Of a stretch of 64,000 bases of DNA, positions 1 through 64,000 are shown in pieces. The translations under genes were made by a program, and so were the position numbers. This DNA is from Nitrosomonas ureae (GTDB lineage: Bacteria; Pseudomonadota; Gammaproteobacteria; Burkholderiales; Nitrosomonadaceae), in the NCBI RefSeq assembly GCF_900206265.1, contig NZ_LT907782.1, forward strand, positions 2,294,001 through 2,358,000, read 5' to 3'. The notes beneath the pieces are model-generated. The model was not told the origin of the DNA. It did no database searches and saw nothing but the letters and a program-made list of their open reading frames with translations. Each line of letters opens with the position of its first letter. Position 1 is the first letter of the stretch.

Positions 1-64
1 CATGAGTAGCTTGACGATAATGCTGAGTGCTTTGTATCGGATTGTGATTAATGGATTTAGTCAT
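1..64 (-). CDS. 5' end of a gene in the polysaccharide-export locus (partial)
   Basis: An ATG at 64-62 overlaps the stop codon of the Wzt-type ATPase gene in an ATGACTAA arrangement, and the frame stays open to the window edge. About 21 residues are visible (MTKSINHN...), too few to name a product. Genes in this position after wzt are often glycosyltransferases or methyltransferases, but that is context only. The overlap implies translational coupling with the upstream ATPase. Confidence 0.5.
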   Translation of the reverse strand, partial: MTKSINHNPIQSTQHYRQATH

Positions 65-1331
65 TCTGAATAATGGTATTGTTTTCCCATTGGTGAGGAA
101 TTGAAAAATATCCCTGAAGACGTCCTGCTTGAGTTACTTGTAAGGTGGCAATAGCTTCTGCGGAATCATACAGATGCAGGCCGCGTTCACACAATAAATA
201 GATATTGACCAGATATTCTCCTTTAAGGAGTGGCAATCGTTCCAGCCGGAGGCAAAGTTGCCCTGATCCATCGGTTGATCGTTGAATCGCGAATTGATCT
301 TCCCATGTGGCTGTACTGGTTATGATCCGGCCATCTTTGGCATGTAGCGTCATGGCGATATTCGGGCACGGGAGTGCGGGATCGGAAGCAAAACTTATGG
401 CTATCAGAATATTGGATTGGCCGCTGGCGATATCGGCATGCGATGTGCAGGCGGCATCCGCGATGAGTTGCACTTTTTCCAGATGCGCATTGCCGGAGGG
501 ATGCTTTTTGTGCGGCACAGGGGCGCTTTTGCCTGCAAAATGCGTGTCGGCTGCTGGGTTAGCGGTACTTTGATCCAAAAATGACTGATAGGCCGATACC
601 ACCTGGGCGGATTCACCGTCTAATACCATTTTGCCTTTATTGAGCCAGATCGCACGGGCGCATAAAGATTCAACCTGAAACAGCGAGTGGGAACAAAACA
701 GGATTGTTTTACCCGCATCGCGCATTTGCATGATGCGGGTAAATGATTTGCGGGCAAACGCGCCATCTCCCACCGATAAAGCTTCATCGATGATCAGGAT
801 GTCCGGGTCGACATTGATGGCAACGGAAAATGCCAAGCGTACATACATGCCGCTGGAATATGTTTTTACGGGTTGATCAATAAAATCACGCACACCGGAG
901 AAATCAATAATTTGTTCGATACGCTCAGCAATTTCCGCCTGATTTAAACCCATGATCGCTGCGCTCATCATGACATTCTCGCGCCCGGTAAACTCCGGGT
1001 TGAATCCGGCACCGAGTTCCAGTAAAGCAGCGATACGGCCGTTCACTTGCACTTCACCGTAGCTGGGGGTTGAGGTGCCGCAAACCAGTTGCAGCAGTGT
1101 CGATTTCCCCGAGCCGTTTTGCCCTACGATGCCTACGACTTCTCCAGGCATTATCGTTAAGTCGATATCGTTTAGCGCCCACAGTTCGCGGTAATATTGA
1201 CGTGAACCCCACCATCGATGCGGCCACAAAAATTGTTTTAAACGATCTCTGGGGTGCTGATACAACTGATAGCATTTGGATAATTTTACGGCGTTAATGG
1301 CTGGCTCATAGCCCGAAGCATTAAAGGACAT
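57..1331 (-). CDS. Wzt-type polysaccharide ABC transporter ATP-binding protein
   Basis: A 424-residue ATPase of the family that energises export of O-antigen or capsule polysaccharide through a Wzm permease. Walker A (GQNGSGKST) lies near residues 70-78, the signature (YSSGMYVRLAF) near 158-168 and Walker B (ILIIDEALSVGD) just after. The last ~130 residues form a separate beta-rich Wzt_C-like domain, which in this family can bind the modified glycan end. I chose the ATG at 1331 (MSFNASG) because it overlaps the end of the upstream permease remnant, as wzm-wzt pairs usually do; a longer frame upstream starts with an uncommon context. The partner permease next to it is only a stub, so this ATPase either works with a permease encoded elsewhere or is being lost. 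Confidence 0.85.
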   Translation of the reverse strand: MSFNASGYEPAINAVKLSKCYQLYQHPRDRLKQFLWPHRWWGSRQYYRELWALNDIDLTIMPGEVVGIVGQNGSGKSTLLQLVCGTSTPSYGEVQVNGRIAALLELGAGFNPEFTGRENVMMSAAIMGLNQAEIAERIEQIIDFSGVRDFIDQPVKTYSSGMYVRLAFSVAINVDPDILIIDEALSVGDGAFARKSFTRIMQMRDAGKTILFCSHSLFQVESLCARAIWLNKGKMVLDGESAQVVSAYQSFLDQSTANPAADTHFAGKSAPVPHKKHPSGNAHLEKVQLIADAACTSHADIASGQSNILIAISFASDPALPCPNIAMTLHAKDGRIITSTATWEDQFAIQRSTDGSGQLCLRLERLPLLKGEYLVNIYLLCERGLHLYDSAEAIATLQVTQAGRLQGYFSIPHQWENNTIIQND

Positions 1332-1542
1332 CGGCGCATCCTTGGTGTCTTTTAAACACGACATTGAAAACAAAAGCATATATCGACAATATCAGGGCAG
1401 GGTTGATAAATGGCCATAATGCTCCCGGGAACAAACCCCGGTATCGACAGATCACTTCGTGCTTAATCATTCGCAGGATGAGCGGAGCATGCTGCCATAA
1501 GCTGCGGAAGCTGTTCGGAAGGATGGTATTAAACAGATGCAA
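1321..1542 (-). pseudogene. Truncated Wzm-type ABC-2 permease (N-terminal stub)
   Basis: The frame encodes ~73 residues that match the start of ABC-2 polysaccharide export permeases: a motif of the form ICRYRGLFPGALWPFINP, followed by the first membrane segment (ALILSIYAFVFNVVFK). Family members are about 260 residues, so roughly three quarters of the protein is missing. After 'VVFK' the sequence runs directly into RHQGCADVL and a stop that overlaps the ATG of the ATPase gene, which suggests an internal deletion that kept the original gene end. No ATG is available at the expected start; the first usable codon is TTG at 1542. Confidence 0.7.
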
Positions 1543-2061
1543 GAAACTAAACTTAGAATGTTGAATAGCACATTATCGCAGATAAACACGCGGAAATTAA
1601 TGCAAAGAAAAAGATTGGTTTTGTCACTATTATGAAAAATAAAGATAGCGATTCTTGTTATCTTGTCTGATTGCTTGAACTATTAATTATGCCTATAGTC
1701 CATCCACTGCCTGAGCGGTAGCCATTTAGCTTCAAGATCGCGCGAGCATAGGCATGCATATTTTTGCATCAATGAATTGTTGGAATAAATACACGCTTGT
1801 CCTGCATATTCAAATTTTAGTGTAAATTAATGGCATTATAATTGTTGCAATTACGCAACATGCCCGATGGAAACTTCGGTTACAAACTTGCAAAGAGGTT
1901 TTGTTTTGGGCAGAATGGACTTTAACTTGGCTTTTGTGGTATTTTCTGCTAGGACATTGTGTGAGTTGCGCAGAAGTTACATAGAGACAAAGTGAAAGTG
2001 AAAAACTTGCAAGTAATTTACTTTGGTATTTATTTTTAATTTTTATAACGAGGGAGCTCCC
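1543..2061. other. Intergenic region with long leader of the S-layer-like gene
   Basis: About 520 bases without a convincing gene, AT-rich in its first half. It lies between the minus-strand permease remnant and the plus-strand repeat protein, so it should hold divergent promoters. I see no clear -35/-10 pair and no RNA structure that I would name. The ribosome binding site of the downstream gene (GAGGGAG) is at its right end. Confidence 0.4.
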
Positions 2062-4593
2062 ATGGCTATAACAGCAGAACAACAAACTAGTATTCTGGAA
2101 GTTGCTATAGGTTTGTTTAATGCAGCACCAGGCAAGATCTATATGACCGAGTTGGCGAATATGGTTGACGCGAACGGCGGTAATTTATCAATCGAACAAT
2201 TAGCTGATTTTTTGGATGATACTGCAGTATTCAAGGACAATATTCTGGTTGGTAATGTAACGATAGAAGACCAAGCAAACATATTACTGAATAACTTCGG
2301 TCTTGCAGCTGACGATGATCCTGCCAGTGCCGGTTCTCAAGCAAAAGCATTCTTTGAAGGTGAGCTGGCCGCAGGTAAAGGCCTGGGCGAAATCGTCATC
2401 GAAGCCATCAATTATTTGAATGGTTCTCCTGCAGAGGAATTTGCCGCAACTAAAACTTTGCTGGACAATAAGGTTCTGGTTGCTAAAGCCTACTCAGCTG
2501 CGGGTTCGTCGCAGGATATAGCGATATTACAAACCGTATTAAGCAAAGTAACCGGGGATGCTCCTTATACAGAAGAAGACGTACAACAAGCCTTGGCAGA
2601 TAGCGGTGTGCCGACCGGTAATGGATCAGGATTTTCATTGATCGTAGGTGAAGATAGTTTGACTGGTACTAGCGGCGATGATGTATTTACCGCATTGGCC
2701 GTTCAGGATAACACAGGCGGTGTAGTCAATTCGCTTGAGTCTATTGACAGGTTGGATGGTGGCACCGGTACCGATACCTTGACCGCAACGCTGATAGCCA
2801 ATGCGGCGCCATCCTTGACCAGTGTCGAAAATATCATTGCCCGCTTTGGTGGAGCTGTGACGCTTGATCTGGCTAACTCAACAGGTGTGCAAGCTGTCAC
2901 TGTACAATCAAGCACTGCTGCAGGTACTGTTTCTAATATAGGTGATGCTGCGACTCTGGGTGTTAGAAATCAAGTTCAGGACGTGACATTCAGCGGCAAT
3001 ACTGCTACTACTCAGAACTTGAATTTAGATACGGTGGGAAATTTTACGACACCGACACAAAATACAGTTACTCTTGATACGGGTGCTACAACGTTAAATC
3101 TTTCAGTGAATAATGCGAATGCCGTCATTGCGACATTGGCATCTGTTAAAACGCTGAATGTAGCTGCGCGTGGAACGAATGAGATTGCTCAAGGTTCTGG
3201 TGCAGCCACCACAACGGCAACCATCACAGGTACTGGTAGCGTTGAATTGCAGGATGCCTTTACTGTCCTGACAACATTGGATGCAACAGGTAACTCCGGT
3301 GGTGTAACCGCCACAGTGGATGCTACTGCAGTCACGGTTAACGGCGGTTCTGGCAATGATAACATCGTCTATACTGAAGCAGTAGGCGCGACTGCGGCTG
3401 TGGCGTTAGGTGCTGGCGATGACCGGTTTGCGATTACAGCGGCATCGACTGCCGGAGCTACTGTTGATGCGGGTGATGGTAATGATACATTTGCGGTAAC
3501 TGATGGTGCTTTTCTTGATGCCGATGCACAAGATATTTATTCCAATTTTGAAACACTGGAAATTGGTGATACCGTAACTGCAACCGGCGGAACAGGTACC
3601 TATGATATGGACAACCTGCCCGGTCTGGGAGCAGTTACCATTGGCACGGCACTTGCAGGTGCAGTAATTATCGATAATGCAGTGGCAGATACAACGGTGA
3701 CGATCAATGCTGAGGAAGCAACGGATCTGACTCTGGGTCAAAATTTGGACTATGTCTTGGCAACTGCAACGGGTTCTTCCGACGATGTAGCACTGACACT
3801 GAATGGATTGGACGGTGATGATGATGGTGCAGCTGGGGAAGGTCAGATAACAGTGGATCAGTTTACAGCCAACGATATCGAATCCTTTACCATCGCTTCC
3901 AATATTGGTGGTATTGATCCTGATTTTGAAAATACGGATTACACCAATACCATTTCTGCACTCATCGGTGACGCGGTTGAAACATTGACTTTCAGTGGGA
4001 ATGCGAATTTAGTAGTTACTGCCCTGACAGCGGCTGAAGTTAATACAATTGATGCCAGCGCGATGACAGGCGCGTTAACGATTGATGCCAGTGGAGCAAG
4101 CGGCGTCGAGTTCCTGGGTGGATCGGCTAACGATGTTTATACCGGAACCGCTGACGGCGATACCATTACCGGTAACGGAGGTGGAGATGATATCGCCTTG
4201 GGAGCTGGATCTGTAGACACCTTGATCCTGAATGCTGCGGGCGATTCCTTGTTGAATGCAGATCTGGATGGCCATGATCAAATTACCGGCTTTGGTGTTG
4301 CTGGGCAGCTGGACGTCATTGATGTGGGTATCTTTGGATTTACCGGTCAGCAGGCTTCAGCACTGGCAAATAAAGGCGCTCTGGCTGCCTCGATTGTTGA
4401 TGGTTCGACAACGTCCATAACAGACTTCTTTGCTTCGGGCGGTGTGGATCGCGGTGTGGCAATCGGTACCAACGGTGGAAATACTTATGCGTTTATCGAC
4501 GCGAACAAGGATGGTAACTTTACATCGGGTGAAGATGCTGTGGTTGAGTTGACAGGTGTCGTCGGTGTTACGCTGGCAAACTTTGGATTCTAA
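2062..4593 (+). CDS. RTX/S-layer-like beta-strand-repeat protein, probable type I secretion substrate
   Basis: An 843-residue protein. Residues ~1-200 form a helical N-terminal region (ITAEQQTSILEVAIGLFNAAP...) of the kind found at the start of proteobacterial S-layer-like and calcium-binding secreted proteins. The remainder is Thr/Ala/Asp/Gly-rich repeats with RTX-like turns such as GGSGNDNIVY, LGAGDDRFAI, AGDGNDTFAV and GNGGGDDI. The C-terminus (FIDANKDGNFTSGEDAVVEL...LANFGF) resembles the end of type I-secreted proteins. There is no N-terminal signal peptide, which fits ABC-exporter secretion through a C-terminal signal. The start is ATG 2062 after GAGGGAG; an upstream in-frame TTG at 2023 has no site. 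No ABC/MFP secretion genes are adjacent, and a strong terminator follows, so it is monocistronic. Role as a surface layer or adhesin is inferred. Confidence 0.75.
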   Translation: MAITAEQQTSILEVAIGLFNAAPGKIYMTELANMVDANGGNLSIEQLADFLDDTAVFKDNILVGNVTIEDQANILLNNFGLAADDDPASAGSQAKAFFEGELAAGKGLGEIVIEAINYLNGSPAEEFAATKTLLDNKVLVAKAYSAAGSSQDIAILQTVLSKVTGDAPYTEEDVQQALADSGVPTGNGSGFSLIVGEDSLTGTSGDDVFTALAVQDNTGGVVNSLESIDRLDGGTGTDTLTATLIANAAPSLTSVENIIARFGGAVTLDLANSTGVQAVTVQSSTAAGTVSNIGDAATLGVRNQVQDVTFSGNTATTQNLNLDTVGNFTTPTQNTVTLDTGATTLNLSVNNANAVIATLASVKTLNVAARGTNEIAQGSGAATTTATITGTGSVELQDAFTVLTTLDATGNSGGVTATVDATAVTVNGGSGNDNIVYTEAVGATAAVALGAGDDRFAITAASTAGATVDAGDGNDTFAVTDGAFLDADAQDIYSNFETLEIGDTVTATGGTGTYDMDNLPGLGAVTIGTALAGAVIIDNAVADTTVTINAEEATDLTLGQNLDYVLATATGSSDDVALTLNGLDGDDDGAAGEGQITVDQFTANDIESFTIASNIGGIDPDFENTDYTNTISALIGDAVETLTFSGNANLVVTALTAAEVNTIDASAMTGALTIDASGASGVEFLGGSANDVYTGTADGDTITGNGGGDDIALGAGSVDTLILNAAGDSLLNADLDGHDQITGFGVAGQLDVIDVGIFGFTGQQASALANKGALAASIVDGSTTSITDFFASGGVDRGVAIGTNGGNTYAFIDANKDGNFTSGEDAVVELTGVVGVTLANFGF

Positions 4594-4630
4594 ATCGTAA
4601 ATTAGAAAACGAAGCCAGTAACAAAACTAA

Positions 4631-4660
4631 AAAGCCACCCTGAAAGAGGGTGGCTTTTTT
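4631..4660 (+). terminator. Rho-independent terminator of the S-layer-like gene
   Basis: Perfect 8-bp stem GCCACCCT (4634-4641) / AGGGTGGC (4647-4654) with a GAAAG loop and a following T-run. Flanking A's on the left allow it to work on the minus strand too, towards pyrF. Confidence 0.9.
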
Positions 4661-4834
4661 ATTTGTCGTTTTCCAAGAAAAGATATCTTCCAAGAGTGCG
4701 CGAATTATTATCAGAGTTGGATTTCAGAAGCAACGTGGAATAGAAAATTGCGAGGTATCGATAAAATGACAAGGCCGTAAATGGAAATTACTGGGTGGAT
4801 GGTATATAGCCCAGTGTGCTATGCGATAAAAGAA

Positions 4835-5551
4835 TCAGTTTTCCACTCTGATATTAGAAGCAGCTGTGATTTCTGAATTAAGCTGTTGACAGGCTAAAAG
4901 CGGATCATTGGCCTGAGCGATTGGCCTACCGATAACCAGATAGTCTGCGCCATTCCGGATGGCCTGCTGTGGCGTCGTAACTCTTCGTTGATCATCCGTA
5001 GCATCATTATTGCGCGGACGTATGCCCGGTGTTACCAAACAGAAGCGCTCTCCCAATTGCTGCCGCAGATGGGCGGCTTCCAGTGCGGAGCAAACAACGC
5101 CGTCCAGTTCGCATTCGAAGGCGAGCCGTGCCAGGCGGTCGACGATCTGCGCAGGTTGACCGGCTAAACCGATATCAGCAAGATCGTCCTGATCCATGCT
5201 GGTGAGCAACGTGACTGCGATCAGTTTGGTTGTGCCCGGAGTTATGGCTTTCCGCGCCGCTTGCAGCATTTTGCGGCCACCAAGCGCATGTACATTGACC
5301 ATCCACACGTTTAAATGAGCAGCAGCCTGGCAAGCTTTGGCAACCGTATTGGGGATATCGTGGAATTTAAGATCAAGAAATACATCGAATCCTTTTGTCA
5401 TGAGCTGCTCGATGAGGTGCGGGCCGGTCGCGGTGAACAACTCCTTTCCGACTTTCAAACGGCATAATTGAGGATCAAGCCGATGCGCTAACTGTAAGGC
5501 GCTTTTATCATCCGGGAAATCCAGCGCTACAATGATGCGGGGTTCATGCAT
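4835..5551 (-). CDS. pyrF: Orotidine 5'-phosphate decarboxylase
   Basis: 238 residues, normal for PyrF, which makes UMP in the last step of pyrimidine synthesis. The catalytic signature [10 protein letters not shown] is near residues 60-69. The N-terminal strand IIVALDF and the C-terminal phosphate-binding loop ([18 protein letters not shown]) are present. It is the last gene of the minus-strand run that begins at aroA, 15 bases after lapA, which is the usual betaproteobacterial position. Confidence 0.97.
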
Positions 5552-5566
5552 GAAGCTAGGCGATGT

Positions 5567-5776
5567 TTAATCGTTCGAGTTACATCGGCATCGAACAACA
5601 ATCATAGCGATAAGTGCGCCCAGTGCAAAGGAAATCAAAAGTACAACACTAAGGGGTAGTTCGATAGACTGATCCAAGGTGTACTGGAGCATGACAGGAT
5701 GCGAGTTTTTGGATGCGAATACCGCAAGTATTACAAAGACTACAATACGAAAAAGCCAGGCAACTAGATTCATCAT
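5567..5776 (-). CDS. lapA: LapA-domain (DUF1049) inner-membrane protein
   Basis: 69 residues with two hydrophobic segments (LVAWLFRIVVFVILAVFAS and VVLLISFALGALIAMIVV) separated by the short NSHPVMLQYTLDQSIELPLS stretch typical of LapA. In gammaproteobacteria LapA works with LapB to adjust LPS synthesis by control of LpxC. Here lapB does not follow; pyrF does. The C-terminal tail is very short (RCRCNSND) compared with the coiled-coil tail of E. coli LapA. Two adjacent ATG codons at 5776 and 5773 could serve as start. Confidence 0.85.
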   Translation of the reverse strand: MMNLVAWLFRIVVFVILAVFASKNSHPVMLQYTLDQSIELPLSVVLLISFALGALIAMIVVRCRCNSND

Positions 5777-5956
5777 AATGAGTAGAGTCCGTACAGGTTA
5801 TTAGAGATGTGAATAAATTATAAGCTCAAAACAGGCCGAGTACTTAATATTTCATTACCCAGACGAAAGATTGATGCAACGGTGCAGGATGGTTGATGTA
5901 TCTGTGCGGCAGGTGATGAAATGGCCACACAGATACGCATTTCCGTTTGATAAAAA

Positions 5957-6247
5957 CTATTTCTTATCCGTATAGTCCACCCGTTCACGCATTTCCTTGC
6001 CCGCTTTAAAGTGCGGCACATATTTCTCCGGGACTTTGACTTTTTCGCCCGACTTGGGATTGCGTCCGATACGCGGCGGCCTATAGTTCAAATCGAAACT
6101 GCCAAAACCACGTATTTCGATACGTTGACCACTGGCCAGACTTTGAGCCATGGCATCAATAATCGTTTTGACCGACAATTCTGCATCTTTTGCAACCAGT
6201 TGGGGGAAGCGTGCTGCAAGCCGGGTAATTAATTCAGATTTCGTCAT
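5957..6247 (-). CDS. ihfB: Integration host factor subunit beta
   Basis: 96 residues of the HU/IHF fold. The DNA-intercalating arm contains the signature [20 protein letters not shown] with the proline at the arm tip. It pairs with IhfA to bend DNA sharply, aiding sigma-54 promoters, recombination and CRISPR adaptation in some systems. It sits 9 bases after rpsA, the conserved gammaproteobacterial and betaproteobacterial position. Confidence 0.97.
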
Positions 6248-6256
6248 GAAATATCC

Positions 6257-7969
6257 TTATTGCTCAGTGTTTTTACTATCCATTTTTGCTTTCAGCAAAG
6301 CGCCCAGACTGGTTGTACCTGCATTGGCCGGAGCTTTAATTTTTTGCATGGCGCTTGACTCATCTGATTTATCTTTTGCCTTAATCGAAAGATTAATGGT
6401 TCGGTTTTTGCGATCCACATTGATGATCATGGTTTCGACCGTATCACCTTCTTTCAGGAAAGTGCGAATATCTTCAACCCGGTCGCGCGAGACTTCGGAT
6501 GCGCGCAAATATCCCTCGATATCATTCGTGAGTGCTATGACAGCGCCTTTAGGATCAATTGATTTTACCGTGCCCGTAACGATGCTGTTTTTATCGTTTT
6601 CGGCAACGAAGCTGGTGAAAGGATCGCCTTCCATTTGCTTGATGCCCAATGAAATGCGTTCGCGTTCGACATCGATCGATAAAATCATGGCTTCGACTTC
6701 ATCGCCTTTTTTATAATTGAGCACGGCTTCCTCGCCAGGCTGGTTCCAGGATAAATCAGATAAATGGACAAGACCATCGATGTTTCCAGGTAGTCCGATA
6801 AATACACCGAAGTCAGTGATGGATTTGATTTGACCGCGAACCTTGGCATTCTTGTCATGAGTGGCGGCAAACTCTTCCCATGGATTAGTCTGGCATTGTT
6901 TCATGCCCAATGAGATACGGCGACGTTCTTCGTCGATTTCCAGGATCATGACTTCAACTTCATCGCCCAGTTGCACAATCTTGGAAGGATAAACATTTTT
7001 GTTAGTCCAATCCATTTCTGAAACATGCACCAATCCTTCGATACCTTGTTCGATCTCAATAAAAGCGCCGTAGTCTGTCAGGTTGGTTACTTTGCCGAAC
7101 AGACGGGTGCGTGCCGGATAGCGGCGCGATAAACCTACCCAGGGGTCTTCGCTCAACTGCTTCATCCCCAGTGATACACGATTCTTTTCCTGGTCGAACT
7201 TGAGCACTTTGGCGGTGACTTCATCGCCGATATTGACGACTTCGGAAGGGTGTTTAACCCGGCGCCATGCCAGGTCGGTAATGTGCAATAAGCCGTCGAT
7301 GCCGCCCAGATCAACAAATGCGCCATAGTCCGTGATATTTTTTACCACACCTTGAACCACCGCGCCTTCCTGCAGGTTGGATAACAAGGTTTCCCGATCC
7401 GCACCTTGTGTCGCTTCCAGTACAGCGCGGCGCGAAACCACTACGTTGTTGCGTTTCCGATCCAGCTTGATGACTTTGAATTCCATTTCCTTATTTTCAT
7501 AAGGCGTGGTGTCTTTAACAGGTCGAATGTCGACCAGGGAACCGGGTAGAAATGCCCGTATGCCATTAATCATCGCAGTCAGACCACCCTTAACCTTGCC
7601 GTTAACCATGCCAGTCACAATCTTGCCGCTTTCCATTGCCTGTTCCAAATCATGCCAGGCGGTTAGACGCTTAGCCTTATCACGGGAAAGTCGGGTTTCG
7701 CCATAGCCATCTTCAAGGGATTCGATGGCAACACTGATAAAATCGCCGGGCTTAACTTCAATCTCACCGCGGTCATTTTTAAATTCTTCAACGGGGATAA
7801 AGCTCTCAGATTTAAGTCCGGCATTAACAATTACAATATTGTAATCAACGCGGACGACCTCAGCAGTGATGACTTCACCAATACGCATTTCCTGCCTTGA
7901 GAGGCTTTCTTCAAAGAGTGCGGCGAAACTTTCGGGGGATTGTTGAGTTGCAGTGGAAGCATTAGTCAT
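6257..7969 (-). CDS. rpsA: 30S ribosomal protein S1
   Basis: 570 residues with six S1 OB-fold repeats, visible as recurring elements such as [43 protein letters not shown] and [22 protein letters not shown], each followed by a EVEAMIL-type strand and a SLGMKQ block. S1 binds mRNA at the 30S platform for translation initiation. I placed the start at ATG 7969 (MTNASTATQ); a longer frame to 8014 has no support. It is encoded between cmk and ihfB. Confidence 0.97.
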
Positions 7970-8098
7970 TATAAAAAAATACCTGATTGATAATCCAATG
8001 GTTTGGATGGCCAATGGACTGGTTAGTTAATAAAATGTTTGGATAATAGATTTCTTACTCTTTTACGTGTAGGCGTTAAGAAGTATGTTGATCTCTAT

Positions 8099-8779
8099 TC
8101 AAACGCTGGCTTTATGCACAATTTCATTATACCAGGAGAGAACAGTGTCTTGTGCCTGGGATATGGTCAATGCCGAAGTATCCAGTAATCGCGCATCCGC
8201 GCTTTGCCCAAGCGGCGCGATGCTACGATTGCTATCCCGTTCATCCCGTTTCTTGATATCATGCAATAGGTCTGCTATGTTAGCATTTATTCCTTTCTCT
8301 TTCAACTGGTTATATCGTCGGTGTGTGCGTATTTCGGCGCTGGCCGTTAAAAATATTTTTAGTGTGGCGTCGGGAAAGATAACCGAACCCATATCGCGCC
8401 CATCGGTAACCAGCCCCGGAGGTTGGCGAAATGCGCGTTGACGCTCTGTGAGCGCTGCCCGAACTTGGGGATAGGCCGCTAACTGGGAAGCGAGCAAGCC
8501 GCACTGTTCCGCGCGAATATCTTCTGTGACGATGGCGTCATCAAGATAGATCTGCTCATTTCTAAATACGATGTTCAGGTGTTTGGCAATTTGGGCAAGC
8601 TGATCAGCGTCGTGGATATCAGCGTGCGATTGCAGTGTTTTCAAAGCAACCAGACGATAAAGCGCGCCACTATCCAGGTAATGAAATCCAATCTTTCGAG
8701 CCACTAATTGAGCAATGGTGCCTTTTCCCGATGCTGACGGACCATCGATGGTGATAACAGGTATTTTCTCAGTTTTCAT
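8099..8779 (-). CDS. cmk: Cytidylate kinase
   Basis: 226 residues. P-loop GPSASGKGT near residues 13-21, substrate motif YLDSGALYRLVALK near 34-47, and VTDGRDMGSVIFPDA near 127-141, all diagnostic of bacterial CMP/dCMP kinase. It phosphorylates CMP with ATP. It lies between aroA and rpsA, 38 bases after aroA, as in most beta- and gammaproteobacteria. Confidence 0.96.
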   Translation of the reverse strand: MKTEKIPVITIDGPSASGKGTIAQLVARKIGFHYLDSGALYRLVALKTLQSHADIHDADQLAQIAKHLNIVFRNEQIYLDDAIVTEDIRAEQCGLLASQLAAYPQVRAALTERQRAFRQPPGLVTDGRDMGSVIFPDATLKIFLTASAEIRTHRRYNQLKEKGINANIADLLHDIKKRDERDSNRSIAPLGQSADARLLDTSALTISQAQDTVLSWYNEIVHKASV

Positions 8780-8817
8780 TAGGAATCTTAGGGTTCTGCA
8801 TGAACGGTTCAGTGAAG

Positions 8818-10140
8818 TTATTTGATTCCTGGATGAACCAGTTGCGACAGTCTTTCAAAATAATCGGGGAATGTTTTGGCCACGCATTGAGGATCGTTGA
8901 TGCGCACGGGTGCGCCCAGGCAAGCCAGGGAGAAGCACATAGCCATACGATGATCATCGTAGGTATCAATCGCCGCGTGCGGGGTCAAACCATGGATGGG
9001 AGGGGTAATGCGCAAGTAATCCGCTCCTTCTTCAACACTCGCGCCCAATTTCCTCAATTCAGCGGACATTGCTGCAAGGCGGTCTGTCTCTTTCAAGCGC
9101 CAGCTGGCAATGTTACGCAGCGTTGTAACGCCATCTGCGAATAATGCGATGACAGCAAGGGTCATCGCTGCATCGGGAATATGATTGCAATCCAAATCGA
9201 TGGCGTGGAGAAATTTTCCGTTATCATCCTTATTCCCACTACTTGCTTCAATCCAGTTTTCTCCCATGGATATTTTAGCCCCCATTTTCTCGAGTGCTGC
9301 AGCAAAGCGAACATCGCCTTGCACGCTGTTGCAGCCGACTCCTTCCACCCTCACCGGTCCATTACCGATGGCACCGGTTGCGAGAAAATATGAAGCTGAC
9401 GAGGCATCACCTTCGACGGATAGGTGTCCTGGGCTGCGGTACTTTTGTTGAGCCGGAATCACAAATTGCCGCCAGCCGGTATGTTCCGCCTGTACGCCAA
9501 AATGCCGCATTTGCGCAAGCGTTAATTCGATATAAGGTTGGGAGATTAAAGTGCCCGTTACTTCGATGATGGATTGCTTGCCGCTCAGCGGTAATGCCAT
9601 CAACAATCCAGTGAGAAATTGGCTGGATACATCGCCCTTTACTGTAACAGCATATGTATCGCCAATGATACGCGGGGTAAATGGTTTTATTTCCAGTGGC
9701 GGGAAACCGGGATTACCCAAGTAATTGATATTTGCACCTAATTGTCGCAATGTATCCACTAGGTCCGCGATGGGTCGTTCGTGCATTCGTGGAACGCCCG
9801 ATAGTCGATAATGTCCCTGCATTAAGGATAATACCGCGACCAATGGTCTAAAAGCGGTGCCGGCATTACCGAGAAATAAGTCAGCATCGGTAACTGGAAA
9901 TGTTCCATTGATACCGCAAATACGATAATTATTTTTTTCGGTTTGAGTAACCATGACACCCAATTGGGCCAGTGCATCCCGCATATGTCCCGTATCGTCA
10001 GAAGCCAACAAATCGTGAATTTGCGTGGTGCCTTGCGCGAGTGCGGCAAGTAAGAGAATCCGGTTGGAGATGCTTTTTGATCCAGGTAATCGTATTGTGC
10101 CTTGAGCTTTCTTGGCAAATGGTAGATCAAGCCACTTCAT
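8818..10140 (-). CDS. aroA: 3-phosphoshikimate 1-carboxyvinyltransferase (EPSP synthase)
   Basis: 440 residues. It joins shikimate 3-phosphate to phosphoenolpyruvate in aromatic amino-acid synthesis. The PEP-binding motifs [17 protein letters not shown] near residue 20 and [13 protein letters not shown] near 90 are intact, as is the late [11 protein letters not shown] motif. I chose ATG 10140 (MKWLDLPF); an in-frame TTG lies at 10155. It heads the aroA-cmk-rpsA-ihfB-lapA-pyrF run. The usual upstream serC/pheA/tyrA genes are not present. Confidence 0.96.
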
Positions 10141-10446
10141 GGTTGGTATATGCAATTAAAATGAAGAATGATATCTCATAAGAACATTCAGAGCGTAATT
10201 TTATTGATCGGGCGAGTGACTTGAATTCGCTCATATAACCCGAGTCGATGATTTATCTCCTTTGGAAAAATCTTTATTATGCTATCTTGTTTAAGGTAAT
10301 CTATCGCAGTAAATTTTGAACGAAAAGCAATCAACTATCGTAAAACCGTTTGGTATTGAAATAATGTTATCGGATATCGTAGTTTATTGTGAGCATCTAA
10401 AAGATGAATTTATCGTACTATTATTAATAACATAGAGGTTTTATAA
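10141..10446. other. Divergent intergenic region aroA / small membrane protein
   Basis: About 300 AT-rich bases with no gene. It must hold the minus-strand aroA promoter and the plus-strand promoter of the small membrane protein. An AGAGG stretch precedes the start codon at 10447. I see no hairpin or operator that I can support. Confidence 0.4.
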
Positions 10447-10692
10447 ATGGAAGACGCAGAAATTGTTTTGATGTTCTCTTTATTGGCGATTCCTGTGGCC
10501 ATTTGGTTACAGTTGTGGGTGAAGGATCGCAGGGAGAAGCGGAAAAATGTTTTGGGAGAGGAAGAGTTTGAGAGCACATCGCGGGCATTTGTATCCATCG
10601 TCATTGAAGGAACTGCCATTATAGGGGGGCTTATTATGATAATTATGGCTACCAGTGGGGTGGGCAAGTATATCCTCAATTTTTATTTATAA
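10447..10692 (+). CDS. Small inner-membrane protein of unknown function
   Basis: 81 residues with two predicted membrane segments: residues ~5-24 (EIVLMFSLLAIPVAIWLQLW) and ~52-75 (IVIEGTAIIGGLIMIIMATS). They are joined by a highly charged loop (KDRREKRKNVLGEEEFE). AGAGG about 10 bases before ATG 10447 supports translation. I do not recognise a family. It stands alone between divergent aroA and convergent topB. Confidence 0.6.
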   Translation: MEDAEIVLMFSLLAIPVAIWLQLWVKDRREKRKNVLGEEEFESTSRAFVSIVIEGTAIIGGLIMIIMATSGVGKYILNFYL

Positions 10693-10819
10693 CGATGTGC
10701 CAACATGGCGAGAATCCGGGCAATCGCTTGATGCCCGGGGATTTTTTGTGATCAACTGTCAAACGGTGGGCTGCGCTAAGGGCGCAAAGTTGATGATTAG
10801 ATGTGCTATCTTAAAAATG

Positions 10820-13336
10820 CTAGGAGGTAATATCGCCAGCCGATCGGGTTTTTGACTGTTTTGTTTTGGATTTTGTCTCAGTTGTTTTTTTAGGAGTTTT
10901 TTGTTCAAACTCAAAACCTATTTTTCCATCCGAATTTCTAACCAGATAAGCCGAAAAAGGTCTTCCCTTTTTGGAAATGAATTTTGTTAATAAGTCGGTT
11001 CTTCCTGTTTCCAGCAATTTGGTGATTTGTGCACGATCAATTGGACGTGCAAGAATAATTTTCCCTGTTTTAAAATCACAAGTTCGAGCAGCCCCGACAG
11101 ATTTCTCGCAAACATACTGCATGCCGTGTTCATAAACGGCGTGGTTGCATTTGGGGCATTTACCCAGTGGAAGCTGCTCGCTGAAATCGACTTCCTCCTG
11201 ATTTTCATCATTGTTACCGAAATCAAATTTCATTTCCAAGGTATCCGTGAGTCTGATGATGGCATTAAAGGATTGCCCCATTTTGCTTCGAAAACCTTGT
11301 AGCGGCCCGACTTCGCGCTGGGTGATCAATGTTTCCATTTCTTCGACTTCAAATTGGCGGCCGGCCAGAATTTTCCACAGCGCAAAATCACACTTCTGGC
11401 ATTGAAATTTTTTATAGGTTTCATGCACAATGCCACCACACTTCGGGCAAGGAGACTTCAAAACGGCAAAATCCCCCGCAATGGTTTCGCCGCGATGTGT
11501 CTTGGCTTGTTCTACCATGTGCCGTGTCATCTCGGCAATTTTTTCCATGAATGCAGTACGTTTCAGATTCCCTTGTTCAATCTGGCGTAACTGAAACTCC
11601 CAATTGCCTGTCAATTCAGGTGAGATAAGCTCGGGGATCTTAAGGCCGCGTAATAACGTAATTAATGAGAAAGCCTTTGCAGTCGGATGCAATTCACGAC
11701 CAACCCGCTGGATATAATTTTCAAAAACTAAACCTTCAATAATCGCAGCGCGGGTCGCCGGTGTGCCTAAGCCTTTTGCGTTCATCGCAGCACGCAACTC
11801 TTCATCTTCTACAAGCTTGCCGGCGCTTTCCATTGCGGAAAGCAAGGTTGCTTCATTAAATCTTGCCGGTGGGCGAGTTTGATTTGCGACAATGTCGATG
11901 GCTTCCGTGATGACGGATTCACCCGGAATAATGGCGACGAGCGTATTGTCATCTTCCGCATTGTCCGGCTTGGTCGATTTTCCATAGACTGCTTGCCAGC
12001 CAGGATTAACCATGACTTTGCCTTCAGTTTTAAAAGGTTCGTTCTCAATCCGTGTGATACGGGTGGTGACCAGAAATTCCGCGGCTGGAAAAAAGATGGC
12101 CAGGAAACGTTTGGTAACCAGATCGTAAAGCTTGGCTTCCGCTTCGTTTAATTTTGTCGGATTTAATGAAGTCGGGATAATGGCAAAGTGATCTGAGATT
12201 TTGGCGTTGTTGAAAATGCGCTTATTAGGGACAACCCAGTTTGATGCCAGAATCTGGCGGCAGAATTTACCGTAGTCGGTGTTTTCCAGATTCTGCACAG
12301 TATCTTTAACGGTGCCGATATAATCTTCCGGTAGAGCGCGTGAATCCGTTCGCGGATAAGTCAGTACCTTGTGCTTTTCATATAGCGCTTGCGCCAGGCC
12401 GAGTGTTGCTTTGGCTGAAAAACCAAAACGGCTATTGGCATCGCGTTGCAGACTGGTCAAATCATAGAGTAACGGGCAGATTTCTTTGCTGGGTTTGCTT
12501 TCTTCATTGACGTGACCGGATTTTCCCTGGCATTTATCACGGATAATTGCCGCTTTAGTTTGCTCCCAGAGTCTTTCCGGCTTTGATTCTTGATTGATTT
12601 TATCTTTGGTGAATTTCTCATCAAACCACTTGCCGGTATAATCGCCGTTACTGGTTGTAAAGGTAGCGTGAATTTCCCAGTAATCCTGTGGACGGAATTT
12701 TTTGATTTTTTCTTCTCGTTCAACAAGAATTGCCAAAGTAGGAGTTTGTACCCGCCCCACTGTGGTTTTATGAAATCCTCCCTCCTGGGAGTTGAATGCA
12801 GTCATGGCCCGGGTGCCATTAATTCCGACCAGCCAGTCTGATTCTGAACGACTGACAGCGGCTTCTGCCAGGGATTTTACTTCCGAGCTGTCCATTAATC
12901 GGGTAAAGCCTTCACGAATCGCGTCGGGTGTCATGGATTGCAACCAAAGACGTTTTACCGGCTTGCTGGTACCGACATGGCGCAGAATATAATAAAAAAT
13001 CAACTCACCTTCGCGTCCCGCATCACAGGCGTTTATCAACGAATCGATGTCTTTGCGTTTAATGAGTTTGCTGAGTAGCTTCAGGCGTGAAGAAGTTTTC
13101 TCTATTGGATTCAAATCAAAATGCGGAGGAATCACGGGTAAGTTTGTGAAACTCCACTTGCCACGTTTTACTTCGTATTCTTCCGGAATGGCCAGCTCGA
13201 GTAAATGACCTACTGCCGAAGAAATGACATATTCATCATTCTCAAAAAAATCAGTGTTTTTGGTGAAGCTGCCCAGCGCTCGCGCGATATCTGCTGCGAC
13301 TGAAGGTTTCTCAGCAATGATCAGAGATTTACCCAT
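10820..13336 (-). CDS. topB: DNA topoisomerase III
   Basis: 838 residues, type IA topoisomerase. The Toprim domain opens with KSLIIAEKPSVAADIARALG and contains the acidic ACDAGREGELIF motif. The catalytic tyrosine is in VLTYPRTDSRALPEDY. The C-terminal third has two zinc-finger-like modules (CPKCGG...CQKC near 630-660 and CPKCNH...C...C near 735-770) and a Lys/Thr-rich tail. It decatenates DNA during replication and recombination. The N-terminus (SLIIAEKPS) and adjacency to smg and dprA fit the betaproteobacterial topB. Confidence 0.95.
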   Translation of the reverse strand: MGKSLIIAEKPSVAADIARALGSFTKNTDFFENDEYVISSAVGHLLELAIPEEYEVKRGKWSFTNLPVIPPHFDLNPIEKTSSRLKLLSKLIKRKDIDSLINACDAGREGELIFYYILRHVGTSKPVKRLWLQSMTPDAIREGFTRLMDSSEVKSLAEAAVSRSESDWLVGINGTRAMTAFNSQEGGFHKTTVGRVQTPTLAILVEREEKIKKFRPQDYWEIHATFTTSNGDYTGKWFDEKFTKDKINQESKPERLWEQTKAAIIRDKCQGKSGHVNEESKPSKEICPLLYDLTSLQRDANSRFGFSAKATLGLAQALYEKHKVLTYPRTDSRALPEDYIGTVKDTVQNLENTDYGKFCRQILASNWVVPNKRIFNNAKISDHFAIIPTSLNPTKLNEAEAKLYDLVTKRFLAIFFPAAEFLVTTRITRIENEPFKTEGKVMVNPGWQAVYGKSTKPDNAEDDNTLVAIIPGESVITEAIDIVANQTRPPARFNEATLLSAMESAGKLVEDEELRAAMNAKGLGTPATRAAIIEGLVFENYIQRVGRELHPTAKAFSLITLLRGLKIPELISPELTGNWEFQLRQIEQGNLKRTAFMEKIAEMTRHMVEQAKTHRGETIAGDFAVLKSPCPKCGGIVHETYKKFQCQKCDFALWKILAGRQFEVEEMETLITQREVGPLQGFRSKMGQSFNAIIRLTDTLEMKFDFGNNDENQEEVDFSEQLPLGKCPKCNHAVYEHGMQYVCEKSVGAARTCDFKTGKIILARPIDRAQITKLLETGRTDLLTKFISKKGRPFSAYLVRNSDGKIGFEFEQKTPKKTTETKSKTKQSKTRSAGDITS

Positions 13337-13482
13337 GAGCTTTCCGGGAAAAATAATTTGCTAGCTCTATATTATCGCGCATGTTTATGATCATGAAATA
13401 TGAATCAGACTATTGGATGAGTGCATTGACTGCATTCATGCAAGCGGTTAATCGGTATGAGAAAAAAGGACGTGATTTTGTC

Positions 13483-13941
13483 TTAATGACGATAATGAGA
13501 GTCACTGACAATCAGCAGTTTTTCCAATACGGTATCGTCAGTAAGCTGATTCTGGATCCATAATTCTGTCAAAACAATCAGTTTGATTTTCTCAAGACTG
13601 GATGAGCTTTCATTCATCATCAGGACGCGATCAATTAATAACTCTCGTTGCAACGGATTAATGATGCCGGCTTGTTCCAGAAAAAAAATAAATCCTCGTC
13701 CTTCGGTATCGATTTTTTCTATTTCATATTCGGTAAAGCATCGAAAGGAATTGTTTTCAGCAAAGCTGGCAGGATAATTACCAATGTCATGACGCTCGAG
13801 TTCAGAGAGCCAATTCAGTGTTTCGCTAATATCTTCGTCGGCAAATCCTGCCATGGTGAGTTTGCGCGTCAGTGTTGCGGAGTCAGGATAGCTTCCTGAA
13901 TCGAAATAATTTTCAAATAAATAAACGAGTATATCGAACAT
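13483..13941 (-). CDS. smg: Smg family protein (DUF494)
   Basis: 152 residues, all-alpha and acidic, starting with FDILVYLFENYF and carrying the motif RCFTEYEIEKIDTEGRGFIFFLEQAGII that is typical of Smg. The biochemical role is not established. It is found between dprA and topA/topB in many beta- and gammaproteobacteria, as here. Confidence 0.9.
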   Translation of the reverse strand: MFDILVYLFENYFDSGSYPDSATLTRKLTMAGFADEDISETLNWLSELERHDIGNYPASFAENNSFRCFTEYEIEKIDTEGRGFIFFLEQAGIINPLQRELLIDRVLMMNESSSSLEKIKLIVLTELWIQNQLTDDTVLEKLLIVSDSHYRH

Positions 13942-14008
13942 AGTGGTGTTTATAGATACAGATCTGTTTACAGATAAGTGGTTCTAATTATAGTTATAGT
14001 ATCAAATG

Positions 14009-15106
14009 TCAATCAATTCGCTGATACCATCCTCCTGGTAGACTGCTGATTTGACCGTCAAGTTCAAGCGTTAATAGCATGGCTGATACAACCTCAGCAG
14101 TCAAGCCGCTACGTGCGCACAGGGTATCGATGTTAACCGTATCGTAACCTAGGTGGCTGAGTAACAAAGAGTTTTCTGTCGATTGGCCAGGGGAGGATTC
14201 TTTTTTTCTGTCTGATGGGGTATCGATTAATGCCAGGTGACTTAATTCGTCCAAAATGTCTTGCGTGTTTTCAACCAATTTTGCACCCTGCTTGATTAAT
14301 GCGTGACAGCCTTTTGAAAGAGGTGAATGAATAGATCCTGGGATCGCCATCACTTCACGACCTTGTTCCAAAGCCTGGCGTGCTGTAATCAGTGAACCAC
14401 TTTGCAATGCGGCTTCTACTACCAGACAGCCCTGGGTCATGCCACTGATAATGCGGTTTCTGCGTGGAAAATTTCTGCCTATGGCAGGTGTGCCCAAGGG
14501 AAACTCAGAAATCAGCGCACCTTCTTTCGCGAGTTTATGAGCCAAAGGATGATTTTTTGCCGGGTAAACGATATCTAATCCTGTTCCTACAATGGCTATG
14601 CTGGCAGCAGAGCCACGTAAGCCTCCATGGTGAGCGGCAGTATCTATTCCTAGCGCCATGCCACTGATAATACAAAGCCCGGCATTGCTGGCAGCTTCGG
14701 AAAAGGCTTCCGCATTGGATAAACCTTGTGGTGTAGCATTGCGGCTGCCAACAACTGCCAGGGCAGGCTGCTGGAGAAGTTCTCGTCGCCCTTTAAAATA
14801 AAGCAATGGCGGTGGGTCGGCAATATTGAGCAAATGTGCCGGGTAATCGGGATCAGCCAAGGTAATGACTGCATTAACGGGATCTTCCAACCATTTCAGC
14901 ACATTTATAATATTATCGCGATCTGGGCCTTGCTTGATACGATGAGCCGTTGCTTTTTTTACAATACGTTCGAGCGCTGTGATATGCGCTGAAAGGATTG
15001 CTGTAGGATGGCCAAAAGCAATCAGGAGCCGGCGGATAGATTCGCCGCCCAAACCATCAATCAGATTAAGACTTAACCACGATTCAATATCAGATGCATA
15101 TTTCAT
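14009..15106 (-). CDS. dprA: DNA-processing protein DprA
   Basis: 365 residues. The Rossmann-like core has ALAVVGSRNATPQGLSNAEAF, ISGMALGIDTAAHHGGL and the FPRRNRIISGMTQGCLVVEA motif; a C-terminal winged-helix-like segment follows (LLSHLGYDTVNIDTLCARSGL). DprA loads RecA on incoming single strands during transformation. I chose ATG 15106 (MKYASDIESW); longer frames overlap the LysM gene further. Adjacent to smg as usual. Natural competence cannot be concluded from this gene alone. Confidence 0.94.
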   Translation of the reverse strand: MKYASDIESWLSLNLIDGLGGESIRRLLIAFGHPTAILSAHITALERIVKKATAHRIKQGPDRDNIINVLKWLEDPVNAVITLADPDYPAHLLNIADPPPLLYFKGRRELLQQPALAVVGSRNATPQGLSNAEAFSEAASNAGLCIISGMALGIDTAAHHGGLRGSAASIAIVGTGLDIVYPAKNHPLAHKLAKEGALISEFPLGTPAIGRNFPRRNRIISGMTQGCLVVEAALQSGSLITARQALEQGREVMAIPGSIHSPLSKGCHALIKQGAKLVENTQDILDELSHLALIDTPSDRKKESSPGQSTENSLLLSHLGYDTVNIDTLCARSGLTAEVVSAMLLTLELDGQISSLPGGWYQRID

Positions 15107-15125
15107 GAAGGTTACAGCAATTATT

Positions 15126-16160
15126 TTAAGGGGTTTTGACTGCATCCAGTATTTTAATGGAATGCGTACTTTGGACAATCAGCGCGTAAGATATTTTGTC
15201 AAAAACGCGAAATATAAATGCCAGCCCCGTTCTTTCCTCGGGTAGCTGTACCAGTTCCCCTGTCAGGGATTTAGCTTGGCTTTTTCGGAAAATAGCAAGC
15301 ACATGACCCATTTCCAAGCCATCCATTTGACCTTTATTCAAGGTAACGATAGCACCTTTGCCAATTTCGGTTACACCGCCGTAAACTGAGATAATCCGTC
15401 CATTGATTGGAAAATCCGGTGCATGAGGGGCGTAGTTATTGAATAGGGTTTCAGGTGCAGGAACGAGACGATCCCCGTTCAGGATTTCTTCCGTGGCGCG
15501 GGTGATGATTACCGTGCTGACATCCGCTAATGCAGTGGCTTTTGCGTTGCCTAGGTAAGTTGCTTCATAGCCGAGAATCCGGTCTTTTTGATCGGGATCT
15601 TTTAACGCTTTGCCAGGACGGAAAATTTGCCATGTCGAACCTTTATCTTTCGGTAGTCCGCTGATATAGGCTGTATTGCCTGTGCTTAGAACCACTCGAT
15701 TGTCGCTGGAACCTAGAATATAGGGTGCATTATCAAGCCCATCCCTTTCAATGACCAAAGGCTGACTAAGAAAAGGTTCGATTGCGGCAGCCGGGATACT
15801 GGGTATGGCCGCCGTATCTGATAATTCCGAACGAATTTTTGGAGATAATTTGATGGTTCTAACCTCATCTTCATTGTCCTCAAGGCTCAATCGAAACCCA
15901 TAAGGTGTTCTTTTCAGTATGACAATGTCCCCAGGGTAGATACGGTGAGGGTTTTTTACCTGTTCGCGATTGAATCCCCAAATCTCAGGCCAGCGCCAGG
16001 GATCGTTAAGAAATCTGGAAGCTATTCCCCATAACGTATCGCCGGGCACAACGACGTGGCGATGAGGGGTGTCGCTTCGCAACAGATTATTTTCGGCGTT
16101 GACTGGCGGTATAGAAAACAGACTCAGGAATAAAATCATGGCTATAATAGGCTTTCGCAT
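15126..16160 (-). CDS. LysM-domain periplasmic protein
   Basis: 344 residues with a cleavable signal peptide (KPIIAMILFLSLFSIPPVNA). One LysM domain follows at ~33-85 (HVVVPGDTLWGIASRFLNDPWRWPEIW...NPHRIYPGDIVIL). The remaining ~250 residues are beta-rich without a catalytic motif I recognise. LysM suggests peptidoglycan binding. The gene lies between dprA and divergent def, the standard place of this family in betaproteobacteria. Confidence 0.88.
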   Translation of the reverse strand: MRKPIIAMILFLSLFSIPPVNAENNLLRSDTPHRHVVVPGDTLWGIASRFLNDPWRWPEIWGFNREQVKNPHRIYPGDIVILKRTPYGFRLSLEDNEDEVRTIKLSPKIRSELSDTAAIPSIPAAAIEPFLSQPLVIERDGLDNAPYILGSSDNRVVLSTGNTAYISGLPKDKGSTWQIFRPGKALKDPDQKDRILGYEATYLGNAKATALADVSTVIITRATEEILNGDRLVPAPETLFNNYAPHAPDFPINGRIISVYGGVTEIGKGAIVTLNKGQMDGLEMGHVLAIFRKSQAKSLTGELVQLPEERTGLAFIFRVFDKISYALIVQSTHSIKILDAVKTP

Positions 16161-16256
16161 GGACGATCCCCGTACAGGTTATTAGTCATAACAGAATATT
16201 GAGCTAATGATACGGTCTAAATGCGGTATTAGGTTTATTTATATACATAATTTTTT

Positions 16257-16760
16257 ATGGCTATTTTAAAAATATTACAATATCCGGATGAAAAGCTACA
16301 TACTGTAGCGGCTCCTGTAGACCAGATCACTGACAAAATCCGTACGTTGATAAATGATATGGCAGAAACCATGTATGCTGCGCCGGGGATAGGATTAGCG
16401 GCAACGCAAGTGGATGTGCATGAGCGCGTTATCGTTATTGACACTTCCGAAGCACGAAATGATTTGTTGGTTTTGATTAATCCGGAAATAACTGCCAGCA
16501 ACGGTATCTCGGATTATGAAGAAGGCTGCCTGTCAGTGCCGGGTATTTACGGGAAAGTGCAACGGGCTGAATCGGTTACAGTACGGGCTTTGGATGCTCA
16601 GGGCGAGTCATTTGTTTTGGATGCCGATGGATTGCTGGCCGTGTGTATTCAGCATGAAATGGATCATTTGGCAGGGAAAGTATTTGTTGAATATTGGTCT
16701 CGGCTCAAGCAAGTGCGCACTTTGGCAAAATTAAAGAAGAAACAGCGTAGTACGATGTAA
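16257..16760 (+). CDS. def: Peptide deformylase
   Basis: 167 residues with the three metal-site motifs: [23 protein letters not shown] (Cys ligand) and [12 protein letters not shown] (HExxH ligands and catalytic Glu). It removes the N-formyl group from nascent proteins. It starts the def-fmt-rsmB-DUF4390-ntrY-ntrX run. Confidence 0.97.
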
Positions 16761-16873
16761 GCGCGGAAGCTTGCATGAAGATAGTAATTTGATATTTTTG
16801 CGGATTATTGCTTTCTTTCCATTGGCGGTACGAATTTCCGCTGCCTTAACTGATGAATCATCAATGCATTAGC

Positions 16874-17815
16874 ATGAAAATTATTTTTGCTGGAACTCCT
16901 GTTTTTGCTGCTACTGCACTGGAAGGATTGATCCATGCCGGGCATCAGATTGTAATGGTTTTAACCCAACCGGACCGTCCGGCCGGAAGAGGAATGAAAA
17001 CGGTTGCAAGTGCAGTCAAAGTGTTGGCTCAGCAGCAGCATCTTGCGATACTGCAGCCCATAACACTTAGAACGCCGGAAATACAGGCGCAACTTGAGGC
17101 GTTACGTGCTGATGTGATGATCGTTGCGGCATATGGATTGATTTTGCCGCAAGCAGTGCTGGATATTCCTTGCCAGGGTTGTTTGAACATTCATGCCTCG
17201 ATTCTGCCGCGTTGGCGCGGCGCAGCACCGATACAACGGGCGCTTCTTGCCGGTGATGGCAGAACCGGCATTACCATCATGCAAATGAACGCGGGGTTGG
17301 ATACCGGTAATATCTTGTTGCAGCACGAAATGAAGATCGCATTGGACGATAGCACGCAATCTCTTCATGACCGGCTGAGTTTGTTGGGTGCTTTGAGTAT
17401 TGTAGAAGCCTTGGCTCAACTACAACAAGGAAAGCTGGTTCCAGCAGTGCAGAATGAAACGGACGCTTGCTATGCCAACAAAATAACTAAGGCTGAAGCT
17501 GAAATTGACTGGCGACTTCCAGCCGAGCAGATAGACCGCGTGGTGCGTGCATTTAATCCAACGCCGGGTGCTTACACATCTTTCCAGGGAATGGTTATAA
17601 AGATTTGGCAGGCAAAAATAATTGCAGGCGAATCCGGACAGCCAGGTGAAATTGTTGCGATAAATCGCGAAGGCATAGTCGTTGCATGCGGTTCCGGATT
17701 GTTACAAGTGGAAATGTTACAGAAGCCGGGAGGGAGAAAAATGAATGTGGTTGATTTTCTGGCGGGCAATAATTTTCATCCAGGTGAATGTTTTACTTCG
17801 GTTAATTTTTCGTAA
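16874..17815 (+). CDS. fmt: Methionyl-tRNA formyltransferase
   Basis: 313 residues. The formyltransferase domain has MKIIFAGTPVFAATALEGL, the folate-site motif NIHASILPRWRGAAPIQRALLAGD with the catalytic Asn/His, and MNAGLDTGNIL. A C-terminal OB-like domain follows. It formylates initiator Met-tRNA and is the functional partner of def just upstream. I chose ATG 16874, the conserved MKIIFAGTP start; an earlier ATG at 16853 adds seven residues. Confidence 0.97.
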   Translation: MKIIFAGTPVFAATALEGLIHAGHQIVMVLTQPDRPAGRGMKTVASAVKVLAQQQHLAILQPITLRTPEIQAQLEALRADVMIVAAYGLILPQAVLDIPCQGCLNIHASILPRWRGAAPIQRALLAGDGRTGITIMQMNAGLDTGNILLQHEMKIALDDSTQSLHDRLSLLGALSIVEALAQLQQGKLVPAVQNETDACYANKITKAEAEIDWRLPAEQIDRVVRAFNPTPGAYTSFQGMVIKIWQAKIIAGESGQPGEIVAINREGIVVACGSGLLQVEMLQKPGGRKMNVVDFLAGNNFHPGECFTSVNFS

Positions 17816-17819
17816 GAAT

Positions 17820-19097
17820 ATGATTAAAACACAGCTTGCTGCGGTTTCTGTAGTAGATAAGGTATTGGCCGGAGCAAGTCTGACCGAGGTGCTACAGAAT
17901 GTTTGGCGTGCGGAGTCTTCGCTATCAAAGCAGCAGAGAGGTGCCGTTCAGGATTTGAGTTACGGTGTATTGCGTTTTTATGGGCAACTGGGAGCAGTCT
18001 TAGATCTCTTGCTGAAAAAGCCGTTGCGCGACAAAAGCTTGTGTCATCTATTGTTGGTAAGTTTATATCAGTTGCAGTATAGCAGGGTGTTGCCGCACAC
18101 TGTGGTGGATCAGGCAGTCTCGGCTTCACGTTGCTTAGTAAAGGGCAGTGGAATGCAAGGATTGGTCAATGCAGTGTTGCGCAACTTTATCCGACAGCAG
18201 GAAAAATTGTTGAAACAAGCTGCTGAAAAAGAGATCGGGCGTTATTCGCATCCGCAATGGTGGGTTAATAAGTTGCGGCGGCAATATCCGGAAAATTTTG
18301 CAGCCATACTGAGCGCGAATAACAAGCGTCCACCGATGACTCTGCGGGTTAACCGGCGTAAGATCAGCGTGGAAGCGTACTGTGATTTGTTGGCGGAAAA
18401 TGGGATGCAGGCTGAGTTGTTATGGTCAGGAGCGCTTCGATTGAGTCAACCTGTCGGCGTGGAATCTCTGCCAGGCTTTGTCATGGGATTGGTAACGGTG
18501 CAAGATGCAGGTGCGCAACTTGCTGCACCCCTGTTGGATGTGCATGATGGCATGCGGGTGTTGGATGCGTGTGCCGCTCCTGGAGGTAAAAGCACGCATT
18601 TGCTGGAGTTGGCAAATATATCATTGTCGGTGCTGGATAATGACCCGCAGCGGTTAATTCAAGTGCAGCAGAACCTTGAACGTTTGAGAATGGCATCGGA
18701 GCGATTGATTTGCGGTGATGCCGCGAATCCAGATGCATGGTGGGATAAGCAACCCTATGATCGAATTTTGGCTGACGTGCCTTGTTCTGCATCGGGGGTG
18801 GTATGCCGACATCCTGATATTAAATGGCTACGACGCGAGAGTGATTTGACCAAGTTTGCAATAACTCAGCAAGCAATACTGGACGCATTGTGGAAAATTT
18901 TACGTAAGAATGGTAAGTTGCTCTATGTGACTTGTTCAGTTTTTTCAGAAGAAAATACAATGCAGATTGAAAAATTTCTTAAACATCATTCTGATGCATG
19001 CCAACTACCGCTTTCTGTGGCAGCGATGATTGATGGACAACTGTTACCTGATACTCAACATGACGGTTTCTTTTATACCCTGCTGCAAAAAACCTGA
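17820..19097 (+). CDS. rsmB: 16S rRNA (cytosine-967 C5)-methyltransferase
   Basis: 425 residues. An N-terminal NusB-like domain (AAVSVVDKVLAGASLTEVL...) is followed by the SAM-dependent methyltransferase domain with VLDACAAPGGKSTHLLEL, the catalytic PCSASGVVCRHPDIKW and VTCSVFSEEN motifs. Start ATG 17820 lies four bases after the fmt stop, so the two are probably coupled. Confidence 0.95.
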   Translation: MIKTQLAAVSVVDKVLAGASLTEVLQNVWRAESSLSKQQRGAVQDLSYGVLRFYGQLGAVLDLLLKKPLRDKSLCHLLLVSLYQLQYSRVLPHTVVDQAVSASRCLVKGSGMQGLVNAVLRNFIRQQEKLLKQAAEKEIGRYSHPQWWVNKLRRQYPENFAAILSANNKRPPMTLRVNRRKISVEAYCDLLAENGMQAELLWSGALRLSQPVGVESLPGFVMGLVTVQDAGAQLAAPLLDVHDGMRVLDACAAPGGKSTHLLELANISLSVLDNDPQRLIQVQQNLERLRMASERLICGDAANPDAWWDKQPYDRILADVPCSASGVVCRHPDIKWLRRESDLTKFAITQQAILDALWKILRKNGKLLYVTCSVFSEENTMQIEKFLKHHSDACQLPLSVAAMIDGQLLPDTQHDGFFYTLLQKT

Positions 19098-19113
19098 TCG
19101 ATATATAGATCGG

Positions 19114-19710
19114 GTGAAACTGCCATATGCCGGTTCAGTTTTCTTATGGTTGATTTTGTTTTTACTGTTTCAGGCCACTACTGCTCAGGCGCAGGACATC
19201 CGCATACAGAATGTCAATTTAGTAACAGCTGGCGGGGGTTACGAAATTAGCGTGGATTCTGAAATTGCGCTTAACCCGACTTTGGAGCAGGCGCTTGAAA
19301 AAGGTATCGTACTTTACTTTGTATTCAAATTCAGTCTTGTTGATGTGCGCTGGTATTGGTTGGATGACGAAGTTGTGCGCGGCAAATACAGAGTCGGGTT
19401 GAGGTATTACGCACTGACGCGCCAGTATCATTTGAATCATGCTTCATTTTCACAGAGTTTTAATACGCTTCAGGAAGCATTGGTGGTTTTGGGCCGTTTG
19501 CGAGATTTCCCCTTAACAGTTAAATCAGAATTGAAGCAGGATGCTGATTATATCGCATCGCTGCGTATATGGCTTGATCTGACACGTATGCCCAAGCCAT
19601 TTCAGGTCGAAGCTCTGGGTTCCAGTCGATGGAATTTGAGTTCGGATAAATTGGAGTGGCGCATGAAATTACCTACGCCGGAGCAGCCATTCCAGATGAA
19701 AGGCCAGTAA
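19114..19710 (+). CDS. DUF4390 exported protein
   Basis: About 198 residues if the GTG at 19114 is used. That start gives a clean signal peptide (LPYAGSVFLWLILFLLFQATTAQAQ) directly before a beta-rich body (IRIQNVNLVTAGGGYEISVDSEI...). DUF4390 genes lie between rsmB and ntrY in many betaproteobacteria, and the function is unknown. Its stop codon overlaps the ATG of ntrY (TAATG), so it is translated with the sensor kinase. A longer frame starting inside rsmB is possible but would bury the signal peptide. Confidence 0.8.
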   Translation: MKLPYAGSVFLWLILFLLFQATTAQAQDIRIQNVNLVTAGGGYEISVDSEIALNPTLEQALEKGIVLYFVFKFSLVDVRWYWLDDEVVRGKYRVGLRYYALTRQYHLNHASFSQSFNTLQEALVVLGRLRDFPLTVKSELKQDADYIASLRIWLDLTRMPKPFQVEALGSSRWNLSSDKLEWRMKLPTPEQPFQMKGQ

Positions 19711-21887
19711 TGAAATATGTGCTCATTATTGGCTCAGGGCTGGGAGCAGTCATGTTGTTTCTCCTGGCTACGGCCGGTGCCAATACGGAGTTTTTTGAGC
19801 ATAAGTACCGCTTGCTGCTGGTTATAAATGCTGCTTTTGTACTTTTCCTTATGGCAATCGTCGCGATATTGTTGTGGCGGTTTAGGCGCAGACTTAAATC
19901 GGGCGTATTTGGATCCAAGCTGGCATTACGATTAATGCTGGTTTTTTCCCTGATGGCAATACTTCCTGGTGCTTTGGTGTATGCCGTGTCAGTTCAATTT
20001 CTGGAGAAAAGTATTGAATCCTGGTTCGATGTAAAAGTGGATCGTGCTTTGGAGGGAGGATTGAATCTTGGGCAGACTATGCTGGATAACTTGTTAGAGG
20101 AGCTGCAGAAAAAAGCACAGGCCACGGCGTTGATGCTGGCCGGAACCTCTGATCCCCCTTTGCTGATACTTAACGAATTATTATTACAAACCCAAGTGGA
20201 AGAGTCGACTTTATTCAACCAGGATGGCAAGGTAATCGCATTCTCAAGTGAGAGTAATCTGGCCTTATTTCCTGAAAAGCCAAACGCGGTAGTAATGCGT
20301 CATATCAGAATCCAGAAAGCTTACAGTGCGGTTGAGTCGTTAGACGATAAGGGCTTGTATTTGCGTGTAGTTGTGCCTGTCAACGTATTGAGTTTGAAAG
20401 AAGATATCCGCGTTTTGCAGTTATTGCAGCCGGTCCCCGTGCAGCTGGCCAAAGATGCTGAGCGGGTACAGGCAGGGTTTCGGGATTACCAGGAACTTAC
20501 ATTATCTCGTCATGGTTTGACTCGATTGTACAGTGTGACATTGACATTGGCATTGCTATTATCTTTATTTTCAGCGCTGGCAACCGCATCATTGCTTAGT
20601 GAGAAATTAAGCGCTCCGCTCGGCATGTTGGCGGAAGGGACGCGTGCCATTGCACAGGGTGATTACAGCCGCCGTCATTTAGTTCAAAGCGGCGACGAAT
20701 TGGGTATATTGACAGAATCATTTAATTTGATGACTCAGCAATTGCAAGAAGCCCAAGCAGTTGCGCAGCATAATCAGCAGCAGGTGGAAAGTGCCCGCGC
20801 CCATCTGGAGAGTATTCTGGCAAATCTTTCATCCGGCGTATTGGTATTTGACGATCAATTGGCTTTGTCCAAAGCAAATCGTAGCGCAGAACAAATACTT
20901 CAGATACCTTTAATCAGTTTGGATGGTTCAATTATAGAAGGGTGTGTAACCAATGAACCGCAACTGAATATGCTGATCACTGAAATTCGGACAGGTTTTA
21001 ATTCGGAGGAGGCAGGTGTTTGGCAGCGCCAACTGACACGCTCAGATGATGGCCGCAATCAGGTTTTGCTGCTACGGGGCACGCGATTACCTAAAATATC
21101 GGGTGGCGGCGGTGTGGTGGTTTTTGACGATATTACTAGCTTACTGCAGGTACAGCGTGCTGTAGCTTGGGGCGAGGTGGCGCGGCGTTTGGCGCACGAA
21201 ATTAAAAATCCATTGACGCCGATTCAGCTCTCTGCGGAACGGGTACAACATAAATTAATCAGCAAGCTCAGTGAAGAGGATGCGAAAATATTAAGACGTT
21301 CTACTGAAACCATTGTAAATCAGGTTGAGGCTCTGAAAAAAATGGTCAATGAGTTCAATCAGTATGCGCGCGTTCCTGAACTGGAATTGCGGCAATTGGA
21401 TTTTAATCAGCTGGTTCGTGAAGTACTAGCGCTTTATGAAACTGGAAGTATGGCGGTAGAAAATGATAGACATATACAGATCACACAGATATTGGCGGAG
21501 GAATTGCCGGGAGTTAGGGGGGATTCCGCGCAGCTACGCCAAGTGTTGCACAATTTATTGCAGAACGCACAGGATGCGTTAATTGATACTCCGGAACCCG
21601 TGATAGAAGTGAAAACCGAAACGATTCATGGTGGTGTACATTTAAGCGTGCGTGATAATGGTTGCGGCTTTTCGGAAGAAATCAGAGCGCGAGTTTTTGA
21701 GCCCTATGTCACGACTAAATTAAAAGGTACAGGATTGGGTTTGCCTATTGTCAAGAAAATTATTGAAGAACATGATGGACTTATTCACATTGAGAATATT
21801 AAGCCACATGGTGCGCAAATCTCAATTATTCTGCCGGCGGTGGAAAAAAATAAAACTGCAGGAAATAACAGACTGACACTAAGTTAA
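19710..21887 (+). CDS. ntrY: NtrY-type sensor histidine kinase
   Basis: 725 residues. Three or four membrane segments in the first ~330 residues enclose a periplasmic sensing region. A HAMP domain (LSAPLGMLAEGTRAIAQGDYS) comes next, then a PAS domain, then HisKA with the phospho-acceptor in RLAHEIKNPLTPIQ (His496), then HATPase with N box (HNLLQNAQDAL) and G boxes (DNGCGFSEE; GTGLGLPIV). It pairs with ntrX 150 bases downstream. NtrYX systems respond to nitrogen, redox or oxygen state in proteobacteria; the signal here is unknown. Confidence 0.92.
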   Translation: MKYVLIIGSGLGAVMLFLLATAGANTEFFEHKYRLLLVINAAFVLFLMAIVAILLWRFRRRLKSGVFGSKLALRLMLVFSLMAILPGALVYAVSVQFLEKSIESWFDVKVDRALEGGLNLGQTMLDNLLEELQKKAQATALMLAGTSDPPLLILNELLLQTQVEESTLFNQDGKVIAFSSESNLALFPEKPNAVVMRHIRIQKAYSAVESLDDKGLYLRVVVPVNVLSLKEDIRVLQLLQPVPVQLAKDAERVQAGFRDYQELTLSRHGLTRLYSVTLTLALLLSLFSALATASLLSEKLSAPLGMLAEGTRAIAQGDYSRRHLVQSGDELGILTESFNLMTQQLQEAQAVAQHNQQQVESARAHLESILANLSSGVLVFDDQLALSKANRSAEQILQIPLISLDGSIIEGCVTNEPQLNMLITEIRTGFNSEEAGVWQRQLTRSDDGRNQVLLLRGTRLPKISGGGGVVVFDDITSLLQVQRAVAWGEVARRLAHEIKNPLTPIQLSAERVQHKLISKLSEEDAKILRRSTETIVNQVEALKKMVNEFNQYARVPELELRQLDFNQLVREVLALYETGSMAVENDRHIQITQILAEELPGVRGDSAQLRQVLHNLLQNAQDALIDTPEPVIEVKTETIHGGVHLSVRDNGCGFSEEIRARVFEPYVTTKLKGTGLGLPIVKKIIEEHDGLIHIENIKPHGAQISIILPAVEKNKTAGNNRLTLS

Positions 21888-22039
21888 ATTATCAAGCCTG
21901 TAAATGTAGAAAAGGCGAGTAAAATATTCTATGAATTGGCACTCGCCGCTCAATAAACCCCGAACCTATAAATGTACATGAAATTTTACAGTTAACCATA
22001 AGCCAGCTGATTAGATTCCAGTAGTGGAGAGAATTTCAG

Positions 22040-23302
22040 ATGATAACAAATAATACAATACTCATTGTTGATGACGAAATTGGTATACGCGAACTTTTGT
22101 CAGAAATTCTGCGTGATGAAGGATACCGTGTGGCGCTGGCAGAAAACGCTGAACAAGCGCGTATTTGGCGGAATCAGACACGTCCGGATTTGGTGCTGCT
22201 GGATATTTGGATGCCTGACACAGATGGTATTACATTGTTGAAAGAATGGGTTAGTAATGGAATGTTGACGATGCCAGTGATTATGATGTCAGGGCACGGT
22301 ACCATTGATACAGCAGTTGAAGCGACACGAATTGGTGCATTTAGTTATCTGGAAAAACCGATACCACTGCAAAAATTGTTGAGTACCGTAAGCAAAGCTT
22401 TGCGGGGCGGACAAATTAAGCAGCAATCAGCACTTTCTCTGGCTAGTCTGGGCAAAGGCAGTTTGATTGCAGATCTGCGCAAAAGATTGGAACAAGTAGT
22501 CAATCTGAAAGCGCCCGTACTATTGATGGGAGAACCTGGTGCAGGGGCCGAAATATGCGCTCGCTTCATGCATCGTCCCAATACGCCATGGATAGAACCC
22601 GAGACATTGACTTTATTAGCAGAATCGCCGCTGGATTTGTTAGAGCCGGCGCGTGACGGTTTATTATTTCTCAAAGAGGTTGGTGAAATCAGTAAATTGG
22701 CGCAAAAAGGGTTGTTGTTGCTACTAAGCAAATTGGAAAAATATAATGTGCGGTTGGTTTGTGCGACATCACATCCCCTTGCGGAGTTGACTGCGCAAGG
22801 CGCCTATCATCCCAGATTATATGAAGTGTTAAGTGGTTTAAGTATCGGCATTCCTGCGCTGAGAGCGCATCGGGAGGATATACCTGAATTAGCGAATCAA
22901 ATTTTATCGCGTTTTGTTGAATCAGGCGAAGCTTCATCGACATTACAGTTTACTACTGCTGCATTGAATTGCCTGCGTAATTATGACTGGCCGGGTAATC
23001 TTACGCAGCTAACGGGTGTGGTGCACTCTTTGGCATTAACATCCACCGGTGACGAAATTTCGGTCGAAGCAGTGCAACAGGCAATGGTATTTCCAGAATC
23101 GTCTTCCGCATCAGTTGCTCCGGAAATTCCCCTCGATCTTTCATTGCGGGAAGCACGTGATTTATTTGAGAAAACTTATTTTGAAAGATTAATTGATCAA
23201 GAAAATGGAAACATGACGCGTGTGGCGGAACGGGCTGGGTTAGAGCGCACGCATCTTTATCGCAAAATAAAATTATTGGGGATTAAGTTGCGAGGGAATT
23301 GA
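22040..23302 (+). CDS. ntrX: NtrX-type response regulator with degenerate AAA+ domain
   Basis: 420 residues. The receiver domain is complete: acidic pair DDE at 11-13, phospho-site Asp55 in LVLLDIWMPDTDG, and Lys in YLEKPI. The central AAA+ domain is shortened and damaged: the Walker A equivalent is GEPGAGAE (164-171) with Ala170 where the lysine should be, and no GAFTGA loop for sigma-54 contact is present. The C-terminal Fis-type HTH is intact (NMTRVAERAGLERTHLYRKIKLLGI). It therefore probably acts as a DNA-binding regulator without sigma-54 activator ATPase. A ribosome site (GGAGAG) precedes ATG 22040. Confidence 0.9.
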   Translation: MITNNTILIVDDEIGIRELLSEILRDEGYRVALAENAEQARIWRNQTRPDLVLLDIWMPDTDGITLLKEWVSNGMLTMPVIMMSGHGTIDTAVEATRIGAFSYLEKPIPLQKLLSTVSKALRGGQIKQQSALSLASLGKGSLIADLRKRLEQVVNLKAPVLLMGEPGAGAEICARFMHRPNTPWIEPETLTLLAESPLDLLEPARDGLLFLKEVGEISKLAQKGLLLLLSKLEKYNVRLVCATSHPLAELTAQGAYHPRLYEVLSGLSIGIPALRAHREDIPELANQILSRFVESGEASSTLQFTTAALNCLRNYDWPGNLTQLTGVVHSLALTSTGDEISVEAVQQAMVFPESSSASVAPEIPLDLSLREARDLFEKTYFERLIDQENGNMTRVAERAGLERTHLYRKIKLLGIKLRGN

Positions 23303-23559
23303 TTCTCAATAAGCGAGTATATTACTCGACAGAATTGTTTGGTGTGTGAAACTTGGCCCATCTAGAAAAGAAAATGGGAGTGATATATTGCAAGTTTGAA
23401 GAAATAACCTTAGAATCTCCGCCTTTTGTATTTCCCTATTCTTACAAATCCTTCGTTAGCACATTAAGTATGGTAGTAATCACGCTTTGTGCAATATTTT
23501 GTGAAATGCCGAGTCATTTTATTAACCCGTAGTCATATCGTTGTTGTTGAAAGGATTTC

Positions 23560-23727
23560 ATGATAAGAAGTTTTTCCCATCGCAAGAAAAAGCAATCGCT
23601 TAATCTATTTATATTTCTTCTTTTGACATTTTTATCCCTAGGATTCCAAACCTTCTCAATCAAAGCTGAATTAATTTCATATCCCGCGCAGCTTGAAAAC
23701 TATCAATCCGAAGAATCCATCTCTTAA
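23560..23727 (+). CDS. Small putative exported peptide (55 residues)
   Basis: A short frame with a good ribosome site (GAAAGGA, 6-7 bases before ATG). It begins with a strongly basic stretch (MIRSFSHRKKKQS) and a hydrophobic run (LNLFIFLLLTFLSLGF), then ~28 polar residues (FSIKAELISYPAQLENYQSE). This looks like a signal peptide plus a short mature part, or a single-pass membrane peptide. I recognise no family. It could also be the remnant of a longer gene, since it sits in an otherwise empty 1.2-kb gap. Confidence 0.4.
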   Translation: MIRSFSHRKKKQSLNLFIFLLLTFLSLGFQTFSIKAELISYPAQLENYQSEESIS

Positions 23728-24520
23728 TAAGGTATTCTGCTCATGTTATTACGTATTTTGCAATAAATAGCAGAACCTCCAAGGGGCGGGATGGCATGTT
23801 CGTTGTGCATGGACGGATATGAAAGATATGTTCCGGATTAATCAGCAAAAAATAGTGAATGGATTTGCCAATTCAAGACTTTGATTTTTCTTGGTGGCCT
23901 AATCGATCATGAAAAAATATTTAACCTAAGATTTGAGGATAAGTGCTACTAAACCACTGCACTATTTATTGACTTATCCAGGAACTTTATAGGACAAGTT
24001 GACTAATTATTGGGTATCCATTGTGACAAATCTACTATTTTTTGCATTTATCAAACCCAAAGCAGTTTGGCCATTCCCTATGGTTCACTCGAGACAAGTA
24101 TTAACTAAGATTGGATAATACTTTCAATAGCATGGCGTGGTTATTAGCGATATTCCTTTGCGTCATGGATACGCAAACGCGTGTAGACTCGTAAATCAGA
24201 AAGAAAAATGATCAGCTGATAAGGAATTAAAAGTGCATTAAACATGTATAGATTAGCTCAATTCGGTTTAGGATTTTTATAGGACATTTTCTCATTTTTT
24301 TCAGTATGCTTTCAGGATATTCATCTCTATTCCAGGCGGAGTATTGGGTCTAGTATCTCGCCAGACAGGAAAGTTCTGATTAAGCTTCTCAACAGGTTTG
24401 GGGTGAACGGTAACTTGCTACGATTGCTGCAGGATGGTTGAGTTATGAATGCAATCAGCTTATTTAGAGTTTCCATAATGTTCAGTGGTTTTTATTAACA
24501 ATTAGTTTCTGGAGCATACA
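23728..24520. other. Gene-poor AT-rich gap before the PEP-CTERM gene
   Basis: About 790 bases with frequent stops in all frames. I see no tRNA, repeat or convincing ORF. The right end should hold the promoter and leader of the PEP-CTERM gene, whose ribosome site (CTGGAG) is at 24511-24516. Confidence 0.4.
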
Positions 24521-25162
24521 ATGAGAAATTCTTTACAATTAACAGTGGTGTCTATGGCTCTTTGCTTTGGCTTGTTTTCGATGGCCCACGTAAAAGCGGC
24601 TTCGGTTTCCTATGCAGATCAGGGTGCGCCTGTTCAAAATTCTTACACTTTTACTGCAACAACAACAGGTTATATTGGTGCTTACTTTCAATCGAGTTCG
24701 GCATCTTATACCAGTACGCTATCCTTACTCGTGAATGGTGTGGTTACACCACAGTCCTCTATAGGAGTGTTAAACAATCAAACTTCAAATGTGGGAGATT
24801 ATGTCAATTTAGGTTACGTTAATGCGGGAGATATACTTACGTTTCAGATGAAAGTTCTCGATACTGGGGATATTTGGAATTCCAATTCCGCATCTAATGC
24901 CGACGGAGTAAATCACATTTACTCAACCAGTTTTTCTGGAGATACGGTTCTTGGTATTCCGGCTGGTACCTATGTGGGATTTGAAGATATTCATGGTGGC
25001 GGGGATTTTGATTATAATGATCAAGCATTTATATTCACAAATATCAGTACATTGGCAGAAAAACATATAAGCCCTGTGCCTGAGCCGGAGACTTATGCTA
25101 TGTTGTTGATTGGGTTGGGATTGGTGGCTTTTACAGTGCGTTCCAGAAAGAGAAGAATATAA
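24521..25162 (+). CDS. PEP-CTERM sorting-domain protein with DUF4114-like domain
   Basis: 213 residues. A signal peptide covers ~1-27 (SLQLTVVSMALCFGLFSMAHVKA). The body ends with GIPAGTYVGFEDIHGGGDFDYNDQAFIF, the Asp/Gly/Asn signature of DUF4114-like domains. The C-terminus is a textbook PEP-CTERM signal: PVPEPETYAMLLIGLGLVAF then RSRKRRI. Such proteins are handled by an exosortase (EpsH/XrtA) in EPS-producing Gram-negative bacteria; no exosortase gene is in the window. A perfect hairpin follows the stop, so it is likely monocistronic. Confidence 0.92.
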   Translation: MRNSLQLTVVSMALCFGLFSMAHVKAASVSYADQGAPVQNSYTFTATTTGYIGAYFQSSSASYTSTLSLLVNGVVTPQSSIGVLNNQTSNVGDYVNLGYVNAGDILTFQMKVLDTGDIWNSNSASNADGVNHIYSTSFSGDTVLGIPAGTYVGFEDIHGGGDFDYNDQAFIFTNISTLAEKHISPVPEPETYAMLLIGLGLVAFTVRSRKRRI

Positions 25163-25219
25163 AAATTTGACATTACTAATCACTGTTTCCCATTTTTCAA
25201 TTATTAAAAGTTAGTAACA

Positions 25220-25260
25220 AAGAAAATGAAGCAAATATTCCCTATTTGCTTCATTTTCTT
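25220..25260 (+). terminator. Long perfect hairpin after the PEP-CTERM gene
   Basis: An 18-bp perfect inverted repeat (AAGAAAATGAAGCAAATA at 25220-25237 and its complement at 25243-25260) with a five-base loop. The right arm ends in TTTTCTTTC, so it can act as a terminator on the plus strand. Its symmetry would let it work in both directions. Confidence 0.75.
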
Positions 25261-25488
25261 TCATGTAATCTATAGACAATAAGCAGGACCAGTTTACATT
25301 TAATATTTTTTATTCTTAGCACGCTTGTTTGTGGTAAGTTCTGATGCAAATTGAAGCGCATGCACGAAAGGTTTTACGTATCAAATTCACTGGATATCGA
25401 TTGGATCGATTTTATCATCTGAATTTTTATACCTATCGCTGTTCTAAAAAATTCTAATAGAATTCATAAGACGATCGAGCCATTCAGC
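25261..25488. other. Intergenic region upstream of the dioxygenase
   Basis: Together with the preceding hairpin this makes a gap of about 325 bases without a gene. It is AT-rich; I see no operator-like symmetry that I can support. Confidence 0.35.
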
Positions 25489-27103
<1,615 letters not shown>

Positions 27104-27169
27104 TTATTGAACCTAAGATGTAATTAACAGTTTTTCGATAAAACTGGATGGCTAAAAAAGGATTCTGTC

Positions 27170-27697
27170 ATGGATGAAGATGAACGGTCACTGTTTCAAG
27201 CGGCCATGCGTGATGTGGCGCCACTACCAGTGTCAGATAAAATAGTTAGTGGTGGCATCAAAGTTCCACCGTTTCCACGCAAAAATAAGAACGAGGAAAA
27301 TGTAACATCAACAGATGCGCTAACCGACAATGTTTTTGTTAAGATTGAAGCAGGCGATGAATGGTCTTTCGTGCAACCGGGCATGCCGCATCAGACGTTG
27401 CGGCGTTTGCGGCGCAGCTATTGGAGGATTCAGGATGATCTTGATTTACATGGATATACGCGTGATGAGGCGCGGCAGGCATTAGGTGTTTTTCTGGATA
27501 TCTGTGCGCAACAAAAATTTCGATGTGTTCGTATCATACATGGCAAGGGATTGAGTTCTAAAAACCGCGAACCGGTTCTAAAAACGAGAATCGGAAATTG
27601 GCTGATGCAACGTACTGATGTATTGGCTTTCTGCCAGGCAAAACCGGAAGATGGCGGCGGCGGGGCTATTCTTATTTTGCTCAAAACCAAAGTATAA
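27170..27697 (+). CDS. Smr-domain protein
   Basis: 175 residues. The C-terminal Smr domain has DLDLHGYTRDEARQAL, RCVRIIHGKGLSS and the final GGGGAILILL strand. The N-terminal ~85 residues are polar and probably flexible. Stand-alone Smr proteins such as SmrA/YdaL are DNA or RNA endonucleases. An alternative start is not evident. Located 66 bases after trxB. Confidence 0.9.
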   Translation: MDEDERSLFQAAMRDVAPLPVSDKIVSGGIKVPPFPRKNKNEENVTSTDALTDNVFVKIEAGDEWSFVQPGMPHQTLRRLRRSYWRIQDDLDLHGYTRDEARQALGVFLDICAQQKFRCVRIIHGKGLSSKNREPVLKTRIGNWLMQRTDVLAFCQAKPEDGGGGAILILLKTKV

Positions 27698-27717
27698 GAT
27701 CGGAATAATCCCCATAG

Positions 27718-28089
27718 TTATAACGAGGGGCTTGATTCTTTAGGGAAAGCCTTTTCATATTGAGTCTGGCACTGAATGCATCGTTGCGCGGATGGATATA
27801 CTAATAATCGCTCAAATCCGATCTCGTTACCACAATCGATACAGTCGCCGAACTCCAGTTCGCTTAGATACCTCATCGACATTTCCAACTCGCGCATTTC
27901 ATTGATTTGCCGATCGACTAGTGCTGTATCAATATCATCCGGTATATTGTTGACATACTCTGCTAATTCAGAATCACTGATATCCTGTGTGTGTGCAAGT
28001 TCGTTACGTATTTCTTTTTGTAGATGCAGATAACGTTTATGTAATGCAGTTTTTAACTGGATTAATTGCGCTTCGGTAAAATTTGCCAT
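27718..28089 (-). CDS. DksA/TraR-family zinc-finger protein
   Basis: 123 residues. N-terminal coiled coil, then a C-terminal four-cysteine zinc finger (CIDCGNEIGFERLLVYPSAQ followed by RCIQCQ). The motif order matches DksA-like proteins that bind the RNA-polymerase secondary channel. It is shorter than E. coli DksA (151), so I treat it as a paralogue and do not call it dksA. Convergent with the Smr gene. Confidence 0.88.
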   Translation of the reverse strand: MANFTEAQLIQLKTALHKRYLHLQKEIRNELAHTQDISDSELAEYVNNIPDDIDTALVDRQINEMRELEMSMRYLSELEFGDCIDCGNEIGFERLLVYPSAQRCIQCQTQYEKAFPKESSPSL

Positions 28090-28197
28090 GCTGCCTCCTT
28101 TTCCTGTTTTACTCTATATATTATAGTCTGAGATGGATTTTTCAATCTTTGAGGAGAATCAAAAGAGCGTAATTCCCTCCGACAATGGACTTGTGCG

Positions 28198-28731
28198 CTA
28201 TATTGCTTGCAACTGTTTCAAGTCGGCAATCACTGCGGAGGAATTGTGTGCGGCACTAGCCGATAAATACATGCGTGCAATTTTTCCGTGCGGATCGATT
28301 AAGAATGTATTGCGTCTAGCAAACTTGATAATACCCAGATTAACAAGTGAATAATATCGAGCGGCTGTTTCCGCCGTGGTATCCGCCAATAGCGGAAATT
28401 GCAAATGAAATTTTTGAGCAAATTCCGCATGACTGTTGGCATCATCCACACTCACGCCAATCACTTCGGCGCCCAGCTCAGTCAATTGCTGAAGGCTATC
28501 ACGAAAAGCGCAAGCCTGCTTGGTGCACCCGGGAGTATCATCTTTCGGGTAAAAATATAATGCTAGCCACTTACTCTGAAAGTCTGCCAAAGTATGTATT
28601 TTTCCAAATTGATCCATCAGTTTGAATTCAGGTGCAGGTTGTCCCGGTTTAAGTACCTTTGGGGGGGTGGAAAAGTACCAGAACATGAAGCCCACCGCTA
28701 TAATCGACAAGATAATGACTAACCATTCCAT
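28198..28731 (-). CDS. Membrane-anchored peroxiredoxin (Bcp/PrxQ type)
   Basis: 177 residues if the ATG at 28731 is used. A membrane anchor (EWLVIILSIIAVGFMFWYF) precedes the AhpC/TSA domain (PGQPAPEFKLMDQFGKIHTL). The peroxidatic cysteine is in YPKDDTPGCTKQACAFRD, with a second cysteine five residues later as in Bcp. The domain faces the periplasm if the anchor is type II. Two further in-frame starts exist upstream (to 28812), but they add a polar His/Tyr-rich stretch in front of the anchor. Confidence 0.9.
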   Translation of the reverse strand: MEWLVIILSIIAVGFMFWYFSTPPKVLKPGQPAPEFKLMDQFGKIHTLADFQSKWLALYFYPKDDTPGCTKQACAFRDSLQQLTELGAEVIGVSVDDANSHAEFAQKFHLQFPLLADTTAETAARYYSLVNLGIIKFARRNTFLIDPHGKIARMYLSASAAHNSSAVIADLKQLQAI

Positions 28732-29024
28732 AATACTTTCATCCTCATTCGTTATATGTATGTCGTACATGACAGGGTCGTGCTCATAGTACTGCTCCCG
28801 GTAATAGTACACGTCGCCGGTACTTTACTTTCGCTTATTAAAAAGCCATAGTGAAGAGGTATCATCCCTATCGATATTGATTTTATCCGGCTTAAAACCA
28901 TACACGAAATAGTAAGCGCTGGTCAGTCGATCAGAATTAAAACTTTATGTTTAAAATGGCTTGTCAATTGCCTTTCCTATGTGAAGGTGATGGTTCTGAC
29001 AAGATTCCGTAACAATTACAACAA

Positions 29025-29165
29025 GAGACCTTTGCACGGTTACTACGCGGCACGATAATTGCGTTAAAAATTCGCGAAAAATGCTCATTTACCCCGTGTA
29101 AACTCCGCTTTTTCGCAAATTTTTGCCTTATTCTCGTACCGCTCATGACACCGTGCAAAGGTCTC
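29025..29165. mobile_element. 141-bp MITE-like element with IS5-type ends
   Basis: Perfect 15-bp terminal inverted repeats: GAGACCTTTGCACGG (29025-29039) and its complement (29151-29165). Both ends are flanked by AACAA, a plausible 5-bp target duplication. The interior is a long imperfect palindrome (GCGAAAAATGCTCATTTAC near 29071 against GTAAACTCCGCTTTTTCGC) and encodes no transposase. The GAGACCTTTGCA end resembles IS5-family ends, from memory. A spurious 73-codon frame runs through it on the minus strand. Confidence 0.75.
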
Positions 29166-29571
29166 AACAAGTAACAACTCAACAATACTAATGCCTAATT
29201 CATGACCAAAAAGTAAAACAAAAGTTTCAAAAGCGTGCATGAATGTGAACACCATTAGAAATCTGATTGAGCAAATTAAGTACAGCTGGTAATACCGCCT
29301 TCCTGCTTCGAGGGAATCGCCTCCTGAGAATGTATAAAATGTTTCATTCCAATTTTATTTCAGAATACGCCTATGAACTTTCTTCCGTTTGGTGCTTTTA
29401 TTGAATGGTTAGGCTTCAAATGTACTTTACCCTATAAATTTCCTAGATTCTTTCGTGTTCTCACCCGATACTGAAAACCGTACAGAGGCATATTTCAGAA
29501 TGTCTATGCGTGAACCTTGCTTTATAGTTTAATCTGCTAAGAACTGGGAATTATTTATCATTTTTAGGTGT
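29166..29571. other. Gap between MITE-like element and P-loop gene
   Basis: About 400 AT-rich bases with no convincing gene, hairpin or RNA. A decayed sequence is possible but cannot be shown. Confidence 0.35.
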
Positions 29572-30225
29572 TCAGAGGTGAGCATCTTGAGATGCTGGCA
29601 GTCGTGTGTGTATTTCTTTGGTGAGTTGGTCCAATCGCTTAAGAGCGCTAGATGAGCGTGCTGTAATTGTCCTATCAAGATGCTCAAGAATTCGTTCGAT
29701 CTTGAGTTGCAATTCTTCCGGTTTGTCGCCATAGCGATTGTAGAGTACATCGTCGAAGAGTTCTCTTTCATGCAAAAATATCTTGTAGAGAGCTTCTGTT
29801 TTGACCAATCTAAGTTTAATCTCATCGTCATGTATTTTTCGAGCAATCTGAATCGCGTGCAGCGTTTCGCGCGGAGCATCGAAATCCAGGAAGATCACGC
29901 GAACACGGCTAGGATAATCACGCTTGAGCGCTCGAATGACTTCTAGGTTGTTGCAAATTATGAAATGGTGAAGGTTTTCTGCAATGGCGGAATCAATCTG
30001 AGATCGCTGAATTCCATAATGGAAACCATACGATTGATAAATATAGTCATATTCTGAAGATTCAATGCGATCAACGCAACGGATTTCGATGCCGTCAAGC
30101 TGACGAGGGGGGCGATCGGTTCCCTTGAAATGCAACGAATATTGCTTACCGGATTGCATTAACAATTCCATCAAGGTGGATTTTCCTGACCCTGAGGCTC
30201 CAAAGATTACAATAACTAAAGACAT
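29572..30225 (-). CDS. Guanylate-kinase-like P-loop protein
   Basis: 217 residues. N-terminal P-loop [17 protein letters not shown] at ~6-22, then GTDRPPRQLDGIEIRCVDR, which parallels the TTRPPRxGExDGxDYHF segment of guanylate kinases, and HYGIQRSQID, which parallels YGTPKxxV. The C-terminal 90 residues are helical and charged and differ from Gmk. It may be a nucleotide kinase of altered specificity, or a regulatory P-loop protein. It stands alone, with no rpoZ or spoT beside it, so it is unlikely to be the housekeeping gmk. Confidence 0.6.
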   Translation of the reverse strand: MSLVIVIFGASGSGKSTLMELLMQSGKQYSLHFKGTDRPPRQLDGIEIRCVDRIESSEYDYIYQSYGFHYGIQRSQIDSAIAENLHHFIICNNLEVIRALKRDYPSRVRVIFLDFDAPRETLHAIQIARKIHDDEIKLRLVKTEALYKIFLHERELFDDVLYNRYGDKPEELQLKIERILEHLDRTITARSSSALKRLDQLTKEIHTRLPASQDAHL

Positions 30226-30495
30226 TATTGACCTAATTTTTTATAAAAGACATGTGACCGATTTTGAGTTACCTTTCTGCTTTGCAGTATTGAATTACAA
30301 GAGAAACTCCCAGGTGAGATACTTGGATTGAATAGTGCCACTTATTTGCGATCAAAGAAACTGAATTTCGTTTTGAGGGACGGCATGATAATCTTTACTT
30401 AACATGACCCGAATGGGTAAGTTTCTTTTTCCTTTAGTTTCATAATGTCGATTGAAAGATAAAATGAGTTATTACAAACGCTATCACTTTATTCC

Positions 30496-32961
30496 ATGGT
30501 GAAACCATTAAAGATCGGATTACTGGTTCTGTTGAGCTTCATTATTTTTGCGGGCGTGGGACTTTATGCATTCCGTAACTCCTTGTTGGAGGAGCTCATC
30601 AATGATCAGTTACGCAAACAAGGTTTTCCGTTGCAATCCGTTGCGGTTCTCGATATTTCGCTTAGCTCTTTCCGCTTGCATGAGCTGAAGGCGGGTAACA
30701 ATGACGAATTGCAGGTGGGTAAAATCCTGGTTAACTGGCAGCTCCGTGATCTGCTCGCTGGAAAGCCAGCATTAGTTGAAATTAGCGGTGTGGAAGTGAG
30801 ACTTGATCTGAATGCAAAGCGCTCTGCGCTGGATTCGATGCAATTCGCTACGGCGGTATCTGGAAAAGATATCCGCATACCGTGGTTGCCGGTACTTTCA
30901 CTGGAAGACTCAGTGATACGCCTCCATTCCGTTGCCGGTGATGTGACGATCGCTGTGTCGGGCAGCATTGTGCACGACCATTCAAATACTCAAGTGATCC
31001 GATTCGATACCATTATCTCTGGTTCGGTGGGTCAGGCGAAGGGTGGGCTGGTAGCAACACTGGATGCGCAGGGAAATATGCAAGGTAAGATTGCTATTTC
31101 GCAAGGTAGGCTGAATATTCCCGGAGTCAAAATTTCCAGTTTTTCAGGTGAAACCGCTTTTGCATTAACGGCATTACATTTGCAGCATGTGCAGACCGAC
31201 TTTGCATTCGCGGGGATTAGCCTGCTCGAGCAGAAGCTTGGAAAGCCAGTACCCGCGCAGCTGAGGGAGACGTCAACTGCATTGAGATTGGGTGATGCAG
31301 CCATTGATCATGCTACCTTAAAAGGAAGCGTTCACAGACTATCGGGTTCCTGGAACGGAGAACTTGATTTAGGTGTTGAGGGAGGAAAACTGATTGCTGG
31401 GCCTACAGAAATTCATCAGCTATCGATTACCTTGCCAATGCAGATTAAGTTCACCTCAGACGATTGGCGCATCGGATTACGCAATTCTGGTCAAATTGCC
31501 CTGGGGAAGATCAATACCGAATATCCTTTGCGTTTTCGGGATCCCCCAGAGTTCTCAATTCCCCAGGCTGATCTGAGTGTAACTGGAGGTCAGCATGGAT
31601 TAGCCCTTAAACATAATATCGTTGTGATGCCCGCTAATCTTAGTGTATTGGTTAAGAGCGATAAGTCTGCTGAAATTGAAGCAAACATTCATCCAGGAAA
31701 AATAACTGTGACGGGAGAAATGGATGCCAACAGAAACTATCAAGGACAGTTAGCCCTAAGTGAAGCTTCCTTTGATCTGCCGCAATCCGCGATACAGTTT
31801 AAGAATATCTCAGCTATTTTATATTTGAATGATAGTGAAATTGGCAATGCTGCTGATTTCTCCATCGGCAAATTGCGGCATCTGGCATCTGAACCTCTGT
31901 TTACAGATCTATCCATCACCGGCGATGTCAGAAATAAAGCCAAGCAAGGAAAATCAACAGAGTATGCGCTTAGCGTCACAGGTGGTGTTCCAGGTTTGCA
32001 GTTTTTAAAGATTAAGGGTGCGCATGCGCTGGATAGTGGTAATGGAGCGCTCAAAGCGGAGGTTATTCCATTAAACTTTTTACCGGATAGCCTGCAGCCC
32101 AGCGTGTTTTCTCCCGTGTTGGCACAGTTGAATAATGTAAGCGGACAGGTCAGCGCGATCGCACAATTGAAATGGTCTACAAAAGGTGTGCACAGCAGTC
32201 GCGGCGCATTGGAGATGCGAAATGTTTCGTTTACGCATGAAACTACGAAGATAAAAGATCTGAATATCGCGCTGAATTTGAACAATTTGCTAACTCCAGC
32301 CAGCCAGCCTGGACAAAAAATCACGGTTAAACAGATTGATTTTGGAGTTCCATTGGAAAATTTACTGGTTTCCTATCACATTCTGGACACAAATCCTCCT
32401 CAAATTGCGCTTGAGAAAGCGCAATTTTTCATGATGGATGGCATGATATCGGTGGCACCCGTCATTATTGATCCCGCGGCCAAATACTCTGACATGTTGA
32501 TACGCATCAGTAATATCGATCTGGAATCATTTTTTAACCTGATCAAGGTCGATGGTCTTGCGGGAAGCGGACATCTGGATGGTCAGGTTCCACTGACAAT
32601 AGAAGAAGATCAATTAACGATAAGGAATGGGCGTCTTGCTGCCAAGGCGCCAGGAATTTTGCATTTTCAATCCCAAAAAGCTTCGCAATGGTTTGCTTCC
32701 GCCGGAGAGGAAATGAATTTGTTGCTGCAAGCCATGCAGGATTTCCATTACACTGAGCTATCATTGACTCTCGACAAATCGGTTGCACACGATCTGGTAG
32801 CCCAGCTTTCTTTGTTGGGGAATAATCCTAAAGTTAAAGAAGGGCAGGACTTTCGTTTGAACATTAGGTTGGAAACAGATATAGACAAGATCTTACAAAA
32901 GATTAATTACGGCTACAGTTTATCCCATGAAATTCTGCGCGGTTCGTTCAGATTGTATTAA
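30496..32961 (+). CDS. ydbH: YdbH-family AsmA-like intermembrane transport protein
   Basis: 821 residues. One N-terminal membrane helix (PLKIGLLVLLSFIIFAGVGLY) and a long periplasmic beta-rich body, as in AsmA-like proteins that bridge inner and outer membranes. The C-terminus (NIRLETDIDKILQKINYGYS) is the conserved YdbH ending. In E. coli YdbH, with TamB and YhdP, moves phospholipid to the outer membrane. The next two genes are ynbE and ydbL, the same operon order as in E. coli. Confidence 0.85.
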   Translation: MVKPLKIGLLVLLSFIIFAGVGLYAFRNSLLEELINDQLRKQGFPLQSVAVLDISLSSFRLHELKAGNNDELQVGKILVNWQLRDLLAGKPALVEISGVEVRLDLNAKRSALDSMQFATAVSGKDIRIPWLPVLSLEDSVIRLHSVAGDVTIAVSGSIVHDHSNTQVIRFDTIISGSVGQAKGGLVATLDAQGNMQGKIAISQGRLNIPGVKISSFSGETAFALTALHLQHVQTDFAFAGISLLEQKLGKPVPAQLRETSTALRLGDAAIDHATLKGSVHRLSGSWNGELDLGVEGGKLIAGPTEIHQLSITLPMQIKFTSDDWRIGLRNSGQIALGKINTEYPLRFRDPPEFSIPQADLSVTGGQHGLALKHNIVVMPANLSVLVKSDKSAEIEANIHPGKITVTGEMDANRNYQGQLALSEASFDLPQSAIQFKNISAILYLNDSEIGNAADFSIGKLRHLASEPLFTDLSITGDVRNKAKQGKSTEYALSVTGGVPGLQFLKIKGAHALDSGNGALKAEVIPLNFLPDSLQPSVFSPVLAQLNNVSGQVSAIAQLKWSTKGVHSSRGALEMRNVSFTHETTKIKDLNIALNLNNLLTPASQPGQKITVKQIDFGVPLENLLVSYHILDTNPPQIALEKAQFFMMDGMISVAPVIIDPAAKYSDMLIRISNIDLESFFNLIKVDGLAGSGHLDGQVPLTIEEDQLTIRNGRLAAKAPGILHFQSQKASQWFASAGEEMNLLLQAMQDFHYTELSLTLDKSVAHDLVAQLSLLGNNPKVKEGQDFRLNIRLETDIDKILQKINYGYSLSHEILRGSFRLY

Positions 32962-33028
32962 GTCAGATGGCGCTAAATTGCAGACATAGAGCGTTGTATG
33001 CTCATTATCGGAAAAGAGGAGTGCAATC

Positions 33029-33244
33029 ATGTGTAAAATTGAACGAATGACAAACACTATAATTACTTCAGTAATTTTGATTTCTTGCTGCTTGGTGGTC
33101 GTATCTTGCGCACCGACGGTTAAAGTGGAATCTCCTAAGGAACCGATTACGATAAATCTCAATATCAAACTGGATGCTGATATTCGAGTGAAGCTTGAAG
33201 AGGAAGCCAAAAAAGATATAGCCGCCAACCCTGACATCTTCTAA
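33029..33244 (+). CDS. ynbE: YnbE-like lipoprotein
   Basis: 71 residues. Signal peptide with lipobox VVSC near residue 27 (ISCCLVVVSCAP), and a short mature part (PTVKVESPKEPITINLNIKLD). YnbE is the outer-membrane lipoprotein partner of YdbH. AGAGGA precedes ATG 33029; an internal ATG at 33047 is an alternative. Between ydbH and ydbL. Confidence 0.85.
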   Translation: MCKIERMTNTIITSVILISCCLVVVSCAPTVKVESPKEPITINLNIKLDADIRVKLEEEAKKDIAANPDIF

Positions 33245-33268
33245 TAGCAAATGAGAAAGGAGAACATT

Positions 33269-33619
33269 ATGCAGCGTATTTCAAATATGATCTTTAAGAA
33301 ATCTTTGCCAAAAATTTTTGGAATCATTCTTCCAGTGTTAGCACTCTATGCAATTCCGGTATGGGCCGATAGTCTCGATAACCTGCGTGCGTCTGGTGCA
33401 ATTGGCGAAGCGAGTACGGGGTATGTCATCGCCCGAGAACCTGGTGCTCAGGCAGAGGCCGATGCAATTAATGCCAAGCGTCAAGCAATTTACCAGGAAA
33501 AAGCTGCCGCACAAGGCATTGATCCCAATCAGGTAGGAAAAGTATATGCTGAGGAAATTATCCATAAAGTTCCAGCGGGAACCTGGATTCAAATTAACGG
33601 ACAATGGATAAGGAAATAG
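33269..33619 (+). CDS. ydbL: YdbL-family periplasmic protein (DUF1318)
   Basis: 116 residues. Signal peptide (FKKSLPKIFGIILPVLALYAIPVWA), then DUF1318 body: DNLRASGAIGEASTGYVIAR and the terminal WIQINGQWIRK. YdbL regulates the YdbH-YnbE bridge in E. coli. AGGAG precedes ATG 33269. Last gene of the ydbH operon, convergent with the ABC exporter. Confidence 0.88.
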   Translation: MQRISNMIFKKSLPKIFGIILPVLALYAIPVWADSLDNLRASGAIGEASTGYVIAREPGAQAEADAINAKRQAIYQEKAAAQGIDPNQVGKVYAEEIIHKVPAGTWIQINGQWIRK

Positions 33620-33647
33620 GTAATTCTTATTCTATTACCGCATCTTC

Positions 33648-35357
33648 TTAGTGATTTTGCGGTGCTTGCGATAATGGTTCCGCCACGCCATTCGAAAGTA
33701 TAAAAACCCGGTCTGCCGCGTTAATAACCGCGGGTTGATGTGAAACAGCAATAATGGTCAGGCTCTTGGCCAGTTTCTGTAATGTTTCGCAAATCGTGCG
33801 TTCGCTTTCTGGGTCTAATGCACTGGTAGGCTCGTCGAGAATCAGAAAAGACGGGTTATGCGCCAACGCTCGTGCAATCGCGATACGTTGCCGCTGCCCT
33901 CCGGAAAGTAAACCGCCGCGCTCACCGACAACCGTTTGCAACCCTTCCGGCAATGCATTAACAAAATCCCACGCACCAGCCTGGCGCAGCGCTTGTTCCG
34001 CATCATTGATTGTCAACGCGGGCTCTCCAACCAGAATGTTATTCATCACCGTATCGTGCAATAGAATCGTATCTTGCGAGACATAGCCGATCATGTGGCG
34101 CCATTGCCGCAGATGGATATCATGCAAAGATATATTGTCAATCCGGACTTCACCGGATTGCGGTTCGGTCAACCCGCATAACAAATCCAGCAGAGTACTT
34201 TTACCTGCTCCGGACGGTCCCATAACCGCGGTAAATGAGTTGACGGGTATTTCCATATTCAAATCTTCGAATATGATTTTCGGTCCATAATTAAATTTCA
34301 CATGCTGCAAGACAATGTCTTTCTGCAATGTCGGCTGTACTGTCCCGCTCGATCTTTCCGCCGCTGCGCGTGCATCTTCGGCTGCTTTACGCAATGCCCA
34401 ATAAGCACTTTCTTGCGCGGCGAGTTGTTGATGCCGGCGTTGTGTCTTATTCAGCAACCCCAGAATACGGGTCAGCAAAAATACCATCAGCATGACTTCA
34501 GGAAGCGATAACTCCCACACTACCAGTGCAATATACAAACCACTGGCAGTCAGCGCAGCAAGAATAGGCTCCTGCAGTGCTGTCAGAGCTGCCCGGTTCA
34601 TGACTTCCTTGCGCGTCGCTTTTTCCAGATGCTGCGTCTGTTCATGTAAAATGGCGTCGGCCACATTATCACGCGCCATGGCTTTTAGCGATTTGACCGA
34701 ACTGAGTACATCAGACAAATATGTAAGCAGATGGCGTAACAAATGAGTTTGTTTCGTACCGGCGCGACGGGTTGCACTGACCAGCCGATTCAACGCAATC
34801 AATAAAAACAAACCAATGACTAATGAAGCGAGCGTCGCTTCCCAGGAGATGAATAGTGCCACAATGGCATATACCATCACTTGAATAGCCAGTGCCAGAA
34901 CGTTCACACTGTGTTCAAAGCCATTGGCGGCACGATAGGCTTCGGTTGCAATCGAATTTGCAAGAGATCCGACAGGTTGTCGCAAATAGTACGGCCAGCG
35001 GCTGGCTAGTAAAGCCTCGATCAAATCCAATCGTAACGCTGTGGCGACATGCGCGACGGTGTAACCTACCTGGCGATTCGCCAGCAATAGTACCAATCCC
35101 TTGAAAAACATACCGCCGACGATAATGATCAGAATTGTATCCAAGGTAGGCTCAATACCGATATCCTGCAGCGTCGCTTCCATGAATTTACCGATACCGG
35201 AATCACCTGATCCGCCGGAATCGCCAACAGCTATTGATAGCAGTGGCAGCAATGCAGTGAGGCTCAATCCTTCGGCGATGCCCGCAATTAATAGCGCAAA
35301 CAGAACAAACGCACTGCGCCGGGGAAAAACCATAATATACGTGAATAAAGTACGCAT
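33648..35357 (-). CDS. ABC exporter, fused permease/ATPase
   Basis: 569 residues. An N-terminal six-helix membrane domain (~1-300) and a C-terminal nucleotide-binding domain: Walker A GPSGAGKSTLLD, signature LLSGGQRQRIAIA, Walker B FLILDEPTSALD and the H-loop histidine in VSHQP. The MsbA-like layout fits a homodimeric exporter of lipid, peptide or polysaccharide. I chose ATG 35357 (MRTLFTYI). It follows lolD on the same strand by about 50 bases and is probably cotranscribed. Substrate unknown. Confidence 0.88.
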   Translation of the reverse strand: MRTLFTYIMVFPRRSAFVLFALLIAGIAEGLSLTALLPLLSIAVGDSGGSGDSGIGKFMEATLQDIGIEPTLDTILIIIVGGMFFKGLVLLLANRQVGYTVAHVATALRLDLIEALLASRWPYYLRQPVGSLANSIATEAYRAANGFEHSVNVLALAIQVMVYAIVALFISWEATLASLVIGLFLLIALNRLVSATRRAGTKQTHLLRHLLTYLSDVLSSVKSLKAMARDNVADAILHEQTQHLEKATRKEVMNRAALTALQEPILAALTASGLYIALVVWELSLPEVMLMVFLLTRILGLLNKTQRRHQQLAAQESAYWALRKAAEDARAAAERSSGTVQPTLQKDIVLQHVKFNYGPKIIFEDLNMEIPVNSFTAVMGPSGAGKSTLLDLLCGLTEPQSGEVRIDNISLHDIHLRQWRHMIGYVSQDTILLHDTVMNNILVGEPALTINDAEQALRQAGAWDFVNALPEGLQTVVGERGGLLSGGQRQRIAIARALAHNPSFLILDEPTSALDPESERTICETLQKLAKSLTIIAVSHQPAVINAADRVFILSNGVAEPLSQAPQNH

Positions 35358-35407
35358 AAGCCGGTTATAAGAAATGATCAAAAGATAATGATTCGTTTAC
35401 ATAAACA

Positions 35408-36097
35408 TCATGCATGAGGCACATCGCATAAAACTCCATCGATCAATTGCTGGATGCGCTGCGCGCGATTGGCCAGACTTGCATCGTGTGTGACGATAAT
35501 CAAGCTGGCATTGATTTTACGATTCAACTCCAGCATTAAATCAAATACATGCTCAGCTGTTTTGCGGTCAAGATTTCCTGTGGGTTCATCAGCCAGAATG
35601 CAGGCAGGGCGCGTAACCAAAGCGCGTGCAACAGCGGCACGCTGGCGCTCACCGCCGGATAATTCACCGGGGGTATGTGTCAGGCGATGACTCAGGCCAA
35701 CCAGTTGTAACATTTCAGCGGCGCGATCATAGGCTTCCTGGTTTGGCAAGCGGCGAATCAGCAACGGCATGGCTACATTTTCCAAGGCACTGAACTCCAT
35801 TAGCAAATGATGAAATTGATATATGAAACCAAGCGAGCCATTACGTAGCTGGCAGCGTTCTTCTTCGTTGATCCGGGCGATATCTTGCCCGAGAATTTCA
35901 ATGTTCCCACTGGTAGGCACATCCAGTCCGCCCAGCACATGCAGCAAAGTGCTTTTGCCGGAACCCGATGCGCCGACAATCGCCAACATTTCCCCTTTAG
36001 CCAGATCCAGGTTAACCCCCTTCAATACCGGAACTGCCAAATCGCCTTGCGAAAACTGCTTGACCAGATTGCGGCAAGAAATAACCATTTCATTCAT
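35408..36097 (-). CDS. lolD: Lipoprotein-releasing system ATPase LolD
   Basis: 229 residues, MacB/LolD-type ATPase. Walker [19 protein letters not shown], the LolD-type helical segment ([31 protein letters not shown]), signature [15 protein letters not shown] and Walker [13 protein letters not shown]. It overlaps the lolC/E gene by eight bases, so the two are coupled. The complex extracts lipoproteins from the inner membrane for LolA. Confidence 0.94.
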
Positions 36098-37337
36098 AGC
36101 GCAAAGCCTCTGCCGGATTCACTTTGGATGCGCGGTAGCTGGGGTAGATCGTGGCCAGTAAGCTGAGAATAAACGAAGTTACGGCAACGGTTGTGATATC
36201 CGCCATCTGTGGATCGGTTGGAATTGTACTGATGTAATAAATTTCCCGTGAGAGGAATTGAACATTAAACAAGCTTTCAATAAACGCAACCACTTCCCCC
36301 ACATTATAAGCGAGCAGCATGCCACCGGCTACACCAAGGATCGTACCAAAAACCCCAATAAACGTTCCCTGAACGATAAATATCTTCATAATACTGCGCG
36401 GGCTTGCACCGAGTGTACGTAAAATCGCGATGTCAGATTCTTTGTCAGTCACCGCCATCACTAATGTGGAAACAATATTGAATGCCGCAACCGCAATGAT
36501 TAATGCCAGAATTAAAGACAGCATACGCTTCTCAATTTGGATCGCACGAAAATAATTGGCATGCTGTCTTGTCCAATCGCTGATATGACTGTCAATCGTC
36601 AACATCGCGGGTAATTCCTGCACGACTTTGGGGGCTTGAAATAGATCCTTTAACTTCAAACGTACGCCGGAGACATCATCGTTTTCCATGCGATATAGTT
36701 TTTGCGCATCGAACATGTGAATTAAAATTAATCCGGAATCATATTCAAAATGACCTACTTCAAAGATTCCAACCACAGTGAATTGTTTCAAACGCGGTAG
36801 AATGCCTGCAGGTGTGACTTGCCCTTGGGGCGAAATCAGAACAATTTTATCACCGATGAAAGTACCCATCGCACGCGCCAATTCCATGCCGATCACGATG
36901 CCGAATTCTCCCGGAATCAAATGATTCAAATCGCCGCTGACCATCGTTTTCGAGAAATCGGCTACTTGATCTTCCATTTCCGGTAGTATGCCACGCACCA
37001 AAACACCTTGTACGACTTGATTGTGTGACAGCATGCCCTGCGCACTGACATAAGGTGCCGCGGCTTCCACTGCCGGGTGCTTGATCGCTTCTTCCGCCGT
37101 TTGCTGCCAATGGCTCAAATTACCATGAAAACTACCAATCTGAACATGCGAAGCAACACCCAGAATGCGTGTGCGTACTTCTTTCTGGAAGCCGTTCATT
37201 ACTGACATTACCGTAATCAATGCCGTCATTCCCAGCGTAATGCCCATCAGAGAGATTAAGGAAATAAAAGAAATGAAATGATTGCGTTTTTTGGCGCGCG
37301 TATAGCGCAAACCAATGAAAAGTTCATAGGGAGACAC
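36090..37337 (-). CDS. Lipoprotein-releasing system permease LolC/LolE
   Basis: 415 residues. N-terminal [20 protein letters not shown] and helix [21 protein letters not shown], a large periplasmic domain, then three C-terminal helices in an FtsX domain ending [18 protein letters not shown]. Only one permease gene is present, so the complex may use two copies of it, as in LolF-type systems in many proteobacteria, or a partner encoded elsewhere. Confidence 0.93.
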
Positions 37338-37446
37338 GAATGATAGTACCCGTAATAAATTTGACTATGAAGTTTGCCACATTTAATACGCAGCTTAACA
37401 AAATAATCAGAAGTTGTGATTAGGATTTACACTACAAGCTTTTTCA

Positions 37447-38166
37447 TCAAAAGCTGCCACGCGCCTCGTTGACCATTTCAGTGAGCTTTGCAATATCCAG
37501 CACATGCAAATCATGACCCTGACGCACTATCAGTTTATTTCTGATCAACATATTCAGTTCGCGTGATACGGCTTCACGGTGTGTGCTAACCAGATTGGCA
37601 ATTTCAGTTTGAGTGGGTGCCGGCGAAATGACAGCAACATTTTCGGATATCATGTGATTTCTTGCCAAACGCAACAATTCTACCTGAATACGGTTACGTA
37701 CCGCCAGCGTACTATAATCATAAACACGTTCGGTCAGACGGCGTACCTGCCCAGTTAGGCGTTTTAAAATAATTTCAGCGATCTGGCGGTTGCCATAAAT
37801 TAGTTCCTGAAAATCCGATGCCGGCATTGATGCCAGCAATACGCTGCTCCGTGCGATCGCGGTGGCCGACCGGGGATGGCCATCAATCGCCGTCAATTCG
37901 CCAAACATTTCACCCGTTGGTAAATCGCATAAGATGACTTCCTGCCCCGATAAGCTGTGATACATGATACGAATTTCACCCTGCGCGATAAAAAAAGCGC
38001 TGTTGGTATGATCGTGATAGCGCACAATCTCATTTCCCGCTTCATAACGATGCCACCGACAAGCGGCGGCAACTATTCCAATATCACGCGGCGACAGACA
38101 TTGAAATTCCTTGATCACCGACAGCATGGCAGTTGCACGGTCAGCTGAAATGTTTCGTGTGGTCAT
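37447..38166 (-). CDS. Crp/Fnr-family transcriptional regulator
   Basis: 239 residues. N-terminal cyclic-nucleotide-binding fold (RYHDHTNSAFFIAQGEIRIM...GEMFGELTAIDGHPRSATAIA, close to the Crp phosphate-binding cassette). C-terminal winged helix with recognition helix TQTEIANLVSTHREAVSREL. No FNR-type N-terminal cysteine cluster, so it is not an iron-sulphur oxygen sensor of that class. Ligand unknown. It stands alone between lolC/E and rlpA. Confidence 0.9.
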   Translation of the reverse strand: MTTRNISADRATAMLSVIKEFQCLSPRDIGIVAAACRWHRYEAGNEIVRYHDHTNSAFFIAQGEIRIMYHSLSGQEVILCDLPTGEMFGELTAIDGHPRSATAIARSSVLLASMPASDFQELIYGNRQIAEIILKRLTGQVRRLTERVYDYSTLAVRNRIQVELLRLARNHMISENVAVISPAPTQTEIANLVSTHREAVSRELNMLIRNKLIVRQGHDLHVLDIAKLTEMVNEARGSF

Positions 38167-38329
38167 TTCTTGCCGTCTTCTTTCAGAATAGCTTTATTTT
38201 ACAGTATCCGATCATTTTCCAAGATTCTGCCTTCCCATGAAATGAACAATGATATATCAAATTCAGATCGATACACTGCTTTGCAAAAAGTGATTAAGAT
38301 ATTCTATCGAAATGATCTTGAGTTACTGT

Positions 38330-38833
38330 TTAGTTCTGGCTGATTCTATCGTTAAGATGTTCGATTTTTACTTTGTCTACACCGTGCAAGCCGATTTTCT
38401 GGGCTGCGCCACGTGATAGATCAATGATTCTACCTTTCGTAAAAGGGCCTCGATCATTAACCAACACATCAACATGACGACCGTTTTTCAGATTGGTAAC
38501 TCTGACTCTGGAAGGTAAAGGGAGTGTTTTATGAGCAGCAGTCAGGCCGTGAGGAACAAAGCGTGTTCCCATCGCTGTGCGATTGCCCGATTCTGAGCCA
38601 TACCAGGATGCATGACCGATTTCCCGGTATCCAACTGCTGTTCGCAGCGGATAATAGGTAACTCCGCGGACTTTATAAGGCTTGTTGTATGGCGCAGTAA
38701 GGTTGGGTGCGCGCTGCTTGGAAATATCCGAGGAGCGGGGCACATTGCCGGGAAATATCGAAGCGCAACCGCTGATCAGGACAGCAATCAATATCATCAT
38801 GTTAGCGTGCTTGCGATTCTTTGAATGTTGCAT
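38330..38833 (-). CDS. rlpA: RlpA-type septal ring lipoprotein
   Basis: 167 residues. Signal peptide with lipobox LISGC near residue 23, then a double-psi beta-barrel: GHASWYGSESGNRTAMGTRF, LPLPSRVRVTNLKNGRHVDV and VNDRGPFTKGRIIDLSRGAA. These are the RlpA signatures. It lacks the C-terminal SPOR domain found in longer RlpA proteins, so septal targeting by denuded glycan is not expected. Family members are lytic transglycosylases in Pseudomonas. Confidence 0.9.
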   Translation of the reverse strand: MQHSKNRKHANMMILIAVLISGCASIFPGNVPRSSDISKQRAPNLTAPYNKPYKVRGVTYYPLRTAVGYREIGHASWYGSESGNRTAMGTRFVPHGLTAAHKTLPLPSRVRVTNLKNGRHVDVLVNDRGPFTKGRIIDLSRGAAQKIGLHGVDKVKIEHLNDRISQN

Positions 38834-39058
38834 AGCTTTTATAGGGCTTCTAAGACACTTTTAATTGTATATACGCATAGGATTATAAAGGTATCAATCC
38901 GCCAAGATCTATTGCTGTGGGTGTCAATTATTCAACAATACTTGAATTTGCAGTAATCAGCAGCATATCATCAGCGCATTTCAATGCTGGTGATTGTAGA
39001 CAATGGATGATTGCTAAAAAGTGGTATGAGTATATTCGACAAAAAGGATATAGAGATT

Positions 39059-40024
39059 ATGACGAACGACGACCGCACTAAGACCAATGGCGTCATTGTA
39101 CGCGCGAGTCCTTATGGAATGCAGCGTGAACCCACTTTCTCCGGCATTCTATCTTTTTTACGGCGCAAATATAGTAAGGATATCGAGGGTACTGAACTAG
39201 TCGTCAGCGGTATTCCATTCGATTTGGCTGTCACTAATCGCTCCGGGGCTCGTTTCGGGCCGCAAGCAATTCGTCTTGCCTCGGCAGAGGTTGCTTCGAC
39301 AAAACCTTATCCATGGGGTTTTGATCCATTTGAGAATCTCACAGTGATTGATTTTGGTGATTGTTTTCTCGATGTCCATAATCCACTGACGATCCATCAA
39401 GCAATTATTGAACATGCTCGCCATATTCTGACCTCAGGTGCGCGCATGCTGACTTTCGGCGGCGATCACTATATTACTTATCCATTGTTGAAAGCACATG
39501 CCGAAAAGTTTGGTGAGCCGCTTGCGTTAATTCATTTTGATGCGCATAGCGATACTTGGCCGGATGATTCACCTGATTCTTTGAATCACGGTTCAATGTT
39601 TTATAAGGCGATAAAAGATGGATTGATTGATCCTAAACACTCAGTGCAAATTGGCATCCGCACCTGGAACGATGATTTTATGGGTATGCACATTCTTGAT
39701 GCTACTTGGGTGCATCGGCATGGCACCGATGTCGTAGTTGCGGAAGTTGAACGCATAGTTGGCAACCGCCCAGCTTATTTTACCTTTGATATTGATTGTC
39801 TTGATCCCGCTTTTGCACCTGGCACCGGTACGCCGGTTTGTGGCGGACTTTCCACTGCCCAGGCGCTAAGCATCATTCGTGGTTTTAGCAGGCTTAATCT
39901 GATCGGCATGGATATTGTTGAAGTAGCGCCCGCCTATGATCATAGTCAAATCACGGCGCTGGCGGCTGCTCATATTGCATGTGACCTTATTTGTTTGCTG
40001 TCGAAACGTAAAGCAGAAAAATGA
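39059..40024 (+). CDS. speB: Agmatinase
   Basis: 321 residues of the ureohydrolase family. All binuclear manganese motifs are present: FGGDHYITYP, HFDAHSDTWPDD and TFDIDCLDPAFAPGTGTP. The family hydrolyses agmatine to putrescine and urea, which in an ammonia oxidiser could feed urea-derived ammonia. I chose ATG 39059 after AAAGGATA; in-frame ATGs at 39011 and 39026 are alternatives. It converges with the beta-barrel gene. Specificity against other ureohydrolases is not proven. Confidence 0.88.
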   Translation: MTNDDRTKTNGVIVRASPYGMQREPTFSGILSFLRRKYSKDIEGTELVVSGIPFDLAVTNRSGARFGPQAIRLASAEVASTKPYPWGFDPFENLTVIDFGDCFLDVHNPLTIHQAIIEHARHILTSGARMLTFGGDHYITYPLLKAHAEKFGEPLALIHFDAHSDTWPDDSPDSLNHGSMFYKAIKDGLIDPKHSVQIGIRTWNDDFMGMHILDATWVHRHGTDVVVAEVERIVGNRPAYFTFDIDCLDPAFAPGTGTPVCGGLSTAQALSIIRGFSRLNLIGMDIVEVAPAYDHSQITALAAAHIACDLICLLSKRKAEK

Positions 40025-40078
40025 CAGCGCTTCTGGGGAAGTTATCCGAAATAGCTCTACATATTGAAAGTGGAGTTT

Positions 40079-41314
40079 CTAAAAAATATAGCGTAAATTG
40101 ATACCTCCTCCCCAATCAGGACTGCGATCTGAAAACCCTCTTATTCCGTAGGCATTCAGTCTGAAATTGTTGGTAACGCGTTGCGAAATATATAGCATAA
40201 GATCTCGGCTATCTTCCAAACGTACAGGCGATTGCCCCATTGTGTAACTTGTTCCCATGGTGACAGTGGGGGACAATTGATACCCAACGCCTGCGGCGCC
40301 ATAAAGCACGTTATGAAAAGTAATCCCGGAGGGATTACCCAGTATTCTGTAACCCAACGTTGCGCTCAATGTGAGCTTGGAAATCGTTTTAAATAAATCG
40401 CCTTGAATAGCATAATCGACTTGACCGCTTCCCATATTCTGCTTGGCGCTGGCAGTCGGAATTTTTAAACGGGTGGTAATATCAAAAGCAATCCCTGTAC
40501 GTGCATGATCAATCAAGTTATAGCTGAATGCGGCAACGATATCGCCCAATCCCGATTGCGTTGTACTGTTAAGCGATGATCCTCCGAGGGGGATACCTCC
40601 AACCAGCCCAGAGGCAATTGCTTTACTTAACCTGACATTATTTATCTCATCATCTGAATCGTCATCATCGCTCCCACCACCACTGCCACTGTTGCCATTG
40701 TCATCACCTCCGCTTCCGCCACTTCCGCTGTTGTCATCATCGCCCCCACCACCATTGCCACTATTGTCGTCGTCATCTCCGCCATTACTTCCGCTGTTGT
40801 CGTCACCATCATTGCCTCCGCCACCACCGCTTCCGCTGTTGTCATCGTCATCATTGCCCCCGTTCCCACCACTTCCGCTGTTGTTACCACCACCGCTCCC
40901 GGAACCTGAATCAATTTCCTCTCGACCCGGGTTCTCGCCAGAACAATTCTGTGTATCTTCATCACACACCACAATTACGCCACCACCCCCTGAACTGCTA
41001 CCCCCCACACTTCCCCCGATAATGGGGCCTCCGCCATCAACAATCCCTCCAATTCCCGGACCGAGTACATTACCCGGTCCGGTGATGCTGAGATAAGGAA
41101 CAATCAACCTGAAAGATGCCCGATCCTTATCGTAACGGGCCGTAAATGGAACATACCAGATATCGGTTGAAGTAGTCCCGCCGTACTTACCTGTGGTGAA
41201 ATCGGTCGCGGTACTGAAGCTTAGTCCATTGCCATGAACAACTGGACCATAGATGCCAAACGCTAACAGCAATAATGCCAAGCTTTTTTGTTTGGAAGCT
41301 AAAGATCGATACAT
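40079..41314 (-). CDS. Outer-membrane beta-barrel protein with long Gly/Asp/Ser/Asn insert
   Basis: 411 residues. Signal peptide ~1-29, then beta strands (GLSFSTATDFTTGKYGG...WYVPFTARYDKDRASFRLIVPY). A low-complexity block from about residue 85 to 230 follows, built of units such as DDDDNSGSGGGGGN. The last ~180 residues are amphipathic strands typical of 'transporter' barrels of the phenol-degradation MetA type, ending in aromatic RYIF. The block sits in what should be an extracellular loop. Third gene of the minus-strand run DUF6502, DUF5666, barrel. Confidence 0.7.
   Translation of the reverse strand: MYRSLASKQKSLALLLLAFGIYGPVVHGNGLSFSTATDFTTGKYGGTTSTDIWYVPFTARYDKDRASFRLIVPYLSITGPGNVLGPGIGGIVDGGGPIIGGSVGGSSSGGGGVIVVCDEDTQNCSGENPGREEIDSGSGSGGGNNSGSGGNGGNDDDDNSGSGGGGGNDGDDNSGSNGGDDDDNSGNGGGGDDDNSGSGGSGGDDNGNSGSGGGSDDDDSDDEINNVRLSKAIASGLVGGIPLGGSSLNSTTQSGLGDIVAAFSYNLIDHARTGIAFDITTRLKIPTASAKQNMGSGQVDYAIQGDLFKTISKLTLSATLGYRILGNPSGITFHNVLYGAAGVGYQLSPTVTMGTSYTMGQSPVRLEDSRDLMLYISQRVTNNFRLNAYGIRGFSDRSPDWGGGINLRYIF
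40650..40925 (-). repeat. Low-complexity coding repeat (Gly/Asp/Asn/Ser)
   Basis: The DNA is built of near-identical CCGCT-GTTGTCATC-like units, encoding SGSGGGGGNDDDD-type repeats in the barrel gene. The composition is strongly skewed to pyrimidine on the plus strand and opens long false frames on that strand. Confidence 0.85.
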
Positions 41315-41475
41315 GCGAGCTTTTTATTGGTTAACGCATTGAGAGGAATCATCCGATGCGATTGCACGAATCAATAAACTACGGCCCATGTTTTTATTAA
41401 TTAATGTTGATGTTGATGTTGATGTTGGTGATGAGGAGGGTGTATTTTCTTTTATGCCAGGAAAATCTTCATAAA

Positions 41476-43242
41476 TTAATCACGAGTTCTATCGGGGATA
41501 TCAATATCCCGTATACTTTCTCTATGGTCACCAATCCGGTCTTGTGCGCTAGAATCAAATTCGTTTGGTCTTTCGGGTCTATCAATAATCAAATGCTTCT
41601 CATGACGCTCATGACGCTCATGACGCTCATGATCTCGTGTTCTATCTTGAGCATCGATATCCCGTATATTATCTTTGTAGCCGTCTGGCCTATCTCGTGA
41701 GTCTGCATCGGATTCTCTTGGATTTTCGGGTTTGTCGATTTTATAATCCGATTTGCTTTGATCACGTATATCAGAGGATTTCTCTACATGATCTCGTCCT
41801 GAGGAATTAGAATGATCCAATCGCTTATCACCACCTTTACCTCGTTCTTCGCCACGAAAGTCTCTATCGGATGACGGGCTCTTACCTGGGCTATGATCAA
41901 GTTCTTTTCTTAAATTCCCCTGGCTCGAGCCACTATCACCATGCCCACTGCGTTCTAGATTATCCTTGTCACTCCGCGTGGTGCTGATTTCCGATCCATT
42001 GCCCAAATTATTTCTTCTATCTTTATCACTGCTATCGTTAAAAAACCTATCGTTCCGATCCTGTATTTGAACAGGTGGTAAATTTCTTATTTCAATACGT
42101 TCCGAATTTATTCGCTGATCCGCACCGACCCTGCCGTTAATGAGCACGCGTTGATTCAACTGCAGATCATTTTGAGTGCCTTCTAACTGCGTATCGGAAT
42201 CAATAATAACTATCCGATTACCTACATTTAATTCTTTACCTCCTAAGGCATGGATATATCCCTCAATCACAAGATGCTCTACATTTCCAATATTTCGTAG
42301 CATCGGCTCGATTTGAATATCCTGAGCGTTTAGATGGGCGCCATCCCACTGGCCCGTAACCTGGATTCCCATCCCTTTGGAAATGCCCGTCGGTAATAAC
42401 TTTTCATCATGTTGAACGCGAGTGCCACTGACAATAAAACCTTGCCCGTCAATTTGTGTAACATGCCCATTTATTTTGGCTTGTGCCTGAGGCGGCATAG
42501 TTTCAATTCGCGATGCCACGATTGCACCATTGGATAGCCTGTGGCCACTGACTTGTACCCAATCTCCTGTTTTTATGTTTGAAATATGGCTCAAATCAGC
42601 GGATTTTCCAATATGCACAGTTTGATCCAATACGCGCATTTCTCCGGTTTCAGAATTAATAATGCTGATCGGACCAACCGCTGCATGCATTATCGTAATA
42701 TTTCGAGCCACAAGTTCGTGACCCGTGCCTAGCGCACGCGCCACAACAATTTGTCCAACTGCAAGATCACGCGCGGTAGAAGATCGACCGTCAATGGAGA
42801 TAGGGGTATCGCTGTTATAATGAATTTCGATGCCATTGACACAAATACTTGCAAATCCAGTGATGACACCAATAATCCCTGTTCCGCCGATGCCGCCATC
42901 GTCAGCAACATGCCCTTTTCCTCCAATGCCGCCTTCCTGAGTACCGGTACCTCCCATTCCTCCATCGAGCACACCTGTACCCCCTATGCCGGAATCGGCT
43001 AATGGTGCACCAGTTCCGCCAATTCCACCCTCTGAAATGCCCGTGCCGCCCACGCCCGATTCAGCTAATGGCGTACCTGTTCCACCGATTCCGGATTGAG
43101 CGTGCAGTAAAGGATTGATTAACGAGGGGTTGGCATCGCAATTAATTTTGGCGAATGCGCTGACAGAATAGCAAAACATCAACGCAATGGCTGCCGACAT
43201 GTAAGTAACGTAACGGTGCAGGCTTGCCAATGAGTTTGTCAT
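41476..43242 (-). CDS. DUF5666-repeat exported protein with IGGTG repeats and charged tail
   Basis: 588 residues. Signal peptide (YMSAAIALMFCYSVSAFA), then seven or eight copies of (I/V)GGTG-type units up to ~130, then several OB-like DUF5666 repeats (~130-370; for example GQIVVARALGTGHELVARNI, GDWVQVSGHRLSNGAIVASR, GHVTQIDGQGFIVSGTRVQ). The last ~200 residues are Asp/Arg/Ser/His-rich and repetitive (RHERHERHEKH, RDIDAQDRTRDHE) and should be disordered. Function unknown; surface or matrix attachment is a guess. Upstream of the barrel gene, downstream of DUF6502. Confidence 0.75.
   Translation of the reverse strand: MTNSLASLHRYVTYMSAAIALMFCYSVSAFAKINCDANPSLINPLLHAQSGIGGTGTPLAESGVGGTGISEGGIGGTGAPLADSGIGGTGVLDGGMGGTGTQEGGIGGKGHVADDGGIGGTGIIGVITGFASICVNGIEIHYNSDTPISIDGRSSTARDLAVGQIVVARALGTGHELVARNITIMHAAVGPISIINSETGEMRVLDQTVHIGKSADLSHISNIKTGDWVQVSGHRLSNGAIVASRIETMPPQAQAKINGHVTQIDGQGFIVSGTRVQHDEKLLPTGISKGMGIQVTGQWDGAHLNAQDIQIEPMLRNIGNVEHLVIEGYIHALGGKELNVGNRIVIIDSDTQLEGTQNDLQLNQRVLINGRVGADQRINSERIEIRNLPPVQIQDRNDRFFNDSSDKDRRNNLGNGSEISTTRSDKDNLERSGHGDSGSSQGNLRKELDHSPGKSPSSDRDFRGEERGKGGDKRLDHSNSSGRDHVEKSSDIRDQSKSDYKIDKPENPRESDADSRDRPDGYKDNIRDIDAQDRTRDHERHERHERHEKHLIIDRPERPNEFDSSAQDRIGDHRESIRDIDIPDRTRD
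42868..43095 (-). repeat. IGGTG-repeat block in the DUF5666 gene
   Basis: Tandem units of roughly 27-33 bases encoding patterns such as ESGVGGTGISEGGIGGTG, with diverged third positions, at residues ~50-125 of the protein. Confidence 0.8.
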
Positions 43243-43293
43243 TTCGCTTTACCAATATCTTAAGTGACTAGTTGCGTGTAATAGGGTCATTTA

Positions 43294-44145
43294 TTATTCT
43301 TTCGATTCTTTCGATTCAGCCGGTTCACTATAAAAATAAATCCCGAATGTCATTCGATAGCATGGTTCATTTTTCCCTGCATCGCTTTTCTCGAATTCCA
43401 TCGCATCTTTATTAATAGCGAGTAGGGATTCCATTCCAAGATGCTTGGATTTCTCGGCCAATTCCTGCACTGAAGCAACGGTTAATTCGTCGTAAGAGAC
43501 ACTTCGTTCAAAGAATGGCTGATGTTCTCCTAATAAATTGTTGGTCGCGGCAGCGGCATGATCATGTAAGTTGTGACCAAAGTAATACACTTTCTCATCA
43601 AAACCGTTTGCCGGAACAAATGCCGATGTATTAAGGCACACTCGCTTTTGCTCATCAAAATGCGCTATACCGAGTCTCAACCACTCATCAAGAACCACCC
43701 GTGAACGTATGTCACAGCTTACATTGGCAACCAGTTTCTCAAATGAAATTTCACCGCCTTCCTTCATAAATCTGGGTAATGGTTTAGGTTGATTGTTTTC
43801 ATCGAGATAACGTGCATCACTGGTCCACAGACTTACTAGTCTGGCGCCCATTGAAACTGCTTGAGGAATTGCTTCGGTATCGGAATGATTCTCATGACGT
43901 AATCGCTTGATATCTTTGCGATGAATACCCGTTAGCAGACTTAAATGACTATCAGTCGAAGATTTCTCTTCAATCTTAAAATCCTTATCTGCGATTTCTA
44001 CGAATAGTTCCTTCAGCAATTCCAATAAAAAAGGATAAGTAATTCCTTTTGACAGCATTAACTTGATTATCGGACGAAGCATGCGTCGAAGCGCAGCAAC
44101 GAGCGAGGGTGGTAGCGTTGAGTCAGGTGTTTGAATACTATGCAT
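43294..44145 (-). CDS. DUF6502 family protein
   Basis: 283 residues without signal peptide. The N-terminus (PSLVAALRRMLRPIIKLMLS) and the segment LTGIHRKDIKRLRHE match the DUF6502 family, whose middle resembles a helix-turn-helix. Family members sit beside DUF5666 genes in Nitrosomonas-like genomes, to my recollection. It could regulate the two exported proteins that follow. 51 bases before the DUF5666 gene on the same strand. Confidence 0.7.
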   Translation of the reverse strand: MHSIQTPDSTLPPSLVAALRRMLRPIIKLMLSKGITYPFLLELLKELFVEIADKDFKIEEKSSTDSHLSLLTGIHRKDIKRLRHENHSDTEAIPQAVSMGARLVSLWTSDARYLDENNQPKPLPRFMKEGGEISFEKLVANVSCDIRSRVVLDEWLRLGIAHFDEQKRVCLNTSAFVPANGFDEKVYYFGHNLHDHAAAATNNLLGEHQPFFERSVSYDELTVASVQELAEKSKHLGMESLLAINKDAMEFEKSDAGKNEPCYRMTFGIYFYSEPAESKESKE

Positions 44146-44340
44146 AAAGCTTATTCACGGATTAAATTGGCCAGGAAGTTGGTGGATATAAAATATTTTA
44201 TCATATCGTGGGAAATAATCACACAATATGTTGACATGGAAAATTTTCCCACGTATAGTTGATTTTGCGTGAGACAAAATCTCAGGCGCACATCAGGACA
44301 CTTACTGATGTTGCATCAATCCAAATCAAGGAGAAGTATC

Positions 44341-44649
44341 ATGAAAAAACTCTCAATTATCACAATCCTAATGTTCAGCATGGGGTTTGCATCTACATCG
44401 TTCTCTGCAGGAAAAACGGTTGATGACTATCTCGGCTACTCCGATAGAATGAATAATCCGGCCGATCAAATTCGGCATGGGCGCGATACGGATGATTCTA
44501 GCAGAACTGTACATTCAAGGGATAATCAAGCTACCACTGTAGTCACTCCACGTGGTGAACAAAATATAGATGACCGTGAATCCAGACGAATTGGAAAGTT
44601 ATTATGGAAAAATGATCATGTACAAGGAGGTCATGGGAACGTTAAATAA
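44341..44649 (+). CDS. Small exported polar protein
   Basis: 102 residues. Signal peptide (KKLSIITILMFSMGFASTSFSA), then a polar mature part rich in Asp, Arg, His and Asn (KTVDDYLGYSDRMNNPADQI...). AAGGAG lies just before ATG 44341; a longer frame starting at 44269 has no site. I recognise no family. It is ~110 bases before the cupredoxin gene and may share regulation. Confidence 0.65.
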   Translation: MKKLSIITILMFSMGFASTSFSAGKTVDDYLGYSDRMNNPADQIRHGRDTDDSSRTVHSRDNQATTVVTPRGEQNIDDRESRRIGKLLWKNDHVQGGHGNVK

Positions 44650-44661
44650 CAAAAATTAATA

Positions 44662-44699
44662 TTACCCGGCACACCTTCCAAAGGTGGGGCGCCGGGTAA
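44662..44699 (+). other. Nested hairpin between small exported protein and cupredoxin gene
   Basis: TTACCCGGC (44662-44670) pairs with GCCGGGTAA (44691-44699), with an inner CACCTT/AAGGTG stem. There is no T-run after it, so it may limit read-through or protect the mRNA 3' end; a terminator role is only possible. Confidence 0.5.
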
Positions 44700-44759
44700 A
44701 ATGCAAAAATATAAAATAAAAGAATCAATAACTGTTAACTGCCCCAAGGAGAAAATTTG

Positions 44760-46580
44760 ATGTTTAATAAAATATTTTTAAAGAAGATTATCAGCTTAGG
44801 GGTTTGTTCCTCAGCGCTGCTAATGTTATCAACAGGCAGTGTTTTTGCAGGTGATAATGAAGTCAGATTTGAACTGACGGATAATCCGGGACGCTGGTTT
44901 GATACCGGAACAGCGGTTGCTGGTAATCGTTCGATTGCCATTGCTGCACCCGGTGTACGTGTGAAGTTTTCCGGCAATTCCAACACCGTGCATACGCGGA
45001 CCAGTCTGATCTACCCCACGGGTGCCGCTAACATGCCTTTTAATACCGAGCCCAGAAAAGGGGGCGATGATGTAACGCTGACGACACCGGGCTTGTATGT
45101 ATTCACCTGCAGTATTCATCCCTACATGTTTGGTGCAGTGATTGTCGATGATCCTAAAACTACTGGATTGGATTTAGGTTCTTCAATCAGTCTGGTCAAT
45201 GGCATTACCGTTCCATCCAGCAGCGACTTGGCGACACGGCTCTTACGAACTTTCTTTATTGCCACTAATCCGGCTAACTGGCAGAACTATGCCAGTAATG
45301 AACCCTGGCATGTCACATATCCAGATGTTGACGTACGTGTGGATATTGGTGTTGTTAATTTGCCGGATGTTTTGAATGCGCGTTACGGAAACGATATTAC
45401 ATTGTCGGAACTGACCCCCCCAAGAACTCCGGCAGTCGGTGAAATATGGGTTGCGACGCAATTTGAAAACACCCAAGGAAAAGAGAAACCCGGTACGGTA
45501 TCAGCGATCGATGGGTCTTCCTGGCAAGTGACACGTAAAGTAGCGTTACCTTCTATCAACATGAACAATCCACACAATATGTGGACCGACAAAGATCAAA
45601 CTGTAATTTATGCTACTCAATGGTTTGATAGCAAACTGACTGTATTTGATCGTCAAACGGGTGCTTTGATACGCAATGTGTCCGTGGGTGAGTCACCTGC
45701 ACATGTGATGACACTGACTGACTCTGATCGTCTTCACGTTACGAATAATGGAGACACGCGCACTGATTCGGTAATGGAATTAGCACCCATGGCAGATGGA
45801 GTATTGCGCAGAGTGGATATTGGACGCGGCAACCCGCACGCACACTGGATGAGTCATGACGGCAAAACTATGGTAACACCCAATGTCTTTTCGGGGGACT
45901 CCACACAGTACAATTTTCATACCAATGCTATTGAGGCCATTGTGCCAGTCGGCAGTCCTTTTGGCCACCCTATAGCAACGGGCATGATGCCGGATGCGAG
46001 CAAATATTACGCGGCTAATTTTCTCGATAGTACTCTCGCGGTTGTGAATATGGATACCCACACGGTAACCAAACACATCAACCTGATCCAAAATTATGAT
46101 CCGGTTGCAGGAACGATTACAGGTCCTGTGGGCGCGCTACCGATCCAAACCCCAGTCTCTCCGGATGGTAAAAATATGGTAACTGCCAACACGCTCACCG
46201 GGACGATAACTATCGTCAATACAATCACGGATGAGTTGGTAGCGATGCTGCCGTGTGATCCGGGTTGTCACGGTGTGCAATATGGCGCTAAACAGGGTGG
46301 CGGTTACTATGCGTATGTATCCAGCAAATTTTCCAACAGGATGCTGATTGTGGATCCTGATCCAAACAATGATGGTGATCCATCGGATGCAAAAATTGTA
46401 GGTGCGGTAGGATTGTTTGCTGCAGGAACTACACAGAAGGATGACGCCATCAAAGGGAATCCTGGCATGGGTGGACAAGGCATATTGCCAATTCCGGTAG
46501 TGTATAACGGTTGGGTGCAGAATCTGCCCGCGGCTTGGAGTAATCAGTTGACTGCAGCACAGCGCAATCCGATTGATTAA
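44760..46580 (+). CDS. Cupredoxin domain fused to a YVTN-type beta-propeller
   Basis: 606 residues. Signal peptide ending GSVFA near residue 30. Residues ~31-130 are a cupredoxin domain with type-1 copper ligands at His78 (NTVHTRT), Cys117, His120 and Met123 (FTCSIHPYM). Residues ~215-560 form a YVTN/NHL-like propeller with repeats such as IYATQWFDSKLTVFDRQTG, VGESPAHVMTLTDSDRLHVT and VTANTLTGTITIVN. Copper plus a propeller suggests periplasmic electron transfer or metal handling in an ammonia oxidiser. AAGGAG precedes ATG 44760. No catalytic motif of a multicopper oxidase is seen. Confidence 0.8.
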   Translation: MFNKIFLKKIISLGVCSSALLMLSTGSVFAGDNEVRFELTDNPGRWFDTGTAVAGNRSIAIAAPGVRVKFSGNSNTVHTRTSLIYPTGAANMPFNTEPRKGGDDVTLTTPGLYVFTCSIHPYMFGAVIVDDPKTTGLDLGSSISLVNGITVPSSSDLATRLLRTFFIATNPANWQNYASNEPWHVTYPDVDVRVDIGVVNLPDVLNARYGNDITLSELTPPRTPAVGEIWVATQFENTQGKEKPGTVSAIDGSSWQVTRKVALPSINMNNPHNMWTDKDQTVIYATQWFDSKLTVFDRQTGALIRNVSVGESPAHVMTLTDSDRLHVTNNGDTRTDSVMELAPMADGVLRRVDIGRGNPHAHWMSHDGKTMVTPNVFSGDSTQYNFHTNAIEAIVPVGSPFGHPIATGMMPDASKYYAANFLDSTLAVVNMDTHTVTKHINLIQNYDPVAGTITGPVGALPIQTPVSPDGKNMVTANTLTGTITIVNTITDELVAMLPCDPGCHGVQYGAKQGGGYYAYVSSKFSNRMLIVDPDPNNDGDPSDAKIVGAVGLFAAGTTQKDDAIKGNPGMGGQGILPIPVVYNGWVQNLPAAWSNQLTAAQRNPID

Positions 46581-46708
46581 TTATATATTCATATATAATA
46601 TAATTGAGTCAATGAATAAATGAGAAATATAAATAGCGTTTGATATTGCGTCATCATATTCAGGCGCTATTTACTACATTGACTTACTAATTTTTCAGGA
46701 GAACTAAA

Positions 46709-47611
46709 ATGAGTTCAGGACATGAAGATTCATCCGGTAGTAACAAGCATTTTACATTCACGATTGAAAATGGTGCTGTGACAGCCTATTTCGAAGTTGA
46801 AAATGGAATAACCCAGCAGGAATCTATCGACAACAGAGATTCGTTTGTGATCGATGGCACTCAAATCACCCACACCAAGCAAACTTCTAATGGGCCCGAA
46901 GTCACTATTTTCTCGGATCCCGAAGGCGACGGATCTTACACAGTCATCTCCGATAGTACGGATGATGACGGCGGTAATGATGATCGCCCTGGCAGTGGTG
47001 ACCACAAAGGTTACCAGTTCACCATTAACGATAATAATGAGGTCATTGAAGTATTTGAAATTAAGGATGGGGTGCCGGAACTTGATCCCATTGATGATGA
47101 CGGTACGGAGACTTATGCGGTTAATGAAAATGGTGAAGTAGTGAGAACGGATGATGAGCCCGGTATTGGCACAGAAATAACCATATACGCTGATGCAGAT
47201 GGTGATGGTACTTATTTCCGTGCTTCGGAACAATGGGTTTCCAACTCACCCGGATCGGGCCGGTTTAAGTTTGAAGACAGGCTTGTTTATTCCCCAACTG
47301 ACGGCGATGATCATGTGGGTGTGCGGGGAGGTGAAGACTGTCATGGCGGGCAAGGCGCGGATGATTTTGTGATTCGTGAGGCTGCGCATTTGCGCATTGG
47401 AGACTTCAACTCGAGCGAAGATAATTTCATTATATTTGATACCGGTCTGGGTCTTCTTTCAAGAGAACATCTAGAGAGCTTTGTCACTGGTATTCGCCGC
47501 AGTGATGATGATCAAGATTTCATAGTGGATTTTGGTTCAACCGCATCAGTCACGCTGGTCGGCGTCGCATCGGACCAAATCAGTTGGGATGATGTCAGTG
47601 TATTGAGTTAG
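46709..47611 (+). CDS. Acidic calcium-binding-like protein with duplicated domain
   Basis: 300 residues, Asp/Gly/Glu-rich, no signal peptide. Residues ~13-82 and ~101-172 are two copies of one unit: FTFTIENGAVTAYFEVENGI...EVTIFSDPEGDGSYTVIS parallels YQFTINDNNEVIEVFEIKDGV...EITIYADADGDGTYF. The DxDxDG-type loops could bind calcium. The C-terminal third (GDDHVGVRGGEDCHGGQGAD...DFNSSEDNFIIFDTG) resembles RTX C-terminal domains and probably carries a type I secretion signal. AGGAGA precedes ATG 46709. Confidence 0.65.
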   Translation: MSSGHEDSSGSNKHFTFTIENGAVTAYFEVENGITQQESIDNRDSFVIDGTQITHTKQTSNGPEVTIFSDPEGDGSYTVISDSTDDDGGNDDRPGSGDHKGYQFTINDNNEVIEVFEIKDGVPELDPIDDDGTETYAVNENGEVVRTDDEPGIGTEITIYADADGDGTYFRASEQWVSNSPGSGRFKFEDRLVYSPTDGDDHVGVRGGEDCHGGQGADDFVIREAAHLRIGDFNSSEDNFIIFDTGLGLLSREHLESFVTGIRRSDDDQDFIVDFGSTASVTLVGVASDQISWDDVSVLS

Positions 47612-47973
47612 GTAATTTACGATTCAATACGTTAGCAAGCTCATGACGAACAATAAAATTTGATTCCGCTCTGATTGAGCTTGCCGATCTGATAACGTTG
47701 TCAACTAATTGAAGAATATTTTCCCAGCGTTAAGCTGAAGAAATGTTCATCTCTGCAGATCTGCCCCTGCTTTCCGGGTAGAGATTCCCTGAGCTTCATT
47801 AAATACTGCATTTATTGCGGTAGGGGACCTGCATTTCTTCTTCCAGATCTCCAATACGTTGACTCGATTTCGTTATCAAAGATCAAGTAATTGATATATA
47901 AGAATATATAAAGACTTTTAATTTCAGGTCAGGAAGAATTCTTTATTAACGAACAATAGAAATGGGAGTATAT
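47612..47973. other. Intergenic region before the outer-membrane protein gene
   Basis: About 360 AT-rich bases with no gene or repeat I can support. The GGGAG ribosome site of the next gene is at its right end. Confidence 0.35.
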
Positions 47974-48885
47974 ATGAACTACCTATCACAAAATAAATGG
48001 GGTCTCAAACTTATAATTTGCGCATGTTTAAGTGTTTTGATGCTAATGACTGCTGCACAAGTCTTTGCGCAAGACACCGCAGCCCAACGCATCAAACAGC
48101 TGGAAAACACCTTGCTAGAAATTCAGAATGAATTGAATAGAATCAAAGTAGAGTCGTTGCAAACTACAAGGAAAGTTGAGCAGATTCAGGAAACATCGGT
48201 ACAAACCACCCAAAAAGTTGAGCAGATTCAGCAAGCCAGCATTCCAGCTGAAAAGAAAAGCATCGATTTCAATGGCATGAGTCAAAAAAGAATCATGCTG
48301 TTTTTCCGTGGCGGCTATGCGAGAAGCGATGGGCATCGTAATGGGGTGTCGATCGAAAGTCGTGTCGCACCGGTGGGTGCGCAAGAGCAGGCAGATCGAC
48401 ACGCGTGGTATACGGGTGCCGGCTTCGATTTTCAATTGACCAAGGATACTTGGGGATTCATACCTAAAACGGAAGTCGATGCAGAACTGATGTTTGAATA
48501 TAAGCAATATGGTCACGGCATTCTGGGCAATGCGCTGGCGAACGAGCCTACGCAGCTGGCGGGGGGTGCATACAATCCTCGAGGAGTGACCGTTAATCAA
48601 TTTACTTTAACCGCATCGCCCAAAATTAAATTTAATCATTTTGCGGAATATAAAATCAGACCCTGGATTATTCCCGCCGGTCTAGCGATACACGTCGTCA
48701 GCCCTCCCACTGAATCGATTACCGTACTGGAACCCGGTATTATGTTTGCAGGCGGTATTGAATATAACATATGGAAAGATTTCTTCATTGGCACTGATGC
48801 GCGTTACCAATTAGTCGCTGGTTCACTGGATGGCACGAAAATTGGTGGCTTGACTGTGGGTGGCTATGTGGGTATCGGATTCTAA
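47974..48885 (+). CDS. Outer-membrane beta-barrel protein with coiled-coil head
   Basis: 303 residues. Signal peptide (~1-33, ending AAQVFAQ), a short coiled coil (~35-90) with a repeated VEQIQETSVQTTQKVEQIQQ motif, then a beta-barrel of amphipathic strands ending in GGYVGIGF with a C-terminal phenylalanine. The layout resembles proteins that attach to peptidoglycan or trimerise through the N-terminal coil, and Lpg1974-type major outer-membrane proteins. Start at ATG 47974 after GGGAG; an in-frame ATG at 47962 adds four residues. Confidence 0.75.
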   Translation: MNYLSQNKWGLKLIICACLSVLMLMTAAQVFAQDTAAQRIKQLENTLLEIQNELNRIKVESLQTTRKVEQIQETSVQTTQKVEQIQQASIPAEKKSIDFNGMSQKRIMLFFRGGYARSDGHRNGVSIESRVAPVGAQEQADRHAWYTGAGFDFQLTKDTWGFIPKTEVDAELMFEYKQYGHGILGNALANEPTQLAGGAYNPRGVTVNQFTLTASPKIKFNHFAEYKIRPWIIPAGLAIHVVSPPTESITVLEPGIMFAGGIEYNIWKDFFIGTDARYQLVAGSLDGTKIGGLTVGGYVGIGF

Positions 48886-49628
48886 TCTCACAGAAAGCAG
48901 TTTTGCTTTTCTGACGGAGCACCCCAATGGGTGGGGCTGTATGAACGTTAGTACAGCGATTGTAGTAACAACTCTAAAAGATTTCTGCATAACTTTGGAA
49001 ATTTCCCTGGAGTAACGAGGGAAATTTCCGGATGGAATTTCTATGTGTTTGTTGGCAGAAAGTAAAGTTTTAATCTCTTCCGGGTTTAATTTCTCACTCC
49101 TCGGGGCAAAGGCTGGTTGAAAACCAGCAGTCTGAAAAGCGCTTTTAATACCTCGCTGCTTGCGGCGGGGTGCTTTATTAAAGCTTGTCCTTTTTGATAT
49201 ACCGAAAGCGGTTTATTCTTATTCCTGATGCATAATTGCGCATTTTCAATGCGATAGCCAAATTTCGATTTCCTGTCTTCTTGTGAACCAAGTGGTAACC
49301 CGGAATCAACAGGCTGTGCTTCGGTACAGAGGATTCCCGGTTGACTCAATGAATATGATCCAATCCTGAGGACACAAAGTTTCATCTACATTTTCTGTTC
49401 CAATTTCTCTTGCCATCACTATTTTAGTTGCTTGTTCCGGTTAACTTGGGAAGTTGTGCAGGAATTTTTTATTAAATACAGTTTTCCCGGATTCTCTTCT
49501 CGTCACCGTATTAGGCATCTCAATTATCTGCGTGTTACATCCGGTCTGTAATACCAAGTAAGGTATTGTTCATCCGCAAAGGTTCGTTTGTCGGCATTAT
49601 GTTCAAAGAATATTCGGATTTGTATATT
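48886..49628. other. Gene-poor intergenic region with several hairpins
   Basis: No convincing gene. Hairpins: AGAAAGC/GCTTTTCT around 48892-48912 after the outer-membrane gene; CACCCC/GGGTGG near 48928-48943; GCTGGTT/AACCAGC at 49112-49128; and a larger imperfect palindrome at 49141-49184 with the core CCTCGCTGC/GGCGGGG. The group looks like repeat-type intergenic DNA. A 99-codon minus-strand frame through it has no ribosome site or domain. Confidence 0.5.
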
Positions 49629-49697
49629 TATAACTTGCAATAAGCAAGTAACGCAATTACACTTCCTATAACTTGCTTATTGCAAGTTATAGGAAGT
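49629..49697 (+). promoter_or_regulatory. Nested inverted repeats upstream of the tautomerase gene
   Basis: TATAACTTGCAATAAGCAAGT (49629-49649) is a perfect 21-base inverted repeat of 49671-49691. Independently, ACTTCCTATAACTTGC (49661-49676) pairs with GCAAGTTATAGGAAGT (49682-49697). The same AACTTGC core is used by both, so the two hairpins exclude each other. The block ends 25 bases before the start codon. Confidence 0.7.
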
Positions 49698-49721
49698 AGA
49701 TCTTTTTATAGGAGAAACATC

Positions 49722-50201
49722 ATGCCATTGTGGAAAATTTATCATCCTGCGGAAGCGTTCAATGTTGCAGACAAAAGAAACCTGTCCGAGCGGATTACAA
49801 GTTTATACGCGGGTATTCCCATTCCAAAATTTTATGTGGTCATCCTTTTTGAAGCCCTCGCCGAGGGCTCCTGCTTTGTCAGTGGCGAGCCGCATAATCG
49901 ATTTATCAGGTTCAAAGTCGATCAGATTGCCAGAACGCTGCCCGGGCCGGTCATTAGGGAATGGTGGATCAGAACAATTGATGAAATCATCGCTCCTTTC
50001 GTAAAAGACAGGGGGTATGACTGGGAGATTTCAATTGACGAGACCCCTTTTGATCTCTGGTCTTTGCAGGGCGAAATTCCACCGCCATTTGAATCTGCCG
50101 CTGAGAAACGCTGGGTCAAGGAAAATAAAGCGAGTCCTTATACCTTGGCGGAAAAGCTTCCAGTCAATCTCATCCTTACTCCAGGAATCTCGGATCGGTA
50201 G
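49722..50201 (+). CDS. Tautomerase-superfamily protein (Tautomerase_3 type)
   Basis: 159 residues starting MPLWKIYHP, so removal of Met exposes the catalytic Pro1. The segment AFNVADKRNLSERITSLYAGIPIPKFYVVILFEAL is the repeated beta-alpha-beta unit of cis-CAAD/MSAD-like tautomerases and Tautomerase_3. Length agrees with those ~150-residue two-unit members. AGGAG is 6 bases before ATG 49722. A protein of this type often acts on halogenated or unsaturated acids; the substrate is unknown. A semialdehyde dehydrogenase gene follows by 82 bases. Confidence 0.8.
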   Translation: MPLWKIYHPAEAFNVADKRNLSERITSLYAGIPIPKFYVVILFEALAEGSCFVSGEPHNRFIRFKVDQIARTLPGPVIREWWIRTIDEIIAPFVKDRGYDWEISIDETPFDLWSLQGEIPPPFESAAEKRWVKENKASPYTLAEKLPVNLILTPGISDR

Positions 50202-50283
50202 ATTCCCGCTTGGCCAACCCGACCCGATCGGGTCGGCCAAGGCAAGAGAATTTTAGCCTTCAATATCACGCTAAAGGACAACA

Positions 50284-51690
50284 ATGACTTATCAAACAAT
50301 CAATCCGGCAACAGGACAACTGGTTAAAACTTACGCAGATATACCCGATCAGGATTTGGAGAGCGCACTTGCAAATGCTCATTGGGTTTTTGAGGCCGAC
50401 TGGCGCCATCGCCCGATAGCTGAGCGGAGCAAGATCGTATCTGCAGCAGCCACCATTCTTCGCCAAAAGAGTGAAGAATATGCTCATTATTTAACATTCG
50501 AGATGGGAAAACTCACCAACGAAGCGCGCGCGGAAGTCGCTCTTTCTGCCGATATACTGGACTACTACGCCCGAAAAGCCGCGCACTATCTGAAACCGAG
50601 AAAACTTCCCGAAACCTCTGCAGCGGAACTGCATATCGAACCTCTCGGTGTTTTACTCGGCATCGAACCATGGAATTTTCCCTACTACCAAATCGCAAGA
50701 GTGGCGGGGCCGCAATTAATGGTTGGCAACGTATTGCTGCTCAAACATGCGGAGAATGTGCCGCAATCGGCGCTGGCGTTTGCCCGCTTGTTTGAAGAAG
50801 CAGGGGCGCCTACAGGTGTGTATACGAATATATTTGCCAGTATTCCACAGATCAGCGCGATAATCGAGGATCCGCGAGTTCGTGGTGTCACCCTAACCGG
50901 TAGTGAACATGCAGGTGCGGTGGTTGCGGAGCATGCCGGCCGCAACCTCAAGAGAGCAGTGCTGGAAATGGGTGGCAGTGATCCGTTGATAGTGCTCGAA
51001 GATGCGCCGCTGGAATCAACGCTCAATAGCGCTTTATTCGGGAGGATGTTCAATACCGGTCAATGTTGCGTCGGATCGAAGCGCATCATTGTCGTCGGCA
51101 AAGAGCGCGGAAAGGAATTTCTCGATGGTTTTATCCAGCGGATGGCGGCATTGAAAGCCGGAGATCCGGAAGATCCAGAAACTACTCTGGGGCCATTATC
51201 TTCCGAGAAAACATTGAACACTTTGTTGCATCAGATTGCACGGGCCAAACAAGACGGCGGAAAAATTGTTCTTGGCGGCAGAAGAATCGATCGGCCTGGC
51301 TTCTACCTGGAGCCGACAATACTTACCGGCATCAATCAGGATAACGCAATCCATGCACAGGAATTGTTTGGCCCAGTGGCTTCATTCCAGGTTGTGGAAA
51401 ATGAGGAAGCAGCGATTCGGTTGGCAAACGCGACGCCATTTGGTCTCGGTGCTTCGATCTTTACTGCCGATGTCGGGCGCGGACGCAGAATCGCAATTAA
51501 AATCGACTGCGGCATGGTTTTTATCAATCAACCGGTATGGACAGCCGCCGAACTACCGTTTGGCGGCATCAAACGTTCGGGTTTCGGTCGTGAGCTATCC
51601 GAGCTGGGTTTTGGCGCATTTGTCAATGAAAAGCTGATTAACATTGCGCCACCCGATTCACCGCCATGGGGGCCTGTTGCTGTTGGCTAA
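50284..51690 (+). CDS. NAD(P)-dependent succinate-semialdehyde dehydrogenase-type aldehyde dehydrogenase
   Basis: 468 residues. Catalytic motifs are in place: PWNFPYYQIAR, the general-base glutamate in AVLEMGGSDPLIV, and the nucleophile in NTGQCCVGSKR. The N-terminal YQTINPATGQLVKTY and the SSADH-like EDPETTLGPLS segment favour succinate-semialdehyde dehydrogenase over other ALDHs, but substrate class is a family inference. Downstream of the tautomerase and possibly cotranscribed. Its 3' side abuts the tracrRNA terminator hairpin. Confidence 0.9.
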   Translation: MTYQTINPATGQLVKTYADIPDQDLESALANAHWVFEADWRHRPIAERSKIVSAAATILRQKSEEYAHYLTFEMGKLTNEARAEVALSADILDYYARKAAHYLKPRKLPETSAAELHIEPLGVLLGIEPWNFPYYQIARVAGPQLMVGNVLLLKHAENVPQSALAFARLFEEAGAPTGVYTNIFASIPQISAIIEDPRVRGVTLTGSEHAGAVVAEHAGRNLKRAVLEMGGSDPLIVLEDAPLESTLNSALFGRMFNTGQCCVGSKRIIVVGKERGKEFLDGFIQRMAALKAGDPEDPETTLGPLSSEKTLNTLLHQIARAKQDGGKIVLGGRRIDRPGFYLEPTILTGINQDNAIHAQELFGPVASFQVVENEEAAIRLANATPFGLGASIFTADVGRGRRIAIKIDCGMVFINQPVWTAAELPFGGIKRSGFGRELSELGFGAFVNEKLINIAPPDSPPWGPVAVG

Positions 51691-51783
51691 TTGGAGTTTC
51701 CGGTGCAAGTGTCATTTGCAAAATATACACCCGCATGCACTGAATTGAAGAAGTGTGCTCGCAGATTATGAATAGTGCTGATC

Positions 51784-51875
51784 AAAAAATAAAGGCCGCA
51801 TGTAGCGGCCTTCTCATTTGGTGCATCTTTCTGCTTGTTAGCGTTCAGAGCACAAATCCCAATAAACTATTTCGT
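51784..51875 (-). ncRNA. tracrRNA of the type II-C CRISPR-Cas system
   Basis: On the minus strand, an anti-repeat (TTATTGGGATTTGTGCTCTGA, near 51864-51844) is complementary to the CRISPR repeat read on the minus strand. It matches over ~20 bases and resumes (AGTTTA) after a 4-5 base gap. Downstream comes a short linker and a perfect terminator hairpin, AAGGCCGC/GCGGCCTT (51792-51812), followed by TATTTTTT. A promoter lies just upstream. Length about 90 nt. It is divergent from cas9. Confidence 0.82.
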
Positions 51876-51880
51876 TGCAT

Positions 51881-51909
51881 ATTCTACGCGAGGTAACTAG
51901 AATAATCAA
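51881..51909 (-). promoter_or_regulatory. tracrRNA promoter
   Basis: On the minus strand: -35 TTGATT (51909-51904), 17-base spacer, -10 TAGAAT (51886-51881). The predicted start near 51875 is just before the anti-repeat. Confidence 0.7.
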
Positions 51910-51951
51910 TAAAATCATATAGAAACCTTACCTTCAACCGGAGAATACACC

Positions 51952-54900
51952 ATGCTGCATAAGATGCGTTATCGCCTGGCACTTGATTTAGGATCAACTT
52001 CACTGGGTTGGGCAATGATTAGATTGAATGCCAACCAGCAACCTTGTGCAGTTATCAAAGCAGGGGTGCGTATTTTCTCAAATGGACGTAATCCCAAGGA
52101 CGGTTCTTCTTTGGCTGTAACACGACGTGAAGCCCGCAGCATGCGCCGCCGCCGTGACCGTTTGCTCAAACGCAAGGCACGCATGATGCGCACACTCATC
52201 GAATATGGTTTTTTCCCCGCGAATGAAACACAGCGCAAAGCGTTGGAAAACCTGAATCCCTATGCGCTACGTGCCAAAGGGTTGAATGAAGCGCTAACCC
52301 CTTCTGAATTTGCCCGCGCATTGTTTCATATTAATCAGCGGCGCGGCTTCAAAAGCAATCGCAAAACCGATAAAAGAGATAGTGATAGTGGCGCATTGAA
52401 AACTGCGATCAAACAATTGCATTCAGTCCTTGATCCGCAAGGAAATGACGGTAAACCTCGAACAGTCGGCGAATTACTTTACAAGCGTTTTACCGACCTC
52501 AGTAAACTGCCGAAGGACCGCACAGTACGTGCCCGCTACCGTCAAGACAAAATCGTCAAAGATGACGGTAAGACCAAGATCGATAAATATTATGATCTCT
52601 ACATCGATCGTGCCATGATCGAGCAGGAATTCGATGCGTTATGGAAGAAACAATCCGAACTGAATCCAATCTTGTTTACAGAAAATGCTCGAGCCGATCT
52701 GAAAGATATTTTGCTATACCAGCGTTCGCTCAAACCGGTCAAACCGGGACGCTGCACTTTTATGCCCGAAGAGGAACGCGCACCACTGGCTTTGCCTAGC
52801 ACGCAACGCTTCCGTATGTATCAGGAAGTGAATAATCTGCGCATCTTGCGTGAAGGGTTGAAAGAAGAATCATTGACATTGCAACAGCGCGACGATCTGA
52901 TCAATGCGCTGGAAAAAAACAATAGGCGTACTTTTACGCAAATCAAGAAATTGCTTGGCGTGGGTGGTTCAGTCCAGTTTAATTTTGAAGACCCCAAACG
53001 TGAAGAACTTAAAGGCAATACCACCAGCGCCATCCTCGGCAAATCGGAACATTTTGGCGAAGCCTGGTTTGCATTCAATGAAGCCAAGCAAGATGCCATC
53101 GTACTGCAATTGATCAAGGAAGAAAATGAAGCCAAACTTGTTCGATGGCTGCAAGACGAGACAGGCATCGATGAAAAAAGCGCTGAAGTTATTGCTAATG
53201 CCGGATTGCCGGAAGGTTACGGCAGTTTATGTATCGAAGCGTTGGCACGTATTTTGCCGGAGCTGCGTCGTGATGTGATGACATACGATAAAGCGGTGCA
53301 AGCTGCCGGCTTCGAGCATCATAGCAAGCTCAATCGGAATGAAGAAATTCCCGATATTACTTTCAAAATTGAAAGTATCGATCGGAACTCCGGTGAAATC
53401 AAGCAATTCCACCTTCATAAGGAACTGCCTTATTACGGCGAATATCTGCAACGTCATGTCGGCTTTGGCAGTGGCAAACCGGAAGATTCCATTGAAAAAC
53501 GTTACGGCAAAATCGCCAACCCTACGGTGCATATCGGACTCAATCAAATTCGCGTTGTAGTGAATGCGTTGATCAAACGCTACGGACACCCCAGTGAAAT
53601 AATTGTTGAAGTGGCACGCGACCTGAAGCAAAGCAAAGATCGACGGGATGAAGAAAACAAGCGGCAAGCCGAGAATCAGAAACGTAACGAACGGCTGCGT
53701 AAAGATATTGCGGACATTCTGGGAATCAGTGAAGAACGTGTACGTCGGGATGACATTGAGAAAATGATTCTGTGGGAGGAACTTAGTTTTGATCCCGCGG
53801 ATCGCCGCTGCCCTTATTCCGGTGTTCAAGTGAGTACCGTCATGTTGTTAAGTGATGAAGTGGAAGTCGAACACATCCTGCCTTTCTCGCAAACACTGGA
53901 TGACAGTCTCAATAATAAAACCGTGGCACTTCGCCAAGCCAATCGCATCAAGGGCAATCGTACACCTTGGGAAGCTTTCGGTACATCAAATATCTCGGGG
54001 TTTGACTATTCTGGGATTCTAACCAGAGCTGAATTAATGCCCAAAGCAAAGCGTTACCGCTTCGCCGAAGACGGGTATCAACGCTGGCTAAAAGACGATG
54101 CGGGCTTTCTGGCGCGCGCACTGAACGATACGCGCCACTTAAGCAAGATTGCACGTGAATATATGAGCTTGATTTGTCCCAATACGCGCGTCATTCCAGG
54201 GCAAATGACCGCTATGTTACGCCGCAATTTTGGCCTGAATGATGTACTCGGATTAAATGGCGAGAAAAACCGCAACGATCACCGTCATCATGCAGTGGAT
54301 GCCTGCGTAATCGCGGTAACGGATCAGGGCTTGTTACAGCGTTTTGCAGCAGCCAGCGCCAGTGCGCGTGAGCGGCAGCTTAATCGCCTTGTGGAAAATA
54401 TGCCATTACCGTGGGAGAGTTACAGGGAACATGTCCGGCGCGCCATTGATGGGATTTGGGTTAGCCATAGACCGGATCACAGCCATGAAGGGGCCATGCA
54501 TAACGATACAGCCTATGGTTTACGAGGTAATGGCAGAGTCAGTTTTCATAAAATGGTGGAAGGAAAACGTGAATACATAGAAGACAGCCTTAAAGTCATT
54601 GAAATTACTGATACTAAAGCCATAGATCGGCATGGTCTGTTGCCTACTGGCAAACCGAGACCCTATAAGGGCTACAAAGGTGATAGCAATTATTGTATTG
54701 AAATTGTCCGTAATGAAAAAGGCCGCTGGGAAGGCGAGATTATTTCCACGTTTGATGCTTATCAATTAGTACGTAAATATGGCATTGTACAACTGCGGCA
54801 TCCGGTTTTGAGTGTCAGTGGAAAGCCATTGGTAATGCGGTTAATTCGTAATGATTTTGTGCGATTGGAACATGAAGGAATAATAAGAACCCTACGTGTT

Positions 54901-55086
54901 TGTAAAATGAGAGAAGACGGTCAAGTTGCACTGGCAGATGTAACTGAAGCCAATGTTGATGCTAGAACCCGAACTAAAGAAATCTGCTATGTTTTTAAAA
55001 CAGGAGGTTCTCTTCAGAAAGCCAAAGCGCGTCGAATAACCATTTCACCCATCGGCGAACCCCGTGATCCGGGTTTCAAGGAATAA
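51952..55086 (+). CDS. cas9: Type II-C CRISPR nuclease Cas9
   Basis: 1044 residues, the compact II-C size. RuvC-I has Asp12 (LALDLGSTSLGW), then an Arg-rich bridge helix (RSMRRRRDRLLKRKARMMR), RuvC-II Glu553 (IIVEVARDL), the HNH motif with His641 (VEHILPFSQTLDDS), and RuvC-III His780/Asp783 (HRHHAVDACVIA). All catalytic residues are present, so it should cut both strands. Start ATG 51952 has GGAG eight bases upstream. It is followed directly by cas1 and cas2, with no csn2 or cas4, which defines II-C. The tracrRNA runs divergently just upstream. Confidence 0.97.
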   Translation: MLHKMRYRLALDLGSTSLGWAMIRLNANQQPCAVIKAGVRIFSNGRNPKDGSSLAVTRREARSMRRRRDRLLKRKARMMRTLIEYGFFPANETQRKALENLNPYALRAKGLNEALTPSEFARALFHINQRRGFKSNRKTDKRDSDSGALKTAIKQLHSVLDPQGNDGKPRTVGELLYKRFTDLSKLPKDRTVRARYRQDKIVKDDGKTKIDKYYDLYIDRAMIEQEFDALWKKQSELNPILFTENARADLKDILLYQRSLKPVKPGRCTFMPEEERAPLALPSTQRFRMYQEVNNLRILREGLKEESLTLQQRDDLINALEKNNRRTFTQIKKLLGVGGSVQFNFEDPKREELKGNTTSAILGKSEHFGEAWFAFNEAKQDAIVLQLIKEENEAKLVRWLQDETGIDEKSAEVIANAGLPEGYGSLCIEALARILPELRRDVMTYDKAVQAAGFEHHSKLNRNEEIPDITFKIESIDRNSGEIKQFHLHKELPYYGEYLQRHVGFGSGKPEDSIEKRYGKIANPTVHIGLNQIRVVVNALIKRYGHPSEIIVEVARDLKQSKDRRDEENKRQAENQKRNERLRKDIADILGISEERVRRDDIEKMILWEELSFDPADRRCPYSGVQVSTVMLLSDEVEVEHILPFSQTLDDSLNNKTVALRQANRIKGNRTPWEAFGTSNISGFDYSGILTRAELMPKAKRYRFAEDGYQRWLKDDAGFLARALNDTRHLSKIAREYMSLICPNTRVIPGQMTAMLRRNFGLNDVLGLNGEKNRNDHRHHAVDACVIAVTDQGLLQRFAAASASARERQLNRLVENMPLPWESYREHVRRAIDGIWVSHRPDHSHEGAMHNDTAYGLRGNGRVSFHKMVEGKREYIEDSLKVIEITDTKAIDRHGLLPTGKPRPYKGYKGDSNYCIEIVRNEKGRWEGEIISTFDAYQLVRKYGIVQLRHPVLSVSGKPLVMRLIRNDFVRLEHEGIIRTLRVCKMREDGQVALADVTEANVDARTRTKEICYVFKTGGSLQKAKARRITISPIGEPRDPGFKE

Positions 55087-55091
55087 CCCAA

Positions 55092-56021
55092 ATGATCGGT
55101 CGTATCGTTGAAGTAGCGGATGACCGGCGGCATCTGTTTCTCTCTCGCGGTTTCATGGTGGTCAAAGATACCGAGGGGGAACGCAAGGAATTAGGGCAAA
55201 TACCCCTGGATGACATTGCGGCGGTTATCGCCAATGCGCATGGCCTGAGTTATACCAACAACCTGCTGGTGGCGCTGGCCGAGCGTTGCGCGCCGTTTGT
55301 GCTGTGTGCCGCGAATCACAATGCAGTGGGTATGGTGCTGACGATCGACGGTAATTATCAGCAAGCAAAACGGTTTGATGTGCAGCTTGCTGCCAGTCAA
55401 CCGCTCAAAAAGCGGCTTTGGGCAGACATTGTCAAATCCAAACTTCAGCAGCAGTCTGACGCGCTTGAGGCTGCAGGAGCACCATTTATTCCGCTGCAAG
55501 CTTTGGTGCGCAAAGTACGTTCCGGCGATCCGGATAACTTCGAGGCGCAAGGGGCGCGGCGCTACTGGGGACTTTTATTTGGCGATGATTTCCGCCGCGA
55601 TCAGCAGAGTGATGGCCTTAACGCTATGCTCAACTATGGTTACACCGTTTTGCGCGCTACTACCGCACGTGCCGTGGTAGCAGCAGGATTGCATCCGACG
55701 ATCGGCTTGCATCACAGTAATGAAAGCAATGCGATGCGGCTAGTGGACGATTTAATGGAGCCTTTTCGTCCTGTTATTGATTTGAAAGTCTGGCAGTTGC
55801 ATCAACACGGCGAATCCCAGGTGACACCCGACAGTAAACGTGAGTTGGTCAGAACGGTATATGACGATATGCAAACTAGTGTGGGAGCCACGCCGTTGAT
55901 GGTCTGTACGCAAAAACTTGCCACCTCGCTGGCGCAAGTTTTTATGGGGGAAAGAAATAAAATGGACTTGCCTTTGCCAGGGCTGCCGCTCGACCTTGCT
56001 GCATCATTTATGGAGGACTAA
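55092..56021 (+). CDS. cas1: CRISPR integrase Cas1 (type II)
   Basis: 309 residues, type II Cas1. Metal ligands are visible at Glu151 (DNFEAQGARRYW) and in GLHHSNESNAMRLVDDLMEPFRP (His208 and the later acidic residue). With Cas2 it integrates new spacers. Starts five bases after the cas9 stop. Confidence 0.96.
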   Translation: MIGRIVEVADDRRHLFLSRGFMVVKDTEGERKELGQIPLDDIAAVIANAHGLSYTNNLLVALAERCAPFVLCAANHNAVGMVLTIDGNYQQAKRFDVQLAASQPLKKRLWADIVKSKLQQQSDALEAAGAPFIPLQALVRKVRSGDPDNFEAQGARRYWGLLFGDDFRRDQQSDGLNAMLNYGYTVLRATTARAVVAAGLHPTIGLHHSNESNAMRLVDDLMEPFRPVIDLKVWQLHQHGESQVTPDSKRELVRTVYDDMQTSVGATPLMVCTQKLATSLAQVFMGERNKMDLPLPGLPLDLAASFMED

Positions 56022-56027
56022 CGTGCT

Positions 56028-56354
56028 ATGCTTTCAGGATATCGCTTAATGTGGGTTATTGTCATGTTTGATTTACCTGTCGTTGAAAAAGCTGAGCGCA
56101 AAGCCGCGACAGATTTTCGCAATACTCTGTTGGATATGGGTTTTGAAATGTCGCAATTTTCTGTCTACATGCGTTTCTGCAGCAGTCAGAGTCAGATCGA
56201 TACGTATTGCACGCAAGTAGAAAAAAGCTTGCCTACAGGCGGCAAAGTCAATATCCTGCAATTTACCGACAAGCAATACGAACGCATCATTACTTTTCGC
56301 GGAAAAAGCAAACAAGCAAGCAAAAAATCACCCGAACAATATGAACTTTTCTGA
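56028..56354 (+). CDS. cas2: CRISPR adaptation protein Cas2
   Basis: 108 residues, ferredoxin-like fold: MWVIVMFDLPV, FQFSVYMRF-like second strand (SQFSVYMRF) and VNILQFTDKQYERI. Start at ATG 56028, six bases after cas1; an internal ATG (MWVIV, 56049) is an alternative. Last gene before the array. Confidence 0.95.
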   Translation: MLSGYRLMWVIVMFDLPVVEKAERKAATDFRNTLLDMGFEMSQFSVYMRFCSSQSQIDTYCTQVEKSLPTGGKVNILQFTDKQYERIITFRGKSKQASKKSPEQYELF

Positions 56355-56380
56355 CAAATATTATGGTTTCTTCACTGGCA

Positions 56381-56420
56381 TGTACATTAACTCCTCTAAT
56401 AATCATGGGGTTAATGTACA
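56381..56420. other. Inverted repeat between cas2 and the first CRISPR repeat
   Basis: TGTACATTAACTCC (56381-56394) pairs with GGGGTTAATGTACA (56407-56420), 14 bp with one G-U pair and a 12-base loop. It ends three bases before the array. It has no T-run. Confidence 0.7.
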
Positions 56421-56423
56421 GCT

Positions 56424-56789
56424 AGTTTAGCATATTGGGATTTGTGCTCTGACCAGAACATCGGCCGTTGACGGAACAGCATAAAGAACAGTTTAGCATA
56501 TTGGGATTTGTGCTCTGACCAGAACTCTACCCTTCCCTTCCATCGTTATGGCTCAAGTTTAGCATATTGGGATTTGTGCTCTGACCAGAACTCATCAGGC
56601 GGCATACGATCCGCGCAGTTAAGTTTAGCATATTGGGATTTGTGCTCTGACCGGAACTTAACAGCTTGACGGCTATCGGTGCTGCTCAGTTTAGCATATT
56701 GGGATTTGTGCTCTGACCGGAACTGTAAACACAACCTCAAGAAGCCGCCCGGAAGTTTAGCATATTGGGATTTGTGCTCTGACCGGAAC
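56424..56789 (-). CRISPR. Type II-C CRISPR array, 6 repeats and 5 spacers
   Basis: Six 36-bp repeats begin at 56424, 56490, 56556, 56622, 56688 and 56754; all five spacers are exactly 30 bp. On the plus strand each repeat opens AGTTTAGCATATTGGGAT. The first three end ACCAGAAC and the last three ACCGGAAC. Read on the minus strand the repeat starts GTTC and ends TATGCTAAACT, where TGCTAAACT fits an extended -10 promoter as in Neisseria and Campylobacter II-C repeats. That orientation also agrees with the tracrRNA. No terminal repeat is degenerate. Spacer sources are unknown. Confidence 0.97.
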
Positions 56790-56889
56790 TTGGAAATAAA
56801 TGGGTTCTGTGAATGACAGTACGAGTATTCAAAATATGGCTGAATCGAGCAAGCAAAGCAGGGACAACATTAGTTATACGAATTTATCT

Positions 56890-56939
56890 GATAATGATAA
56901 TAAGAATCGTTTGCAATTGTAAAAATTATTGTGTAATAT
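56890..56939 (+). promoter_or_regulatory. Fur box with promoter upstream of a candidate sRNA
   Basis: GATAATGATAATAAGAATC (56890-56908) matches the 19-bp Fur consensus at 16 positions. It lies immediately before a -35 TTGCAA (56911-56916), a 17-base spacer and a -10 TAATAT (56934-56939). A bound Fur dimer would block this promoter when iron is plentiful. Confidence 0.7.
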
Positions 56940-56945
56940 GCGTAC

Positions 56946-57116
56946 TGTCCATCAATTAGTGATTGGCATACCGCAGCAACCAGCGCATTCTCTCGCGTAG
57001 TCGGATGGTAGCAAATTACATTTCTTGTTCTTCCTTGCTGCGTGAACATAAGCCCTCACGCATCACTTGCCCGGCACATTTTGCTCTCTTCCTTTAAATG
57101 TGCCGGGTTCCTTTTT
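56946..57116 (+). ncRNA. Candidate Fur-regulated small RNA
   Basis: Between the predicted start (about 56946) and a strong terminator lie ~170 bases without an ORF that has a ribosome site. The segment folds into CCATC/GATGG pairing around a stem region, a GCGTGA/TCACGC hairpin (57040-57061) and the terminator. Two pyrimidine-rich stretches, near 57021-57037 and in the terminator loop, could pair with Shine-Dalgarno sequences. This is the layout of RyhB/NrrF-type iron-sparing sRNAs, though I cannot show homology. An mRNA leader for the short ORF at 57149 is the alternative. Confidence 0.6.
57070..57116 (+). terminator. Rho-independent terminator of the candidate sRNA
   Basis: CCCGGCACATTT (57070-57081) pairs perfectly with AAATGTGCCGGG (57096-57107), with a CU-rich 14-base loop, followed by TTCCTTTTT. 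Confidence 0.88.
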
Positions 57117-57148
57117 AGTATCCGTGTGGTGTTGTCAATAATTTGATC

Positions 57149-57436
57149 ATGACCTTTCCCGGTTCTCCGGTTGATTTACAGCTGATAGCCCAGGTGGCTT
57201 CAGGTAGTGTCGGGGAGTTGCTTAAAGAGTGGTTGTCGAGGGGTGTAGAGCACAGCTACGCAATCCTACTTGCGCCGATTGGCGTCTTGGATCATCCGCT
57301 ATCAATGCAAGGATTGGGCGGAGAATCGATAATTATGGTACGGGATCTATTCGAAGCCAATCCGGATTCAGCTGTGTTGCTGATTGGGGGTAAAAGATTC
57401 TCAGACATCGGTAAAGAGTATCTTGGTGCATACTAA
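57149..57436 (+). CDS. Hypothetical short protein
   Basis: A 95-residue frame (MTFPGSPVDLQLIAQVASGS...). No signal peptide, membrane segment or family I recognise, and no clear ribosome site before ATG 57149 (a TTG at 57143 is in frame). It follows the sRNA terminator by 33 bases. It may not be a real gene. Confidence 0.3.
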   Translation: MTFPGSPVDLQLIAQVASGSVGELLKEWLSRGVEHSYAILLAPIGVLDHPLSMQGLGGESIIMVRDLFEANPDSAVLLIGGKRFSDIGKEYLGAY

Positions 57437-57525
57437 AAAGTATGCGGTAGTAACCTTGGTCAGGTGGTATCAAGGCAGTTATTAAGAGTCGCTGGAGACC
57501 GATAATCGACGGTAGTTGGTTGATT

Positions 57526-58209
57526 CTACTGTTTAGATTGATCAGGAGCTGCTTCCGGCGCTGGTTGTGTTTCCGTCACAAAAATTTCCACACGGCGATT
57601 TTCCGCTCTATTTTCGGGCGTATTATTTTCAACCATGGGTTCACGGGAGCCGCGGCCATCAATTTGAATGCGTTTAATCGATACGCCCCGGCTCACCAGA
57701 TAATCTCGCGTGCTGGCAGCCCGATTAACCGATAACGGATTATTAATGGCATCGCTGCCGGTGCTGTCAGTGTGCCCGATGATTTTGACGGCTGTGCCTT
57801 CATTACTAATCAGGGTGGTTGCGAAATTATCAAGAATGGGTCTGAAGCCTGATTTGATGTCCGCCCGGCCGGTGTCAAAGGAGATGTCGCTGGGGATATT
57901 TAGCTTGAGGCGATTGTCTTCGGTTTGCGTGACTTGCACGCCTGTACCTGCGGTGGCTGTCTCCATTTCCCTTTTTTGTTCTTCCATCCGCTGTGACCAC
58001 ATATAACCGGCGCCAGCGCCAAGCAGAGCGCCTGAGCCTGCACCAATGGCAGCGCCTTTTTTGCCTCCAATCAGTGCACCGATCGCAGCTCCTGTACCCG
58101 CGCCAATCGCGGTTCCCTGCGCTGTGCCGCGTTGCGTGTCCGTCATGGTTGCGCAGCCGGTCAACGTTAGGATTAGAGCTTGAACAATTAAAATTGAAAG
58201 AGTTTTCAT
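57526..58209 (-). CDS. OmpA-family lipoprotein (YiaD-like)
   Basis: 227 residues. Lipobox LTGC near residue 18, a glycine-zipper region (~30-70; GAGTGAAIGALIGGKKGAAIG), a short coiled segment, and an OmpA domain with IIGHTDSTGSDAINNPLSVNRA and RIQIDGRGSREPMVENNTPENRAENRRVEI. The OmpA motif holds peptidoglycan; the lipid anchors the outer membrane. Stands alone before the Calvin-cycle operon. Confidence 0.93.
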   Translation of the reverse strand: MKTLSILIVQALILTLTGCATMTDTQRGTAQGTAIGAGTGAAIGALIGGKKGAAIGAGSGALLGAGAGYMWSQRMEEQKREMETATAGTGVQVTQTEDNRLKLNIPSDISFDTGRADIKSGFRPILDNFATTLISNEGTAVKIIGHTDSTGSDAINNPLSVNRAASTRDYLVSRGVSIKRIQIDGRGSREPMVENNTPENRAENRRVEIFVTETQPAPEAAPDQSKQ

Positions 58210-58432
58210 GGGTATCTCCTTGCTACGTTATTTCGTTGCGCAATAGCTGAAACAGCTTTTAGATTACTATTACGATAGTATTTAGAGAACATAACCACTC
58301 ACTTGATATTTCATAGGCAATGATGAGTATCATATCAGTAAATATAATAAGATGTTACATTGAAATGCCAATAAACTTTCAAGTTGTATTATTGCTGATG
58401 CATATCCGACTTAATGGTATCTGCATTTTATG

Positions 58433-59665
58433 CTAAATATACTGTGCCGGAGAAATTCTGATTTCTTCTATGCGGGGATTCGGTTCCGCTGCAGTTGCAG
58501 CGAATGTAATATTGATTTTGTCAGGCTCCGATATACGCGCAAGCTGATCGATAAAGGCAAGATATTCCGCATGGGTTTGGAAATTTTTGCTGGCATCGGT
58601 AGTTACAAATTGAATACGCCAGCATAGATGATATTGATCCGCTGCAGTTAATGCCCAACCAGAGAAAACCTGGCGTACTCCTGGAATCGCGCATAATGTT
58701 TCGCGGCTTCGTTCGATAAAGGTTTCTATGTGTTGCAAATAGCGTTCTTCAACATTGTAAGCAATGATTTGCTCTACAGGTTGCCAAGCACGACACTGAA
58801 TCAATACTTCTGCGGCGCGGCCGGCCGAACCCCAACGATGCATGCATAGACTGACTTGCTCCTGGAGGTTATTTTTAACATCGCGCATCGTTTCAATATA
58901 GCCTTTTTTAGCGCGTGTTTGAACGTTGGAGCGAATGGTGGCAGCAGCAATATCTGAAAGTTCTGTGTAGCAGTTGATTTTAGCAACGCCATTTAAAATC
59001 AGCTTATGGTATTGATCCTCAATCAGTCCGCTACCTCCATGCAGTACTAATGGAATCCCAAGTTCGTCATTGATTCGTTTCAGGCGCTTGAAGTCCAGTT
59101 TGGCTCTACTGCTCTGACGACCATGGACAGTGCCAATGGAAACCGCTAAAAAATCAACTTTGGTGCGGTTAACATAAACTTTGGCTTCTTCTGCAGAGGT
59201 ATAAATGATACCGCCTAAGTGATTGAGAGCATTTTCCCCTTCCGTGCCGCCGACAAAACCAAGCATTCCTTCAATGGCGGCACCACTGGCGTGAGCGATC
59301 TCTGTTGCGCGGCTGGTGTGAGCGATATTGACGGTAAATGCTTCTGAAGATACATCCAGCATGACACTATTGCAGCCCAGATTAATTGCCTGGACGATGG
59401 ATTCGTGCTGTTTTGCGTGATCAAAGTGGATTGCTACCGGTACTTTAGCCAATTGTGCTACACGTTCAACTGCCGGTAAGATTAATCTGAAATCATGCTG
59501 ACCGAAGAGCGGCTGGGAAAGGTTGATAATGACGGGGGAGCGGCAGCATTCGGCTGCCGTGATAATAGCCTCCAGGAAATCCAGACTCACCAATCCGAAA
59601 CCACCGATTGCGTAGTTATTTTGATAAGCATGCTGCAACATGTCGCGCATATCTACGAGTGGCAT
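58433..59665 (-). CDS. Class II fructose-bisphosphate aldolase fused to a Dabb-like domain
   Basis: 410 residues, against ~340-350 for usual class II aldolases. Residues 1-~290 are the aldolase with zinc-ligand motifs AIHFDHAKQHESI, EGMLGFVGGTEGE, GTVHGRQ and LVLHGGSGL. The extra C-terminal ~110 residues (VEQIIAYNVEERYLQHIETF...HAEYLAFIDQLA) resemble the Dabb dimeric alpha-beta-barrel domain. It is the last gene of the cbbLS operon, where the enzyme acts on fructose-1,6- or sedoheptulose-1,7-bisphosphate in carbon fixation. Substrate choice cannot be read here. Confidence 0.88.
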   Translation of the reverse strand: MPLVDMRDMLQHAYQNNYAIGGFGLVSLDFLEAIITAAECCRSPVIINLSQPLFGQHDFRLILPAVERVAQLAKVPVAIHFDHAKQHESIVQAINLGCNSVMLDVSSEAFTVNIAHTSRATEIAHASGAAIEGMLGFVGGTEGENALNHLGGIIYTSAEEAKVYVNRTKVDFLAVSIGTVHGRQSSRAKLDFKRLKRINDELGIPLVLHGGSGLIEDQYHKLILNGVAKINCYTELSDIAAATIRSNVQTRAKKGYIETMRDVKNNLQEQVSLCMHRWGSAGRAAEVLIQCRAWQPVEQIIAYNVEERYLQHIETFIERSRETLCAIPGVRQVFSGWALTAADQYHLCWRIQFVTTDASKNFQTHAEYLAFIDQLARISEPDKINITFAATAAEPNPRIEEIRISPAQYI

Positions 59666-59698
59666 TTGTATCCTCTCTGTTTTAAGGGGCTCGTATTA

Positions 59699-60052
59699 TT
59701 ATCTTAAATCAATCGCAAGCGTTTCGAGTGCAGTGTTCAGATCATCCAGCGCGGATCCCATGATGAGACCGGCGCAACTGTGATACAACCATAATTCACA
59801 GCCCACAGGACGGTGTAGATTGCTACGCGCATGTATCTTAAACTCACGCCAAGCCAGAATAGGACGATCCTCATCGTTACTGTCCACACATAACCACTCG
59901 GCATTATCCAGGATGACTTCCAATCCACGATGCTGTCGCAATGTGACGCGCAGTGGATGTCCTAAGCGCAGCAGCGCTAGCCGACCGCGGTTATAACACA
60001 CCGCCTCTATCTTTTTTGGGAAAATGCGCCAGGGTCGAATCAGCGTTTCCAT
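59699..60052 (-). CDS. Conserved-looking hypothetical protein in the cbb operon
   Basis: 117 residues. No signal peptide, no motif I recognise. Predicted beta strands with a central LRQHRGLEVILDNAEWLCVD and LAWREFKIHARSN suggest a small folded protein. It lies 34 bases after cbbX and 33 before the aldolase gene, tightly inside the operon, so a role in RuBisCO or Calvin-cycle function is inferred from place only. ATG 60052 is chosen; a TTG at 60061 is in frame. Confidence 0.65.
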   Translation of the reverse strand: METLIRPWRIFPKKIEAVCYNRGRLALLRLGHPLRVTLRQHRGLEVILDNAEWLCVDSNDEDRPILAWREFKIHARSNLHRPVGCELWLYHSCAGLIMGSALDDLNTALETLAIDLR

Positions 60053-60086
60053 CGCTATCAAGATTTTGTTTCAAATTCTTATTATA

Positions 60087-61028
60087 TCAGTCTGCTTCTT
60101 TTGCTTTGGGTTTACTATCAGGTGACGCCTCAAGAAAAACGCGACTGGCAAGAATATCTTCCGCTTCCAGTGTAATCAGATCATTTTTGGACAATGATTT
60201 CTTGGTTCCGGAAAATAAACGATTTGCCTGACGCAGTCTAGCCCGATCAAGCGCGTTACGAACCGAGCGGGCGTTTGCAAAATGCTCCGATTTCATCCGC
60301 AAGCGGATATATTTTCCAAAAGCCTCTTCTCCGGCTTTGCTAAAACAATAATTCTGAGCTTCCAACATCAATTTGGCGATCGAAACTAGCTCATCCGCAC
60401 CGTAATCAGGGAAGTCGATGTGGTGCGCGATACGCGACCGCATACCCGGATTGCTATGAAAAAATTTATCCATGCGATCTTTATAACCAGCCAGGATGAC
60501 GACCAAATCTTCGCGGTTATTTTCCATCGTTTGCAACAGAATTTCTATGGATTCCGCGCCATAATCACGTTCGTTCTCTGGCTTATAAAGGTAATAAGCT
60601 TCATCGATGAAAAGAACGCCGCCCATCGCTTTTTTTATAACTTCTTTTGTTTTGGGCGCAGTATGCCCGATATATTGGCCAACCAAGTCGTCCCGGGTTA
60701 CTGAAACCAGGTGGCCCTCACGCACATAGCCCAAGCGATGCAGGATTTCCGCCATGCGCAGGGCCACTGTCGTTTTTCCGGTGCCAGGGTTGCCGGTAAA
60801 GCACATATGCAAACTGGGAGCGCCCGCTGATAATCCCAGTTGCTTGCGAACGCGATCGACCAGCAACAATGCTGCAGTCTCACGAATACGAGTCTTTACA
60901 GGAATTAAGCCAATCAACTCACGGTCCAGTTTATCCAGTACTTCTTGGATATTTGTGTTACGAAACTCTGCATCCAAATCAATTGATGGATCCTTGGATG
61001 AAATTAAGTTTTTAGATTGCTTAGGCAT
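60087..61028 (-). CDS. cbbX: RuBisCO activase CbbX
   Basis: 313 residues, AAA+ ATPase. Walker [10 protein letters not shown], Walker [13 protein letters not shown], pore-loop motif [12 protein letters not shown] and an arginine-rich second region ([17 protein letters not shown]). CbbX pulls the C-terminus of red-type CbbL to free inhibited sites. Its occurrence with a red-type cbbL matches the known pairing. Third gene of the operon. Confidence 0.94.
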
Positions 61029-61136
61029 GTTTGATCACTCATAGAGGTCTCATGGGATAAATGCTTAAATTGCATCATACTAATGAGTCTTTCGACGGCT
61101 TCCATTTAATCCAATTATGTTGGATTGGTTAACTCA

Positions 61137-61162
61137 TTTCTCTCTCCATCAGGAGAGAGAAA
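61137..61162 (-). other. Intercistronic hairpin between cbbS and cbbX
   Basis: An 11-bp perfect stem (TTTCTCTCTCC at 61137-61147, complement at 61152-61162) with an ATCA loop, 15 bases after cbbS. On the operon strand no T-run follows, so it is more likely an mRNA-stabilising or attenuating element than a full terminator. Confidence 0.65.
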
Positions 61163-61177
61163 TTTTGCCTCTAATTG

Positions 61178-61609
61178 CTAATAACGCTCGGCTTCCGGTT
61201 TGTCGGTGGCATAGGAATGAATGGTGTAACTAACGCTTCGTCCAGCGCCTTCCTGGCGTACTAAACTAAACCCTGGCTCTTTTTTGGGCCGGTTAACAAT
61301 ATACGACATGGTTGGGCTTTCCACTCCACGTGTCGAGTTAAATGCAGTGACACGAATGTAATGGTTTGGAAAAGTTTTGCGGCAACTATTGATTTCTAAC
61401 AAAATTCCCGCAGGATCCTTCAAATCAAACATTGGATTGCCGAACATTTCCCAATAGGTATTACGTGGGTGAGGATCATCAGTGTATTCAATCCCTATTG
61501 CCCAGCCATTTTTCAGCGCATACTTAAGCTGTGCGGAAATTTGCTTGTCGGTCAACGGAGGCAGAAAAGAGAATTGTCCCTGTGTGAGTACATTCCCGTG
61601 ATTGGTCAT
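61178..61609 (-). CDS. cbbS: RuBisCO small subunit, red type
   Basis: 143 residues. Contains GQFSFLPPLTDKQISAQLKY, the YWEMFGNPMFDLKDPAGIL segment and a long C-terminal extension (SYIVNRPKKEPGFSLVRQE), which form the betaE-betaF hairpin of red-type small subunits. Start at the second of two ATG codons (61609). Follows cbbL by 23 bases. Confidence 0.95.
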   Translation of the reverse strand: MTNHGNVLTQGQFSFLPPLTDKQISAQLKYALKNGWAIGIEYTDDPHPRNTYWEMFGNPMFDLKDPAGILLEINSCRKTFPNHYIRVTAFNSTRGVESPTMSYIVNRPKKEPGFSLVRQEGAGRSVSYTIHSYATDKPEAERY

Positions 61610-61632
61610 CATAATTGTTTCTCCTGAAAAGA

Positions 61633-63278
<1,646 letters not shown>

Positions 63279-64000
63279 ATGCGTCATAGCACATTGCGAC
63301 AGCTTGAGGTTTTTGAGGCGATCGCTCGATTGAAGAGTTTTACCCGAGCAGCTGAGGAATTATTTCTGACACAACCGACTGTATCGATGCAAGTCAAGAA
63401 ATTGACCGAAGAGATTGGTTTACCCTTATTTGAGCAAGTCGGCAAAAAAATCTATCTGACCGATGCGGGAGAAGAGCTATATCGAACCTGTCTGGGCATT
63501 TTTGACCATTTCTCCCGTTTCGAGATGATTGCTTCCGACATGAAAGGATTGAAATCAGGGAAACTCCGGCTCGCGGTAGTGACCACTGCAAAATATTTCG
63601 TTCCACGATTATTGGGTATGTTTTGCCAGAAATATCCCGGCATAGACGTTGCGCTGAAAGTGACGAATCGTGAGCATATCCTGGAGCGATTAACCGGTAA
63701 TCAAGATGATCTTTATATCTTAGGTCAAGTTCCGGATGCAGTGGATGCGGTGGCGGAAATTTTTTTGGATAATCAATTGGTTGTTTTGGCATCTGCCGAT
63801 CATCCATTGGCGACTAAAAAAAAGATCACCATCAAGCGCATTTGTGATGAACCCTTTATTATGCGAGAACCAGGTTCCGGAACAAGAATAGCGACCGAGC
63901 TTTTTTTCTCAAAGCATAATAAAAAACTGAAGGTTCGCATGGAGTTAGGTAGCAATGAAGCGATTAAGCAAACCGTCGCAGGCAGATTGGGTATTGCTGT
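63279..64000 (+). CDS. cbbR: LysR-type regulator CbbR (partial, cut by window end)
   Basis: About 240 residues are visible. N-terminal winged helix: HSTLRQLEVFEAIARLKSF, TRAAEELFLTQPTVSMQVKK and LPLFEQVGKKIYLTDAGEEL. The start of the effector domain follows (GKLRLAVVTTAKYFVPRLLG). The sequence and the divergent place beside cbbL identify CbbR, which activates the cbb operon. GGGAG precedes ATG 63279. The frame is open at 64000. Confidence 0.93.
   Translation, partial: MRHSTLRQLEVFEAIARLKSFTRAAEELFLTQPTVSMQVKKLTEEIGLPLFEQVGKKIYLTDAGEELYRTCLGIFDHFSRFEMIASDMKGLKSGKLRLAVVTTAKYFVPRLLGMFCQKYPGIDVALKVTNREHILERLTGNQDDLYILGQVPDAVDAVAEIFLDNQLVVLASADHPLATKKKITIKRICDEPFIMREPGSGTRIATELFFSKHNKKLKVRMELGSNEAIKQTVAGRLGIA

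Follow-up and report, generated by a model that had tools for sequence, protein, structure and literature searches.

A candidate family of Fur-controlled small RNAs in Nitrosomonas built around a covarying hairpin

INTRODUCTION

Ammonia oxidisers are strongly dependent on haem proteins and on iron-sulphur proteins. A computational study of sRNAs in N. europaea reportedly exists. The 64,000-nucleotide stretch of Nitrosomonas ureae DNA analysed here (the window) raises the question whether a Fur box, a promoter, and a terminator with no coding region between them constitute a gene of their own, which a first-pass annotation had read as a probable iron-responsive sRNA, and what such an RNA would do. 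Of the three fur homologues of N. europaea, one serves as the iron-sensing Fur; the terms sRNA, small RNA, RyhB, and psRNA do not occur in the paper describing them (PMC3050691). In the literature searched, no Fur-controlled sRNA of this kind was found described for Nitrosomonas or other ammonia oxidisers.

RESULTS

Architecture of the window copy

The features proposed in the first-pass annotation were recovered with small changes (Table 1). The Fur box, claimed as a 16/19 match, is the sole match with at most three mismatches to the 19-bp Fur consensus in the 64-kb window, where 0.02 are expected (100 shuffles), and it is overlapped by a second match of 14/19 starting at 56896. The -35/-10 pair with its 17-base spacer is present behind the box, though both hexamers are weak (4/6 each), and the terminator, for which a stem of 12 bp had been given, has one of 13 bp. 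As had been stated, no ribosome site lies within the RNA: the combination of a Shine-Dalgarno sequence and a start codon was absent from the + strand of all six full-length copies examined. Two CU-rich stretches that could pair with Shine-Dalgarno sites had been pointed out; in this RNA the linker and the terminator loop are CU-rich, and each is complementary to a Shine-Dalgarno sequence together with the AUG. A generic promoter scan and a terminator scan of the window listed neither site, the promoter because each hexamer matches at only four of six positions and the terminator because its 14-nt loop exceeds the 8-nt loop limit of the scan; the support for both comes from relatives. The window RNA is predicted to fold more stably than its shuffled versions (z = -3.3).

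Table 1. Coordinates of the sRNA gene, its parts, and associated features (window positions unless stated otherwise)
Feature	Position	Strand	Remarks
Fur box GATAATGATAATAAGAATC	56890..56908	+	16/19 match
-35 TTGCAA	56911..56916	+	Directly 3' of Fur box; sequence
-10 TAATAT	56934..56939	+	17-nt spacer from -35
sRNA	56946..57116	+	~171 nt; predicted start near 56946
Domain A, region of model R1	56961..57019	+	R1 72.5 bits; covariation in 69 distinct sequences
Conserved ACCGC ahead of domain A hairpin	56970-56974	+	
Domain A 5' hairpin (hairpin A)	56976-57012	+	Conserved and structured
Conserved bulge AGTCGGA in domain A hairpin	56999-57005	+	
CU-rich linker CATTTCTTGTTCTTCCTT	57019..57036	+	Complementary to Shine-Dalgarno sequence and AUG
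Hairpin B, TGCGTGA-ACATAAGCCC-TCACGCA	57039..57062	+	Kept in 11 aligned copies, few changes
Terminator stem-loop	57069..57108	+	13 bp; stem with both-sided changes
Terminator loop TGCTCTCTTCCTTT	57082-57095	+	14 nt, CU-rich
T-rich tail TCCTTTTT	57109..57116	+	Sequence
Downstream 97-aa ORF	57143..57436	+	Outside the element; decaying
Palindrome TGTnCG-N4-CGnACA at L060, L063, L066, L085, L091, L097, L098, L103, L104, L106	54-71 nt 5' of hairpin A		

A family largely confined to the genus

By blastn, the window segment was found in 17 of 85 genomes of the genus, and the full-length copies all display the same order, i.e., Fur box, promoter, hairpin A, CU-rich linker, hairpin B, and terminator with a CU-rich loop. 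A covariance search of related Nitrosomonas genomes, which the first-pass annotation had suggested for 56946-57116, uncovered a family: model R1, which comprises hairpin A alone without the Fur box and was built from 17 rows (these match by construction), located 105 places in 44 of the 85 genomes at E values up to 0.1. Model R2, covering hairpin B and the terminator, matched in 20 of the 85 genomes at E values up to 0.01, with matches better than 1e-20 in six genomes only. Divergent copies escape R1, as the Fur-type copies L020 and L024 of G081 were seen by blastn only. Seventy of the 105 places were read (71 matches in 68 loci, minus the 37-nt partial row L077:4264-4300, which was removed before counting); these 70 include L086 (29 bits), which resembles part of a coding frame, and because many of the copies stem from related species, the counts given below are not independent.

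Beyond the genus, hairpin A is rare. Matches were obtained in 8 of 399 genomes of the order, five of them within the genus, and among the three outside it, only G453 is convincing, its match lying at the same place as a Gallionella record; L141 and L142, two partial matches from the order-wide search that are alike and resemble coding sequence, were not counted. When 84,980 species genomes were scanned with a pattern, 47 of the 50 stretches listed were titled Nitrosomonas. Rfam produced no match above family cut-offs in the window and, at E values up to 5, nothing but chance matches in positions 56860-57140. Judged by these searches, the RNA family is new to Rfam and undescribed.

No recurrent neighbour accompanies the RNA: among the neighbouring ORFs scanned (101 of 129 for Fur-type copies, 80 of 115 for the others), no Pfam family occurred with more than three Fur-type members or more than four others, and phage genes were present next to both kinds. 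The RNA is free-standing, with its own terminator, no conserved coding frame, and no gene in cis.

Several individual copies depart from the common layout. In the same genome as the window, further copies of hairpin B with the terminator were found at 2836941-2837036 (L002; 13/19 Fur box) and at 249467-249560 (L137; Fur box of 12/19, i.e., at background level), and a copy of hairpin A at 805398-805459 (L085) combines a CU-rich terminator loop with a second palindrome in place of the Fur box. Two tandem copies of hairpin A lie ~80 bases apart at L070:2451-2654, the Fur box of the second being located between them. In locus L067 (785-872 and 1501-1557), sRNA-Xcc1 (Rfam RF02221) and a copy of hairpin A lie ~630 bases apart, and a CRISPR-repeat-like sequence is located immediately 5' of the hairpin A copy.

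Fur boxes and a second palindrome occupy the same promoter slot

A Fur box matching at least 13/19 positions was found within 150 nt upstream of 43 of the 70 copies, compared to 4.6% of 1400 background windows drawn from these loci. In 38 copies, stemming from 24 genomes and here called Fur-type, the box lies at -60 to -95. Among these 38, the best-scoring -35 hexamer starts 14 to 21 nt after the start of the Fur box in 31 and the promoter spacer is 17 or 18 in 32 (both counted without a shuffled control). The element bears the Fur box at its own promoter, as expected of a Fur-controlled trans-acting sRNA. The genome of the window contains two Fur-family genes and one hfq gene. The reading as a probable iron-responsive sRNA thus gains support from conservation, from the existence of a family, and from the association with Fur boxes; Fur probably turns the sRNA on at iron shortage.

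In the remaining 32 of the 70 copies, the slot contains no Fur box. Ten of these carry instead the palindrome TGTnCG-N4-CGnACA (at least nine of the ten fixed bases) at -54 to -71, a motif present in 0.8% of the 1400 background windows and in none of the 38 Fur-type copies. Paralogues that share one structure but differ in their operators would provide a clear example of rewired sRNA control.

CU-rich loops and candidate targets

A hairpin with a T-rich tail was detected by a lenient script behind 68 of the 70 copies (without a shuffled control). Terminator stems of at least 9 bp were present in 34 of the 38 Fur-type copies, and 30 of these 34 enclose a loop that spans at least 12 nt and has a pyrimidine content of 70% or more, while the corresponding numbers for the 32 other copies are 23 stems and 12 long pyrimidine-rich loops; for several early matches in the -65 to -71 group, the script scored a plausible stem badly. 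Read on the reverse strand, the linker and the terminator loop both match AAGGAAGA-N-ATG. The minus-strand ORFs that might follow such sites were rejected, as the frames extend over 1 to 8 codons here and their stop numbers differ between copies; the motifs were therefore interpreted as complementarity to ribosome sites.

The pattern AAGGAAGA-N2..13-ATG occurs at 31 places in the genome, the same pattern read backwards at 11. Of the 31 places, 30 were examined for gene-like starts, defined as frames of at least 100 amino acids with fewer than 20 open codons before them. Four were obtained, belonging to an HxlR regulator, a cytochrome c (identified by Pfam only, just over the cut-off), SufB, and a permease, so that two of the four encode iron proteins. 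The predicted duplexes of the candidates are not exceptional when compared with those of 28 gene starts in the window, the best of which (start 17745, -21.6 kcal/mol) exceeds all candidates in strength. Among 12 genomes that have R1 matches, 9 contain the cytochrome site GGAAGA, compared to 5 among 12 that have none. Cytochrome c and sufB are weak candidates for iron-protein targets.

Domain A in phages and prophages

A Fur-type copy immediately follows a CII-like gene in five Nitrosomonas-type viral contigs (L202, L207, L210, L212, and L213); in L204 the two are separated by one gene, and in L246 the CII-like gene is present and the Fur box absent. In phage-like sequence, hairpin A was also observed directly before a terminase small-subunit gene (L205:2452-2506 and L166:1974-2031), with a CI-like repressor on one side and a replication gene on the other (L201), and by a replication gene, the one neighbour tested, in L168. 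Searched with R1, 18 phage-type sources gave 20 matches, 19 of them at an E value of 1e-6 or better; these sources were picked from a huge collection, and L166 and L214, the weakest, are insecure on their own. Whole-region blastn against phage and plasmid collections revealed nothing meaningful. The viral contig L204 additionally contains matches to the C4 antisense RNA and to isrK.

A possible, still tentative explanation is that domain A is a phage-born plug-in RNA module that serves as the 5' half of Nitrosomonas sRNAs, with control swapped in one promoter slot between Fur and at least one other regulator, that of the palindrome TGTnCG-N4-CGnACA, and that prophages install such sRNAs. Temperate phages would then carry domain A in regulatory and packaging regions.

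The same observations bear on the mode of action. The RNA could be a genuine Fur-controlled sRNA that functions without Shine-Dalgarno pairing, with domain A serving to titrate or recruit some protein, or with the RNA acting on prophages and not on iron metabolism. Domain A is the most widely shared part of the family and in phage-like contigs is found with no CU-rich loop, Fur-type copies are located in prophage regulatory regions, and none of the candidate targets stands out. We nevertheless consider this unlikely, as long CU-rich terminator loops recur among Fur-type terminators and two segments of the sRNA are complementary to the Shine-Dalgarno sequence and the AUG together.

Covariation and G-U pairs point to hairpin A as an RNA structure

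In an alignment of 69 distinct sequences, 92.4% of the cells of hairpin A were paired and 10 of the 13 pairs showed changes on both sides, counts that favour the model since the alignment was fitted to it. The covariation score of 0.367 exceeds that of shuffled alignments (0.159) and was reached in none of 500 shuffles, and versions of the structure slid along the alignment scored 0.036 to 0.090. G-U or U-G cells were much more frequent than A-C or C-A cells (107 versus 18), also when a constant G-U pair found in 67 of the 69 sequences was disregarded (40 versus 18). Because G-U lies well above A-C, the molecule under selection is considered to be the RNA of the + strand. A 3-bp contact of CCG (56971-56973) with the bulge CGG is possible within domain A; two of its three pairs are invariant, and the third is changed on both sides in one sequence. 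When the window RNA is folded alone, the consensus hairpin A is not its best structure, other pairings being preferred; the outer stem of this copy contains an A-A mismatch.

These data also address whether domain A is a DNA-level element, such as a mobile element's REP-like or recombination hairpin, and came to lie between promoter and terminator by chance. Its copies are indeed many and dispersed, several of them in prophages, and covariation occurs in DNA hairpins too, but the constant G-U pair and the excess of G-U over A-C favour RNA, and in Fur-type copies domain A has a fixed orientation between Fur box and terminator, which makes a DNA element quite improbable.

The RNA, and not the adjacent ORF or the CRISPR array, is retained in two close relatives

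According to the first-pass annotation, joint loss of box, promoter, and terminator in close relatives would have spoken against the gene; in G082 and G083, where this was checked, the opposite was found. The Fur box and promoter are 95% (G082) and 93% (G083) identical to the window, and the sRNA 98% and 95%, while the 90 bases upstream of the element share 80% and 48% identity. The other reading that had been offered, a regulated leader or attenuator of the short downstream ORF, is contradicted by the same comparison. Although this ORF is on the strand of the sRNA, only 26 bases past the terminator tail, its identity drops to 75% in G082, where it is broken by frame-shifting gaps, and to 43% in G083, where 116 of 294 positions are deleted. 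It has no match in Pfam, and the genes adjoining other copies vary. A leader role is therefore very improbable, and the sequence retained in these relatives is, on this comparison, the RNA rather than the ORF.

Upstream of the element, the window contains a type II CRISPR-Cas locus (51845-56789) with genes for a 1044-residue Cas9, Cas1, and Cas2, behind which lies an array of six 36-nt repeats (56424-56789). Within positions 50000-59000, the strongest repeat-pairing sites found were the array itself and a perfect 20-nt tracrRNA anti-repeat at 51845-51864 on the minus strand, ahead of cas9. A function of the element as tracrRNA or as leader or promoter of the array is practically ruled out even though the Fur box lies only ~100 bases past the array end, because the anti-repeat is located ahead of cas9 and not in the sRNA, and because G082 and G083 keep the sRNA with unrelated sequence at the position of the array.

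DISCUSSION

Comparison with relatives identifies the window site as a real, conserved sRNA gene under a Fur box, the founding copy of its family. We consider it likely that this stand-alone gene represents a new family of Fur-controlled, trans-acting sRNAs that act via anti-Shine-Dalgarno loops, in the manner of LhrC or IsrR. RNAs of this kind are already known; the structured module is new, as are the operator swaps and the link to prophages.

The first-pass annotation had cautioned that homology to known sRNAs was not shown, and by Rfam there is indeed no homologue of a described Fur-controlled sRNA. The element resembles RyhB, PrrF, and NrrF in having a Fur box over its own promoter, in its size, and in the presence of hfq in the genome; their covariance models gave no match in positions 56860-57140, neither at the gathering threshold nor at E values up to 5. 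BrrF of Burkholderia, a low-iron sRNA of a betaproteobacterium, is located downstream of hemP without a Fur box of its own and is assumed to be co-expressed with hemP (PMC7377471). In contrast, the window sRNA possesses its own Fur box, and its neighbours are cas2 with the CRISPR array and an OmpA-family gene, not hemP.

Parallels in the way of working are found in two described systems. LhrC1-5 of Listeria monocytogenes (Rfam RF00616) is, like the family here, a multicopy sRNA, and it uses redundant CU-rich motifs placed in single-stranded stretches and in loops, as they are in the window sRNA (PMC4132741). This is a likeness of working, not of descent, as the comparison with RF00616 gave 19.5 bits at a cut-off of 110 and an E value of 1.1, i.e., a chance match; moreover, LhrC is controlled by LisRK, not Fur, and lacks domain A. 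IsrR of Staphylococcus has Fur boxes at its own promoter and an iron-sparing role, is comparable in length (174 nt), and pairs with ribosome sites through several C-rich regions that are single-stranded (PMC9410917). It belongs to another phylum with no sequence link known here and is a single gene without paralogues under other operators, the structure of its first stems being conserved with little covariation (PMC9410917).

By analogy with the CU-rich motifs of LhrC and the C-rich regions of IsrR under Fur, we favour translational repression at iron shortage. When iron is sufficient, Fur-Fe(II) bound to the box, which overlaps or abuts the -35 hexamer, would block transcription. When iron is low, the sRNA would be made from about position 56946 and end at its own terminator. 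The 5' hairpin of domain A may stabilise the RNA or bind a protein. The linker and the large terminator loop, both CU-rich, would pair with mRNAs at their Shine-Dalgarno and start regions and shut down translation, probably as a means of sparing iron. Comparison establishes the gene and its conservation, the family to which it belongs, the association with Fur boxes, and the structure of the RNA, while iron induction, pairing, targets, and the effect of the sRNA are inferred.

Through this family, iron control is connected with prophages and with a covarying RNA module that is new, and the domain A family spans many ammonia-oxidising bacteria and some phages. If domain A is indeed a module of phage origin, prophages would give ammonia oxidisers sRNAs that are iron-responsive as well as sRNAs that are wired otherwise.
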